From the NCBI GenBank assembly GCA_036374135.1, contig DASUUK010000033.1, positions 1 through 54,697 on the forward strand: a stretch of 54,697 nt of DNA, given 5' to 3'. Position numbers and translations under genes: made by a program. Source of the DNA: Euzebyales bacterium. Lineage in GTDB: Bacteria > Actinomycetota > Nitriliruptoria > Euzebyales > JAHELV01. The notes beneath the pieces were generated by a model. That model did no database searches. It saw nothing but the letters and a program-made list of their open reading frames with translations, and was not told the origin of the DNA. Shown piece by piece: positions 1 through 54,697 of this stretch; within the stretch, counting starts at the first letter, position 1, and each line of letters begins with the position of its first letter.

Positions 1-459
1 GTCCGCAAGGCGCGGGAACTGCGACCCGACCTCGCCATCCTCGACGTCAAGATGCCAGTGATGGACGGCATCGACGCCGCGCAGCAGATCACAGCCGAGC
101 GGCTGTCGGCCGTGCTCATGCTCACGGCGTTCAGTCAGCGCGAGCTCGTCGAGCGGGCACGTGAGGCGGGGGCGCTCGCCTACCTGGTCAAGCCGTTCCA
201 GAAGCAGGATCTGCTGCCGGCGATCGAGATCGCCAGCGGCCGCTTCAGGGATCTGCAGGGCCTCACCGAGGAGGTCGGCACGCTCGCGGACCGGCTCGAG
301 TCGCGCAAGGCGGTCGACCGCGCCAAGGGACTGCTCCAGGAGCACGAGGCCATGACCGAGGCCGCCGCGTTCCGCTGGATCCAGAAGACGGCGATGCAAC
401 GTCGGGTCACGATGCGCGTGGTCGCGGGTCAGGTGATCGAGCGGTACTCGAAGGCGTGA
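1..459 (+). CDS. ANTAR-domain response regulator, 5'-truncated (PdtaR-like)
   Basis: The window opens inside this gene; 152 codons are visible in frame 1. The first part is the second half of a receiver domain: ILDVKMPVMDG holds the phospho-acceptor Asp, LMLTAF the conserved Thr region and YLVKPF the conserved Lys-Pro. The last ~60 residues (RLESRKAVDRAKGLLQEHEA onward) are an ANTAR helix bundle, which in this family binds paired RNA hairpins to prevent transcription termination. M. tuberculosis PdtaR (Rv1626) is a response regulator of this architecture located close to polA, as here. It is likely a cytoplasmic output protein of a two-component system; the cognate kinase is not in view. Targets cannot be deduced. 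Confidence 0.93.
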   Translation, partial: VRKARELRPDLAILDVKMPVMDGIDAAQQITAERLSAVLMLTAFSQRELVERAREAGALAYLVKPFQKQDLLPAIEIASGRFRDLQGLTEEVGTLADRLESRKAVDRAKGLLQEHEAMTEAAAFRWIQKTAMQRRVTMRVVAGQVIERYSKA

Positions 460-516
460 GACCGATCCCGGTGCGAGGTCCGTCATGACACTGATCCCAA
501 TGACCGCGATGTCCGC

Positions 517-522
517 TACGAT
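517..522 (+). promoter_or_regulatory. Candidate -10 element upstream of livH
   Basis: TACGAT matches the actinobacterial TANNNT -10. No convincing -35 lies 16-18 bases upstream. Initiation here would leave a ~138-base leader before livH. That leader can form two short hairpins: stem 582-587 with 596-601 and stem 627-632 with 641-646. Whether these are ANTAR targets is unknown; they lack an obvious paired-hexaloop signature. Confidence 0.3.
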
Positions 523-666
523 GCGCGTCGCACCCCCGGTCCTGACCGGCTGCGACCGCCTCCTGGCGACGCCGACAGCCACCGGGCCGGTTGGTGCCCG
601 GCTCCGCCGGCAAGAACATGTACAGGCCCCCGGGGTCATGCGGGGGTTGTGATGAGAGGAGCGCCC

Positions 667-2001
667 ATGCGGGCCCGCTGGATCCGGCCCTGCCGTGTGG
701 CGCTTGCGGCGCTGCTGTTCGTGCAGCTCCTCGCCGTACCTGCCCTCGCGGAGACCGCCCAGGAGTCAGAGCAGCCATCCGAGGCGGCCAGCGACGCCGA
801 GGAGCCGGCGGAATCGGTGCGGGGGACCCTGCTCCAGCGCCCCGAGGACGGTGATCCCGTGCCGGTCGACGGAGCCGAGATCATCATCCGCTCCAACGGC
901 GAAGAGGTCGGCACGATCGTCACGGACGCCGACGGCGCGTTCGAGTCCGGAGTCCCGGGTCCCGGCGACTACGAGGCGGAGCTCGTCGTCGAGTCACTTC
1001 CGGAGGGTGTGGCGCTCACGAGTGACGCGGAGGACGCGAACGTGTTGGAGTTCGACATCGCGCCCGGGCAGTCGCGCACGTTGCTGTTCCGGCTGGGCGA
1101 GCCCAGCGGTGGTGGGTCGGGTGTCAACCTCCCGCTCCAGTTGACGGTCGAGGGCTTGAAGCTCGGTCTGATCATCGGGATCACATCGATCGGCCTGTCG
1201 CTGATCTTCGGCACGACCGGCCTCGTCAACTTCGCGCACGGTGAAATGGTCAGCTTCGGCGCGATCATCGCCTATTTGTTCAATGTCACACTCGGCCTCC
1301 ACCTGGTGCCGGCGGCGATCATCGCGATCTTCTTCGGCTTTCTCACCGGCGCAGCGCTCGACCGCGGCCTGTGGCGGCCGTTGCGCGAGCGTGGCACGTC
1401 GCTCATCGCGATGCTCGTGGTTTCGATCGGCCTGTCGCTGCTGTGGCGCTACGGCATGCTGTTCCAGTTCGGTGGCGGTACACGGCCCTATGCGCAGTAC
1501 TCCGTACAGCGCGCGGTCTCGATCGGCCCGGTCCAGATCGCGCCGAAGGACCTGTGGTCGATGGCGATCTCGATCATCGTGCTGATCGGGGTCGGGCTCC
1601 TGCTGTTGCGGACCCGGATCGGCAAGGCCATGCGGGCGGTCTCCGACAACCGCGACCTCGCGGCGTCGTCGGGCATCAACGTCGAAATGGTCGTCCTCGT
1701 CGTGTGGGCGCTGGGCGGCGGTCTCGCGACGCTCGGCGGCGTGTTGTTCGGGCTCGCCGAGCAGGTCAGCTGGCAGATGGGCTTCCAACTGCTGCTGCTG
1801 ATGTTCGCCGGCGTCATCCTCGGCGGGCTGGGCACGGCGTTCGGTGCGCTGGTGGGCAGCCTGATCGTCGGGCTGTTCGTGCAGCTGTCGACGTTGGTCG
1901 TCCCGCCGGAGCTCAAGAACGTCGGGGCGTTCCTTACGCTGATCCTGGTCCTGCTGGTGCGCCCGCAGGGTATCCTCGGTCGCGCTGAACGGATCGGGTA
2001 G
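667..2001 (+). CDS. livH: Branched-chain amino acid ABC transporter permease LivH with extra N-terminal domain
   Basis: The last ~290 residues are a standard LivH-type permease: hydrophobic helices, with FGTTGLVNFAHGEMVSFGA near the start of the domain and the cytoplasmic loop MRAVSDNRDLAASSGIN. It forms the membrane channel of a high-affinity importer together with LivM. The start at 667 is chosen because AGAGGA at 655-660 is well spaced; GTG 649 and ATG 652 are alternatives. Unlike typical LivH (about 300 aa), this 444-aa protein begins with a signal-peptide-like segment ending PALA, followed by an Asp/Glu-rich stretch and a ~100-residue beta-rich, carboxypeptidase-regulatory/Ig-like region (around residues 50-150) before the first permease helix. 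Operon with livM, livG and livF. Confidence 0.9.
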   Translation: MRARWIRPCRVALAALLFVQLLAVPALAETAQESEQPSEAASDAEEPAESVRGTLLQRPEDGDPVPVDGAEIIIRSNGEEVGTIVTDADGAFESGVPGPGDYEAELVVESLPEGVALTSDAEDANVLEFDIAPGQSRTLLFRLGEPSGGGSGVNLPLQLTVEGLKLGLIIGITSIGLSLIFGTTGLVNFAHGEMVSFGAIIAYLFNVTLGLHLVPAAIIAIFFGFLTGAALDRGLWRPLRERGTSLIAMLVVSIGLSLLWRYGMLFQFGGGTRPYAQYSVQRAVSIGPVQIAPKDLWSMAISIIVLIGVGLLLLRTRIGKAMRAVSDNRDLAASSGINVEMVVLVVWALGGGLATLGGVLFGLAEQVSWQMGFQLLLLMFAGVILGGLGTAFGALVGSLIVGLFVQLSTLVVPPELKNVGAFLTLILVLLVRPQGILGRAERIG

Positions 2002-2038
2002 TCGCTGTGCAGGTGCGGACGCGATCGGAAAGGTCGGC

Positions 2039-3028
2039 ATGGACTTCGCTGTGATCTTTCGGGACTTCGTGCGGGCGGCGATCGGCGACTCCGCCGTGTA
2101 CTTCGCCGTCGCGGCGGTCGGCCTGAACCTGCACTTCGGGTACACGGGACTACTGAACTTCGGCCACATCGGCTTCCTGATGGTCGGCGCATACGGCCTG
2201 GCCATCGCCGTGACGTTCTTCTCGTTGTCGATGTGGGCGGGCATCATCGTCGGCATGATCTGGGCGGTCCTGCTGGCACTGCTGCTCGGTGCGCCCACGC
2301 TGCGCCTGCGCGCTGACTACCTGGCGATCGTGACGATCGTGGCGGCCGAGATCCTGCGGTTCGTCTTCCGCTCGGTGTGGGCGCGCGAGGTCACCGGCGG
2401 GTCCTTCGGTCTCACGCAGTTCGCCCGTGACTTCTATGCGATCAACCCGTTCCCGGAAGGACGCTACGGCATCTGGGTCGTCAACTTCAGCGAGCGGGCC
2501 ACGTGGGTGCTGGTCGCGGGCTGGGCGCTGGCCGGCCTGTGCACGTTGCTGGTCTGGGCGTTGGCGCGCAGCCCATGGGGCCGGGTCCTGCGTGCGATCC
2601 GCGAGGACGAGGACGCGGCGCGCAGCCTTGGCAAGAACGTCTTCGCCTACAAGATGCAGAGCCTGGTCCTCGGCGGCGTGCTGGGCGCGTTCGGCGGGAT
2701 CGTGCTCGCCATCAACACCCAGTCGGTGCAGCCCGACACCTACTCACCACCGGTCACGTTCTTCATCTTCACCGCATTGATCCTGGGTGGTGCCGCCACG
2801 GTCGTCGGACCGATCATCGGCTCGATGATGTTCTGGGCGTTGCTGGCGGCGACCAACACGGCGCTGCGCCAGGCGGTCGCGGCGGGGTACATCCCCGACG
2901 AGCTGATGTCGGGCACGCAGATCGGTCAGGTGCGCTTCATGCTGGTGGGCCTGGGGCTCATGCTGTTGATGATCTACAGACCCCAGGGCATCTTCGGCGA
3001 CCGAAGGGAGTTGGCGCTTGAACGGTGA
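2039..3028 (+). CDS. livM: Branched-chain amino acid ABC transporter permease LivM
   Basis: A 329-residue integral membrane protein of the LivM family, the second permease of the LivHM pair. LNLHFGYTGLLNFGHIGFLMVGAY is the family's N-terminal signature, and WGRVLRAIREDEDAARSLGKN is the cytoplasmic coupling loop that contacts the ATPases. The start ATG follows AAAGG at 2029-2033. The gap to livH is 37 bp and its end overlaps livG by 11 bp, implying one transcript. Length is normal for the family. Confidence 0.94.
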   Translation: MDFAVIFRDFVRAAIGDSAVYFAVAAVGLNLHFGYTGLLNFGHIGFLMVGAYGLAIAVTFFSLSMWAGIIVGMIWAVLLALLLGAPTLRLRADYLAIVTIVAAEILRFVFRSVWAREVTGGSFGLTQFARDFYAINPFPEGRYGIWVVNFSERATWVLVAGWALAGLCTLLVWALARSPWGRVLRAIREDEDAARSLGKNVFAYKMQSLVLGGVLGAFGGIVLAINTQSVQPDTYSPPVTFFIFTALILGGAATVVGPIIGSMMFWALLAATNTALRQAVAAGYIPDELMSGTQIGQVRFMLVGLGLMLLMIYRPQGIFGDRRELALER

Positions 3029-3941
3029 TGCCGTCACCGCGACCCCCATGGCGGGCGTCGCGCCGGAGCCGGGGTCGGCCAAGCCGGATCCCATCCTGTC
3101 CGCCTCCAACGTGTCACGAACGTTCGGCGGGCTCAAGGCCGTCGACGTCGAGCACCTCGAGGTCCAGCGCGGGGTGATCACCGCCCTGATCGGTCCGAAC
3201 GGCGCCGGCAAGACCACGTTCTTCAACCTGGTCAGCGGGTTCGACACGCCCGACACCGGTCACTGGAGCTTCAACGGCAGGTCGCTGTCAGGCATGCCGG
3301 CGTACGCGATCGCCCGTACCGGCATGGTCCGGACGTTCCAGCTGACCAAGGCGCTGGCGCGCCTGACCGTGATGGAGAACATGAAGCTCGGTGCCACCGG
3401 GCAGCGGGGCGAGAGCATCTGGCGTGCGCTGCTGCCGCCGGTGTGGCGCGAACAGGACCGCCAGATCGAGGAGCGCGCTGACGTGCTGCTGGAGCGCTTC
3501 AGCATGGCGCACATGCGCAACGACTTCGCCGGCGAGCTGTCCGGCGGGCAGCGCAAGCTGCTCGAGATGGCACGCGCGCTGATGAGCAACCCCGAGATGG
3601 TGCTGCTGGACGAGCCCACGGCCGGCGTCAACCCTGCGCTCAAGCAGTCGCTGCTGGGCCACGTCCGAGAGGTGCTCGATGACGGCACGACGGTGATGTT
3701 CGTCGAGCACGACATGGACATGGTCCGCGACATCAGTGACTGGGTCGTCGTGATGGGCGAGGGCACGATCATCGCCGAGGGGCCGCACCAGAGCATCGGC
3801 AGGAACCAGACCGTCATCGACGCGTACCTCGGCAGTCACCACGAGCAGCCGTTGTCCCTCGAGGAGGAGGAGGCGCAGTTGGCCGAGGCCGACCAAGCGC
3901 TCGACGCGGAGGCGACCACGAAGCGACAGGAACCGGCATGA
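3018..3941 (+). CDS. livG: Branched-chain amino acid ABC transporter ATP-binding protein LivG
   Basis: ABC ATPase of 307 aa. Walker A is GPNGAGKTT, the signature is LSGGQRKLLEMARAL, Walker B is MVLLDEPTAGVNP and the H-loop is VEHDMDMV. The segment FNGRSLSGMPAYAIARTGMVRTFQ is characteristic of LivG. A TTG start at 3018 is preceded by AAGGGAG at 3004-3010 and overlaps the livM stop; an in-frame ATG at 3048 is the alternative. The C-terminal ~35 residues are Glu/Ala-rich and extend past the usual domain. It hydrolyses ATP with LivF to drive amino acid or amide import. Confidence 0.94.
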   Translation: MNGDAVTATPMAGVAPEPGSAKPDPILSASNVSRTFGGLKAVDVEHLEVQRGVITALIGPNGAGKTTFFNLVSGFDTPDTGHWSFNGRSLSGMPAYAIARTGMVRTFQLTKALARLTVMENMKLGATGQRGESIWRALLPPVWREQDRQIEERADVLLERFSMAHMRNDFAGELSGGQRKLLEMARALMSNPEMVLLDEPTAGVNPALKQSLLGHVREVLDDGTTVMFVEHDMDMVRDISDWVVVMGEGTIIAEGPHQSIGRNQTVIDAYLGSHHEQPLSLEEEEAQLAEADQALDAEATTKRQEPA

Positions 3942-4783
3942 GCGACGCCACGGACGGCCGGTCCGCACCGCGATCCGAGGACGATCCCGGACAGCTCGAT
4001 GCCGCACCCGTCGGCGAGGAGGTGGACGCGATCCCGGTGGGGGAGCGGCCGTCGGAGCCGTCGGAGGGTGTGCTGGTTGCCGAAAACGTCGTCGCCGGCT
4101 ACATCCCCGGTGTGCCGATCCTGCGTGGTTGCACGCTCGTGCTCGGCGAAGGCGAACTGGTGGGGATCGTCGGGCCCAACGGGGCCGGCAAGTCGACGTT
4201 GATCAAGGCGATCTTCGGCCTGGTCACCGTGGCCGACGGCACCGTCGAGTTCCGGGGCGACGACATCACGTCGCTGCAGGCCCACGAGCTCGTGTCTCGC
4301 GGCATCGGTTACGTGCCGCAAACCGAGAACGTGTTCCCGAGCCTCACGGTCGAGGAGAACATGGAGATGGGGCTGTTCCGCGCCCCCAAGAAGTTCAAAG
4401 AGCGCTTCGACGCCGTGCTCGACCTCTTCCCGAAGCTCGGGGAGCGGCGCGGCCAGCGTGCCGGTTCGCTGTCTGGTGGCGAGCGGCAGATGGTCGCGAT
4501 GGGACGCGCGCTGATGATGGACCCGCAGGTGCTGCTGCTCGACGAGCCGTCGGCCGGCCTCTCCCCGGTGCTCCAGGACCAGGTGTTCATCCGGACGAAG
4601 CGGATCAACCAGACCGGCGTGTCCATCATCATGGTCGAACAGAACGCCCGGCGGTGCCTGCAGATCTGTGACCGCGGCTACGTGCTCGACCAGGGCCGCA
4701 ACGCGTACACCAACACCGGCGAGGAGCTGCTCCACGACCCGAAGGTCATCGAGCTCTACCTCGGCACGCTGGGCGCAGCCTGA
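3938..4783 (+). CDS. livF: Branched-chain amino acid ABC transporter ATP-binding protein LivF
   Basis: ABC ATPase of 281 aa overlapping livG by ATGA, so translationally coupled. It has Walker A GPNGAGKST, signature LSGGERQMVAMGRALM, Walker B VLLLDEPSAGLSP, and the LivF-type segment RGIGYVPQTENVFPSLTVEENM. The ATPase core begins near residue 44. The preceding ~43 residues are acidic, low-complexity and atypical of LivF, though the overlapping start is the natural one. It partners LivG on the cytoplasmic face of LivHM. Confidence 0.94.
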   Translation: MSDATDGRSAPRSEDDPGQLDAAPVGEEVDAIPVGERPSEPSEGVLVAENVVAGYIPGVPILRGCTLVLGEGELVGIVGPNGAGKSTLIKAIFGLVTVADGTVEFRGDDITSLQAHELVSRGIGYVPQTENVFPSLTVEENMEMGLFRAPKKFKERFDAVLDLFPKLGERRGQRAGSLSGGERQMVAMGRALMMDPQVLLLDEPSAGLSPVLQDQVFIRTKRINQTGVSIIMVEQNARRCLQICDRGYVLDQGRNAYTNTGEELLHDPKVIELYLGTLGAA

Positions 4784-4904
4784 TACAAGCTCCCGTCTGC
4801 CGTCGCCTGCCCGCGCCCGGCCTGACGACGGCGACCGACCGGGGGACGCCACGGGCGATCGTCGGAGGGTGCGATGGTCCGCCGGCATGGTGCAGACTTG
4901 GTCC

Positions 4905-5810
4905 ATGAGCCGCCGATCCCGCGCCTTTTTCCTCGTGGCCCTGCTGCTCGCGGCGTGCTCTCCGGCCGCCGATTCGACCGCAGGTTCCTTGGAGCGCCGC
5001 TCCGACGGGCAGCCGGCGAGCTCCGTCGAGGGCCTGTCCGCGACCGTCGTGCAATACACGCGCGACCGTCCCCAACGTCGCGTGCAGGTGAAGGTCACCA
5101 ACGGGTCCGACCAGCCGATCGACCTGGAGATCTTAGATCCGGGGCTCGCCGGGTACGACGACGCGGTGCCGCCCGACCAGCGGTCACACCTGGAACCTGG
5201 GCGGCGCGTCGACTTCCCCGTCAATCTCGAGGAACCGTCGTGTGACGCGACGCCGGCCCCGACGTCACAGCTGACGCTCCGTGTGTCGACGACTGCCGGT
5301 ACGATCCGGCAGCACGTGCCGATCGACGACGCATCGCTGCTTTCCGACCTGCACACGCTCGACTGCGCGATCCGGCGGGTCGAGGCGAACGTCGACATCG
5401 CACTCGGCGACGACTGGCGCCAGGTCCGTAGCGGTGCCCACGCGGCCGTCATCGGCGAGGTCAGCTTGAGGCTGCGTCCTGGTGGATCCTCGGCGACCGT
5501 CTCGGCACTTGACGCGGGGCTGCTGCTCAGCGTCCGGTCGGGAGACCCGAGTGATGGCGACGGCGCGGCGGACGTCACCGTCGACGAGGAGTACCCGCAA
5601 CAGACGTGGCAGGTCGAGCTGATCGGTACGCGGTGCGACGGGCACGCCATCGCCGAGAGCCGCCGCCTGATCGCGCTGACCTTCCTGACGTCGGTGCCGG
5701 GTGCCGACGACGTGCCCATCCGACGGTCACCTGACGTCGACGCGTACGAGACGATGGTCGCGGCACTGCTGGAACGGTGCGCTGCCCGCGAAGGTGGCAC
5801 CGACATCTGA
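4905..5810 (+). CDS. Secreted lipoprotein of unknown function
   Basis: A 301-residue protein with a lipoprotein signal: SRRSR n-region, hydrophobic stretch FFLVALLLAA and lipobox Cys (LLAAC) near residue 18. The rest is beta-rich, with no enzyme motif recognised; segments such as VQVKVTNGSDQPIDLEI resemble Ig-like or accessory adhesin folds. The reading frame is open well upstream, but the n-region and lipobox place the start at ATG 4905, with ATG 4887 as alternative; neither has a good Shine-Dalgarno. It lies 121 bp after livF and converges on livK, so it may be a surface accessory of the importer, but this is inference from position only. Confidence 0.7.
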   Translation: MSRRSRAFFLVALLLAACSPAADSTAGSLERRSDGQPASSVEGLSATVVQYTRDRPQRRVQVKVTNGSDQPIDLEILDPGLAGYDDAVPPDQRSHLEPGRRVDFPVNLEEPSCDATPAPTSQLTLRVSTTAGTIRQHVPIDDASLLSDLHTLDCAIRRVEANVDIALGDDWRQVRSGAHAAVIGEVSLRLRPGGSSATVSALDAGLLLSVRSGDPSDGDGAADVTVDEEYPQQTWQVELIGTRCDGHAIAESRRLIALTFLTSVPGADDVPIRRSPDVDAYETMVAALLERCAAREGGTDI

Positions 5811-5933
5811 GTGCCGTCCCCGGCGGCGGTGACCCCGTTCCGGCTGTGACCAGGTCTTGGCGCGAGGGTGGAGGCCGCGTAAGTCGTCCCGACGCATTCG
5901 AGAGGAGCGATCGCGACCGCTGCCACGGACGAA

Positions 5934-5963
5934 CGTGGGCCCGGCCGTACGGCCGGGCCCACG
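5934..5963. terminator. Perfect 30-bp palindrome, likely bidirectional terminator
   Basis: CGTGGGCCCGGCCGT followed by its exact reverse complement, with centre GTAC. It can fold as a GC-rich stem of 13 bp with a 4-base loop. It sits between the convergent lipoprotein gene (ends 5810) and livK (ends 6013). There is no T-tract, as is common for actinobacterial terminators. Confidence 0.7.
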
Positions 5964-6012
5964 CGGCAGGTGGTGCGGTGCGGACCACGACGGATCCGCA
6001 CCGATGGATCAG

Positions 6013-7338
6013 CTAGCCGCCGACAGACGCTTCCTTGGTCTCGGCGAGCTCGGTGAACTCGTCACCGGTGTACTCGCGGATCTGGAAGGTCGCCGTCTGC
6101 GGGTCGCCCGCTTCGTCCATCTCGATCGGACCGGACGCACCGTCGTAGTCGATGTCCTCGCCGTCGTCGATCAGCTGCCTGCACTCCTCGAACGACGTGC
6201 AGGCGGTGCCCTCGGTGGTGACACCCGGCAGCTCCGTCGCGATGTCCTCGCCGACGTCCGATCCGGCCGCCTCCGCGGCGAGCGCGGACGTGATCACGGC
6301 GTCATAGGTCTCGCCGGCGTAGCTGAACGACTCCAGGTCCGGGTCGACCTCGAGCAGCCGATCGCGGAACTCACCCTCGGCGGGCGAGCCCGGCAGGGTG
6401 CAGCGGGTGCCCTCGATCTCCGCGGAGACCTCCGCCAGCTCGGCCGAGTCGACATTGCCGTCGACGCAGTACAGGCCCTTGCTGTCCGGACCCAGGCCCT
6501 GCTCGACGAGGGTCGAGAAGATGCGGCCCGACTCGGCGAACCCGATGACGACGATGCAGTCGGGGTCGCTCTGGACCAGTTCCTGCACCTCGGCGTCGAA
6601 GTTCTGCGCGTTCGGGTCGTACACGATCTCGTTGGTGACCTCGCCCCCGGACTCGCTGATGGAGGTCGCGGCGTTGTTGAGCAGGCCCTCTCCGTAGGGG
6701 TCCTGCAGCGCCATGAGACCCACGGTCGCGCAGCCGTCGTCGATGGTCAGCTCACCGAGCACGCGACCCTGCAGCACGTCGCTGGGCGCCGTGCGGAAGT
6801 ACAGGCCACGGTCCTCGTAGTCCGTGAAGTCCGGTGACGTGTTCGCCGGCGAGAAGTGGACGACCCCGGCACCGGTGACCTTGTCGATGAACGTGAACGA
6901 CACGGCGCTCGAGGCCGCACCGACGATCACGTCAGCACCGTTGGCGAGGTGCTGGTCGACCGTCTGGTTGGCGATGTCGGTCGTGGTGTCACCCGAGTCA
7001 CCCGGCAGCACCTCGATGTCACCGTCGAGCACACCGCCCGCCTCGTTGATCTCCTGCGCGGCCAGCTCGGCGCCCGCGAACTCGGGCGGCCCGAGCGACG
7101 CGAGGCTGCCGGTCTCGGGCAGCACCAGCCCGATGGTCAGGATGCCGTCACCCTGGCCCGTCGCCGCTGCCTCGGTGCCCGCTTCGCTCGACTCGGTCTC
7201 GTCGGCAGCCGGTTCGCTGGTCTCGGCTGGTTCGGACTCCTCGGCGGCGCCTTCTTCCTCCGCCGCGCCGCCACACGCTGCGAGCAGCAGGGCGAGCGTC
7301 GTCAGCAGGGCGAGGAGCCGTGCTGTCTTCTTGCTCAT
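6013..7338 (-). CDS. livK: ABC transporter substrate-binding lipoprotein (LivK/Peripla_BP_6)
   Basis: A 441-residue type-I periplasmic binding protein anchored by a lipobox (LALLLAACGG). Residues ~23-60 are an acidic Glu/Ser/Ala-rich linker. The binding-protein domain starts ILTIGLVLPETGSLASLGPP and includes GADVIVGAASSAVS and DPDCIVVIGFAESG, matching the branched-chain amino acid/amide/urea-binding family. It presumably delivers ligand to LivHMGF encoded convergently next door. Ligand identity cannot be fixed from sequence. Start ATG at 7338. Confidence 0.92.
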   Translation of the reverse strand: MSKKTARLLALLTTLALLLAACGGAAEEEGAAEESEPAETSEPAADETESSEAGTEAAATGQGDGILTIGLVLPETGSLASLGPPEFAGAELAAQEINEAGGVLDGDIEVLPGDSGDTTTDIANQTVDQHLANGADVIVGAASSAVSFTFIDKVTGAGVVHFSPANTSPDFTDYEDRGLYFRTAPSDVLQGRVLGELTIDDGCATVGLMALQDPYGEGLLNNAATSISESGGEVTNEIVYDPNAQNFDAEVQELVQSDPDCIVVIGFAESGRIFSTLVEQGLGPDSKGLYCVDGNVDSAELAEVSAEIEGTRCTLPGSPAEGEFRDRLLEVDPDLESFSYAGETYDAVITSALAAEAAGSDVGEDIATELPGVTTEGTACTSFEECRQLIDDGEDIDYDGASGPIEMDEAGDPQTATFQIREYTGDEFTELAETKEASVGG

Positions 7339-7655
7339 GCGTTCTCCTCAGTGGGATTGAACCGTCGACGTCCACGTTGCGGTGCACGCCTTGTGTGCGC
7401 GGGGGACCGGAGGGACCCGCATCGATCACGCACTCTACTACCTTCACCGTAGAGGAATGTAGCGCTCGTGTCATGCCCGCTACCGCGGATGTTGTGTCTG
7501 GCTACGACAATGGTCGGACCGCAGGCCCTGGTGCTGGTGCGCGGCGCCGCGGACCACGCCGCCGGACGTCCCGACGCCCGGACGTCGATCACGGGCCGCG
7601 CCGGCGTCCTAGCATGCGGTGCCTGCGGATCGATCCGTCCCCGAGGATGACCACG
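7339..7655. other. Intergenic region between divergent livK and polA
   Basis: About 317 bp separating divergently transcribed livK (-) and polA (+), so it must hold both promoters. A TAGCAT (7610-7615) is a reasonable polA -10. On the livK side the AT-richer stretch 7431-7460 is the most promoter-like. No coding potential, repeat or RNA gene was recognised. Confidence 0.5.
7610..7615 (+). promoter_or_regulatory. Candidate polA -10 element
   Basis: TAGCAT fits TANNNT and would start transcription about 25-30 bases before polA. The -35 region is not recognisable. Confidence 0.35.
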
Positions 7656-10331
<2,676 letters not shown>

Positions 10332-10425
10332 CGAACCCGGTGGCGCCTGCCACCGGTCGTCCTCGCATGCTGGACGGCATGCGGCGCGCGGCCGCGTCGG
10401 TGCCGGCCACGGCGAAACAGTCGCG

Positions 10426-10454
10426 TTGACAGTACCGTAGGACTGCGTGAGACT
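10426..10454 (+). promoter_or_regulatory. Candidate rpsA promoter region
   Basis: A perfect TTGACA lies at 10426-10431, about 118 bases before rpsA. With a 17-base spacer the -10 would be GAGACT (10449-10454), which is weak; TAGGAC at 10438-10443 is a better hexamer but too close. Assignment is tentative. Confidence 0.3.
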
Positions 10455-10548
10455 GGGGCGACCGGTGTCTGCCGGGCGCCCCATGCTGCTATCCGTGCAC
10501 CGAATTCCCTCGTCATCTGTGCCCCCTGATGGAGACCGACGACCAGCT

Positions 10549-11988
10549 ATGACCGACCGTCCCGACGACACCACTGCGACCGCAGCCGCGCCGCAGACCA
10601 CCCTGACCGCCGCGCCGGCGACCGAGCGCGAGCGAGGCGAGGAGATCGTACTCGCCGAATTCGGCTCACAGGAGGAGTTCGAGCGGGCGCTCGAAGCGAC
10701 CATCAAGGAGTTCGACGACGGCGACATCGTCGAGGGCGTGGTCGTCAAGGTGGACCCCGAGGAGGTCCTCCTCGACATCGGGTACAAGTCCGAGGGCGTC
10801 ATCCCGTCGCGGGAGCTGTCGATCAAGCACGACGTCGATCCGTTCGAGGTCGTCCAGGTCGGGGATGTGATCGAGGCGCTCGTCCTCCAGAAGGAGGACA
10901 AGGAGGGGCGCCTGGTCCTGTCCAAGAAGCGCGCCCAGTACGAGCGCGCGTGGGGCAAGATCGAGGAGATCCACGAGGCCGATTCGACCGTCACCGGCAC
11001 GGTGATCGAGGTCGTCAAGGGTGGGCTGATCGTCGACATCGGGCTACGCGGCTTCCTGCCGGCGTCGCTCGTCGAGATGCGGCGCGTACGTGATCTGCAC
11101 CCGTTCGTCGGCCGCGAGCTCGAAGCCAAGGTGATCGAACTCGACAAGAACCGCAACAACGTCGTGCTGTCGCGCCGCAAGTTCCTCGAGGAGACACAGA
11201 GCGAGTTCCGCCGCGAGTTCCTCGAGACCCTGCAGAAGGGCGAGGTGCGCAAGGGCACCGTCAGCTCGATCGTGCAGTTCGGTGCGTTCGTCGACCTCGG
11301 CGGCGTCGACGGTCTGGTCCACGTCTCGGAGCTGTCGTGGAAGCACATCGACCATCCCAGCGAAGTCGTCGACGTCGGCGATGAGGTGGAGGTCGAGGTG
11401 CTCGACGTCGACCTCGAGCGCGAGCGGGTCAGCCTGTCGCTCAAGGCGACGCAGGAGGACCCGTGGCGGCAGTTCGCCCGCCAGCACTACGTGGGCGAGT
11501 TCATCGAGGGCAAGGTCACGAAGCTCGTGCCGTTCGGGTCGTTCGTCAAGGTCGCCGACGGCATCGAGGGCCTCGTGCACATCTCGGAGCTGGCGGAGGC
11601 CCACGTCGAGCTGCCCGAGCAGGTCGTCAAGGTCAACGACACGATCACGGTCCGCATCATCGACATCGACGACATCCGTCGGCGCATCTCGCTGTCGCTC
11701 AAGCAGGCCGTCAAGGCCGGCTACGGCGAAGAGCCGGAGCTCAGCGCACCGGCCCCGTCGGCACCGAGCGCTCCGTCGTCGTCGGCGCCTTCCGCGCCCG
11801 CGCCCTCCTCCACGATGGGTGCGGCGCTCGAGGACGCGCTGCGCCAGCGCGGTGGCGGCGGTGAGGACTCGGACAGCGGCGGGCTGTCGCTGACCGACGT
11901 GATCGCCGACCTGCAGTCGCAGACGGGCGGATCGGACGAGAACGAGGACGAGAACGAGAACGAGGACGAGAACGAGGACACAGGCTGA
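10549..11988 (+). CDS. rpsA: 30S ribosomal protein S1
   Basis: A 479-aa RNA-binding protein with four S1 OB-fold domains at about residues 58-127, 145-212, 231-300 and 316-386. This is the actinobacterial S1 architecture (E. coli has six). Domains 3 and 4 carry the canonical FGAFVDLGGVDGLVHVSEL and FGSFVKVADGIEGLVHISEL. It helps load mRNA on the 30S subunit. The C-terminus is a Pro/Ala/Ser-rich linker and a Glu/Asp/Asn-rich tail encoded by hexamer repeats at 11935-11979. The start is the first ATG before the acidic N-terminal arm; no strong Shine-Dalgarno is seen. The stop lies 19 bp before coaE. Confidence 0.97.
   Translation: MTDRPDDTTATAAAPQTTLTAAPATERERGEEIVLAEFGSQEEFERALEATIKEFDDGDIVEGVVVKVDPEEVLLDIGYKSEGVIPSRELSIKHDVDPFEVVQVGDVIEALVLQKEDKEGRLVLSKKRAQYERAWGKIEEIHEADSTVTGTVIEVVKGGLIVDIGLRGFLPASLVEMRRVRDLHPFVGRELEAKVIELDKNRNNVVLSRRKFLEETQSEFRREFLETLQKGEVRKGTVSSIVQFGAFVDLGGVDGLVHVSELSWKHIDHPSEVVDVGDEVEVEVLDVDLERERVSLSLKATQEDPWRQFARQHYVGEFIEGKVTKLVPFGSFVKVADGIEGLVHISELAEAHVELPEQVVKVNDTITVRIIDIDDIRRRISLSLKQAVKAGYGEEPELSAPAPSAPSAPSSSAPSAPAPSSTMGAALEDALRQRGGGGEDSDSGGLSLTDVIADLQSQTGGSDENEDENENEDENEDTG
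11935..11979 (+). repeat. GAGAAC/GAGGAC hexamer repeat in the rpsA tail
   Basis: About seven tandem hexamers alternating between GAGAAC and GAGGAC encode the alternating Glu-Asn/Glu-Asp tail of ribosomal protein S1. The in-frame period-6 structure makes copy-number variation likely by slippage. Confidence 0.85.
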
Positions 11989-12007
11989 GCCCGGAGAGCG
12001 TTCGGTC

Positions 12008-12634
12008 ATGTTCCTCATCGGTCTGACGGGCGGCATCGCGTCGGGCAAGAGCGCGGTCGCGGAGCGGTTCTCGAAGTTCGGCGCCGAGATCATCGACGCC
12101 GACGAGATCGCACGCGATGTCACCAAGCCCGGCACGCAGGCGCACCACGAGATCGTCGAGCACTTCGGGTACGAGATCCTGGACGATGACGGGTTCATCG
12201 ATCGGGCCCGCCTCGGCGCCATCGTGTTCGCCGACGAGCGCCAGCGGTCGGTCCTCAACGAGATCACGCACCCGCCGATCCTGGCGGAGATCGCCGACCG
12301 CCTCGAACTGCTCGTCGCCTTCGACGGGTGCGTCGTGCTCGACGTGCCGCTGCTGGTCGAGACCGATGCGGAGCGCAGGTACGACGCGATCGTCGTCGTG
12401 GCGACGCGCGAGGAGACGCAGGTCAGCCGACTGGTTCGCGATCGGGGCATGTCGGAGCACGAGGCGCGCCAGCGCGTCCGGGCACAGGCGCCGCTGGACG
12501 CGAAGCTGGCCCGTGCGACACACGTGCTGTGGAACGAGGGCTCGCTCGACGAGCTCGCGGCCCGGGCCGACGAGGTGGCCGAGGCGCTGTGCGCGGCGGC
12601 GGCCGACGCCGTCGAGGGGACGTCGTCCGGCTAG
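12008..12634 (+). CDS. coaE: Dephospho-CoA kinase
   Basis: A 208-aa P-loop kinase that phosphorylates the ribose 3'-OH of dephospho-CoA, the last step of CoA synthesis. It begins MFLIGLTGGIASGKSAVAE with the Walker A loop, followed by IIDADEIARDV (CoA-binding Asp) and VVLDVPLLVET in the lid region. Length is near the basic ~200-residue family size, without the extra C-terminal domain of mycobacterial CoaE. It lies directly after rpsA, as in many actinomycetes. Confidence 0.95.
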   Translation: MFLIGLTGGIASGKSAVAERFSKFGAEIIDADEIARDVTKPGTQAHHEIVEHFGYEILDDDGFIDRARLGAIVFADERQRSVLNEITHPPILAEIADRLELLVAFDGCVVLDVPLLVETDAERRYDAIVVVATREETQVSRLVRDRGMSEHEARQRVRAQAPLDAKLARATHVLWNEGSLDELAARADEVAEALCAAAADAVEGTSSG

Positions 12635-12651
12635 CGGCGCGTCCCGCGCCG
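12635..12651 (+). terminator. Short hairpin after coaE
   Basis: CGGCGC pairs with GCGCCG across a 5-base loop immediately after the coaE stop. The 6-bp stem has no T-tract; a weak terminator candidate. Confidence 0.35.
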
Positions 12652-12711
12652 TGGCGCGCAACGCGACCTCGGGCGCGCGATCACAGGTCACCGCGCGGGC
12701 CGTTGGACGCC

Positions 12712-12726
12712 TAGGATTGGCTCGTG
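12712..12726 (+). promoter_or_regulatory. Leaderless-type promoter -10 and GTG start of moaA
   Basis: TAGGAT (12712-12717) lies six bases before GTG 12724, so transcription should begin at or next to the start codon. There is no Shine-Dalgarno. The surrounding CTAGGATTGG is repeated at uvrB and nearly so at uvrC. Confidence 0.6.
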
Positions 12727-13749
12727 CCGAAGAACACGAGTGCCGCTCCGCGTGACCGGCTGCGCCGGCCATTGCGCGACCTGCGGGTGTCGATCACGGA
12801 CCGCTGCAACTTCCGCTGCACGTACTGCATGCCGCGTGAGCTGTTCGGGCCAGATCATCAGTTCCTGCCCCGCGCCGAGCTGTTGAGCTTCGAGGAGATC
12901 GCCCGTGTGGTGCGGGTGCTCGCCGATCTCGGCGTCCGCAAGGTCCGCCTGACCGGGGGCGAGCCGCTCGTCCGGCGGGACGTGACCGAGCTGATCGCGA
13001 TGCTCGACGGCATCGACGGGATCGACGACCTCGCCATGACGACGAACGGGTCGCTGCTCGCGCCGCTGGCGGACGACCTGCGGGCCGCCGGCCTGCGACG
13101 CCTGACCATCAGCCTGGACGCGCTCGACGACGAGGTGTTCCGCGCGATGAGCGACACCAGGACCAGGGTCGACGTGGTGCTTGACGGCATCGCGGCCGCG
13201 GAGGCCGCAGGCTTCGCGCCCATCAAGGTCAACGCCGTGGTCAGGGGTGGCGTCAACACCGACCAGATCGTTCCACTGGCACGCTACGGGCGCGAGCACG
13301 GGCTGATCGTGCGGTTCATCGAGTTCATGGACGTCGGAACGACGAACGGCTGGCAGCTCGGTGAGGTCGTGCCCAGCCGCGACGTCATCCGCACGATCGA
13401 CGCGGTGTTCCCCGTCGAACCGCTCGACCCGAACTACGCGGGGGAGGTCGCGCAGCGGTGGCGCTACCGCGACGGCGCCGGTGAGGTCGGAGTCATCTCG
13501 TCGGTGTCGCAGCCGTTCTGCTCGACGTGCACCCGGGCGCGCCTGTCGGCGATCGGTGAGCTGTACACGTGCCTGTTCGCCTCCGGCGGTACCGATGTCC
13601 GCGCATGGCTGCGCTCGGGGCTCGACGACGATGAGCTGCGTGAACGCCTGGCCGAGGTGTGGCGTGGTCGCTCCGACCGCTACTCCGAGCTCCGCACGCG
13701 CGCGACGGCCGACCTCGACAAGGTCGAGATGTCCTACATCGGCGGCTGA
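12724..13749 (+). CDS. moaA: GTP 3',8-cyclase MoaA
   Basis: A 341-aa radical SAM enzyme converting GTP to 3',8-cH2GTP, the first step of molybdopterin synthesis. The N-terminal SITDRCNFRCTYCMP supplies the CxxxCxxC [4Fe-4S]-SAM site, KVRLTGGEPLVR the GGEP motif, and the C-terminal FCSTCTRARLSAIGELYTCL the second cluster ligands. The protein ends in Gly-Gly, as required in this family. The GTG start fits the leaderless promoter just upstream. It stands alone here; its product is needed by the molybdenum hydroxylase encoded 9 kb downstream. Confidence 0.96.
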   Translation: MPKNTSAAPRDRLRRPLRDLRVSITDRCNFRCTYCMPRELFGPDHQFLPRAELLSFEEIARVVRVLADLGVRKVRLTGGEPLVRRDVTELIAMLDGIDGIDDLAMTTNGSLLAPLADDLRAAGLRRLTISLDALDDEVFRAMSDTRTRVDVVLDGIAAAEAAGFAPIKVNAVVRGGVNTDQIVPLARYGREHGLIVRFIEFMDVGTTNGWQLGEVVPSRDVIRTIDAVFPVEPLDPNYAGEVAQRWRYRDGAGEVGVISSVSQPFCSTCTRARLSAIGELYTCLFASGGTDVRAWLRSGLDDDELRERLAEVWRGRSDRYSELRTRATADLDKVEMSYIGG

Positions 13750-13773
13750 CCCGTATCTGAGGAACGGGTCAGC
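13745..13773. terminator. moaA terminator hairpin
   Basis: GCTGACCCGT (13745-13754) and ACGGGTCAGC (13764-13773) form a perfect 10-bp stem with a 9-base loop, overlapping the moaA stop codon. It faces the end of the convergent gene at 13809 and could work both ways. Confidence 0.7.
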
Positions 13774-13808
13774 GGGGGGCAGTTGACGATCGTCCCGGAC
13801 CGGGGGGA

Positions 13809-14237
13809 TCAGGATGCCGTGGCCAGTTCGCGGAGCACGGCGTCAACGGCGTCGTCCGTGTTCTCGTAGTCGTGGGCGAACAAGGCCCGGCCGTCCACCA
13901 CGATCGCGCCGTTGCGCACGCCGCCGGTCAGCTGGCGCCACAGCTCGCCCGGGCCCATGCCACGCCGGCGGCCGTCGCGGAGGATGCTGGGCACGAGCCA
14001 CACCATGTTGCGGGGGTCGACGACGGTGATGTCGACCGTCCTGCGGGGCAGCTCCGCGCGCAACGCGCGGTAGACCGCGCCCATGGCCTCCATGAGCGAG
14101 CGGCTGTGGGCGAACGTGTCGGGATGGCCGACGTCGCAGTCCTCACCGCCGAGCCGACCGCAGCACCCCGATCCGCTGGTCTGGCTGTCCCACTCGCGGA
14201 CCAGCAGGATGCGGTGCTGCGGGCCGTCGGCTGTCAT
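13809..14237 (-). CDS. Thioredoxin-like Cys-Cys protein paired with CstA
   Basis: A 142-residue cytosolic protein of no named family that I recognise. The predicted order is beta (RILLVREW), a cysteine loop (SGSGCCGRLGGEDCDVG), a helix (SRSLMEAMGAVYRALRAEL), beta (VDITVVDPR), a helical part, beta (GAIVVDGRALF) and a final helix, which resembles a thioredoxin fold with adjacent cysteines where CxxC would be. The start is ATG 14237, two bases after the cstA stop, with GGAG inside the cstA end; the two genes are clearly co-transcribed. It occupies the place where many bacteria have the small YbdD/YjiX partner of CstA/BtsT. A redox or metal-binding regulator of CstA is inference. Confidence 0.75.
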   Translation of the reverse strand: MTADGPQHRILLVREWDSQTSGSGCCGRLGGEDCDVGHPDTFAHSRSLMEAMGAVYRALRAELPRRTVDITVVDPRNMVWLVPSILRDGRRRGMGPGELWRQLTGGVRNGAIVVDGRALFAHDYENTDDAVDAVLRELATAS

Positions 14238-14239
14238 CG

Positions 14240-15964
14240 CTACTTCTCCGCCGGCGATTCGACCGGCGCCGTCCTGTCGGCGCGTGCGCCCCGGATCGCC
14301 AGCACCGCCTCGACGATCAGCCATCCGGCGAGCACGAAGATGGCCAGATCCAAGGGTGCCAGCAGCCAGTCACGGTTGGCGACGAACTCGCGCAGGTTGA
14401 TGAACAGCGCCCAGCACGTCATGAACAGCAGGAACGTCAGCGGCACGATCTGCGCCATGGCGTTGCGACCGTTGCGCGTGACCCAGACGGCGATGACCGC
14501 GAGTGCCAGGCCTGCCGTCAGCTGGTTGGTCGTCCCGAACAGGGTCCACAGCCGCCCGAACGCGAGCGTGTCGCCGTCGCCGCCGGCCGGCGCGAGCGCC
14601 AGTCCCAGCGGGAACACGACAGCCAACGTGGTCGCCAGGTTGAGGTTCTGCGACAGTGTCCGGCTGTCGACGATCTCGCCGATCTCCTGGATGATGTAGC
14701 GCTGGAGCCTGATCCCGGTGTCGAGCGTGGTGGCCGCGAACGAGATCACGACCACCGCGGCGAAGACCGTGCCATAGCTAATCGGGATGCCGATGTTGCT
14801 CGCGAAGCCGGCCACGCCCTGCACGAAGTTGCCGAGCGCGGTCTCCGATGCCGTCCCGAAGTCTGCGTACTGCTCGCCCCAGTTGAGGCCAACGATGCCG
14901 ATGCCCGCGGTGGTGGCCAGCACCGCTCCGAGGGCCAGTGACCCCTCGCCCAGCGACCCCATGTACCCGATGTAACGCGCATCCGTGTCCTTGTCGAGCT
15001 GCTTGGATGTCGTGCCGCTCGATACCAGGCTGTGGAACCCGCTCACCGCACCGCAGGCGATGGTCACGAACAGGAAGGGGAACCAGTTGCGGGCGCCGCC
15101 CACCGAGTTGAACGCCGGCGCGGCGATCGTGTCCATGCCGATCAGCACTCCGAGGAAGATGACTCCGAGCGCGATGAACAGCTGGTGGGAGTTGATGTAG
15201 TCGCGTGGCTGCAGCAGCACCCAGACCGGGATGCGCGAGGCGATCCACCCGTAGATGAACAGCAGCAGGATCCACAGGGTGCGCGCGCTCATCCCGAGGC
15301 CCTCAGCGATGCCCGTGATGTCGATGGGGTACGCCATCCCGACCAGGATCATGGCGTACAGCACGATGACACCGGCGATCGACGGCACCAGTGCGCTGCT
15401 GTTCGTGCGGCGGATGTACTGGCCGATGAAGATCGCCAGCGGGATCTCCAACGTGATCGGGATGACGGCCTCGGGATTGCCGACGAACAGCGTCCCGATG
15501 ACGATCGCGAACACGGCGTTGACCAGCGTCAGCAGGAAGAAGATGATCGCCAGGAACAGCGTCCGCGAGCGTGGGTTGATCACGTCCTGGGCGAGGGTGC
15601 CGATGTTCGTGGCCTTGTTGCGCACGGAGACGACGAGGCTGCCCGTGTCGTGCACCCCGGCCGCGAACACGGTCCCGGCAACGATCCACAACAGCGCCGG
15701 CAGCCATCCCCAGACCACGGCGATCGCGGGACCGACGATGGGCGCGGCGCCGGCGATCGAGGTGAAGTGGTGGCCGAACAGGACGTGCCTGTTGGTCGGC
15801 ACGTAGTCGACGCCATCCTCGAACTCGTGTGCTGGCGTCACGAAGTCAGGATCCAGCGCGTACACCTTCTCCGCCAGGTAGGTGGAGTAGAACCGGTAGG
15901 CCAGCGCGAAGATCGCAATGACAGCGACGAATACGACGACAGCAGGCAACGGACTGCCTTTCAC
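14240..15964 (-). CDS. cstA: Carbon starvation protein CstA (pyruvate/peptide transporter family)
   Basis: A 574-aa polytopic membrane protein of the CstA family. Signatures are VPTNRHVLFGHHFTSIAGAAPIVGPAIA near the N-terminus and VHDTGSLVVSVRNKATNIG; many hydrophobic helices follow. E. coli homologues (CstA, BtsT) take up pyruvate and possibly peptides under carbon limitation. The start is GTG 15964, following GAGGG about 11 bases upstream. A good sigmaA-type promoter lies directly before it (15985-16013). It is co-transcribed with the Cys-Cys protein gene. Confidence 0.94.
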   Translation of the reverse strand: MKGSPLPAVVVFVAVIAIFALAYRFYSTYLAEKVYALDPDFVTPAHEFEDGVDYVPTNRHVLFGHHFTSIAGAAPIVGPAIAVVWGWLPALLWIVAGTVFAAGVHDTGSLVVSVRNKATNIGTLAQDVINPRSRTLFLAIIFFLLTLVNAVFAIVIGTLFVGNPEAVIPITLEIPLAIFIGQYIRRTNSSALVPSIAGVIVLYAMILVGMAYPIDITGIAEGLGMSARTLWILLLFIYGWIASRIPVWVLLQPRDYINSHQLFIALGVIFLGVLIGMDTIAAPAFNSVGGARNWFPFLFVTIACGAVSGFHSLVSSGTTSKQLDKDTDARYIGYMGSLGEGSLALGAVLATTAGIGIVGLNWGEQYADFGTASETALGNFVQGVAGFASNIGIPISYGTVFAAVVVISFAATTLDTGIRLQRYIIQEIGEIVDSRTLSQNLNLATTLAVVFPLGLALAPAGGDGDTLAFGRLWTLFGTTNQLTAGLALAVIAVWVTRNGRNAMAQIVPLTFLLFMTCWALFINLREFVANRDWLLAPLDLAIFVLAGWLIVEAVLAIRGARADRTAPVESPAEK

Positions 15965-15984
15965 CCGAACGGACCCTCGGGACC

Positions 15985-16013
15985 CGTTTACGCTGTTGAA
16001 CGACAGTTGTCAA
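15985..16013 (-). promoter_or_regulatory. cstA promoter with overlapping inverted repeat
   Basis: On the minus strand TTGACA (16008-16013) is followed by a 17-base spacer and TAAACG (15985-15990). Arms GTTGA and TCAAC separated by ten bases overlap the -35 and spacer and could be an operator. The predicted leader to cstA is very short. Confidence 0.6.
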
Positions 16014-16039
16014 CACCTGCCACCCACAGCTGGATCATC

Positions 16040-16855
16040 ATGACATCGGTTGTCATCACGAACGCAGAGCGGGCCGCCCGCGCCGAGCTCGCGTGGCGTG
16101 ACGCCGAGGGGCGCCTGCGGGCGGCCGCGTTCGTACCGCTGGTGATCGACGGCGCGGTCGCTGCGGCGCTGCCCTTCTCGGAGTCCGCCGTCGTGGCGAG
16201 CCTGGCGGACGTGGGTACGGCCACGCTGGCCTTCACCGATTCGCGCATGGCGTGGAAGGGGTGGTCGCCGCTCGTGGTGGAGGTGGCTGTCGAGGTCACA
16301 GCGGACCGCACGGGGGAGTGGACCTGGACGGGCGCGTTGGATCAGGAGGTGCGCAAGCACCCGCCGGCGCGGCTGCTGGTCGACACCGCGATCCAGCGTC
16401 GAGAGCACTGGTGGTACGTCCCGAGGTGGGTGGTGTTGCTGCGTCCGCGCGGCGCTGCGGCCGCGGTCGCACGCCGCCAGGGTCCACATGACGGGCTGCT
16501 CGTGACCGCCGCGGGCGACGCGCCGTCTGTCCGCCCCGTCGCGGTCGACAGATGGGACGCGACCGAGGTGGAGATCACGCCGCTGGCCGAAGCGACGGCG
16601 TGGCCACCGGCTGGAACGACGGCGGCGCTGCTGTTCGGCCACGACTTCGCGATCCCCGACCAGGAGCGGTCCAGTGCCGTCCGGTTGCGCGGCGTCCTCG
16701 ACGGGCGCGTCCTCTCCGTCGAGGAGCGCGAGGGTTCGCTCGACCTGCCGTTACCGGGTCTGCTGCGGAGCCTGCGGCGCCACCGCGACCTGGAACGCGC
16801 GTGCCGCCGCGCGCTCGCGGCCTACGACGCGTCGCCCTCAGCCGCGGCGACGTAG
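16040..16855 (+). CDS. Hypothetical protein, possibly split-barrel FMN-binding-like
   Basis: A 271-residue soluble protein divergent from cstA. The N-terminal half (AAFVPLVIDGAVAAALPFSES..VASLADVGTATLAF) has alternating beta strands reminiscent of pyridoxamine-phosphate-oxidase-like barrels, followed by HWWYVPRWVVLLRP. The C-terminal third is Arg-rich and helical. No catalytic motif is evident, so the fold suggestion is weak. ATG 16040 is chosen because coding-like character starts there, although the frame stays open far upstream. Its last 34 bases overlap the end of the convergent XRE gene. Confidence 0.7.
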   Translation: MTSVVITNAERAARAELAWRDAEGRLRAAAFVPLVIDGAVAAALPFSESAVVASLADVGTATLAFTDSRMAWKGWSPLVVEVAVEVTADRTGEWTWTGALDQEVRKHPPARLLVDTAIQRREHWWYVPRWVVLLRPRGAAAAVARRQGPHDGLLVTAAGDAPSVRPVAVDRWDATEVEITPLAEATAWPPAGTTAALLFGHDFAIPDQERSSAVRLRGVLDGRVLSVEEREGSLDLPLPGLLRSLRRHRDLERACRRALAAYDASPSAAAT

Positions 16856-17208
16856 CTGCGGTACACAGAGATCAGCGCTTCCTTCTGCGACTCGGTGAGA
16901 CGGGGGTCGATGCGTATGGCCCGCTCGGTCGGCGGGGTGGCGGACGTCGCGGTCGGGGCGCCGTTGGCGTGCTCGAGCAGTCCCGCCTGCTCGAGGAGGG
17001 TCTCGGCGGACAGGTCGAGTGCCTCCGCGATCGAGCGCAGCACGCGCACCGACGGGGCGTGCAGCCCCCGTTCGATCTGGCTCAGGTAGGGATTCGACAC
17101 CTTCGCGATGTCGGCGAGCTGCCGCAGCGACAGGTTCGCGAGCTTGCGTTGACTGCGGATGTAGGAGCCGAGGGCCGCCCGCTGCCGTTCCCAGGGATCG
17201 TCGATCAT
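16822..17208 (-). CDS. XRE-family transcriptional regulator next to phasin
   Basis: A 128-aa protein with an N-terminal Cro/C1-type helix-turn-helix: LGSYIRSQRKLANLSLRQLA then VSNPYLSQIERGLHAPS, the recognition helix. The remainder is a short helical tail. The SNPYLSQIERG signature resembles the regulator next to the phasin-like hbhA in mycobacteria (Rv0474). Located just downstream of the phasin gene on the same strand, with a terminator between them, it likely controls phasin/PHA genes by analogy with other phasin-linked regulators; direct evidence is lacking. Confidence 0.88.
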   Translation of the reverse strand: MIDDPWERQRAALGSYIRSQRKLANLSLRQLADIAKVSNPYLSQIERGLHAPSVRVLRSIAEALDLSAETLLEQAGLLEHANGAPTATSATPPTERAIRIDPRLTESQKEALISVYRSYVAAAEGDAS

Positions 17209-17241
17209 GGCGTCTTCCAGCCTACGACAGGTGTGGACATG

Positions 17242-17276
17242 CGACGACGCACCGCGGAATCCGCGGTGCGTCGTCG
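17242..17276 (-). terminator. Strong terminator after the phasin gene
   Basis: CGACGACGCACCGCGG (17242-17257) and CCGCGGTGCGTCGTCG (17261-17276) form a perfect 16-bp stem with a 3-base loop. It lies 27 bp past the phasin stop and upstream of the XRE gene. Confidence 0.85.
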
Positions 17277-17302
17277 TGGATGGTGCGTCAGGTCGCCGAA
17301 GA

Positions 17303-17644
17303 CTACTTGCTGGTCTTCTTGGCGGTGCTGGCGGCCTTCTGCGACTCCTGCGCGGTGATCTGCTCGCCCTGCGCCCACGCGGTGGAGGCGGTGCGCATCA
17401 CGTTGTGTGCGAACTCGCGCTGTGCGGCGAGCAGCGACTCGGCGAAGTCGAAGACCTGGTCGAGGACCTCGTCGGGCTTCGGCAGGTCGTTGACGCTGGC
17501 CGTGCGCTCCTGGGTGGTGCCCATCAGGCGGTTGACGCTGTCGGTCCAGACCTGCATGGCCTCGACGAAGGCGTCCTGGCTCTGACGGACGAAGTCGAGC
17601 GTCTGGTTCTGGGCGGTCTGGGTCATCTCACGGGTGTCGGTCAT
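17303..17644 (-). CDS. phaP: Phasin family protein (PHA granule-associated)
   Basis: A 113-aa helical, amphipathic protein without Cys: TLDFVRQSQDAFVEAMQVWTDSVNRL then EVLDQVFDFAESLLAAQREFAHNVM, with an Ala/Lys-rich tail ending TAKKTSK. This matches the phasin/HbhA-like profile of surface proteins on polyhydroxyalkanoate granules. It is placed between the XRE regulator and phaC. A near-consensus promoter lies upstream, and the ribosome-binding GGAG sits in a small leader hairpin. The HbhA-like basic tail is a caveat, but the phaC context supports a phasin. Confidence 0.88.
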   Translation of the reverse strand: MTDTREMTQTAQNQTLDFVRQSQDAFVEAMQVWTDSVNRLMGTTQERTASVNDLPKPDEVLDQVFDFAESLLAAQREFAHNVMRTASTAWAQGEQITAQESQKAASTAKKTSK

Positions 17645-17653
17645 TGCGTATCA

Positions 17654-17667
17654 CTCCATCGTTGGAG
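17654..17667 (-). promoter_or_regulatory. Leader hairpin covering the phasin Shine-Dalgarno
   Basis: In the phasin transcript CTCCA and TGGAG form a 5-bp stem with a 4-base loop, so the GGAG placed nine bases before the ATG is paired. It could modestly lower translation; it may also be fortuitous. Confidence 0.35.
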
Positions 17668-17703
17668 ATTGCGGACAGGAGGTTGATTTATCGTGCACCG
17701 CTA

Positions 17704-17731
17704 ACTATACCAAGCACACGCCACGTGTCAA
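17704..17731 (-). promoter_or_regulatory. Near-consensus sigmaA promoter for the phasin gene
   Basis: On the minus strand a perfect TTGACA (17726-17731), a 16-base spacer and TATAGT (17704-17709). This is the best promoter in the window and fits an abundant structural protein. The predicted leader is about 50 bases. Confidence 0.85.
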
Positions 17732-17809
17732 CCCCCTACCGCCTCACAACCTTCCCATCGGCGGTGGGCGTGATGCCCATCCGCCGGCGGGTGCGCATGC
17801 CCTGGTGTC

Positions 17810-17833
17810 GGCGGCGTGGACGCCCACGACGCC
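17810..17833 (-). terminator. Candidate phaC terminator
   Basis: GGCGGCGTGG pairs with CCACGACGCC (one G-A mismatch) over a 4-base loop, nine bases beyond the phaC stop. Confidence 0.5.
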
Positions 17834-17841
17834 GGGCCTCT

Positions 17842-19554
17842 TCAGTCGGCGGTCGCTCGGACGTACTGACCGGGGGCATCGTCGATCGGCGGATGCGCCT
17901 CCGACCCGACGGGACGGGCGTCGACCATCCCGCCCGCGCGCTTGCCGATCCACTCGGCCCAGTCCTCCCACCATGACCGGCCCGACTCGGCCGCGTGGTC
18001 CCACCAGGCATCCGGGTCCGGTGGCGTCTCCGACGACAGCCAGATCTTCGCCTTGGGACTGGGCGGGTTCACAACGCCGGCGATGTGGCCGCGCGAGCTC
18101 AGGCAGAACCGGACGTCACCGCCGAGCAGCTGGGTGGACTTGTACGAGGAGCGCCACGGCGCGATGTGGTCGTTCTGTGCCGCCACGATGTAGGCGTCGC
18201 AGTCGACCGCCTTGAGCGACAGGGGCTGGCCGGCGAGCTCCATCTCGTCCTCCGCGAGTTCGTTGCCGACGTAGCACGACCGCAGGTACCACGAGTGCAT
18301 CTCGGCGGGCATGTTGGTCGAGTCCGAGTTCCACGTGAGGATGTCGAACGGCGGCGGGGCCTCGCCCTTGAGCCAGTTGTTCACCAGGTAGTTGAAGATC
18401 AGGTCGTTGGCCCGCAGGGCGTCGAACGTACCGCGCATCTCGCTGGCCGGCAGGTAGCCCTTCTTGTCCATCTTCGCCTCGAGACGCTCGATGGTCCCGA
18501 TGTCGGTGAACACGCCCAGCTCGCCGGGCTCGCGGTAGTCCAGCAGGGTGTTGAGCAGGGTGATCGAGTTGACCCGGTCCTCGCCGGACGCCTTGAGCCA
18601 GGCGACCAACATGGCCGTCAACGCGCCTCCCAGGCACAGCCCGATCATGTTCACCGTCTCCTGGCCGGTGATCTCGGCCACGACGTCCATCGCCGTGTGC
18701 GGGCCGTGGATCAGGTAGTCCTCCATCGACGTGTCGCGCATCTCCGCGTCCGGGTTGCGGTAGCTGATCATGAAGACCGTGTGACCGTGCTGCACCGCCC
18801 ACTCGATCAGGCTCTTCCCGGGGGCGAGATCCATGATGTAGTACTTGTTGATCCAGGGCGGGCTGCACAGGATGGGGATCTCGTGGACCTGTTCGGTCTG
18901 CGGCTCGTACTGGATGAGTTCCATCAGCTCGTTGCGGAACACGACCTTGCCCGGCGTCGCGGCGAGGTTCTCGCCGAGCTCGAACGGCGACGTGTCGACC
19001 TGGCGCGGACGGCCGTTGTTGTTGACCACGTCGTCGAGCATGTTCCGCATGCCCTTCAGCACGCTGATCCCGCCGGTCTCGAACGCGCGCTTGAGCGCAC
19101 CCGGATTGGTCAGCAGACCATTCGTGGGCGCGACGGCGTCCAGCAGGTAGCGCAGCGCGAACTCGGCCTTGCCGCGGCTGTGGTCGTCGAGGCGCGCGCT
19201 GTCGAGCAGGTCGTGCAGGTACCGGGCGCCCGCCGCATAGGTCTGGTGCAGCGCGAAGTACGCTGGGTTCGCGCTCCAGGTCGCGTCCGCGAACCGTAGG
19301 TCACCGTCGATCGGCAACGGGGCCTCGACATCGCGGCCGACGGCCAGCTCGGCAGTCGCCCGGCCGGCGGCGGCCATGTTCGCCATCAGCGACAGCGTCG
19401 CCCGTGACGCGGCGATCGGGTTGGCCAGGGCGCTGACGCCGGCGCGCGCGAGCGCGCGACCGAACAGCACCGCGTCGGCGTCGGCGATCAGTCCCGCCTC
19501 GGGGGACAGGACGTCGGCGAGCTGCTCGATGCGGTCGTTGACGCTGTTGCTCAT
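17842..19554 (-). CDS. phaC: Class I poly(3-hydroxyalkanoate) synthase PhaC
   Basis: A 570-aa alpha/beta-hydrolase polymerase that joins 3-hydroxyacyl-CoA into PHA. The lipase-like box GLCLGG contains the nucleophile Cys307; Asp462 (AAQNDHIAPW) and His490 (SRGHIAGVVNPP) complete the triad. The N-terminal ~200-residue PhaC_N domain is present and no PhaE or PhaR gene is nearby, so class I. ILCSPPWINKYYIMDLAPGKS is typical. Start ATG 19554. A TATTCT (minus strand, 19594-19599) is a possible -10. Confidence 0.96.
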   Translation of the reverse strand: MSNSVNDRIEQLADVLSPEAGLIADADAVLFGRALARAGVSALANPIAASRATLSLMANMAAAGRATAELAVGRDVEAPLPIDGDLRFADATWSANPAYFALHQTYAAGARYLHDLLDSARLDDHSRGKAEFALRYLLDAVAPTNGLLTNPGALKRAFETGGISVLKGMRNMLDDVVNNNGRPRQVDTSPFELGENLAATPGKVVFRNELMELIQYEPQTEQVHEIPILCSPPWINKYYIMDLAPGKSLIEWAVQHGHTVFMISYRNPDAEMRDTSMEDYLIHGPHTAMDVVAEITGQETVNMIGLCLGGALTAMLVAWLKASGEDRVNSITLLNTLLDYREPGELGVFTDIGTIERLEAKMDKKGYLPASEMRGTFDALRANDLIFNYLVNNWLKGEAPPPFDILTWNSDSTNMPAEMHSWYLRSCYVGNELAEDEMELAGQPLSLKAVDCDAYIVAAQNDHIAPWRSSYKSTQLLGGDVRFCLSSRGHIAGVVNPPSPKAKIWLSSETPPDPDAWWDHAAESGRSWWEDWAEWIGKRAGGMVDARPVGSEAHPPIDDAPGQYVRATAD

Positions 19555-19593
19555 TGGCTCGGCCTTTGCTCACGCGGGCATCCTCGGGTGCTC

Positions 19594-19599
19594 AGAATA
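19594..19599 (-). promoter_or_regulatory. Candidate phaC -10 element
   Basis: TATTCT on the minus strand lies about 40 bases before the phaC start; the region is the only AT-rich part of the spacer between the phaA terminator and phaC. The -35 is not convincing. Confidence 0.35.
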
Positions 19600-19624
19600 C
19601 CTAGCAGACGCTTTCGGTACACAG

Positions 19625-19654
19625 CGGCCCGCGGACGACAGTGTCCGCGGGCCG
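19625..19654 (-). terminator. Terminator after phaA
   Basis: CGGCCCGCGGAC and GTCCGCGGGCCG form a perfect 12-bp stem with a 6-base loop, 12 bases after the thiolase stop, separating its transcript from phaC. Confidence 0.85.
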
Positions 19655-19666
19655 TGGGTCCTGTGC

Positions 19667-20857
19667 CTACGTCAGCCGCTCGAAGACGGCGGCGATGCCC
19701 TGCCCGCCACCGATGCACATCGTGACCAGGCCGTAGCGCCCGTCGATGCGCTCGAGCTCGTGGAGTGCCTTGACCGTCAGGATCGCGCCCGTCGCGCCGA
19801 TCGGGTGGCCCAGCGAGATGCCACTGCCGTTCGGGTTGGTGCGGTCCTCCGGCAGGCTCAGATCGCGCATCACCGCGATGGCCTGTGCGGCGAAGGCCTC
19901 GTTGAGCTCGATCGTGTCCATGTCATCGACCTTGAGGTCTGCGCGATCGAGCGCCTGGCGGATCGCCCCGATCGGGCCGACACCCATGATGCTCGGCTCC
20001 ACGCCGGCGAACCCGTAGGACACGAGACGCGCCATCGGGCTGTGCCCGTTCGCTTCAGCGAACTCGCGCTCCATCAGGATGACCGCCGCGGCGCCGTCGT
20101 TGATGCCCGCAGCGTTTCCGGCGGTGACGTTGCCATCGCCCTTGAACACCGGCTTGAGCTTGCTCATGCCCTCGATGCTCGCGTCGGCGCGGACGTGCTC
20201 GTCGGTGGTGAACGTCACCGTCTCCTTGCGGGTGCGGACCTCGATCGGCAGGATCTGGTCGTCGAAGTACCCCTCCTGGTGGGCCTTCGCCGCGCGCTGG
20301 TGGCTCTGGACGGCGAACGCGTCCTGGTCCTCGCGGGTCACACCCCACTGCTCGGACACGTTCTCGGCGGTGACACCCATGTGGCAGTCCTGGAACGGGT
20401 CCGTCAGGGCGCCCACGGTGGCGTCGATCAGCTTGCCGTCGCCCAGGCGCTCGCCCCAGCGCGCCCCGGGCACCCAGTAGGCGCCGCGGCTCATCGACTC
20501 GGCCCCGCCGGCCAGTGCCGCGTCGCAGTCACCCAGGGCGACCATCTGCGCCGCCGACACGATCGCCTGCAGGCCGCTGCCGCACAGCCGGTTGACGGTG
20601 AGCGCGGGCGTCTCCACGGGCAGTCCCGCATTGACGGACACGACGCGCGACAGGTACATGTCGTGGACGTCGGTGTGGATGACGTTGGCGAAGACCGTCT
20701 GACCGACCTTTTCGGGATCGACGCCACTGCGGCTGATGGCCTCTGCCGCGACCTTCGCTCCGAGGTCGGTCGGCGGGATGTCCTTCAGTGCGCCGCCGAA
20801 CCGCCCGACGGCTGTCCTGACTCCACTGGCGACGACGACTTCGCGTGCGGTCTGCAT
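19667..20857 (-). CDS. phaA: Acetyl-CoA acetyltransferase (beta-ketothiolase)
   Basis: A 396-aa biosynthetic-type thiolase condensing two acetyl-CoA to acetoacetyl-CoA. The nucleophile Cys92 is in NRLCGSGLQAI; the C-terminal GISLGHPIGATGA His and MCIGGGQGIA Cys complete the site. ATG 20857 is preceded by GAGGAGG on the minus strand, a strong ribosome-binding site, although the frame stays open for another 100 codons upstream. It is the first step of PHB synthesis, next to phaC and divergent from the reductase gene. Confidence 0.94.
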   Translation of the reverse strand: MQTAREVVVASGVRTAVGRFGGALKDIPPTDLGAKVAAEAISRSGVDPEKVGQTVFANVIHTDVHDMYLSRVVSVNAGLPVETPALTVNRLCGSGLQAIVSAAQMVALGDCDAALAGGAESMSRGAYWVPGARWGERLGDGKLIDATVGALTDPFQDCHMGVTAENVSEQWGVTREDQDAFAVQSHQRAAKAHQEGYFDDQILPIEVRTRKETVTFTTDEHVRADASIEGMSKLKPVFKGDGNVTAGNAAGINDGAAAVILMEREFAEANGHSPMARLVSYGFAGVEPSIMGVGPIGAIRQALDRADLKVDDMDTIELNEAFAAQAIAVMRDLSLPEDRTNPNGSGISLGHPIGATGAILTVKALHELERIDGRYGLVTMCIGGGQGIAAVFERLT

Positions 20858-21068
20858 TGTTGTCCTCCTCGGGGGACGCGCAGCCCCGGTGGCGATGGAG
20901 CTGAGCGACCGATCGGCTCCTGCGGACGTCCGACCGCCCTGTCGGGTGTCCACGTGCGGCAAAGTTCCTCCCAGAATGCGTACCGCCACAGGCCTTCGGG
21001 GAAACGTCGGGACACGGGTGGAAGATTTCCTGTCGAGACATGGCGACGGCGACCGAAGGGATGCGCTC

Positions 21069-21815
21069 ATGGCAGACATGAAAGGACAGGTGGCGTTGGT
21101 CACCGGCGGGTCACGTGGGATCGGACGGGCGATCTGCGAACGCCTCGTCGGGCGGGGTCTCAAGATCGCTGCGGGTTATTCCCGCAACTCGTCGGCAGCC
21201 GAGGAACTGCAGCAGAAGTTCCCCGACGCCGGGATCACGATCCACCAGGGCAACATCGGTGATGCCGAGGACTGCGCGCGGGTGGTCCGGGAGGTCATCG
21301 ACCAGCACGGTCAGCTCGACATCCTGGTCAACAACGCCGGCATCACTGTGGACAAGACGGTCCGCAAGATGACTGCCGACGACTGGGACCGCGTCATACA
21401 GGTCAACCTCAACGGCGCCTTCTACATGTCGAGCGCCGCGCTGCACCAGATGCTCGACCAGGGTGGTGGGCGCATCATCAACATCAGCTCGGTGATCGGT
21501 GAGAAGGGCAACGTCGGCCAGGCCAACTACTCGTCGGCCAAGGCCGGTCTGCTCGGCCTAACGATGAGCATGGCGCTCGAGACCGCCAAGAAGGGCATCA
21601 CGGTCAACGCGGTGGCGCCGGGCTACATCGAGACCGACATGTTCAGCGACGTGCCCGACAAGATCCAGGAGCAGATCGTCGAGACGATCCCGACCGGCCG
21701 GCTCGGCAAGCCGGACGAGGTCGCGCGCGTGGTCGAGTTCCTGGCCGACCCCGAGTCGAGCTACATCACGGGCTCGGTCTTCGATGTCAACGGCGGCCTG
21801 TTCATGTCATCCTGA
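21069..21815 (+). CDS. phaB: Acetoacetyl-CoA reductase / FabG-type SDR
   Basis: A 248-aa short-chain dehydrogenase: TGGSRGIG nucleotide-binding loop, NNAG, catalytic Ser140/141 (INISSVIG), Tyr154 and Lys158 (NYSSAKAG). It ends VFDVNGGLFMSS. FabG and PhaB cannot be separated by sequence alone; the position between the thiolase and PHA genes favours (R)-3-hydroxybutyryl-CoA formation. ATG 21069 follows AAGGGA with a 7-base spacing. A terminator-like hairpin follows the stop. Confidence 0.88.
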   Translation: MADMKGQVALVTGGSRGIGRAICERLVGRGLKIAAGYSRNSSAAEELQQKFPDAGITIHQGNIGDAEDCARVVREVIDQHGQLDILVNNAGITVDKTVRKMTADDWDRVIQVNLNGAFYMSSAALHQMLDQGGGRIINISSVIGEKGNVGQANYSSAKAGLLGLTMSMALETAKKGITVNAVAPGYIETDMFSDVPDKIQEQIVETIPTGRLGKPDEVARVVEFLADPESSYITGSVFDVNGGLFMSS

Positions 21816-21844
21816 GGCCCACGGCGTGTCTCGCCGCGCGCGGC

Positions 21845-21864
21845 GCGCCACCGTCGGGTGGCGC
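21845..21864 (+). terminator. Hairpin after phaB
   Basis: GCGCCACC and GGTGGCGC form a perfect 8-bp stem with loop GTCG, 29 bases after the phaB stop. Confidence 0.6.
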
Positions 21865-21908
21865 ACGTCCCAAGCCTCACGACCGGTACCCCTCGCGCAA
21901 CGCGGGCG

Positions 21909-21923
21909 CACCATCGTATGGTG
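21909..21923 (+). promoter_or_regulatory. Candidate cox promoter -10 within a palindrome
   Basis: CACCATCGTATGGTG has 6-bp arms and contains TATGGT (21917-21922), a TANNNT -10. A regulator binding the palindrome would block the promoter. The predicted start near 21929 gives a leader that includes a well-spaced ribosome-binding site for the small ORF at 21953. Confidence 0.4.
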
Positions 21924-21952
21924 TGTCTGCGGGCGTGAGGAACGGAGAGTCG

Positions 21953-22093
21953 ATGTTTGTGACCTGCACGGCTCCCACGTGCCGCGCGCCCCGTGAACTG
22001 AGACCTGCTGCCCCGTGGCCCCTGCGGCCCGGGGCAGTTTCGCGTCTGGACGCGCCGACGCACTCGGTGTGTCGGCAACGCCACCACGAGTAG
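21953..22093 (+). CDS. Possible 46-aa leader peptide upstream of coxS
   Basis: ATG 21953 follows GGAG at a good distance. The 46 codons encode [18 protein letters not shown] and a Pro/Arg/His-rich remainder ending at TAG 22091-22093. Coding is uncertain because high GC makes short open frames common; the ribosome-binding site and position before a regulated operon are the only support. No similarity is recognised. Confidence 0.25.
22008..22037 (+). promoter_or_regulatory. Hairpin in the coxS leader
   Basis: CTGCCCCG and CGGGGCAG form a perfect 8-bp stem with a 14-base loop inside the candidate leader ORF. It could be an attenuator, but no alternative antiterminator pairing was established. 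Confidence 0.35.
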
Positions 22094-22134
22094 CGGTCGA
22101 CCATGTGCCCGCGCGAGGCGGGCGAGGAGGAGTC

Positions 22135-22614
22135 ATGCCACGAATCAGCGTCACCGTCGACGGGGTGACCTACGAGGACGATGTCGAACCCAGGCTCCTG
22201 CTCGTGTACTACCTGCGCGAGCGCCTCGGACTGACCGGAACGAACGTCGGCTGCGACACGAGCAACTGTGGTGCCTGCACCGTGCTGTTCAACGGGCGCA
22301 GCGCCAAGAGCTGCACGATCCTGGCCGCGCAGGCCGACGGCGCCGAGATCACGACGATCCAGGGGCTGGCGCGCAACGGCGAGTGGCATCCGCTGCAGAA
22401 GGCGTTCAACACCGAGCACGGTCTGCAGTGTGGGTACTGCACACCCGGCATGATCATGTCGTCGGTCGACCTGCTCGAGCAGAACCCCGACCCGTCGGAG
22501 GAGGAGATCCGCCACGGCCTCGAGGGCAACCTCTGCCGGTGCACCGGCTACCAGAACATCGTCAAGGCGGTCCAGACCGCCGCGGCCGAGGCCCGCCAGG
22601 AGGTGACGTCGTGA
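22135..22614 (+). CDS. coxS: Molybdenum hydroxylase small [2Fe-2S] subunit (CoxS family)
   Basis: A 159-aa iron-sulfur protein carrying two [2Fe-2S] clusters. The plant-ferredoxin-type N-terminal cluster ligands are in [16 protein letters not shown] plus the Cys of AKSC; the helical C-terminal cluster uses CGYC and CRC ([22 protein letters not shown]). It carries electrons from the Mo site to FAD. ATG 22135 has GAGGAGGA upstream. It is the first gene of an operon and overlaps the next start by GTGA. The S-L-M gene order fits form II enzymes. Confidence 0.94.
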
Positions 22615-25028
22615 CCGACACCGCCACACCGAAGAGCGGCAACATCGGCGACGCGGTGGTCCGCAAGGAGGACGCCAAGCTCGTCACCGGGCAGACGACG
22701 TGGACCGACAACATCGCGTTCCCCGGCATGCTCTACATGTCGGTGCTGCGCAGCCCGATGGCCCACGCGCGTATCAACAGCGTCGACGTCAGTAGCGCAC
22801 TCGAGCAGCCGGGCGTCCTGGGAGCCTTCTCGGGCGCCGACCTCGCCGACGAGTGGGCGGGGCCGATGCCGTGCGCCTGGCCAATCACGGACGAGATGGT
22901 TCACCCTGACCATTGGCCCATCGCCGTTGATGAGGTCCGCTACGTCGGCGACGCCGTCGCGGTGGTCGTCGCGCGGGACCGCTTCGCGGCGGCCGACGCG
23001 CTCGAGCACATCATGGTCGACTACGAGCCCCTTGACGCCGTCGTCGACATGGAAGCCGCGTTGGAGGACGGTGCGGCACTCGTGCACGCCGACAAGGGCA
23101 CGAATACCACGTACGTATTCAACTTGAGCAACGGCGACGTGGACGGCGCCTTCGATGGTGCACACACCGTTGTGAAGCGTCGCTTCATCAACCAGCGGCT
23201 GATCCCGACGGCCATCGAACCTCGCGCGGTCGTCGTTGCGCCGATCGCTGCGGCCGGCGAGTTCACGATGTACACGGCGACACAGATACCGCACATCCTC
23301 CGACTGATGCTGGCGTTGACCACCGGCGTGTCCGAGTCGAAGCTGCGCGTCGTCGCCCCCGATGTCGGTGGCGCCTTCGGGTCGAAGCTGAACGTGTACG
23401 CCGAGGAGCTCATGGCGCTGGTGCTCGCCAAGAGGCTTGGGCGGCCGATCAAGTGGACCGAGACGCGCAGCGAGGGGTACCAGACGACGATCCACGGCCG
23501 CGATCAGATCCAGGAGGTAGAGGCCGCGGTCGACGAGGACGGTCGACTGCGCGGCTTGCGGGTGAAGCTGCTGGCCGACATGGGTGCGTACCTGCAGCTG
23601 CTGACACCCAGCATCCCGATCCTTGGCGCGTTGATGTATCCCGCGATCTATAAGATGGATGCCTACTCATTCGAGTGCACCGGGGTGTTCACGAACAAGA
23701 CGCCCACCGACGCCTACCGCGGTGCGGGCCGGCCTGAGGCCACCTATGCCACGGAGCGGATCATGGACGAGGTCGCGGTCGAGCTCGGGATGGACCCCAT
23801 GGAGTTCCGGCGGCGCAACTGGATCACGCACGAGGAGTTCCCGTTCGAGACGATCGCGGGACTGACGTACGACTCGGGCCATTACGAAGCCGCCACCGAC
23901 AAGGCCATGCAGCTGTTCGACTACGAGGGACTCCGCGCCGAACAGCAGCGCAGGCGGGAGTCGGGTGACCGCCACCAGCTCGGCATCGGCATCTCGACCT
24001 ACACCGAGGCGTGTGGCGTAGGACCATCCCGCGTGCTCGGTAGCCTCGGAAATGCGGCGGGCGGTTGGGAGAGCGCCACGATACGGATGCTGCCGTCGGG
24101 CAAGGTCGAAGTCGTCACTGGCGTCTCGCCGCACGGGCAGGGGCATGAGACGACATTCAGTCAGATCGTGGCCGACACGCTCGGGGTGCCGTTCGAGGAT
24201 GTAGAGATCCTCCACGGTGACACCAAGGTCGCGCCACAGGGCCTGGACACCTACGGGTCGCGGTCACTGGCGGTTGGAGGCGTCGCCGTCTACAAGGCCG
24301 CTCATCGCATGCTCGACAAGCTCAAGACGGCTGCCGCGCACATGCTGGAGGTGTCCGTCGATGACGTCGAGTTCGCCGACGGGAAGTTCCGGGTGCGGGG
24401 CTCACCGGACACCGCCAAGGGCATCGGCGACGTCGTGCTGGGCGTGTTCGCCGCGCACGATCTGCCTGATGGCTATGAGCCGTCACTGTCGGCGGAGTTC
24501 ACATTCGATCCGGAGAACCTGTCGTTCCCACACGGCACGCACCTGTGCGCGGTCGAGGTCGACACCGAGACCGGGATGCCGAGGATCCGCGAGTACGTGG
24601 CGGTCGACGACGTCGGCAACGTCGTCAACCCACAGATCGTCGACGGCCAGGTCCATGGAGGCCTGGCGCAGGGCATCGCCCAGGCGCTGTACGAAGAGGC
24701 GGTGTACGACGACGCCGGCAACCTGACGACCGGCTCGCTGGTCGACTACTACGTGCCGGGTGCCCCGGATCTGCCCCACTACGTCACCGACCGGACGGTG
24801 ACGCCGGCGACCAGCAACCCGTTGGGCGTCAAGGGCGTCGGGGAGGCCGGCACCATCGGGTCGACGCCCGCGGTCGTCAACGCCGTGCTCGACGCCGTGC
24901 GCCACCTCGGGGTCACCCACATCGAGATGCCGTGCAGTCCGGAGCGCGTGTGGCGCGCCCTGCAGCAGGGCGCGGCCACCAGAGACGAGATCGCGCCGGA
25001 GGGCGCGGAGGGAGGACAGCACCCGTGA
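22611..25028 (+). CDS. coxL: Molybdenum hydroxylase large subunit, form II CoxL-like
   Basis: An 805-aa Mo-cofactor subunit of the xanthine oxidase/CO dehydrogenase family. Recognised parts: the N-terminal a/b hammerhead ([21 protein letters not shown]), the Mo-pterin-binding [27 protein letters not shown], and the C-terminal [19 protein letters not shown] with the catalytic Glu. The active-site loop at residues 368-374 (23712-23732) reads AYRGAGR, not the AYRCSFR that holds the Cys ligating Cu in true form I CO dehydrogenase. CO oxidation is therefore not supported; the substrate is unknown, perhaps an aldehyde or N-heterocycle. GTG 22611 follows AGGAGGTGA. Confidence 0.93.
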
Positions 25029-25876
25029 TTCCCGCGAGCTTCGACTACACGAGGGTCGACACGGTCGACGAGGCGGTCGCCGCGCTCGCCGAGCACGGTG
25101 AGGACGCGAAGGTCCTGGCGGGTGGGCACAGCCTGATCCCGCTGCTGCGCCTGCGCATGGCGTTCCCGAGCGTGCTGGTGGATATCGGGCGCGTCGACGA
25201 GATGCGGGGTGTGCGCGACGACGGTGACCACCTGGTCATCGGGGCCGCCACCACGCACGACGAGGTGATGCACGACGACCTGGTGCACCAGCACTGTCCG
25301 GTGATCGCAGATGTGGTCGGCGAGGTCGGCGACCCGCAGGTGCGCCACCGGGGCACCTTCGGTGGCGGACTGGCGCACGGCGACAGCGCCGGCGACCTGC
25401 CGGCGCTCGCCCTGGCCCTCGATGCCACGTTCGTGGTGGCGGGTCCGGGCGGTCGACGGGACGTCGCCGCGTCAGACTTCTTCGTCGACTACCTGCAGAC
25501 CGCGTGTGGCCCCGACGACGTGCTCGTCGAGGTCCGCGTGCCCAAGCTCGGCGACGGCTGGGGCCACGACTACCAGAAGTTCAACCGGGTCGCGCAGGCC
25601 TGGGCGATCGTCGGCAGCCTCGCGCTCGTCCGCCGCGACAACGGCAGCGTCGGTGAGGCGCGCGTCGGTCTGACCCACATGGGCACCGTGCCGCTGCGCG
25701 CCACGCAGACGGAGCAGGCGCTGATCGGCGCGTCGACGGATGCGATCGCCGACGCGTGCGACCTGGCCGCCGAGGGCACGTCGCCCCCGGAGGACCTCAA
25801 TGCCAGAGCCGACTACCGTCAGCACCTTGCGCGCGTTCTGACCCGCCGCGCGGTGGAGAACGCGCTGGGTGGCTGA
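25025..25876 (+). CDS. coxM: Molybdenum hydroxylase FAD-binding subunit (CoxM family)
   Basis: A 283-aa flavoprotein completing the SLM heterotrimer. KVLAGGHSLIPLLRLRMA and HRGTFGGGLAHGDSAGDLPA are the two FAD-pyrophosphate-binding loops, followed by the CO_deh_flav_C domain. It receives electrons from the 2Fe-2S subunit and passes them to an external acceptor. GTG 25025 overlaps the coxL stop by GTGA. Confidence 0.94.
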   Translation: MIPASFDYTRVDTVDEAVAALAEHGEDAKVLAGGHSLIPLLRLRMAFPSVLVDIGRVDEMRGVRDDGDHLVIGAATTHDEVMHDDLVHQHCPVIADVVGEVGDPQVRHRGTFGGGLAHGDSAGDLPALALALDATFVVAGPGGRRDVAASDFFVDYLQTACGPDDVLVEVRVPKLGDGWGHDYQKFNRVAQAWAIVGSLALVRRDNGSVGEARVGLTHMGTVPLRATQTEQALIGASTDAIADACDLAAEGTSPPEDLNARADYRQHLARVLTRRAVENALGG

Positions 25877-26801
25877 CGCCCCGGGCGACGTCGGAGGGGA
25901 CCAGGCGGGGGCTGCTGACCTCAGCAGCCCCGGCGCGGTGCGCGATCGCCTCGCCGAGCACGACTACCTGGCCGATGCGGGCCTGTCGACGGTCATCTTC
26001 CTCGCGCTCAGGACCCAGCGCCCGCTGTTCCTGGAGGGTGAGGCCGGAGTCGGCAAGACCGCGGTCGCGCACGCGCTGTCCGGCGTGCTCGACGCGCCAC
26101 TCGTGCGCCTCCAGTGCTACGAGGGCATCGACGCGAGCCAGGCGCTGTACGACTGGGACTTCCCGCGGCAATTGCTGCACCTGCGCGCGGCAGAGGCGGG
26201 CGGCGTCGATGACGTCGCGGCCGTCGAGGCCGAGCTCTACACGCGCCGGTTCCTGATCGCCAGGCCGTTGCTGCAGGCGCTCGAACAGTCGCCGTGCGTG
26301 CTGCTGATCGACGAGATCGACCGCGCTGACGACGAGTTCGAGGCGTTCCTGCTCGAGATCCTGTCGGAGTTCACGGTGACCGTGCCGGAGATCGGCACGT
26401 TGCGCGCGACCGAGCCGCCGATCGTCGTCATCACGTCGAACCGCACACGCGAGGTCCACGACGCGCTGAAGCGACGCTGCTACTACCACTGGCTCGAGCA
26501 TCCGGACTTCGATCGCGAGATCGCGATCGTGCGAACGCGGTTGCCGCGCGTGTCCGAACGCCTCGCACGTGAGGTGACGGCCGTCACGCAGGCGCTGCGG
26601 GGTGCCGATCTGCTCAAGCCGCCCGGGGTCGCAGAGACCATCGACTGGGCCGGCGCCCTGGCGGCGCTTGATGTGCACAGCCTGGAACCCGATGTCGTCA
26701 TGGCCACGATGGGCGCGGCGTTGAAGTACCGTGAGGATCAGGAGCGCGCCCGCCGACTCGACATCGGACAGCTCGTGCGGCAGGCGCTGGCCGAGGTCTG
26801 A
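25869..26801 (+). CDS. coxD: MoxR-type AAA+ ATPase (CoxD)
   Basis: A 310-aa AAA+ ATPase with Walker A GEAGVGKTA, Walker B LLIDEIDRADDEFEAFLLE and ITSNRTREVHDALKRRC (sensor/Arg-finger region). It is the CoxD class of chaperone needed in O. carboxidovorans for active-site maturation of CO dehydrogenase. Here it presumably works with the VWA protein encoded next. GTG 25869 overlaps the coxM end by 8 bases. Confidence 0.93.
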   Translation: MADAPGDVGGDQAGAADLSSPGAVRDRLAEHDYLADAGLSTVIFLALRTQRPLFLEGEAGVGKTAVAHALSGVLDAPLVRLQCYEGIDASQALYDWDFPRQLLHLRAAEAGGVDDVAAVEAELYTRRFLIARPLLQALEQSPCVLLIDEIDRADDEFEAFLLEILSEFTVTVPEIGTLRATEPPIVVITSNRTREVHDALKRRCYYHWLEHPDFDREIAIVRTRLPRVSERLAREVTAVTQALRGADLLKPPGVAETIDWAGALAALDVHSLEPDVVMATMGAALKYREDQERARRLDIGQLVRQALAEV

Positions 26802-26814
26802 GGACCACACGCGC

Positions 26815-28002
26815 ATGGACGCGACGAGCAACGGAGGTCTCCCGCGGCACGAGCCCGCGTCGCCGAACGGGGCGGACGCCCCGGCGCCGGTGGTCGGCGC
26901 CGTGGCGCTCGCCGCTGCGCTGCGCGGTGCGGGGCTGCCGGTCGGTCCCGACCGGGTGCAGCGCTTCATCGCGGCCCTGGACCACCTCGACGCGAGGGAC
27001 CGCACAGAGGTGTACTGGGCGGGCCGCGCGACGCTGTGCAGCCATTCCGAGCACATCGGCCGCTACGACACCGTCTTCGCGGCGTTCTTCGACGGTCGTG
27101 TGGCCGACATGCGACAGGCGCAGCAGGTGCCGGCGCGTCCGGTCGCGGGGTACGCGTTGCCGTCGATCACAGAGGACCGGTCAGAACCAGAGGACGACGA
27201 GGACCAGACCGCGCTGGTCGCCAACGCCAGCTCCGTCGAGGTACTGCGCCGCCGTGACGTCGCGTCGCTCGACGATGACGAACGGCGGCAGCTGCAGCGC
27301 CTGCTCGCCCGGTTCGCACTTCCGGGCGCCCAACGGCGGACGCGGCGGTGGCAGCCGGACCGCGTCGGTGCCATCGACCGCTCGCGCACTGTGCGGGCGC
27401 TGCTGCGCAGCGGCGGCGAGGTCGCGCAGCTGCGCCACCGGTCGGCGCGGCACCGGCCGCGCCGGGTCGTGCTGCTGGTCGACGTCAGTGGATCGATGAC
27501 GCCCTACGCCGACGCCCTCCTGCGGTTCGCGCACGCGGCGGCACGCGCACGTCACCGCACCGAGGTGTTCTCGGTCGGCACGCGGCTCACCCGGCTGACT
27601 CGTGAGCTCAGCCATCGCGACGCCGACACGGCAATGGCCGCGGTCGCGGCGGCCATCCCGGACTGGAGCGGTGGCACGCGGCTCGGTGCGCAGCTGAAGG
27701 CGTTCCTCGACCGCTGGGGGCAGCGGGGCATGGCCCGCGGTGCGGTCGTGGTGGTGATGTCCGACGGATGGGAGCGCGACGACCCCGCTCTGCTCGGCGA
27801 GCAGATGGCGCGGCTGCACCGGCTCGCGCACCGCGTCGTGTGGGCCAACCCGCGGCGTGCGCGTCCGGGCTTCGAGCCTCTCGTGGGTGGCCTGGTCGCC
27901 GCGTTGCCGTATGTCGACGACTTCGTCGACGGGCATAGTCTCGAGTCCTACGAGCACCTGGCCGACGTCGTCGCCGGCCGGGAGGTGACGATCCGTGCGT
28001 GA
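26815..28002 (+). CDS. coxE: VWA-domain protein (CoxE family)
   Basis: A 395-aa cytosolic protein. The N-terminal two-thirds are helical and Arg-rich; the C-terminal von Willebrand A domain starts RRVVLLVDVSGSMTPYADAL with the MIDAS DxSxS, and VVVMSDGWERDDP supplies the later MIDAS Asp. CoxE partners the MoxR ATPase in Mo-enzyme maturation. ATG 26815 has TGAGGA ten bases upstream; the gap to coxD is 13 bp. Confidence 0.92.
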   Translation: MDATSNGGLPRHEPASPNGADAPAPVVGAVALAAALRGAGLPVGPDRVQRFIAALDHLDARDRTEVYWAGRATLCSHSEHIGRYDTVFAAFFDGRVADMRQAQQVPARPVAGYALPSITEDRSEPEDDEDQTALVANASSVEVLRRRDVASLDDDERRQLQRLLARFALPGAQRRTRRWQPDRVGAIDRSRTVRALLRSGGEVAQLRHRSARHRPRRVVLLVDVSGSMTPYADALLRFAHAAARARHRTEVFSVGTRLTRLTRELSHRDADTAMAAVAAAIPDWSGGTRLGAQLKAFLDRWGQRGMARGAVVVVMSDGWERDDPALLGEQMARLHRLAHRVVWANPRRARPGFEPLVGGLVAALPYVDDFVDGHSLESYEHLADVVAGREVTIRA

Positions 28003-29161
28003 CATCCTGACGTCTCTGCAGGCATGGTGGAAGTCCGAGGAGCCGCTCGCGCTCGCCACCGTCGTCGACGTGCGCAAGAGTGCGCCCCGGCAACCGGGCG
28101 CGGCCATGGCCGTCGGCTCGGACGGCGAGGTCGCGGGCAGCGTCTCGGGCGGCTGCGTCGAGGGGGCGGTCTACCAGCTCGGCCAGCAGGTGCTGGCGAG
28201 CGGCATGCCCGAACTCGCCCACTACGGCTACAGCGACGACGAGGCGTTTGCGGTCGGCCTGACGTGCGGTGGCGAACTGGACGTCTTCGTGGAACGCGTC
28301 GATCCTTTGGCGCGCCCGTGGTTCGGACGCCTGCTCGACGCGATCGCCGCCGAGGACCCCGTCGTGGTGGCGACCGTCATCGACGCCCCGTCGACGGAGG
28401 AGGCGCCGCCGCAGCGGGGCGAGGCCATGCTGATCGGACCCGACTGGACCGAGGGCGGGTTGGGCTCGGAGGGCCTGCAGGTCGCGGTGGTCGACGACGC
28501 GCGCGGCATGCTGCAGCAGGGCGCGACGGGGGAGCGGCGCTACGGACGGCACGGCGAACGTCGCCTCGACGACGTCCGGGTCTTCATCTCGTCGTTCGCC
28601 CCGCGCCCCCGCATGTTCGTGTTCGGCGCGATCGACTACGCCGCGGCCGTCGCGCGCATCGGCCACTTCCTCGGCTACCACGTCACGGTCTGCGACGCCC
28701 GGGCGACGTTCGCGACGTCCAAGCGCTTCCCTCACGCCGACGAGGTCATCGTCGAGTGGCCGCACCGCTACCTGGACCGCGTCGCCCTCGACGGGCGGAC
28801 CGCGATCTGCGTGCTGACCCACGACCCGAAGTTCGACGTGCCGCTGCTCGAGGTGGCGCTGCGCAGCCCCGCCAGCTACATCGGCGCGATGGGCAGTCGG
28901 CGCACCCACGACGAGCGGCTCGAGCGGCTGCGCGAGCGGGGCCTGACCGAGGAGGAGCTGGCGCGGTTGCGTTCGCCCATCGGGCTCGACCTGGGAGCGC
29001 GCACGCCGGAGGAGACGGCGGTGTCAGTCGCGGCCGAGCTGATCCAGTGCCGCTGGGGTGGCTCGGGGCTGCCGCTGAGCGACACGTCCGGGCGCATCCA
29101 CGAGGTACGGGGCGACGGATCGATGTCGACCGCCCCGATCGCCCGCGCCGGCAGCGGGTGA
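27995..29161 (+). CDS. coxF: XdhC/CoxF family Mo-cofactor insertion protein
   Basis: A 388-aa member of the XdhC family, which binds and sulfurates or delivers Mo cofactor to its cognate hydroxylase. VVDVRKSAPRQPGAAMAV and SVSGGCVEGAV form the XdhC_CoxI N-terminal domain. After ~residue 205 a Rossmann domain (FVFGAIDYAAAVARIGHFLG, CDARATFA) and ASYIGAMGSRRTHDERLERL are typical. GTG 27995 overlaps coxE by 8 bases; the end overlaps mocA by GTGA. Confidence 0.93.
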   Translation: MRDILTSLQAWWKSEEPLALATVVDVRKSAPRQPGAAMAVGSDGEVAGSVSGGCVEGAVYQLGQQVLASGMPELAHYGYSDDEAFAVGLTCGGELDVFVERVDPLARPWFGRLLDAIAAEDPVVVATVIDAPSTEEAPPQRGEAMLIGPDWTEGGLGSEGLQVAVVDDARGMLQQGATGERRYGRHGERRLDDVRVFISSFAPRPRMFVFGAIDYAAAVARIGHFLGYHVTVCDARATFATSKRFPHADEVIVEWPHRYLDRVALDGRTAICVLTHDPKFDVPLLEVALRSPASYIGAMGSRRTHDERLERLRERGLTEEELARLRSPIGLDLGARTPEETAVSVAAELIQCRWGGSGLPLSDTSGRIHEVRGDGSMSTAPIARAGSG

Positions 29162-30651
29162 GGCCCGCCCCGCCCGCCGGGGTGCTGCTCGCCGCGGGGT
29201 CAGGCAGTCGGTTCGGCCGACCGAAGGCGCTCGTCGCGTTCCACGGAGAGCCCCTCGTGCGGCGCGGCGTCCGGTTGCTGACGCTGGCGGGCTGCGCCCC
29301 GGTCGTGGTCGTGGTCGGTGCGTCCGCGGACGCGGTGACCGCCGTGCTCGCTGACACCGACGTCACGGTTGTCCACAACCCGGACTGGGCGTCCGGCATG
29401 GGTGGATCGTTCCGCGAGGGGCTCGCGGCCGCCCGCCGCAGCGGGGCGCCTGCCGCTGTCGTGGCGCTCGTCGACCAGCCCCTGGTCGCGCCCGATGTCG
29501 TGCGGGATCTCATCCGGGCGTGGCGCGGTGGTGCGGTCGTCGCGGTCGCCACCTACGGCGGGGCGCAGCGCACGCCCGTGGTGCTCGACGCGGCGAGCTG
29601 GGACGCCGCGGCGGCGTCGGCCGTCGGCGACCGCGGGGCGCGTGCCCTGTTGCGCGAGCGCCCCGAGTGGGTACAGCCGGTACCGTGCGACACGCGCGCG
29701 TCGCCGCGCGACATCGACACCGAGGCCGACCTGCACGCCCTGTCGAAAGAGCCCGATCCCAACCAACCCACCCAGTGTCGACGGTCGTCCGGCAGCAAAG
29801 GAGCAGCAATGGAACTGAAGCACACATTCACGGTGCCCGTCAGCGCGGACGCGGCGTTCGAGGTGCTCACCGACATCGAGCGGATCGCCCCGTGCATGCC
29901 CGGCGCGTCGGTCGACTCCGTCGACGGGGACGAGTTCACCGGTACCGTGAAGGTCAAGGTGGGGCCGATGCAGGTGACCTACCGGGGCAAGGCGTCGTAC
30001 ACCGAACTGGACCGGGACAACTACAGCGCCGTCATCGAGGCACGCGCCCAGGAGACGCGCGGCAGCGGGACCGCCAACGCGACGATCTCGGCGTCTCTGG
30101 AGGAGCAGGGCGACGAAGAGACCGAGGTCAACGTCGTCAGCAACCTCGCGATCACCGGCCGGCCGGCGCAGTTCGGCCGGGGCGTGATGAACGAGGTCGG
30201 CAGCAAGCTCATCGGCCGCTTCGCGGAGTGCCTGTCGACGAAGCTGTCCGGAGACGACGAGGCGGCCGAGGAGGCCGTCGATCAGCCGGCCGGCACGCCC
30301 GCTGTCGGCAGCAACGGCAGCAGCGCCGCCGCGTCGGATCAGGCCATCACCCAGCAGGTCGGTGCAGCGCCGCCGCAGCCCGCGTCTGGGGCGGCGCCCG
30401 CCGCGGCAGCCGCCGCGCCGTCGGCCGCCGCCGCGACCTCCGGTGCGACCCCTGCCGGATCGACGGCTGAGTCCGGCGCCACCGACACGCATGCCGGCAA
30501 CCAGGCCACCACGCCGAAGCAGACGTCCGGCCCCGACGTCGAGGCCATCGATCTGTTCGAGGTCGCCGGGCCGTCGATCATCAAGCGCGCCGCGCCCGTC
30601 GCCGCCGTCCTCCTGCTGCTGTTCATCATCGTCTGGCGCCGCCGCTCCTGA
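29158..30651 (+). CDS. mocA: MocA-like nucleotidyltransferase reading in frame into CoxG (apparent fusion)
   Basis: From GTG 29158 the frame stays open for 497 codons. Residues 1 to ~200 are a MobA/MocA-type NTP transferase: VLLAAGSGSRFGRPKALVAF (nucleotide loop), ALVDQPLVAPDVV (metal-binding Asp) and GDRGARALL. MocA makes molybdopterin cytosine dinucleotide, the cofactor form of CO-dehydrogenase-type enzymes. After a low-complexity stretch (SKEPDPNQPTQCRRSSGSKG) the frame runs directly into the CoxG start at 29809 with no stop codon. Normally mocA would end near 29750-29808. Either a true fusion, or two products through an internal start with a perfect ribosome-binding site. The GTG overlaps the coxF stop (GTGA). 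Confidence 0.75.
   Translation: MRPAPPAGVLLAAGSGSRFGRPKALVAFHGEPLVRRGVRLLTLAGCAPVVVVVGASADAVTAVLADTDVTVVHNPDWASGMGGSFREGLAAARRSGAPAAVVALVDQPLVAPDVVRDLIRAWRGGAVVAVATYGGAQRTPVVLDAASWDAAAASAVGDRGARALLRERPEWVQPVPCDTRASPRDIDTEADLHALSKEPDPNQPTQCRRSSGSKGAAMELKHTFTVPVSADAAFEVLTDIERIAPCMPGASVDSVDGDEFTGTVKVKVGPMQVTYRGKASYTELDRDNYSAVIEARAQETRGSGTANATISASLEEQGDEETEVNVVSNLAITGRPAQFGRGVMNEVGSKLIGRFAECLSTKLSGDDEAAEEAVDQPAGTPAVGSNGSSAAASDQAITQQVGAAPPQPASGAAPAAAAAAPSAAAATSGATPAGSTAESGATDTHAGNQATTPKQTSGPDVEAIDLFEVAGPSIIKRAAPVAAVLLLLFIIVWRRRS
29809..30651 (+). CDS. coxG: CoxG-like SRPBCC protein with C-terminal membrane anchor
   Basis: A 280-aa product if translated from ATG 29809, which has AAGGAG immediately upstream. 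Residues 1-~145 are a START/SRPBCC fold of the CoxG family: LKHTFTVPVSADAAFEVLTD, IAPCMPGASVDSVDGDEFTG and VKVGPMQVTYRGKASYTE. A long Ala/Pro/Ser linker follows (about residues 155-250), then a single C-terminal helix AAPVAAVLLLLFIIVW capped by RRRS, which would anchor it to the membrane with the SRPBCC domain inside. CoxG recruits the Mo enzyme to the membrane and has been linked to quinone delivery in actinobacterial CO dehydrogenase. It shares its frame with mocA. Confidence 0.9.
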   Translation: MELKHTFTVPVSADAAFEVLTDIERIAPCMPGASVDSVDGDEFTGTVKVKVGPMQVTYRGKASYTELDRDNYSAVIEARAQETRGSGTANATISASLEEQGDEETEVNVVSNLAITGRPAQFGRGVMNEVGSKLIGRFAECLSTKLSGDDEAAEEAVDQPAGTPAVGSNGSSAAASDQAITQQVGAAPPQPASGAAPAAAAAAPSAAAATSGATPAGSTAESGATDTHAGNQATTPKQTSGPDVEAIDLFEVAGPSIIKRAAPVAAVLLLLFIIVWRRRS

Positions 30652-30713
30652 CCGCCCCGCCACGACCTCGCCGACGCCACCGGCCCGCCCGAACCGACAC
30701 CCGAATCGACACC

Positions 30714-30807
30714 CACCTCGTGATTTGACAACCACCTTCAGGCACAGATCACGAGGTGGTTGTCAAATGACGGCACAACGCGGTGAAATGACAACCACCA
30801 CGTGATC
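30714..30807. repeat. Left cluster of a ~25-bp repeat family beside the DUF559-type gene
   Basis: Three copies of a unit close to GTSAWWTGACAACCACCWCGTGATC: a partial forward copy at 30720-30738, an inverted copy at 30747-30771 and a forward copy at 30783-30807. The first two form a perfect 15-bp stem (30723-30737 with 30754-30768) with a 16-base loop. They fill the space between coxG and the end of the gene at 30824. Confidence 0.9.
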
Positions 30808-30823
30808 GGTGCACGTGAGGGTG

Positions 30824-31813
30824 TCAGGCTGCGTGCGCTCGCGCGACCTCGGTGGCCATTCCCGAAGGGTCGTGCACGACGTCCTGCCAGACGAACCGCA
30901 ACACCCGTATGCCGAGCAGCTGAAGGCGCCGGTCCGTTGAGCGATCCAGCCGTGCGCGGTCATGTCGGGTGTGGAATCGGAGGCCGTCGAACTCGACGAC
31001 CAGCCCGACGTCGCGATAGAGAAGGTCGACCTCGCGGATGAGTCCCTGCGCGTCGTGCAACGCGACATTCCATTCACCGGGCGGCAGTCCGTGCGCTCGG
31101 AGCGCCGCAGCAGCGCGTCGCTCGAGCACGCTCCGTAACCGCTGCGCCCCGTCGGGATGGGTGGCCGTGGCGATGGCTCGCACACCGGCCCGGCCGTTCG
31201 ACATCGCGTCCGCGGTGAGGTGGATGGACCGCCACAGCGACGGCGAGGCGCTACAGCTGTCCAACATCGCGAGCGACGACCACGCATCCAGCTCGGTGGA
31301 ACAGTCGGCGATGGTCCGTGGGACGGACGTGGTTGGAACCGACCCGACCCGGACGATGTGCCGGGGAGGCAGGTACCTGGTCCGATGGATCACGACGTCG
31401 TCGATCGGTCGTCGCCTCCGAGCGGTCTCGACGAGCACATGCGCCTGCCGGTGCCGCGGGGCCTCGAGGCCGTGGAGCTCGGCCGCCGTCCAGCGGCACG
31501 CAACAGAACCGTCGCCGGCGATCAGCACCGCGCGCATCGCTCTCGCTTGGATGTCGCCACGCCTTCCGGGAAGAGCGACCACGCCGCGCGCGACACGGTC
31601 GAACACGCCACGTTCCACGCGTCGTGCGATCTGGTCGCGCGACAGTCCCAGGTTCAGGAGCTGGCCGACGCGCGCATGACCATGCTGGCGATTCATCAGC
31701 TCGATCGCGGCGGCATCGGCGGAGTGTCTGCTCACGTCCTCAGGGTGGTCGAAACCGCGCCACGCGTGTGTTGCGTCGCCGATCTGCCTGTGGATGTCCG
31801 ACGCGCGAATCAC
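30824..31813 (-). CDS. AbiEi-antitoxin-like/DUF559 (Vsr-like nuclease fold) protein
   Basis: A 329-aa protein in two parts. The N-terminal part ([21 protein letters not shown] then [27 protein letters not shown]) is the winged-helix AbiEi-like domain of type IV antitoxins. The C-terminal part ([22 protein letters not shown], then [23 protein letters not shown]) is a DUF559 domain related to very-short-patch-repair endonucleases, with plausible metal ligands in VDLL and VVEFDG. Such two-part genes are frequent in actinomycetes and poorly characterised. The longest start is GTG 31813, which lies inside a flanking repeat and has no Shine-Dalgarno; ATG 31696 (residue 40) is an alternative. No toxin gene is adjacent. 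Confidence 0.8.
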
Positions 31814-31932
31814 GAGGTGGATGACATTTCACGTGGATACGCCGGCATCGGGCAACCACCCACGCTGGTGCTCGACCATCCTGCCAAACGACGACCACCA
31901 TCGGAGCGCGAAGGTGGTCGTCGTTTCACGAG
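31808..31932. repeat. Right cluster of the ~25-bp repeat family
   Basis: An inverted copy at 31808-31832 (containing the GTG start of the DUF559-type gene), a forward copy at 31883-31900 and an inverted copy at 31911-31932. The last two form a perfect 14-bp stem (AAACGACGACCACC, 31886-31899, with 31913-31926) and a 13-base loop. They differ from the left copies mainly by compensated transitions (TGACAACC to CGACGACC). Degenerate GAGGTGG/GTTGTCG pieces continue to about 31977. Confidence 0.85.
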
Positions 31933-32020
31933 GTGGGGGCGTGTTGTCGAGGTGGGGTCTGTTGTCGGGGTGGTGGCAGGAGGGTGGGGCTGGGCGGGAG
32001 CCGGGGGGTCGGGGCGCACC

Positions 32021-32036
32021 TAGGATTGGGCCGATG
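32021..32036 (+). promoter_or_regulatory. Leaderless-type promoter -10 and ATG start of uvrB
   Basis: TAGGAT (32021-32026) stands seven bases before ATG 32034. The sequence CCTAGGATTGG is identical to that at moaA. No ribosome-binding site and no LexA-type GAAC-N4-GTTC box were seen. Confidence 0.6.
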
Positions 32037-34097
32037 AGCATGACGAAGGCGCGGACCGAGGGGCGGTTCGAGGTCGTCAGCGAGTTCGAGCCCGCCGGCG
32101 ACCAGCCGCGGGCGGTCGAAGGCGTCGCGCGGGCGATCGAGGCGGGCGAGACCGACACGGTGCTGCTCGGGGTGACGGGCTCGGGCAAGACGTACACGGC
32201 CAGCAAGATCGTCGAGGCGGTCCAGAAGCCGACGCTGGTCATGGCGCCCAACAAGACCCTGGCCGCCCAGCTCGCCAACGAGTTCAAGGAGTTCTTCCCG
32301 CACAACGCGGTCGAGTACTTCGTCAGCTACTACGACTACTACCAGCCCGAGGCGTACATCCCGTCGTCGGACACCTACATCGAGAAGGACTCGTCGATCA
32401 ACGACGAGATCGAGCGGTTGCGCCACCGCGCGACGATGGCGTTGCTGACCCGCCGGGACGTCCTGATCGTCGCCAGCGTGTCGTGCATCTTCGGTCTGGG
32501 ATCACCCGACGAGTACGAGAAGCACGTGCTGGCGCTGCGGCGCGACGAGGACGTCGACATGGACGGCGTGTTGCGCAAGCTGGTCGACCTGCAGTACGAG
32601 CGCAACGACCTGAACTTCGTCCGCGGCAAGTTCCGCCGGCGGGGCGACACGCTCGAGGTCTTCCCGGCCGACTCCGAGCTGGCGTTCCGCATCGAGTTCT
32701 TCGGCGACACCGTGGACCGCATCACGCGCCTGAACCCCGTGACCGGCGAACTCGTCAGCGAGGTCGACGAGGCGTGGATCTTCCCGAACAGCCACTACGT
32801 CGCCGGCGCCGAGCGCATGAAGCGCGCCATCTCGACGATCGAGGCCGAGCTGGCGGAGCGCCTCGCCGAGCTCGAGGCCGAGCAGAAGCTGCTCGAGGCG
32901 CAGCGGTTGCGCATGCGCACCAGCTACGACCTCGAGATGATGCGCGAGATCGGCTTCTGCTCCGGCATCGAGAACTACTCGCGCCACATCGACGGGCGCA
33001 GCCCGGGTGAGGCGCCGCACACGCTGCTCGATTACTTCCCCGACGACTTCCTGTGCGTCATCGACGAGTCACACGTCACCAACCCGCAGATCGGTGGCAT
33101 GTACGAGGGCGACATGTCGCGCAAGCGGGTGCTGGTCGAGCACGGCTTCCGTCTCCCGAGCGCCTGCGACAACCGCCCGCTGACGTTCGAGGAGTTCCGC
33201 GAGCGCGTCCCGCAGACCCTGCATGTCTCGGCGACGCCGGGGTCGTTCGAGCGTCGCGTCTCGACGACCGTCGTCGAGCAGGTCATCCGCCCGACCGGCC
33301 TGGTCGACCCCGAGGTCGTCATCCGGCCGACCAGGGGCCAGATCGACGATCTGATCGGTGAGATCCGCCGGCGCGCCGACGACGACGAGCGCGTCCTGAT
33401 CACCACGCTCACCAAGAAGATGGCCGAGGACCTGACCGACTACCTCCTCGAATCGGGTCTGCGGGTCCGCTACCTGCACTCCAACATCGACACGGTGCAG
33501 CGCATCGAGATCCTCCGCGAGCTGCGGCTGGGCGAGTTCGACGCGCTGGTCGGCATCAACCTGCTGCGCGAGGGCCTGGATCTGCCGGAGGTCTCGCTCG
33601 TCGCGATCCTCGACGCCGACAAGGAGGGGTTCCTGCGGTCGGAGACGTCGCTGATCCAGACGATCGGGCGTGCGGCGCGCAACGTGAAGGGTCAGGTCGT
33701 CATGTACGCCGACGAGCTGACCGACTCGATGCGCCGGGCGTTGCACGAGACCAACCGGCGCCGTGAGCTGCAGCTGGACTACAACGCAGAGCACGACATC
33801 GACCCGCAGACGATCCGCAAGAAGGTCGGCGACATCATCCAGATCGCCCGCGCGGCGGAGGCGGGTCAGCCCTACGCGGCGGCGACGGCGCCGAACCGGC
33901 GCACCCGACGGGGTGACGGCGACGGGGTCGACGTGTCCGACCTGCCCAAGGCCGATCTCGCGAAGCTCATCCAGTCACTGACCGATGAGATGCACGATGC
34001 CGCATCGGATCTGAAGTTCGAGTACGCGGCGCGGCTCCGCGACGAGATCACCGAGCTGCGCCGCGAGCTGCGGGCGATGGAGGACGCGCTGCGCTGA
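32034..34097 (+). CDS. uvrB: UvrABC system protein B
   Basis: A 687-aa nucleotide excision repair helicase-like protein that verifies damage after loading by UvrA and recruits UvrC. It has Walker [12 protein letters not shown], the beta-hairpin region [34 protein letters not shown] (DEAD-box), later motifs LISTL-like [18 protein letters not shown] and [23 protein letters not shown], and a C-terminal UVR domain ([13 protein letters not shown]). Length is typical. The open frame extends upstream but the ATG at 32034 matches the family start and the -10 placement. Confidence 0.97.
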
Positions 34098-34151
34098 CAG
34101 CCGGTGCCGGCCGGACGCCCCGGGGCGCCCCGCCGTCGGCGTGACGCTTGA

Positions 34152-34982
34152 TCAGTGTGCCGCCCACGTCCACCGGGTGCTGGCGCTGAAGATCTCGTGC
34201 GACCCGAGCTGGCGGACCCCCGATCGCTCGGGGTGGGCGAAGGGGTCCGGCCACGCCGTCTGCGGCTCGACACAGACCGCGTGCTCCGGCGTGTAGACGA
34301 CGACGGTCGAGGGCGTCACCGGCAGCTCCATCGTCAGCGACAGGTCGGGCCACTGCACGGCGACCGGTTGCTTGACGTCGACGTACGCATGATCGAGGCG
34401 GCGGCGCCCCAACCTGGCGCCCCGCTGCAGATCGAGCTTCCGCCCGGCCTTGACGACCTCGCCGGTGGGGATGCGGTCCTTGGACGTCTGGAGCACCGAG
34501 ACGCTGTCGACGACGACCGTCATGTCGCCCTTGTCAGGTCTGCGGAACCAGGGGTGCCAGCCGAGTGCGACCGGCATCGGTGTCTGGCCGGCCTGCACCT
34601 GGATCTCCAGGTCGAGGCAGCCCCGGGTCAGTGTGATCCGCTGGGCGGCCATGCCGCCGAGCGGCCAGCGTGACGTCGGCAGCGGGCAGAGCAGTTCGAC
34701 GGCGTTGTTGGCGGAGCGGTCGACGGACCATGCCTGGTCGTAGGTGACGCCGTGGATGGCGTGCTCGCCGTGGTTGGCCTCGAGCGTCACGTCGAGATCG
34801 TCGATCCGTGCGCCGGCGACGCGCCCGGCCCAGGGGATCATGGCGAACGCGCCCCATCCGAAGGGGTCGTCGGCGGCGTCGATCAGCCGCTCGGTTCCGC
34901 CGATGCGCAACGACGACAGGCGGCCGCCGTTGGCCTCGTCGACGACCACACGGTCGTCACCGGACGCGAGCTCGATCACCAT
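34152..34982 (-). CDS. Aldose 1-epimerase family protein
   Basis: A 276-aa galactose-mutarotase-like protein. Recognised: FAMIPWAGRVAGARI, NHGEHAIHGVTYDQAW with the two His, ALGWHPWFRRP, and EHAVCVEPQTAWPDPF with the catalytic Glu. It interconverts sugar anomers in the cytosol. ATG 34982 has GGAAGGA well placed upstream, although the frame is open further. It converges on uvrB and is likely co-transcribed after the MBL gene. Confidence 0.9.
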   Translation of the reverse strand: MVIELASGDDRVVVDEANGGRLSSLRIGGTERLIDAADDPFGWGAFAMIPWAGRVAGARIDDLDVTLEANHGEHAIHGVTYDQAWSVDRSANNAVELLCPLPTSRWPLGGMAAQRITLTRGCLDLEIQVQAGQTPMPVALGWHPWFRRPDKGDMTVVVDSVSVLQTSKDRIPTGEVVKAGRKLDLQRGARLGRRRLDHAYVDVKQPVAVQWPDLSLTMELPVTPSTVVVYTPEHAVCVEPQTAWPDPFAHPERSGVRQLGSHEIFSASTRWTWAAH

Positions 34983-35043
34983 GTCGGTTCCTTCCCGCAC
35001 CGCGGTGCCATGCCCGGCGCCACCGGATCGCCGGCGCGTCGGG

Positions 35044-35787
35044 TCACCATCCGCGGGCCTCCCACGCGTCGAGGTGGGGTCGTTCGGTGCCCAGCGTCGT
35101 GTCGTCGCCGTGCCCCGGGTGAACCCACGTGTCGTCGTCGAGCGTGAACAGCTGCCGGCGCAGCGACGCCATGATCTGCTCGAAGGCGGTCGCGTTGGTC
35201 GTCTTGCCCGGTCCGCCGGGGAACAACGTGTCGCCGGTGAACAGGTGCGTGGTGTGGTCGGGTCGGTCATCGGCTGCACCCGAGAGCAGGACGCAGACGC
35301 TTCCGTCGGTGTGCCCCGGTGTGTGACGAACCTCGACCGACGCGGCTCCCACCGAGATGATGTCGCGGTCGGTGACGGTCCCGTCGGCCGGCACAGGGAT
35401 CATCTGGGCGTCGGCGGCGTGGTGCAGCACCCGCGCCCCTGTCGCGCGCGCGACCGCCGCCAGTGCCTGCCAGTGGTCCGGATGGCCGTGCGTCGTCAGG
35501 ACGGCGGTGATGTCGACGTCCCCGATCGCCGCGAGGATGCGGTCGGGCTCGTCCGCTGCGTCGATGACGATGCCGGTGCCGGCGGACGCGTCGCTCAACA
35601 CGTAGCAGTTGTTGTCCATCGGGCCGACCGACAGCTTGGTCACCGTCAGGGTCGCCGCGGGATGGCGGATGTGCCGCAGCGCCGCTGGACCTGCGGGCTC
35701 GACGTGACCGCGGTCGTCGAAGGGCCGGGCCGTCAGCGTCGGGGAGCCTGGCGTCGTGGCGGGGTCGCCTGCTGGGGATCTGCGCAT
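35044..35787 (-). CDS. MBL-fold metallohydrolase (glyoxalase II-like)
   Basis: A 247-aa metallo-beta-lactamase-fold hydrolase. THGHPDHWQAL is the HxHxDH metal motif; HTPGHTDGSVCVLL, FTGDTLFPGG and VHPGHGDDTTLG give the remaining ligands. The core starts at VTKLSVGPMDNNCYVL; the ~45 residues before it are Pro/Ala-rich, so the true start may be internal. M. tuberculosis has a similar gene (Rv1637c) next to uvrA. The thioester substrate is unproven. Confidence 0.9.
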   Translation of the reverse strand: MRRSPAGDPATTPGSPTLTARPFDDRGHVEPAGPAALRHIRHPAATLTVTKLSVGPMDNNCYVLSDASAGTGIVIDAADEPDRILAAIGDVDITAVLTTHGHPDHWQALAAVARATGARVLHHAADAQMIPVPADGTVTDRDIISVGAASVEVRHTPGHTDGSVCVLLSGAADDRPDHTTHLFTGDTLFPGGPGKTTNATAFEQIMASLRRQLFTLDDDTWVHPGHGDDTTLGTERPHLDAWEARGW

Positions 35788-35799
35788 GTCGCTACGACG

Positions 35800-38163
35800 T
35801 TACCTGGTGGCGTGGTCGCCCAGCACATCGAGCAGGTCGGCCGCCGGCATGGGGTTGGCCACATGGTGCCCCTGGACCGCGTCGCACCCCAGCAGTCCCA
35901 GCCGCTGCTGCTGCAACGCCTGCTCGACACCCTCACCGATGACGAGCAGACCCAGGCCGTGGGCCAGGTTAATGGTCGCGTCGAGCACGGCGGTCGCGCG
36001 ATGGTCACCGTCGCGCACGAGCCCGGAGACCAGCGAGCGGTCGATCTTGACGACGTCCAGGGGCAGGCTGGCGAGCCGCATCGCAGACGTTGCGCCGGTG
36101 CCATGGTCGTCGAGGGCGACGCGCACTCCGCGCGCCCGGACGGCGCCCAGCAGCGCGGTGACATGGTCGCCGTGGCTGCTCACGGTGCGCTCCGACAGCT
36201 CGATGACCAGCTGGGGCGGTTCGAGGCCCGCGTCGAGCAGTGCATCGTCGATCTGCGCGAGCAGGGCGGGGTTGAGCTGCCGGCCCGACACGTTCACGGC
36301 GACCGGCACGGCTGTGTGCAGCTCCTCCCGCCACGCTCTGGCGTCCCGGCACGCCGTCCGCAGCACCCAGCAGCCGAGCTCGCCCATGAGACCGAGCTCC
36401 TCGGCGAGTGGGATGAAGGTGCCGGGCGGAATGGTGCCCAGCTCCGGGTGGCGCCAACGAGCCAGAGCCTCCACGCCGACCACCTGGCCCGGTGTGCCGG
36501 TGTCGTCGATGGACAGCTGTGGCTGGTACGCCAGCTCGAACTCGTCCGCGGTCAGTGCGCGCCGCAGGTCGTCCTCCAGGCGGTGCCTCGTGGCGGCCCG
36601 CCTGCCGATGACCGATGTGAAGAAGGCCACCTGGTTCGTGCCGAGTGCCTTGGCCCGGTACATGGCCATGTCGGCGCAGCGCACGAGCGTCTCCTGGTCG
36701 TCGCCGTCGCGGGGCCAGACGGCGATCCCGATGCTCGCGGTCACCTGCACGCCCATGCCGCCCAGATCGATCGGCGCGTCGAGCTCGGCGAGCAGCTTGC
36801 GCGCCACCAGTGCGGCGTCGCCGGCGCGGCTGAGCTGGGCCAGCACCACCGTGAACTCGTCGCCGCCGAAGCGTGCGACGGTGTCACCCTGACGGACGCG
36901 GTGCTGCAGCCGCGACCCGACCTCGCGCAGCAGCGCGTCACCGTGCGCGTGGCCCAGGGTGTCGTTGACGCGCTTGAACCTGTCGATGTCGCAGAACAGC
37001 ACCGCCAGCGGCGTCCCGTCACGGCGGGCCCGGGCGAGGCCCTGCGAGAGCCGGTCCATGAACAACTTGCGGTTGGGGAGCCCGGTCAGCGTGTCGAAGT
37101 GGGCCAGCCGTTGCAGTTCGGCGTCGAGGCGCTTGCGCTCGGTGACATCGCGCAGCACCAGCAGATGGCCCGCCGCCAGTGACGCCGGCGATGGCAGGCG
37201 GGTGGCGACGGCGTCCAGGTGGACCACGCCCCGGTCGGGGTTGGCCAGCTCGAGCTCCGTTCGTGCGGCCAGGTTGGACACGTTGTCGAGCAACGCGCGG
37301 ACCTCCGGCACGGCCCGCAGCAGCTCACCCGCCGCCGTGCCGAGTGCCTGGACCTTCTCGCGTCCCACCAGATCGACCGCGGCCGGGTTGAGGTCGATGA
37401 CGGCTCGCTCGTCGTCGAGCACGAGGATCGCGTCGCTCATCCGCTCGATCACGAGGTCACGCGCGACCGGCACCATGTCGAACAGGGCGTACCGCTCCGA
37501 CGTCCACAGCAGCACGGTCGCGAACACCGCGAAGGCGGCGGGCGTGGCGTCGAAGCGGCCGAAGCCACCGATCCTGAAGATGATGACGAGGTTGACCAGC
37601 CAGGGCAACGCGAGCGCGAGCAGCATGCGCCGGACCTGTGGCCCGGCGGTGCGTGGCAGGCGCGCCAGCGACGTGAGCAGCAGGGTGCAGCCGGCGATCA
37701 GCAGGATCTGCACGTACCAGTAGTGGATCCAGAACAGCGGACCCGACGCCACCAGCGGCACGACGTCCGCGGCCAGGGGTTCCTCATAGCTGCGGATCAG
37801 CTCACGCGTCGAGGGGAGGGCGAGCATCGTGACGACCCAGATGGGCTCGATCGCCAGCGCGACGGCGGCGGATCGGGTCATCAGATCGGTCCGGCGCGTG
37901 AACTGGCAGACGAAGACGAGCAGTGTCGGCGGCACCAGGCTGATCGCGGCGTATTTCACCACGCCGCCCACGAGTTCCGCCACGGTCAGGCTCGTGGTCG
38001 CGAGCTCGACGGCGTAGGCGAGGTTCCACGCACCGATGACGAACAGCAGTGCCGCGACCGTGCGCCGCGTCCGTCGCCGGCCGATGCGCAGGGCGGTCAC
38101 CCCGACAGCGAGCGTGGCGGTGCCGACCGCCAGCGTTGCGGTGCTCGCTACCGACCAGGCCAC
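35800..38163 (-). CDS. Membrane GGDEF-EAL protein with 7TM sensor and PAS domain
   Basis: A 787-aa cyclic-di-GMP turnover protein. Residues 1-~225 are seven hydrophobic helices of the histidine-kinase N-terminal 7TM type. A PAS domain (~230-345: MSDAILVLDDERAVIDLNPAA) follows, then GGDEF (FDTLTGLPNRKLFMDRL, RFGGDEFTVVLA) and EAL (VVGVEALARWRHPE, VNVSGRQL, VIELSER, ALDDHGTGATS, DVVKIDRSLV, GEGVEQ, VQGHHVANPM). The GGDEF motif and the EAL catalytic residues all appear present, so both cyclase and phosphodiesterase activity are possible. Divergent from uvrA. Confidence 0.94.
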   Translation of the reverse strand: MAWSVASTATLAVGTATLAVGVTALRIGRRRTRRTVAALLFVIGAWNLAYAVELATTSLTVAELVGGVVKYAAISLVPPTLLVFVCQFTRRTDLMTRSAAVALAIEPIWVVTMLALPSTRELIRSYEEPLAADVVPLVASGPLFWIHYWYVQILLIAGCTLLLTSLARLPRTAGPQVRRMLLALALPWLVNLVIIFRIGGFGRFDATPAAFAVFATVLLWTSERYALFDMVPVARDLVIERMSDAILVLDDERAVIDLNPAAVDLVGREKVQALGTAAGELLRAVPEVRALLDNVSNLAARTELELANPDRGVVHLDAVATRLPSPASLAAGHLLVLRDVTERKRLDAELQRLAHFDTLTGLPNRKLFMDRLSQGLARARRDGTPLAVLFCDIDRFKRVNDTLGHAHGDALLREVGSRLQHRVRQGDTVARFGGDEFTVVLAQLSRAGDAALVARKLLAELDAPIDLGGMGVQVTASIGIAVWPRDGDDQETLVRCADMAMYRAKALGTNQVAFFTSVIGRRAATRHRLEDDLRRALTADEFELAYQPQLSIDDTGTPGQVVGVEALARWRHPELGTIPPGTFIPLAEELGLMGELGCWVLRTACRDARAWREELHTAVPVAVNVSGRQLNPALLAQIDDALLDAGLEPPQLVIELSERTVSSHGDHVTALLGAVRARGVRVALDDHGTGATSAMRLASLPLDVVKIDRSLVSGLVRDGDHRATAVLDATINLAHGLGLLVIGEGVEQALQQQRLGLLGCDAVQGHHVANPMPAADLLDVLGDHATR

Positions 38164-38201
38164 AGCCGCATCCGCCCGTCACGATACATGGTGTAGTGCA
38201 A

Positions 38202-38207
38202 ATCATA
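38202..38207 (-). promoter_or_regulatory. Candidate -10 of the GGDEF-EAL gene
   Basis: TATGAT on the minus strand, about 38 bases before the start codon, in the only AT-rich part of this intergenic region. The -35 is poor. Confidence 0.45.
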
Positions 38208-38259
38208 CCGTCGGTTGTCTGCGAAATGGTGGCCGTCGAAGCTCCGACCCGGCGCGGGC

Positions 38260-38265
38260 TAGACT
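38260..38265 (+). promoter_or_regulatory. Candidate uvrA -10 element
   Basis: TAGACT fits TANNNT about 100 bases before uvrA. No LexA-type operator is visible nearby. Confidence 0.3.
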
Positions 38266-38368
38266 CTCTCCGGCGGCGGGCACCGTCCCGGGCCCGTTGT
38301 CCCAATGACATGAGCGGTCCATCCCCGGCGCGTCCCGCTCACTTCAGACGATACCCTGGAGCTTGCGC

Positions 38369-41338
38369 ATGGCATCGACGTCGACCGGACGCGGGCGTGG
38401 CACGCGGGCGGGGGCGAGCGCCAGCGAGCCGGTGGGCGGGGAGCGCAGGGTGAGGGCGAGCGCCAGCGAGCCGGTGGGCGGGGAGCGTCACGATGGTGCG
38501 CTGGTCGTTCGCGGTGCCCGGGAGCACAACCTGGCCGACGTGGATCTCGAGCTGCCGCGCGGTGCCCTGATCGTGTTCACCGGGCTGTCCGGCTCGGGCA
38601 AGTCGAGCCTGGCGTTCGACACCATCTATTCGGAGGGCCAGCGGCGGTACGTCGAGTCGCTGTCGGCGTACGCGCGCCAGTTCCTCGGTCAGATGGACAA
38701 GCCGGACGTCGACTTCATCGAAGGGCTGTCGCCGGCGATCTCGATCGACCAGAAGTCGACGAGCCGCAACCCGCGGTCGACGGTCGGGACCATCACCGAG
38801 GTCTACGACTACCTGCGTCTGCTGTACGCGCGCATCGGTCGACCGCACTGCCCGAACTGTGGAAAGCCGATCGAACCGCAGTCGGCGGAGCAGATCATCG
38901 ATCAGATCGAGCAGCTCGCCGAGGGCACCCGGTTCCAGGTGCTCGCACCCGTCGTCCGGGGGCGCAAGGGTGAGTACGAGAAGCTGCTGGCCGATCTGTC
39001 GGCGCAGGGCTTCGCCCGGGCGCGCGTGGACGACGAGGTGGTGGACCTCGCCGACCCGCCGCAGCTCGCCCGGTACGAGCAGCACACCATCGAGGTGATC
39101 GTCGACCGCCTGGTCGCCAAGGAGGGGATCCGACGGCGCCTGGCGGACTCGGTCGAGACGGCACTCCGGCTGTCCGACGGCATCGCGGCGATCGAGACCG
39201 TGCCGCGTGCCGGCGAGGAGGCCGAACCCGAGACGACGGTGTTCTCCGAGCACCTGGCCTGTCTGTCCTGCGGGTTGAGCTTCGATCGGCTGGCACCCCG
39301 CGACTTCTCGTTCAACACGCCGTACGGCGCGTGCGAGACCTGCCACGGACTCGGCACCCGGCTGGAGGTCGACCCGGAGCTCGTCGTCGACCCGCAGCGG
39401 CCGTTGATCAACGGTGCGATCCGGCCGTGGACGACCGGCAGCCAGTCCACCTACTACGAGCAGTTGCTCCGGGCGGTGGCCGACCACCTGGGCGCTGATC
39501 CCACGACTCCGTGGGCCGACCTCGACGCACGGCAGCGCCGCGTGCTGCTGTACGGGCGCTCCGGGGGTCTGTCGGTCACGGTCTCGTACACCAACCGCTT
39601 CGGTCGCAAGCGTCGGTACCGCGCCTCCTACGAAGGCGTCGTCCCGCAACTGCTCAGACGACACGGCGAGAGTGACTCGGACACAGTGCGCCAGCGCATC
39701 GAGGAGTACATGCGCGAGGTGCCGTGCAGCGCGTGCGACGGCGCGCGCCTGCGCCCGCTGGTGCTGGCGGTGACGGTCGGTGGCCGCAACATCGCCGAGG
39801 CGTGCGCGCTGTCCGTCGAGGATGCGGAGCGCTTCTTCGCCGGCCTCGAGCTCACGGAACGCGAGCGGATCATCGCCGAACGGGTGCTCAAGGAGGTGCG
39901 GGTGCGGTTGCGGTTCCTGCTCGACGTCGGGTTGGACTACCTGACGCTCGACCGGGCCGCCGCCACGCTGGCCGGCGGTGAGGCGCAGCGGATCCGGCTG
40001 GCGACGCAGATCGGATCCGGCCTCGTCGGCTGCCTGTACGTGCTGGACGAGCCCTCGATCGGACTGCACCATCGCGACAACGAACGGCTGATCGAGACGC
40101 TGCTGCGCCTCCGCGACCTGGGCAACACGGTCATCGTGGTCGAGCACGACCGTGCGACGATCGAGGCTGCCGACCACCTGGTCGACATCGGACCGGGCGC
40201 CGGGGAGCACGGCGGGCACATCGTGCACTCCGGGTCACTGGAGGGCCTGACGGCCGCGGACGGATCGATCACCGGCGACTACCTCGCCGGCCGCCGCGAG
40301 ATCGCCGTGCCCCCGCAGCGCAGGACGCGGCAGCGCGGCCGGGAAATGGTCGTCCGTGGCGCGCGGGAGCACAACCTCGACGCGATCGACGCGACGTTCC
40401 CCCTCGGGCTGTTCGTCGCGGTCACCGGTGTGTCGGGCTCGGGCAAGTCGACCCTGGTCAACGACATCCTCAAGACCGCCCTGATGCGGCACGTCTACGA
40501 CGCGCGCGCCGTCCCGGGCCGGCACCGCCGGATCGACGGGCTCGACAGGATCGACAAGGTCGTCGGCATCGATCAGACGCCGATCGGCCGCACACCCAGG
40601 TCGAACCCCGCGACCTACACGAAGATGTTCGATCACATCCGCAAGCTGTTCGCTGCGACGACCGAGGCGAAGGTGCGCGGGTACCAGCCGGGCCGGTTCA
40701 GCTTCAACGTCAAGGGCGGGCGCTGCGAGACCTGCAAGGGCGACGGCACGATCAAGATCGACATGCAGTTCCTGCCGGACGTGTACGTGCCCTGCGAGGT
40801 GTGCGGCGGCCGACGCTACAACCGTGAGACGCTCGAGGTGCGCTACCGCGGCCGGAACATCGGCGAGGTGCTCGACATGTCGGCCGAGGAGGCGCTGGCG
40901 TTCTTCGGCTCGATCCCGACCATCGCCCACCATCTGCAGACGCTGGTCGACGTCGGCCTCGGCTACGTGCGCCTCGGCCAGCCCGCGACGACGCTGAGCG
41001 GGGGAGAGGCCCAGCGGGTGAAGCTGGCGTCGGAGCTGCGCAAGCGCGCGACCGGTCAGACGGTCTACATCCTCGACGAGCCCACCACGGGACTGCACTT
41101 CGAGGACGTCCGCCGCCTGCTGTCGGTGCTGCACCGCCTGGTGGACAAGGGCAACACGGTCATCGTCATCGAGCACGACCTCGACGTCGTCAAGACCTCG
41201 GACTGGATCATCGATCTGGGACCCGAGGGCGGCAGCGGCGGCGGCCGCATCGTGGCCGAGGGGCCGCCCGAGGACGTGGCGGACGTCGGGGCGAGCTACA
41301 CCGGGAAGTTCCTGCGCCCGTTGCTCGCCCGCGCGTGA
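38369..41338 (+). CDS. uvrA: UvrABC system protein A
   Basis: A 989-aa damage-recognition ATPase with two ABC modules. Walker A loops: [20 protein letters not shown] and [13 protein letters not shown]; signatures: [16 protein letters not shown] and [17 protein letters not shown]. Zinc-binding Cys pairs are at [26 protein letters not shown] and the C-terminal [16 protein letters not shown] plus [13 protein letters not shown] 38369 follows CTGGAG; TTG 38363 is less likely. The usual start region ([11 protein letters not shown]) is preceded by ~45 extra residues encoded partly by a tandem DNA repeat (38412-38487). Followed by a strong terminator. Confidence 0.97.
38412..38487 (+). repeat. 34-bp perfect direct repeat in the 5' end of uvrA
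   Basis: Two identical 34-bp copies, at 38412-38445 and 38454-38487, with a 42-bp (14-codon) period. They encode two copies of [11 protein letters not shown] in the N-terminal extension of UvrA. Confidence 0.92.
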
Positions 41339-41342
41339 CGTT

Positions 41343-41368
41343 CGCCGGCGCCGTGGACGGCGCCGGCG
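41343..41368 (+). terminator. uvrA terminator
   Basis: CGCCGGCGCC and GGCGCCGGCG form a perfect 10-bp stem with a 6-base loop, five bases after the uvrA stop. Confidence 0.8.
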
Positions 41369-41405
41369 TGGGTGTGCCGCTCGGGCGAGGTGGGGGCGGC
41401 AGACG

Positions 41406-41534
41406 ATGCTCGAACGACGCGGCTACAAGGCGACCCGCAACGCGCTCGCCGACGCGCGAGCGTCGTTGCCGCGTCAGCGCCGGACCACGACCGCGGGCGG
41501 CGACCGGCCATGGTGGAAGGGTCGGCGGTGCTGA
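41406..41534 (+). CDS. Possible 42-aa small protein, unknown
   Basis: ATG 41406 is preceded by a GA/G-rich stretch (GAGGTGGGGG). The product starts MLERRGYKATRNALADARAS, is rich in Arg and ends in Cys. No similarity is recognised; it may be chance. Confidence 0.2.
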   Translation: MLERRGYKATRNALADARASLPRQRRTTTAGGDRPWWKGRRC

Positions 41535-41722
41535 CCGCGCCGCGCGACCGCGCCGCGCGCACCAGGTCCTTGGTCCTACTCGTACCAGGGTCGTTCTGCG
41601 CCGACGCCCGTCCGTCGACGTGCACCCGGGGCAGGTTGCCCACCCGACGCCGGCCCCGCCTGGGCGCCACCGCCAGTGGACCCGGCCGCGCGCGTGCCAT
41701 GTGGGTGTGCGTGGGCCGCAGA

Positions 41723-41750
41723 ACGGCCGGCACCACGTGGCGCCGGCCGT
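41723..41750 (-). terminator. Terminator after the fasciclin gene
   Basis: ACGGCCGGC and GCCGGCCGT form a perfect 9-bp stem around a CCACGTGG core, 17 bases beyond the stop of the minus-strand gene. Confidence 0.7.
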
Positions 41751-41767
41751 CCCCTGGAGCGGATGGG

Positions 41768-42400
41768 TTACGGCTGGAGGACCGTGTCGATCACGTGGAT
41801 GACGCCGTTCCCGGCCTGGATGTCGGCCTGGACGACCTCGGCGTCGTCGACCATGACGGTGTCACCGTCGATGCTGATCGTCAGGTCGTCACCCTGGAGG
41901 GTGGTGACCGTCTGGCCGTCCTCGAGGTCGGTGGACATGACCGCACCCTCGACCACGTGGAACTGGAGGATGTCACCGAGGCTGCTCGGATCCGCCAGCA
42001 GCGCCGCCAGATCATCCTGATTGAGCTGCGCGAACGCGTCGTTGTTCGGTGCGAACACCGTCAACGGACCCGCTTCCTCGAGCGCGCTGGTCAGCCCGGC
42101 GGTCTCGAGTGCGGCCGTGAGCTGCGACAGCTGCGGGTTGTCGGCGGCGATGTCGGCGATGCTCTGGTCCGTGCTCGACGTGTCGTCGCCGGTGTCGGTC
42201 GTCGTCTCCTCGGTCTCCTCCTCGAGCGCGGGCTCCGAGGTGAGTGAGTCGTCGGCGGGCTCGCTGGTCTCCTCGACCACGGGCTCGCTGGCCGTGTCAC
42301 CTCCGTCCTCGGTCTGCCCGGCCTCCTCGGCGGTCGAGCAGGCTGCGAGCAGCATGAACAGGGCTGCGAGAAGGCTCAGCAGCCGGACAGATGGCTTCAT
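41768..42400 (-). CDS. Fasciclin-domain lipoprotein
   Basis: A 210-aa surface protein. MKPSVRLLSLLAALFMLLAAC is a lipoprotein signal with its lipobox Cys, followed by ~60 acidic Glu/Thr/Asp/Ser residues as a linker, then one FAS1 domain: SQLTAALETAGLTSALEE, GPLTVFAPNNDAFAQL, ILQFHVVEGAVMS and the terminal GVIHVIDTVLQP. FAS1 domains mediate adhesion; no enzymatic role is suggested. ATG 42400 with AAGGAG about ten bases upstream is preferred to the longer frame. Confidence 0.93.
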   Translation of the reverse strand: MKPSVRLLSLLAALFMLLAACSTAEEAGQTEDGGDTASEPVVEETSEPADDSLTSEPALEEETEETTTDTGDDTSSTDQSIADIAADNPQLSQLTAALETAGLTSALEEAGPLTVFAPNNDAFAQLNQDDLAALLADPSSLGDILQFHVVEGAVMSTDLEDGQTVTTLQGDDLTISIDGDTVMVDDAEVVQADIQAGNGVIHVIDTVLQP

Positions 42401-42552
42401 GGGATCTGACTCCTTCGAGAGACGCTTGTCCGGCGCAGCCGGTCCAATCCGTTGGGAACACCCGACTCGCCGTGGCTTCTGACAGACCAACTACCCACAT
42501 CGCAGGTTGACACACGTCGTCGTCCGGCAATCGCCCGGACAGCTCCTGCCAC

Positions 42553-42568
42553 TACGATTGGGCGCGTG
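42553..42568 (+). promoter_or_regulatory. Leaderless-type promoter -10 and GTG start of uvrC
   Basis: TACGAT (42553-42558) lies seven bases before GTG 42566. CTACGATTGGG differs by one base from the moaA and uvrB elements. Confidence 0.6.
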
Positions 42569-44470
42569 CAGAACCCCGCCCGCGCGTTCCGACCCGACCC
42601 GGCGACCATCCCGACCGATCCGGGCTGCTACCTGTGGCGCGACCGCCACGGGCGTGTGATCTACGTCGGCAAGGCGAAGCAGCTGCGCGCCCGGCTGGCC
42701 AGCTACTTCGGGGCCTGGTCGACCATCCACCAGCGCACCCGCGGCATGCTCGAGACGGCACGCAGCGTCGAGTGGATCGTCACCGACAACGAGGTGGAGG
42801 CGCTGCACCTCGAGTACAACCTGATCAAGCGTCACCGCCCCCGCTACAACGTCCGCTACACCGACGACAAGAGCTATCCCTACCTGGCCATCACCGTCCA
42901 GGAGGACGTGCCGCGGGCGATGGTCCGGCGCAACCCGCGCCGTGACGGCACCCGCTACTTCGGCCCGTACGCCCACGCGTACGCGATCCGCGAGACGCTG
43001 GACCTGCTGCTGCGGGTGTTCCCGGTGCGCACGTGCTCGCAGGGCGTCTTCGACCGGTGCGAGCGCACCGGCCGACCGTGCCTGCTGTACCACATCGGCC
43101 GGTGCGCGGGCCCGTGTGTCGGCAAGATCGACCACGAGGGTCACCGCGACCTCGTCGACGAGATGATCAACTTCCTCGAGGGCAACACCGACGACGTCCT
43201 CGGCGAGCTCACCGAGCAGATGCGCGACGAGGCCGACCGGCTGAACTACGAGGCGGCCGCGCGGCTGCGTGACCAGATCGACGCCGCCCAGCGCGCGCTC
43301 GCCAAGCAGACCATGGTGACCAGCGCCCGCGACAGCTTCGACGCGATCAATCTGTTCGAGGACGAGTACGAGGCGGCGTTCCAGGTCTTCTCGGTGCGCC
43401 GCGGGCGCGTGGTCGGTCGCAAGGGCTGGACGGTCGACAAGGTCGAGGACCTGTCGTCGGGCGAGCTGCTCGGGCGCTTCGTGCTGGAGCTCGCGATGGA
43501 GCGGGCGGAGGAGCTGCCCAGGCAGATCCTCGTGCCGTTCGAGCCGGCGGACGGCGACACGCTGGAGGAGCTGTGCACCGAGCTGCGCCGGGACGCGCAG
43601 GACGCGACCGGCCGGGTGCGGCTGACGGTTCCGGTGCGGGGCGCCAAGCGCGACTTCCTGGCCACCGTCGCCGACAACGCCAAGGAGGCGTTCCACCAGC
43701 ACCGGCTCAAGCGTGCCAAGGACTTCAACGCCCGCAGCCAGGCCCTCAACGAGCTGCAGCAGGCGCTGGGACTGGACGAAGCGCCCCTGCGGATGGAGTG
43801 CTACGACATCTCGACGCTGCAGGGCACCAACTCGGTGGCCTCGATGGTCGTGATGGAGGACGGGTTGCCGCGCAAGTCCGAGTACCGGCGCTTCCAGATC
43901 CGCGGCGTCGTCGGTCAGGACGACTTCGCGATGATGCACGAGGTCATCACGCGGCGGTTCCGGCGATTCCTCGACGAACAGGCCGGGCCCGCCAGCGAGC
44001 GCAAGTTCTCGTACCCGTCGAACCTCGTGATCATCGACGGCGGCAAGGGCCAGTTGAACGCCGCACGTCGCGCGCTGGAGGAGCTCGGGATCGACGGCGT
44101 GGAGATCTGCGGCCTCGCGAAGCGGCTGGAGGAGGTGTTCCTGCCCGATCGGTCCGAGCCGGTGCTGCTACCGCGCGCCAGCGAGGCGCTGTACCTGCTG
44201 CAGCGTGTGCGCGACGAGGCGCACCGCTTCGCCGTCACCTACCATCGGACGCTGCGCGGCAGGCGTATGACCGAGTCGGCGTTCGACGAGATCGACGGCA
44301 TCGGGCCGGCGCGGCGTCGCAACCTGCTGGACGTGTTCGGGTCGCTGCAGGGCGTCCGGGACGCCACGATCGACGAGCTCGAGCAGGTCCCCGGCATCTC
44401 GAGCATGCTTGCACGGACCATCCACGCACACTTCCAGCCAGGCACAGCCGCACGCGAGGACGAGCGATGA
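42566..44470 (+). CDS. uvrC: UvrABC system protein C
   Basis: A 634-aa dual-incision nuclease. Domains: GIY-YIG (GCYLWRDRHGRVIYVGKAKQ), a Cys-rich region (CSQGVFDRCERTGRPCLLYHIGRCAGPC), a UVR domain binding UvrB (EADRLNYEAAARLRDQID), an RNase H-like nuclease (RMECYDISTLQGTNSVASMV with the Asp; VIIDGGKGQLNAA with the second Asp), and C-terminal helix-hairpin-helix motifs (IDGIGPARRRNLL, EQVPGISSMLA). GTG 42566 fits both the family N-terminus and the leaderless -10. It overlaps rapZ by ATGA. Confidence 0.97.
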   Translation: MQNPARAFRPDPATIPTDPGCYLWRDRHGRVIYVGKAKQLRARLASYFGAWSTIHQRTRGMLETARSVEWIVTDNEVEALHLEYNLIKRHRPRYNVRYTDDKSYPYLAITVQEDVPRAMVRRNPRRDGTRYFGPYAHAYAIRETLDLLLRVFPVRTCSQGVFDRCERTGRPCLLYHIGRCAGPCVGKIDHEGHRDLVDEMINFLEGNTDDVLGELTEQMRDEADRLNYEAAARLRDQIDAAQRALAKQTMVTSARDSFDAINLFEDEYEAAFQVFSVRRGRVVGRKGWTVDKVEDLSSGELLGRFVLELAMERAEELPRQILVPFEPADGDTLEELCTELRRDAQDATGRVRLTVPVRGAKRDFLATVADNAKEAFHQHRLKRAKDFNARSQALNELQQALGLDEAPLRMECYDISTLQGTNSVASMVVMEDGLPRKSEYRRFQIRGVVGQDDFAMMHEVITRRFRRFLDEQAGPASERKFSYPSNLVIIDGGKGQLNAARRALEELGIDGVEICGLAKRLEEVFLPDRSEPVLLPRASEALYLLQRVRDEAHRFAVTYHRTLRGRRMTESAFDEIDGIGPARRRNLLDVFGSLQGVRDATIDELEQVPGISSMLARTIHAHFQPGTAAREDER

Positions 44471-45360
44471 CCACAGCCAGGCCCGCCGTTGTCGACGACG
44501 AGGTGCCGCAGCCCGAGGTCGTGGTGATCACCGGCATGTCGGGCGCGGGGCGGTCCACGGCGTCCAACGTGCTTGAGGACCTCGGCTACTTCGTCATCGA
44601 CAACATGCCGCCCGAGCTGCTCGCCCGTGTGATGGAGCTCGTGACCGCTGCGGGCTCGACGATCGCACGGGTCGCGCTGGTCGTGGACGTACGTGGTCGC
44701 CCGCTGTGGGGCGACGTGCAGCCCTACATCCGTTCGATGCGGGAACAGGGCATGCCGCTGCGGCTGCTCTTCCTCGAGGCGGATGACGAGACGCTGGTAA
44801 AGCGGTACGAGGCGGCGCGCCGACGCCATCCGCTCGCGCCGAGCGGGCGGATCATCGATGGCATCAGCAACGAGCGCGCGCTGCTGACGGATCTGCGGGC
44901 CGATGCCGACCTCATCGTCGACACGAGTGCAACCAACGTCCACGAGCTGCGGAACCGGGTGACCGACGCGTTCGGCGACGACGGCCGCGCCATGATCGTC
45001 AACGTCCTGAGCTTCGGCTTCAAGCACGGCACGCCGCGCGACGCGGATCTGGTGCTCGACGTACGGTTCCTGCCGAACCCGCACTGGGTCGACGAGTTGC
45101 GTCCGCTGACCGGCCGCGACGCCCCAGTCGCCGACTACGTCTTCGGCCAGCCGCTGACCAAGGACTTCCTGGCGCGGCTGCTCGATCTGCTCGACGTCAT
45201 GATCCCCGCGTTCATCGACGACGGCAAGCGGTACCTCACGATCGCGATCGGGTGCACCGGGGGCCGCCACAGGTCGGTCGCGCTGGCCGAACGCATCGGT
45301 GAGTTCGTGCGTCGGTTCGACGTCGCGGTCCAGGTCGACCACCGCGACTGCAGCCTGTGA
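44467..45360 (+). CDS. rapZ: RapZ family nucleotide-binding protein
   Basis: A 297-aa P-loop protein. The Walker A loop is GMSGAGRST, with Arg in place of Lys as is usual in actinobacterial members; EDLGYFVIDNMPPELL and the C-terminal IAIGCTGGRHRSVALAE are family signatures. In E. coli RapZ binds small RNAs and steers RNase E; in actinomycetes it is known mainly as the conserved partner of yvcK and whiA. Start codons overlap on both sides, giving a tight uvrC-rapZ-yvcK-whiA operon. Confidence 0.94.
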   Translation: MTTARPAVVDDEVPQPEVVVITGMSGAGRSTASNVLEDLGYFVIDNMPPELLARVMELVTAAGSTIARVALVVDVRGRPLWGDVQPYIRSMREQGMPLRLLFLEADDETLVKRYEAARRRHPLAPSGRIIDGISNERALLTDLRADADLIVDTSATNVHELRNRVTDAFGDDGRAMIVNVLSFGFKHGTPRDADLVLDVRFLPNPHWVDELRPLTGRDAPVADYVFGQPLTKDFLARLLDLLDVMIPAFIDDGKRYLTIAIGCTGGRHRSVALAERIGEFVRRFDVAVQVDHRDCSL

Positions 45361-46328
45361 ACCCCACCGATCCGGGCACACGCCCACGCCGGGTCGTCGC
45401 GATCGGCGGCGGCCACGGGCTGTCACGGGTGCTCGCGGCGTGCCGGCACATGGAGGTTGCGCCCACGGCCGTTGTGACGGTGGCCGACGACGGTGGGTCG
45501 AGCGGACGCCTCCGGCGCGACCTCGGGATCATCGCGCTCGGCGATCTGCGGATGGCGCTGCTCGCGCTGGCAGGTGACACGGACCTCGCCGACGTCCTGG
45601 CGCACCGCTTCGAGCGTGGCCACCTGGAGGGCCACGCGCTGGGCAACCTGTTGCTCGTGGCGCTCGCCGAGCGGGCGGACGGCGACGTCGTCGGCGCGCT
45701 GCGTGCCGCCGAGGAACTGCTGGCGTGCGAGGGTGCCGTGCTGCCCGCGACGCTGGAGCCGGTGCAGATCGCCGCTCGTGTCGCCGGCAGGCGGGTCAGC
45801 GGCCAGGCGGCGATCACCAACAGCCACGGTCCCCTCGAGTCGATCTGGCTGGAGCCGCACGGCCCGGCCGCCTGTGACGACGCGATCGCCGCCGTGCAGG
45901 GTGCGGACGCGGTCGTCCTCGGTCCGGGCAGCCTGTTCACGAGCGTCATCGTCAACCTGCTGGTGCCGGATCTGCGAGGCGCGGTGCGGGACGCGGACTG
46001 TCCGGTGGTGCACGTGGCGAACGTCAAGGCGCCCCCGGGCGAGACCGCCCAGCTATCCCTGCGCGACCACGTCGACCAGCTGCGCGCGGCGCTGCAGGGC
46101 AGGAGCATCGACGTGGTGGTCATGCACGACGGCCCGCATCCCGCTGGTCCGGGCGCGGCGTTGCGTCCGGTCGCCGATCTGCCGGGCGTCCGCCACGTGG
46201 TCGCGGCGGATCTGCTGTGCCGTGACGCGCACGGTGCCATCGGCGCCGCCCACGACCCCGCCAGGCTCGCCGCCGCCCTCCAGCGTGCGCTCGTGGTCGA
46301 GGCGGGACCGGTCGCCGCCACGCCGTGA
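45357..46328 (+). CDS. yvcK: YvcK/CofD-like protein (gluconeogenesis factor family)
   Basis: A 323-aa Rossmann-type protein: VVAIGGGHGLSRVLAACR, VVTVADDGGSSGRLRRDLG, ALGDLRMALLAL and ADAVVLGPGSLFTSVIVNLLV are diagnostic. B. subtilis YvcK is needed for growth on gluconeogenic carbon sources and for cell shape. It is related to CofD (2-phospho-lactate transferase), but the rapZ/whiA context fixes the YvcK subgroup. GTG 45357 overlaps the rapZ stop by GTGA. Confidence 0.94.
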   Translation: MNPTDPGTRPRRVVAIGGGHGLSRVLAACRHMEVAPTAVVTVADDGGSSGRLRRDLGIIALGDLRMALLALAGDTDLADVLAHRFERGHLEGHALGNLLLVALAERADGDVVGALRAAEELLACEGAVLPATLEPVQIAARVAGRRVSGQAAITNSHGPLESIWLEPHGPAACDDAIAAVQGADAVVLGPGSLFTSVIVNLLVPDLRGAVRDADCPVVHVANVKAPPGETAQLSLRDHVDQLRAALQGRSIDVVVMHDGPHPAGPGAALRPVADLPGVRHVVAADLLCRDAHGAIGAAHDPARLAAALQRALVVEAGPVAATP

Positions 46329-47257
46329 GTCTGACCGCCGGCGTGCGCGCCGAGCTCGCGGCCCTGCCGCTGCCGCGCGGCGTCGTTGGCCGGTCCGAGC
46401 TGTCGGGGCTACTGCGCTTCAGCGGCGTGATGCGACGCCACGGCGGCGCCGACGAGGGGTGGACGTGGGCGTCGACCCTGTCGCCGACACCGGCCCGCCG
46501 CGCCGACCGCCTCGCCTCGCACCTGTTCGATCAGCGCCTGCGGTTGCGGGCGCGACGGGTCCGGGCCCCCCGTCCCGGGCTGCTCGTCGAGCTCGAGGTA
46601 CCGCCTCCACTGCTGCCGGCGCTCGCATTGGACGTCGTCGCCGGACGTAGGCGGACGGCGCTGCCGCCGTGGCTGGACGACGACGCGGCCCGGTGGGCCT
46701 ATGTGCGCGGCGTCGCCCTGGCCAGGCTGCGGCTCGCGCAGCCCCATCGCGCGCACTGTGAGGTCGAGGCGCCCACCGAGCTGCTGGCCCGGGAGCTGAT
46801 GGAGCTGTTGGAGCAGCTCGGTGTCAGGGCCGCCGCGTCGCCCCACGTGCGCGACCGCTGGCGGGTCGTGTGCAAGTCGCGGGGGGCGATCGGCACGCTG
46901 CTGGCAGGGACGGGTGCCACGACCGCCTACCTGCGGTGGGAGGAGGAGCGCACCCGCCGTGCCGTCCGCAGTGCCGCCGTCCGCGGCGTCAACGCGGACC
47001 GGGCCAACGCGGGACGCAGCGTGCAGGCCGCGACGGGCCAGGTCGCGGTGGTGCTCGAGGTGCTGGCGCAGGTCGGCCTCGACGAGCTCGACGACGACCT
47101 GCGTACCGCCGCGCTCGCGCGGCTCGCCAACCCCACGGCGAGCCTCGGGCAGCTGGCGGAGCTGCTCGACGTGAGCCGGGCCACGGTGTCCCGGCGCTTC
47201 CGGCGGTTGGCGGAGCTGGTAAGCGGCGAAGATGACGCCGCACGGGGTTTCGGCTGA
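46325..47257 (+). CDS. whiA: DNA-binding protein WhiA
   Basis: A 310-aa regulator with an N-terminal degenerate LAGLIDADG-homing-endonuclease-like part (MSLTAGVRAELAALPLPR, ELSGLLRFSGVMRR) and a C-terminal helix-turn-helix (ASLGQLAELLDVSRATVSRRF). It controls sporulation septation with WhiB in Streptomyces and chromosome/division functions elsewhere. GTG 46325 overlaps the yvcK stop. Its presence does not by itself imply spores. Confidence 0.95.
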   Translation: MSLTAGVRAELAALPLPRGVVGRSELSGLLRFSGVMRRHGGADEGWTWASTLSPTPARRADRLASHLFDQRLRLRARRVRAPRPGLLVELEVPPPLLPALALDVVAGRRRTALPPWLDDDAARWAYVRGVALARLRLAQPHRAHCEVEAPTELLARELMELLEQLGVRAAASPHVRDRWRVVCKSRGAIGTLLAGTGATTAYLRWEEERTRRAVRSAAVRGVNADRANAGRSVQAATGQVAVVLEVLAQVGLDELDDDLRTAALARLANPTASLGQLAELLDVSRATVSRRFRRLAELVSGEDDAARGFG

Positions 47258-47323
47258 CGCCATGGCGGCTACCACGGTTGCTGGAGCGGCATCTTCGTGC
47301 ACCTGCGACGTGAGAGGTACACC

Positions 47324-48328
47324 ATGACGGTACGGGTAGGCATCAATGGTTTCGGTCGCATCGGCCGCAACTTCCTGCGATCGGCGAAGGCGCAGGGCGC
47401 TGACGTCGACATCGTCGGTGTCAACGACATCACCGACAACGAGACGCTCGCGCACCTGCTCAAGTATGACTCGGTGCACCGGCGCTTCCCCGGCACCGTC
47501 GAGCTCGGCGACAACGGGTTGATCGTCGACGGCGACGAGATCCGCATCAGCAGCGAGCGCGATCCGGCAAACCTTCCGTGGAAGGAACTGGGTGCCGACA
47601 TCGTCATCGAGTCCACGGGTCTGTTCACCGACAAGGACAGCACGTCGAAGCACCTGACCGCGGGCGCCCGCAAGGTCATCATCTCGGCGCCGGCCAAGAA
47701 CGAGGACATCACCATCGTCCTCGGCGCCAACGAGGGCGAGTACGACCCGGCAACGCACGACATCATCTCGAACGCGAGCTGCACGACGAACAGCGTCGTG
47801 CCGATGGCCAAGGTCCTCGACGACAGCTTCGGCATCGTCAACGGCCTGATGACGACAGTGCACGCGTACACCAACGACCAGGGCACGCACGACGCGCCCC
47901 ACAAGGACCTGCGACGCGCTCGCGCGGCCGCGATGTCAATCGTGCCCACGACGACCGGTGCGGCAAAAGCCGCGTCACTCGCCCTGCCACAGCTCGAGGG
48001 CAAGCTGGACGGCATGGCGTTGCGCGTGCCTGTCGTCGACGGGTCCGTCACCGACCTGGTGGTCAACCTCGAGCAGGACGTCACGGCCGAGCAGGTCAAC
48101 GACGCGTTCCACGAGGCGGCAGCCGGACCGCTGAAGGGCTACCTGGAGGTGTCGACCGACCCGATCGTGTCGGTTGACATCATCGGCAACCCGCACAGCT
48201 GCATCCTGGACGGGCTGGCCACGATGGCCTCCGGCTCCACGGTCAAGACGCTGGGTTGGTACGACAACGAGTGGGGCTACTCGTGCCGTCTGGTCGATCT
48301 CGTCGCGTACGTCGGCGAGCGGCTGTAG
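47324..48328 (+). CDS. gap: Glyceraldehyde-3-phosphate dehydrogenase, type I
   Basis: A 334-aa glycolytic dehydrogenase converting glyceraldehyde-3-P to 1,3-bisphosphoglycerate. NAD-binding [14 protein letters not shown], catalytic Cys in [23 protein letters not shown] and the C-terminal [15 protein letters not shown] are all canonical. ATG 47324 follows GAGAGG. It heads gap-pgk-tpiA. Confidence 0.97.
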
Positions 48329-48332
48329 CACC

Positions 48333-49535
48333 GTGGTCGACGACGCCTCCGCGGCCGGTGGGCCGCTGCCGACGCTCGACGACCTCGCACCGCGGGGCCG
48401 CCGCGTGCTGGTGCGTGCCGACCTGAACGTTCCGCTCGATGACGGCCGGGTCACCGACGACCTGCGGCTCGAGGCCTCACTGCCGACCATCCGCGCCCTG
48501 CGGGACGCGGGCGCCCGCGTCATCCTGATGAGTCACCTGGGGCGACCCAAGGGCGAGGTGCGCGAGGACCTGCGCCTGGCGCCGGTCGCCGCGCGGCTCG
48601 GCGAGCTGCTCGGCGCCACCGTCGCCGCGGCGTCGGACACGGTGGGCGACAACGCCCACGCGGTCATCGACGGTCTGCGCGACGGCGACGTCGCCGTGCT
48701 TGAGAACCTGCGCTTCGATCCGCGCGAGAAGGCCAACGACGAGACGTTCGCGCGCGAGCTCGCGTCGCTGGGTGATGCGTACGTCAACGACGCGTTCGGC
48801 GCGGCGCACCGTGCGCACGCCAGCGTCGTCGGCGTGCCCGCTGTGCTGCGGCCGGCCGTCGCCGGCCAGCTGCTGCGCCGCGAGGTCGAGACGCTGTCGC
48901 GGCTGCTGGGTCAGCCCGACAAGCCGTTCGTCGCCATCCTCGGCGGGGCGAAGGTATCCGACAAGCTCGGGGTCATCGACAACCTCCTGCGACGCGTCGA
49001 TCACCTGTTGATCGGCGGCGCGATGTGCTTCACCTTCCTGCGCGCGGCGGGCACCGCCGTCGGAGCGAGCCGGGTGGAGGAGGATCAGCTCGACACGGTC
49101 GCCAACCTGATCTCCGAGGCCGGCGACCGTCTGCACCTGCCGACCGACATCGTCGCTGCCTCCGAGTTCTCGGCCGACGCCGAGCACGAGCGGGTGGCGG
49201 CCGACGCCATCCCCGACGGGTGGATGGGCCTCGACATCGGACCCGACACGGTGGCGGCGTTCCGCGACGTCATCGCCGACGCCCGGACGCTCGTGTGGAA
49301 CGGGCCTATGGGCGTCTTCGAGTGGGAGGCGTTCGCGGAGGGCACCAACGGCGTCGCCCGTGCTGTCGCCGACTGCGACGGGTTCACCGTCATCGGCGGG
49401 GGCGACAGTGCGGCCGCTGTGCGCTCGATGGGCTTCGCCGACCGCGTGGGTCACATCTCCACCGGCGGTGGCGCCTCGCTCGAGTTCCTCGAGGGCGTCG
49501 AGCTTCCAGGCGTCGCGGCCCTGCGCCAGTCGTAG
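48333..49535 (+). CDS. pgk: Phosphoglycerate kinase
   Basis: A 400-aa kinase forming ATP from 1,3-bisphosphoglycerate. VLVRADLNVPLDDGRVTDD is the N-terminal signature, SHLGRPKG the substrate site, ILGGAKVSDKLGVIDNLL the hinge, and VIGGGDSAAAVRSMGFADRV the C-terminal nucleotide site. GTG 48333 lies four bases past the gap stop, so the two are probably translationally coupled. Confidence 0.96.
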   Translation: MVDDASAAGGPLPTLDDLAPRGRRVLVRADLNVPLDDGRVTDDLRLEASLPTIRALRDAGARVILMSHLGRPKGEVREDLRLAPVAARLGELLGATVAAASDTVGDNAHAVIDGLRDGDVAVLENLRFDPREKANDETFARELASLGDAYVNDAFGAAHRAHASVVGVPAVLRPAVAGQLLRREVETLSRLLGQPDKPFVAILGGAKVSDKLGVIDNLLRRVDHLLIGGAMCFTFLRAAGTAVGASRVEEDQLDTVANLISEAGDRLHLPTDIVAASEFSADAEHERVAADAIPDGWMGLDIGPDTVAAFRDVIADARTLVWNGPMGVFEWEAFAEGTNGVARAVADCDGFTVIGGGDSAAAVRSMGFADRVGHISTGGGASLEFLEGVELPGVAALRQS

Positions 49536-49560
49536 ACCACAATCGAACGAGGAGACGCCG

Positions 49561-50334
49561 ATGGCGCGCACGCCGCTGCTCGCGGGCAACTGGAAGATGC
49601 ACAAGGACCACCTCGAGGCGATCCAGCTCGTGCAGCAGCTCGTCTACCACCTGGACGAGCAGGACTACGACCGCTCTGAGATCGTCGTCATCCCGCCGTT
49701 CACCGCGTTGCGCAGCATCCAGACGCTGATCGAGGGCGACCGCCTCGCGATCGGCCTCGGTGCACAGAACTGCCACTACGAGGACGCGGGCGCGTTCACG
49801 GGCGAGGTCAGCCCACCGATGCTCGCCAAGCTCACCGTCCGCTACGTCGTGTGCGGCCACTCGGAACGGCGCCACGTGTTCGGTGAGGACGACGAGACGG
49901 TGAACCGCAAGGTGCGCGCCGTCCTCGCCCACGGCATGCGGCCGATCCTGTGCGTGGGCGAGACCGACGACGAGCGTGAAGCGGGGCAGGCCAAGGACGT
50001 CGTCGCGCGACACGTCCAGCGCGGTCTCGAGGGTGTGACCGGCGCGCAGGCCGACGACGTCGTGATCGCCTACGAGCCGGTGTGGGCCATCGGTACCGGC
50101 AAGACGGCGACCCCATCGGACGCCAACGAGATGTGTGGCTTCGCGCGGTCACAGGTGGCGGACGTGCTCGGCACCGATGCCGGTGCGACTGTGCGGGTGC
50201 AGTACGGGGGCAGCGTGAAGCCGGGCAACGTGGCCGAGCTGATGAGCCGGGACGAGATCGACGGTGCGCTGGTCGGGGGAGCGAGTCTCACCGCGGACGA
50301 TTTCGCCGCCATCTGCCGCTTCCACCGGCTGTAG
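49561..50334 (+). CDS. tpiA: Triosephosphate isomerase
   Basis: A 257-aa TIM barrel. Catalytic residues: Lys in AGNWKMHKD, His in VVCGHSERRHVFGE and Glu in VIAYEPVWAIGTGKTA; the phosphate loop is VQYGGSVKPGN. ATG 49561 follows GAGGAG. Last gene of the glycolytic cluster; the usual next gene, secG, is displaced by two genes. Confidence 0.97.
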   Translation: MARTPLLAGNWKMHKDHLEAIQLVQQLVYHLDEQDYDRSEIVVIPPFTALRSIQTLIEGDRLAIGLGAQNCHYEDAGAFTGEVSPPMLAKLTVRYVVCGHSERRHVFGEDDETVNRKVRAVLAHGMRPILCVGETDDEREAGQAKDVVARHVQRGLEGVTGAQADDVVIAYEPVWAIGTGKTATPSDANEMCGFARSQVADVLGTDAGATVRVQYGGSVKPGNVAELMSRDEIDGALVGGASLTADDFAAICRFHRL

Positions 50335-50393
50335 GCACGCCGCGACCTGAAGTCGTGTGCGGCTCCGCAGAACATACGGGTCGACAGCGGTCG

Positions 50394-50457
50394 TAGGATG
50401 CCCGACACTGGACGCCGGCCCGGGGTCGGGCGACGGTGCGCGCCTCGGGTGTACGAT
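50394..50457 (+). promoter_or_regulatory. Candidate -10 elements upstream of blaI
   Basis: TAGGAT (50394-50399) and TACGAT (50452-50457) both fit TANNNT in the 205-bp gap after tpiA. Neither has a clear -35, and no palindrome of the TACA/TGTA BlaI-operator type was recognised. Confidence 0.3.
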
Positions 50458-50539
50458 GCGAACGCTCACGATCTCTGTGGGTCCGACCGAGGGCCTCGCG
50501 GCCGACCGGACCCGCGGACACGAGACAACGGGGTAGACG

Positions 50540-50944
50540 ATGGCCAAGCGCCGATCCCAACTGCAGGGGTTGCTCGGACCGCTCGAGACAGATGTCATGG
50601 AGACCGTGTGGAGTCTCGGCGACACGACGGTCCGCGATGTGCACGAGGCGCTGGCGCAACGCCGTGACCTGGCCTACACGACCGTCATGACGACGATGGC
50701 GCGGCTGGCCTCGAAGGGCCTGCTGGCCCGTGACACGTCCGGTCTGGCCCACCGCTACCACGCGACGATCTCGCGCGACGAGTACGCGAGGTCGACGGTG
50801 ACGTCGGTTGTCGACTGGCTCGTCGACCGCTTCCCCGAGCCCGCCATGAGCTACTTCATGCAGGTGGTGGAGGACGAGGGTGCCGCGGGATCGACCGATG
50901 ACCTGCGTCGGCGGATCGAGCAGTTGCGCAGCCAGGAGGAGTAG
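50540..50944 (+). CDS. BlaI/MecI/CopY family repressor
   Basis: A 134-aa winged-helix repressor: LETDVMETVWSLGDTTVRDVHEAL, then TTVMTTMARLASKGLLAR (recognition helix and wing) and a C-terminal dimerisation region that in this family is cleaved to relieve repression. It overlaps the following M56 peptidase by one base, the classic repressor/sensor-protease arrangement. No beta-lactamase or PBP gene is adjacent, so the controlled genes are unknown. Confidence 0.93.
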   Translation: MAKRRSQLQGLLGPLETDVMETVWSLGDTTVRDVHEALAQRRDLAYTTVMTTMARLASKGLLARDTSGLAHRYHATISRDEYARSTVTSVVDWLVDRFPEPAMSYFMQVVEDEGAAGSTDDLRRRIEQLRSQEE

Positions 50945-52374
50945 TGCCGGACGGGGCGGGAGGGTTCTTCCTCTTCCTCTTCGAGTCATTCGCGGCGCGG
51001 GCGCTGCTCGGGTCGCTGGTGGCCGTGCTGCTGGTCGAGGTCCTCCTGCGCCGCGACGTCGTGCGCAGCGTGATCGGTCGGCGACTCCTGCTGGTCATGC
51101 CGTTCGTCGCGGCCGCGGTGCTCGCGGTCGTCTCGGCCGACAACGGGTTCCTCCCCAACGTCTGGATCGACACGGACCGACTGGTCGGTGCGGGCGCGCT
51201 GATGGACGTCCTGGGCGACGTGCAACGCATCGGTGGCAGCGTCGACCTGCTCGTCGCCGGCTATCTGCTGGTCGTCGGTCTGATGATCACACGGCGGCTT
51301 GCCGGGGTCGTGCGCGTGCACGCGCTGCGACGCCGCAGCCCGTTGGCGCCCCCGCGGATCCGCCGCCGTGCGCTGACGCTCGCCGTGCAGGCCGGCATCA
51401 CACCCCCGCAGATCCGGCTGCGTGCCCGGTGCCCGGGCGGTGCGTTCACGGCGGGCATCCGGCGCCCGTGGATCGCGGTCGACCCCGACCTGCTGGCCAC
51501 GCTCGACGAGGCCGAGCTCGACGCGCTGCTGGCACACGAGATGGCCCACATCCGGCGGCGCGACCCGTTGCTGACGCTGCTGACGGGGCTCAGCCGGGAC
51601 GTGACGTTCTTCCTGCCGGGACTGCACCTGGCGACGTGCTGGCTGCGGCGGGAGCAGGAGGAGGCCGCTGACGATCTTGCGGCGCGGTGCACCCGGCGTC
51701 CCGGCGCACTGGCATCGACCATCCTCAAGGTGTGGGAGTCGCAGACCGCGGGCAGGCGCGTGGTCGGCGCGTGCGCTGCAGTGTCGTCGACGGTGCAGTG
51801 GCCGGGCCTGGGGCTCGGCCGGACCACGCAGCCGCACGTCGTCGTGCGGGTCCAGCGCCTCATCTCGCCACCGCACGGCCTGAGCCACCGCCCGCGGCGC
51901 CGCGACGTGGGCCTGTCGGTCACGGTGCTCACGGTCGCGGTGATGATCGGACTGCTCCTTCCGGCGTGGACGGCCAGGCTCCTGCACAACGACGGCGTCC
52001 TGCTGCAGGTGCTGCCGTCGCCCTCGTCGGCGACGACCGAGTCGCCCGCGTTCGCCACCTTCCGTGCGACCGCGCCCGTCGCCGGGGTCACGCAGCGGTC
52101 GCGGTCCGCGGCCTCCGCCGTCGCCGACGTCACCGACGACGGCCTGCTGTGCCCGTGCATCGAGTCGACCGCTCAACTGCGTGCCGGCACGCACGCGACT
52201 GCGGGCGCCGCCCCGTCGCACCTGGTGTGGGCCGGCGATGGACAGCGGGCGTGGGAGCTGCAGAAGCTCCACGACCGCGCCAGGCTGCGTGTGGACGACG
52301 AGCTGATCACCTTCCGCGGCGGCATGCGTGAGGTCGGGTTCTTCACGGTCAGCCGCAACGCGACCGAACGCTAG
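50944..52374 (+). CDS. M56 family membrane metallopeptidase (BlaR1/MecR1-like)
   Basis: A 476-aa membrane protease. Hydrophobic segments: FESFAARALLGSLVAVLLVE, LLLVMPFVAAAVLAVV, VDLLVAGYLLVVGLMI and, after the catalytic domain, VGLSVTVLTVAVMIGLLLPA. The zinc motif HEMAH lies near residue 199 (LLAHEMAHIRRRDPLL). The ~135-residue extracytoplasmic tail is Ala/Thr/Ser-rich and is not a penicillin-binding sensor domain, so the signal is probably not a beta-lactam. It presumably cleaves the BlaI-type repressor encoded just upstream. Confidence 0.92.
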   Translation: MPDGAGGFFLFLFESFAARALLGSLVAVLLVEVLLRRDVVRSVIGRRLLLVMPFVAAAVLAVVSADNGFLPNVWIDTDRLVGAGALMDVLGDVQRIGGSVDLLVAGYLLVVGLMITRRLAGVVRVHALRRRSPLAPPRIRRRALTLAVQAGITPPQIRLRARCPGGAFTAGIRRPWIAVDPDLLATLDEAELDALLAHEMAHIRRRDPLLTLLTGLSRDVTFFLPGLHLATCWLRREQEEAADDLAARCTRRPGALASTILKVWESQTAGRRVVGACAAVSSTVQWPGLGLGRTTQPHVVVRVQRLISPPHGLSHRPRRRDVGLSVTVLTVAVMIGLLLPAWTARLLHNDGVLLQVLPSPSSATTESPAFATFRATAPVAGVTQRSRSAASAVADVTDDGLLCPCIESTAQLRAGTHATAGAAPSHLVWAGDGQRAWELQKLHDRARLRVDDELITFRGGMREVGFFTVSRNATER

Positions 52375-52411
52375 GACCGCTGACGCGGCCACGCGCGTCG
52401 GCGTGCCTGGC

Positions 52412-52417
52412 TACACT
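52412..52417 (+). promoter_or_regulatory. Candidate secG -10 element
   Basis: TACACT fits TANNNT, 36 bases before the secG ATG, leaving a leader that contains the GGGAGG ribosome-binding site. Confidence 0.4.
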
Positions 52418-52452
52418 GACACCGATCACATGTCCCCGGGAGGTCTGAGCGG

Positions 52453-52683
52453 ATGCTGACCGGCATCATCATCGGAGTCCACATCCTGGTCTCCCTGCTC
52501 CTCGTGTTGTTCATCCTGCTGAAGTCCGGGCGGGGTGGCGGCCTGTCCGACATGTTCGGCGGGGGGGCCATGAACACGATGAGCGGGTCGACCGTCGTGG
52601 AACGCAACCTGGACCGGCTCACGGTGATCACCGCCGTGGTCTTCATGATGACCACCATCCTGCTGAGCCTTCGCCTGACCTGA
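52453..52683 (+). CDS. secG: Preprotein translocase subunit SecG
   Basis: A 76-aa two-helix membrane protein of the SecYEG channel. Helix 1 (IIIGVHILVSLLLVLFILL), the conserved loop KSGRGGGLSDMFGGG and helix 2 (TVITAVVFMMTTILLSL) match the family. ATG 52453 follows GGGAGGT. The location downstream of tpiA is typical for actinomycetes. Confidence 0.95.
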   Translation: MLTGIIIGVHILVSLLLVLFILLKSGRGGGLSDMFGGGAMNTMSGSTVVERNLDRLTVITAVVFMMTTILLSLRLT

Positions 52684-52730
52684 CGCGCGGGAGGCCCACG
52701 GCGTCGAACGGCGTCGTTCGGCGTGTCCTG

Positions 52731-54371
52731 GTGTGCTGCGTCGCGCTGGTCATCCTGCTGACCGGCTGCGACACCACGGGGGAGACGGACGCCGTCACCC
52801 CGTCCGCGTCGCCGTCCGCCAGTCCTCCACCTGTCGCGGGCGCTCCCGTCGGCGGGACACTGCGCTGGGCCATCGCACGGCCGTCGGCGATCGGGCCGAC
52901 GGACGCCGCAGACGACGCCGCCATCCTCATCGTCGACATGCTCTTCGATTCGCTGACCGCCGTCGCCGTCGACGGCACCGTACGTCCGCGCGCGGCGGTG
53001 CGGTGGCGGTCCGCCGACGACGGCCGAACCTGGCGGTTCACGCTCCGCCGCGGCGCCCGCTATCACGACGGCACACCGGTGCGTCCCGAGGACTTCGCCG
53101 TGTCGTGGGGACGCACCGTGGCGCGCGGCGTGACCGGGTCCCACCTGCAGGACGTCGAGGGCTACCGCGCGGTGCGAGCGGGCCGCGCCACGCGGCTGGC
53201 CGGTGTCCGGGCGCTCGACGACGTCACGCTGGAGGTGCGGCTGAACCGGCCCGCGATGGACCTGCCGGCCCTCGTCGCCCATCCCACGCTCGCGCCGGTC
53301 CCACGGGGCCGAGGCGGCGCAGGTCGGTTCGCCCGCAACCCCGTCGGCAACGGCCCGTACCGCATGACCGAGCCGTGGCGAAGCGGCGCGTTCATCCGCG
53401 TGGAACGCGACCGGCGGTGGCGCAACGGACCACGGGACTCCTCGGCGGCACACGTCGGTGAGATCGTCTTCCGCATCATCGACGCCGACGGGGCCTATGT
53501 CGCGTTCCAGCAGGGGCGCATCGATGTCGCACCCGTGCCGGCCGGCGCCCTCCGGCAGGCGCAGCGGGCCTATGGTTCCGCCGAGCATGGGGAAGGTCCG
53601 GGTGTCGTCGACAATCCACTGCCGGCGCTGTACTTCCTGGCCTTTGCGGTCGACAGTCCGCCGTGGAACGATCCTGACGTACGCCGCGCGTTGAGCCGGG
53701 CCATCGACCGTCAGGCACTGGTCGACGACCAGCGCGACCTGGCCCTGGATCCGGCGTACTGGATCGTGCCTCCGGCGCTCGCCCGCATCGACAGGCCGGC
53801 GTGTGACTCGTGCATGCACCTGCCGTCGCTCGCGACGGCGGCGTTCCGGGACGCGGGCGTCGGCGAGATCACCCTGACGATCGACAGTGGCGCCGGGCAC
53901 GAGCAGGTGGCGGAGCAGATCCGTCGGGATCTGGCCGACGCGGGTGTGACGCTGACCGTGCGCGCGCTGCCGTTCGAGGAGTACCTGAGCGCGATGGAGT
54001 CGGGCAGCCTCGGGCTGTACCGGTTCGGATGGCGAGCTCAGCATCCGACCGCCGGAAGCATGCTCGAGGCGATCGTGCGCTCCGGCGCGCCGTGGGAGCC
54101 AGGTGACGGCGCCAACTACGGGGGCTACGCCGATGCGCGCGTCGACGCCCTGCTCGACCGGGCACGCCGGGAGGACTCGGCACTCGAACGTGAGCGTCTC
54201 TGGGCGCGGGCCGAGGGCCGGGCGCTGCGGGACCAGGCCGTGGTGCCGCTGTTCAGCCTCCGCCAGCGGACCGTCGTCGGCGCGCGTGTGCGTGACCTGA
54301 CGATCACACCGTGGGGGACCGCGACGCCCGAGCGTGTGCGGCTCGTCGCCGAACCCGACATCGAGTCCTGA
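52731..54371 (+). CDS. Family 5 (peptide/nickel-type) ABC substrate-binding lipoprotein
   Basis: A 546-aa SBP_bac_5 protein. CVALVILLTGC is a lipobox, followed by a Ser/Pro linker. The fold includes GGTLRWAIARPSAIGP, WRFTLRRGARYHDGTPVRPEDFAVSW, NPVGNGPYRM and VRRALSRAIDRQALVD. It binds oligopeptides or similar ligands outside the membrane. GTG 52731 is the only canonical in-frame start near the signal, yet it omits basic residues (NGVVRRVL) encoded just upstream, so the real start may be CTG 52728 or further 5'. The partial ATPase gene converging from the right is of the same transporter class. Confidence 0.9.
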   Translation: MCCVALVILLTGCDTTGETDAVTPSASPSASPPPVAGAPVGGTLRWAIARPSAIGPTDAADDAAILIVDMLFDSLTAVAVDGTVRPRAAVRWRSADDGRTWRFTLRRGARYHDGTPVRPEDFAVSWGRTVARGVTGSHLQDVEGYRAVRAGRATRLAGVRALDDVTLEVRLNRPAMDLPALVAHPTLAPVPRGRGGAGRFARNPVGNGPYRMTEPWRSGAFIRVERDRRWRNGPRDSSAAHVGEIVFRIIDADGAYVAFQQGRIDVAPVPAGALRQAQRAYGSAEHGEGPGVVDNPLPALYFLAFAVDSPPWNDPDVRRALSRAIDRQALVDDQRDLALDPAYWIVPPALARIDRPACDSCMHLPSLATAAFRDAGVGEITLTIDSGAGHEQVAEQIRRDLADAGVTLTVRALPFEEYLSAMESGSLGLYRFGWRAQHPTAGSMLEAIVRSGAPWEPGDGANYGGYADARVDALLDRARREDSALERERLWARAEGRALRDQAVVPLFSLRQRTVVGARVRDLTITPWGTATPERVRLVAEPDIES

Positions 54372-54397
54372 GCGGTCGAGATCTCCGTCCTGGCACG

Positions 54398-54417
54398 GCG
54401 CCGCCCCGGTGCGGCGC
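54398..54417. terminator. Terminator between convergent peptide-transport genes
   Basis: GCGCCGC and GCGGCGC form a 7-bp stem with a 6-base loop, 26 bases beyond the binding-protein stop and before the end of the minus-strand genes. Confidence 0.6.
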
Positions 54418-54435
54418 GGTGCGGGGGAGCGGGCG

Positions 54436-54495
54436 TCACTCGTCGCGGATGCGTGGGTCCAGGACGCCGTCGAGCAGGTCGACCAGTTGCCGCCG
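54436..54495 (-). pseudogene. Apparent remnant of a DppB-type permease C-terminus
   Basis: Directly after the TAG of the ATPase (54496-54498), and in the same frame, the minus strand encodes RRQLVDLLDGVLDPRIRDE and then TGA. This resembles the conserved tail of DppB/OppB permeases (LLVDLLYAVLDPRIR). No start codon or permease body accompanies it. It may be the stump left by a deletion within a peptide-transport operon, or chance. Confidence 0.45.
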
Positions 54496-54697
54496 CTAGA
54501 GCACCGCCGCCCGTCGCTCGGCGAAGAAGCAGGCGCTCGGGTGTCCGTGGTCGAACCGGTCGATGAGCTCCGGCTCCTCCTGTGCACAGCGGTCTTCGGC
54601 CTTCCAGCACCGGGTGCGGAAGTTGCATCCTGACGGAGGGTCGGACGGGCTCGGCAGGTCTCCCTCGAGCAGGATCCGGTCGCGCTTGTCGCGCTTG
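54496..54697 (-). CDS. Oligopeptide ABC transporter ATP-binding protein, C-terminal end (partial)
   Basis: 67 codons to the TAG at 54496-54498; the gene continues beyond the window. [20 protein letters not shown] followed by a third and fourth Cys (DRC, SAC) is the oligo_HPY C-terminal domain of DppD/DppF/OppD/OppF ATPases, which can hold an iron-sulfur cluster. Which of these it is cannot be told from the tail. It probably energises uptake with the binding protein encoded next door. Confidence 0.85.

Follow-up and report, generated by a model that had tools for sequence, protein, structure and literature searches.

A predicted AbiEi–EDxHD nuclease gene bracketed by REPIN-like inverted-repeat elements in actinobacteria

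Introduction

If a gene is bracketed on both sides by inverted repeats, do gene and repeats belong together, even when the encoded enzyme is not one of the transposases for which such pairings have been described? Many bacterial genomes contain extragenic palindromes, for which the RAYT transposases have been described as the dedicated enzyme family. According to PMC2817692, two inverted REP sequences always flank a RAYT gene and coevolve with it, and the presence of a RAYT correlates with the abundance of its cognate REPs; inverted REP doublets that form hairpins are described as REPINs (PMC3116915). The question is posed by a stretch of 54,697 nucleotides from a Euzebyales bacterium (genome G000), here called the window, in which several inverted repeats surround a gene with AbiEi_4 and DUF559 domains. 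An earlier note on this DNA had suggested a partnership of repeats and nuclease comparable to that of REPs and RAYTs, with self-regulation through the repeats as the simpler alternative.

Results

The six repeat copies that the earlier note had placed around the gene, i.e. 30720–30738 (+), 30747–30771 (−), 30783–30807 (+), 31808–31832 (−), 31883–31900 (+) and 31911–31932 (−), are all present in the window and pair into near-perfect stems. On the left, 30719–30737 pairs with 30754–30772 (95% complementary), and on the right 31886–31903 pairs with 31909–31926 (94%); the right stem departs from the left one by transitions that are matched on both arms, again as had been described. As single-stranded DNA, the stretches 30743–30811, 30716–30775 and 31880–31940 fold more stably than shuffled versions of themselves (z of −7.0, −5.8 and −5.9, respectively), and TGACAACCACC with up to two mismatches matches the window 28 times against 11.6 expected, a number reached by none of 100 shuffles.

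The copies of a unit of about 25 bp proposed earlier are real, but the better unit is an element of about 69 bp with two inverted arms, accompanied by half elements. Its layout is GATCACGAGGTGGTTGTC – 25 nt – GACAACCACCACGTGATC, and the GGTGG...CCACC cores of its arms nearly always span 45 nt, as they do in 12 of 15 candidate facing pairs when spacing is left free (46, 63 and 40 nt in the remaining three). The element thus shows what characterizes a REPIN, namely two inverted arms that are separated by a fixed spacer and form a hairpin. An intact copy (30743..30811, +; arms 30747–30764 and 30790–30807, core span 45 nt) lies 12 bp downstream of the stop codon of the nuclease gene and is, by construction, the top match in the genome of the covariance model R1 introduced below. 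Beside it lies the left outer arm, a half element (CCCACCTCGTGATTTGACAACCACC, 30712..30738, +) whose core pairs with 30754–30772. Upstream of the gene there is a second 69-bp element with a worn right arm (31804..31872, +), and a third hairpin (31883..31932, +) has a 14-bp stem, AAACGACGACCACC / GGTGGTCGTCGTTT, with compensated transitions. Among the stretches folded from the window and from dispersed locations, five of six beat their shuffles; the three dispersed host elements in this set include two that do so (z −3.3 and −3.9) and one, L009, that folds no better than its shuffles (z −0.3).

The bracketed gene (30824..31735, −) matches AbiEi_4 (E 6e-8) and DUF559 (E 2e-4) in Pfam, and its neighbours by Pfam are a CoxG-like gene on the left and, on the right, uvrB (32034..34097, +), which anchors the orthologous site in the congeners G027, G028 and G029. 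It had been suggested that the repeat supplies the start codon of the gene. The longest reading frame does start inside a unit, at GTG 31813, but we rejected this codon in favour of GTG 31735, which lies outside the repeat and is probably the true start, because orthologs align from about there, and because the additional N-terminus of the longer reading has low pLDDT in the AlphaFold2 model (below 50 for residues 1–6 and 8–23). The motif TCCACAG is found 53–59 bp upstream of the likely start (31788..31794, −) and is enriched upstream of the gene family. It occurs, often as T[AGT]TCCACAG, upstream of 32 of 95 family genes, frequently about 60 bp before the estimated start, as compared with 10 of 629 control genes and, in downstream regions, 4 of 95; we take it to resemble a DnaA box.

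In the AlphaFold2 model of the window protein (pLDDT 87.9), residues 28–227 match the AbiEi antitoxin 6y8q (Z 12.2, 3.9 Å, 184 residues), and residues 226–329 match the endonuclease-like protein 3hrl (Z 13.1, 1.8 Å, 89 residues), the homing endonuclease I-Bth0305I (3r3p; Z 12.5, 2.3 Å, 93 residues) and the mismatch endonuclease Vsr (1cw0; Z 10.9, 1.9 Å, 98 residues); Foldseek agrees with this assignment. Structure comparison thus bears out the earlier expectation of an AbiEi DNA-binding half and a Vsr-type nuclease half. The residues E231, D263, H281 and D290, which fit the EDxHD signature, co-occur in 25 of 27 family proteins, and the window protein, a predicted nuclease, has both the fold and the catalytic E-D-H-D residues of the EDxHD/Vsr superfamily. 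According to the model, the protein joins a winged-helix half of AbiEi type to a nuclease half of EDxHD/Vsr type, in which the catalytic residues are intact. PADLOC AbiEi profiles match all 27 of these family proteins, and Pfam assigns AbiEi_4 to 23, MTES_1575 to 16 and DUF559 to 15 of them.

BLAST and Pfam each find one such gene in the host genome, but it is not a single-copy gene, since a family profile finds at least three (15 of 87 candidates scored). A second AbiEi-nuclease gene of the host, L235 (G000:C74:82478-83389), is bracketed by a different inverted repeat. A plasmid or phage origin also finds little support: the nuclease gene had no phage match and, in plasmids, a single weak and partial one. 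The repeat stretch of a further genome, G022, had no plasmid match.

The repeat unit is dispersed in the host and two congeners (G000, G027 and G028). In the host genome (3.98 Mb), TGACAACCACC occurs nine times, its reversed control once. The covariance model R1, built from 11 host elements, has at least 37 strand-wise matches at no fewer than 19 places in G000 (including the 11 used to build it), at least 30 matches at 16 or more places in G027, and at least 22 at 15 or more places in G028, where one match (C155) is dissimilar to the element. In G029 four matches were detected, at two places that both lie beside its gene, in G021 11 weaker ones, and in the remaining 25 genomes 0–3 each (best E 9e-4); all these counts are lower bounds, for which 150 first-look candidates were scored per genome. 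Element edges are sharp, and most elements are extragenic: less than half of the element is coding in 12 of 13 cases in G000 outside the window, 12 of 12 in G027, 8 of 11 in G028, 14 of 17 in G022 and 10 of 12 in G124, according to a simple GC-frame gene call by which 7–13% of random positions are extragenic. The elements scored were 13 from the 17 places that G000 has outside the window, 12 from 16 in G027, 11 from 15 in G028, 17 from 33 G022 hits and 12 stretches in eight G124 regions; one of the two elements in the window is classed as coding.

Compensatory change between the arms is likewise apparent, albeit not by every measure. In an alignment (A5) of 36 equal-length elements from G000, G027 and G028, in which related copies are non-independent, there are 41 double-change cells as compared with 18.7 in shuffles (none of 500 reaching this number) and 6–12 in slid controls, whereas two of five measures do not stand above the shuffles (pairs with double change, 6 versus 4.4, 43 of 500; further pair types, 13 versus 15). 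The constant spacing within A5 is in part due to the selection for equal length, by which elements with indels were omitted, as were those of G029.

The same organization, with other repeats, is found around other genes of the family. The three families chosen for a genome-wide pattern search (G022, G023 and G124) are all dispersed and lineage-specific. The pattern flanking the G022 gene (two mismatches) has 33 matches in G022, at about 20 loci, 13 in its congener G023 and none in 28 other genomes, with none for the reversed control. The corresponding G023 gene occupies the same site, adjoining nusB, with a diverged repeat whose stem is changed on both sides (GTGTCGGG/CCCGACAC in G023 vs GTGTCGCC/GGCGACAC in G022); its pattern (three mismatches) matches 36 times in G023 and 12 times in G022, with one or two matches in each of G011, G027 and G028. 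Each of the two genomes is thus richer in the version of the repeat that flanks its own gene copy. For the G124 gene, which lies outside the class, the flank pattern matches 27 times in G124 at about 12 loci, around ordinary genes too, with no match for the reversed control; 14 of 147 other genomes have a single match, where the reversed control gives 0–2. In all four families tested, dispersed extragenic palindromes therefore match the flanks of the gene. At one shared site, G022 has two copies where G023 has one. At another (L166 / L147, near position 1520), each genome has one element, immediately next to which G023 carries about 335 bp of additional DNA.

A relative of the window gene is present in 25 of the 30 genomes of the order, G000 included (BLAST), and the family in at least 62 of the 148 actinobacterial genomes with a completeness of 95% or more (threshold 1e-15). 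Many relatives have repeats on both sides, often hairpins, which can be direct or inverted with respect to each other and whose sequences vary from clade to clade and are mostly unrelated; the flanks inspected by eye were chosen loci, mainly repeat-rich or high-scoring ones. By local alignment of one flank to the other, 14 of 36 testable loci of the order, the window included, score higher than the 99th percentile of the 242 control ORFs; in a second set, 16 of 58 testable loci do so relative to 174 controls. The order set comprises 41 of 47 BLAST matches, window included, five of the 41 with cut flanks. The second set comprises 60 loci (two with cut flanks), taken mostly in E-value order from the best matches of a profile search, skipping those at contig ends, with the last few hand-picked to add genomes; one of them is the second G000 gene, and the rest lie outside the order. 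Pooled under a stricter gene caller, 35 of 92 family loci and 4 of 542 controls score at least 40, a cut that we chose. Six loci of the order with cut ends or an early stop (L075, L076, L090, L092, L094 and L102) are omitted from the pooled and motif analyses; of the 95 genes that remain, 92 have flanks of at least 100 bp.

The enrichment beside genes of this family is also found when both flanks are intergenic, i.e. at 31 of 71 family loci vs 2 of 164 controls (at least 60 bp) and at 27 of 49 vs 1 of 110 (at least 100 bp; Fisher 5e-16). The association of repeat and gene is firm across the order and the wider phylum. It is not universal, with 22 of the 49 loci below threshold, about half of the family without a detectable flanking repeat and, in G039, none of seven testable loci above the 95th percentile. 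Hairpins in the gene flanks are not generally stronger, since the strongest flank hairpin and that of other intergenic DNA have similar medians (−18.7 and −18.4 kcal/mol, P 0.30). Two loci, L104 (G020) and L261 (G058), carry near-identical perfect hairpins at both gene ends; the stop codon TGA of the former lies within the downstream hairpin, and in the latter the hairpin starts just past the stop.

The order element–gene–element beside uvrB is found in G000, G028 and G029, the G028 contig ending before the other neighbour of the gene. In G027, the same gap between the CoxG-like gene and uvrB contains a single intact element, with a sequence type of its own, and lacks the gene; the earlier note had predicted that such empty sites would be free of the repeat, but this one keeps a unit. 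A simple correlation between copy numbers of gene and repeat is contradicted by G027, which has at least 16 element places and, in an 87%-complete assembly, no close gene that we could find, and by G029, which has the gene and, at the sensitivity of R1, only the two flanking copies.

Discussion

Overall, the anatomy of this locus, the lineage-specific dispersal of the repeat families tested, the phylum-wide association, the covariation of the arms and the intact catalytic residues are best explained, in our view, if gene and repeats form a cognate pair, a reading that we favour with moderate confidence: the AbiEi half would recognize the elements, the nuclease half would cut them, and repair would spread or maintain what is a REPIN-like family of extragenic inverted-repeat elements. 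AbiEi is described as binding inverted repeats (PMC7319586), which offers a plausible route to recognition of the element arms. The EDxHD/Vsr-type half may then cut or nick the element, probably in its extruded hairpin form, and the cut ends could be repaired by copying or by recombination between elements, such that the family would be dispersed, homogenized and maintained, with copies kept around the gene itself. Recombination between the flanking copies would remove the gene and leave a solo element, which is possibly the case in G027, where we infer the direction of change.

By its layout, such a pair would work like a REP/REPIN–RAYT pair with an unrelated enzyme. In both, extragenic palindromes flank a gene (here an AbiEi–EDxHD gene), and they are dispersed, lineage-specific and often paired or arrayed. 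Joint divergence of gene and repeat may be a further parallel, with which the reciprocal richness in G022 and G023 agrees and the counts in G027 and G029 disagree. In contrast to the RAYT, a Y1/HUH (IS200/IS605-like) tyrosine transposase, the enzyme is an AbiEi–EDxHD nuclease of unrelated fold; flanking repeats are undetectable at part of these genes, although the window gene is flanked on both sides. Unlike REPs, which usually exceed 100 copies, the repeats occupy at least 19 places in G000 and have 33, 36 and 27 matches in G022, G023 and G124, respectively. RAYTs as the driving force of these repeats were rejected, since the Y1 transposase (PF01797, RAYT family) is absent from 29 of the 30 genomes of the order, some of them incomplete. 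The partnership suggested earlier thus stands as an association, in the comparison of flanks with controls, in dispersal, in arm covariation and in the absence of RAYTs, whereas binding, cutting, spreading or movement of the elements, and causality, are what we infer.

The occurrence of such gene-plus-repeat pairs in many actinobacteria suggests that repeats of this sort are spread or maintained by a second kind of enzyme, hitherto undescribed. More far-reaching, and put forward only tentatively, is the proposal that AbiEi–EDxHD nucleases are a second, independently evolved class of REP-mobilizing enzymes, which would cut their own hairpins and seed or homogenize actinobacterial REPIN-like families, their specificity turning over with the repeats. 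If so, the strategy would have arisen twice, here with a nuclease that shares the layout but is not homologous to RAYTs; a function could be assigned to a large group of AbiEi_4/DUF559 genes that so far lack one, the spread of such repeats could be tested in a new system, and there would be nucleases whose recognition sites are readable from the surrounding genome. In the open-access titles and beginnings of abstracts searched, we found no report that links DUF559 to palindromic repeats.

Alternatively, the repeats may be operator sites at which the AbiEi half represses its own gene, with the dispersed copies serving as a regulon or as decoys. The AbiEi domain in the protein and the copies upstream of the gene fit this idea, as does the description of AbiEi binding inverted repeats and regulating its own operon (PMC7319586). 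Nevertheless we consider it unlikely, since copies also follow the stop codon, form multi-copy arrays and occur at many gene-free loci, and since the upstream sequence common to many family members is a separate motif, TCCACAG; self-regulation, on its own, leaves the downstream and the many other extragenic copies unexplained.

More doubtful still is that the elements are spread by something else, e.g. an unknown transposase, and that homologous recombination inserts the gene, or retains it, between copies. The intact element without a gene in G027, at a site where congeners have element–gene–element, and the existence of G027 elements without a close gene speak for such a landing pad. Against it, the flanking repeat is a dispersed family in all three clades searched, G022 and G023 show reciprocal richness although their genes share one site, control genes are almost never so flanked, and a Y1 transposase, the type searched for, is missing from nearly all genomes of the order. 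That gene and repeats constitute an autonomous insertion element, with the dispersed copies as its MITEs, would account for repeats on both sides of the gene and for dispersed gene-free copies, but is very improbable given that flanking copies are direct as well as inverted, that the position of the gene is constant among related genomes (next to uvrB in G000, G028 and G029, next to nusB in G022 and G023) and that plasmids and phages contain next to no matches.

For the cognate pair that we favour, the separate halves of the protein have known relatives in other settings. The catalytic fold with its E, D, H and D residues is that of the EDxHD homing endonuclease I-Bth0305I and of Vsr, in contrast to which the gene studied here is free-standing with flanking repeats. 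The N-terminal part of about 200 residues shares fold and profile with AbiEi of the AbiE type IV toxin–antitoxin systems, which binds inverted repeats. Unlike in AbiE systems, a nuclease is fused at the C-terminus, repeats also occur downstream of the gene and genome-wide, and the AbiEii toxin (PF08843) was not found beside the genes, either in the window or at 100 loci, by a tblastn search of limited sensitivity with a single query, which recovered only its own source, L277. This locus (L277:1700-3231, G027:C72), in the congener without a close fusion gene, contains a classical AbiE pair, i.e. a stand-alone AbiEi (PF13338, PF09407) adjoining an AbiEii toxin (PF08843, E 7e-22).
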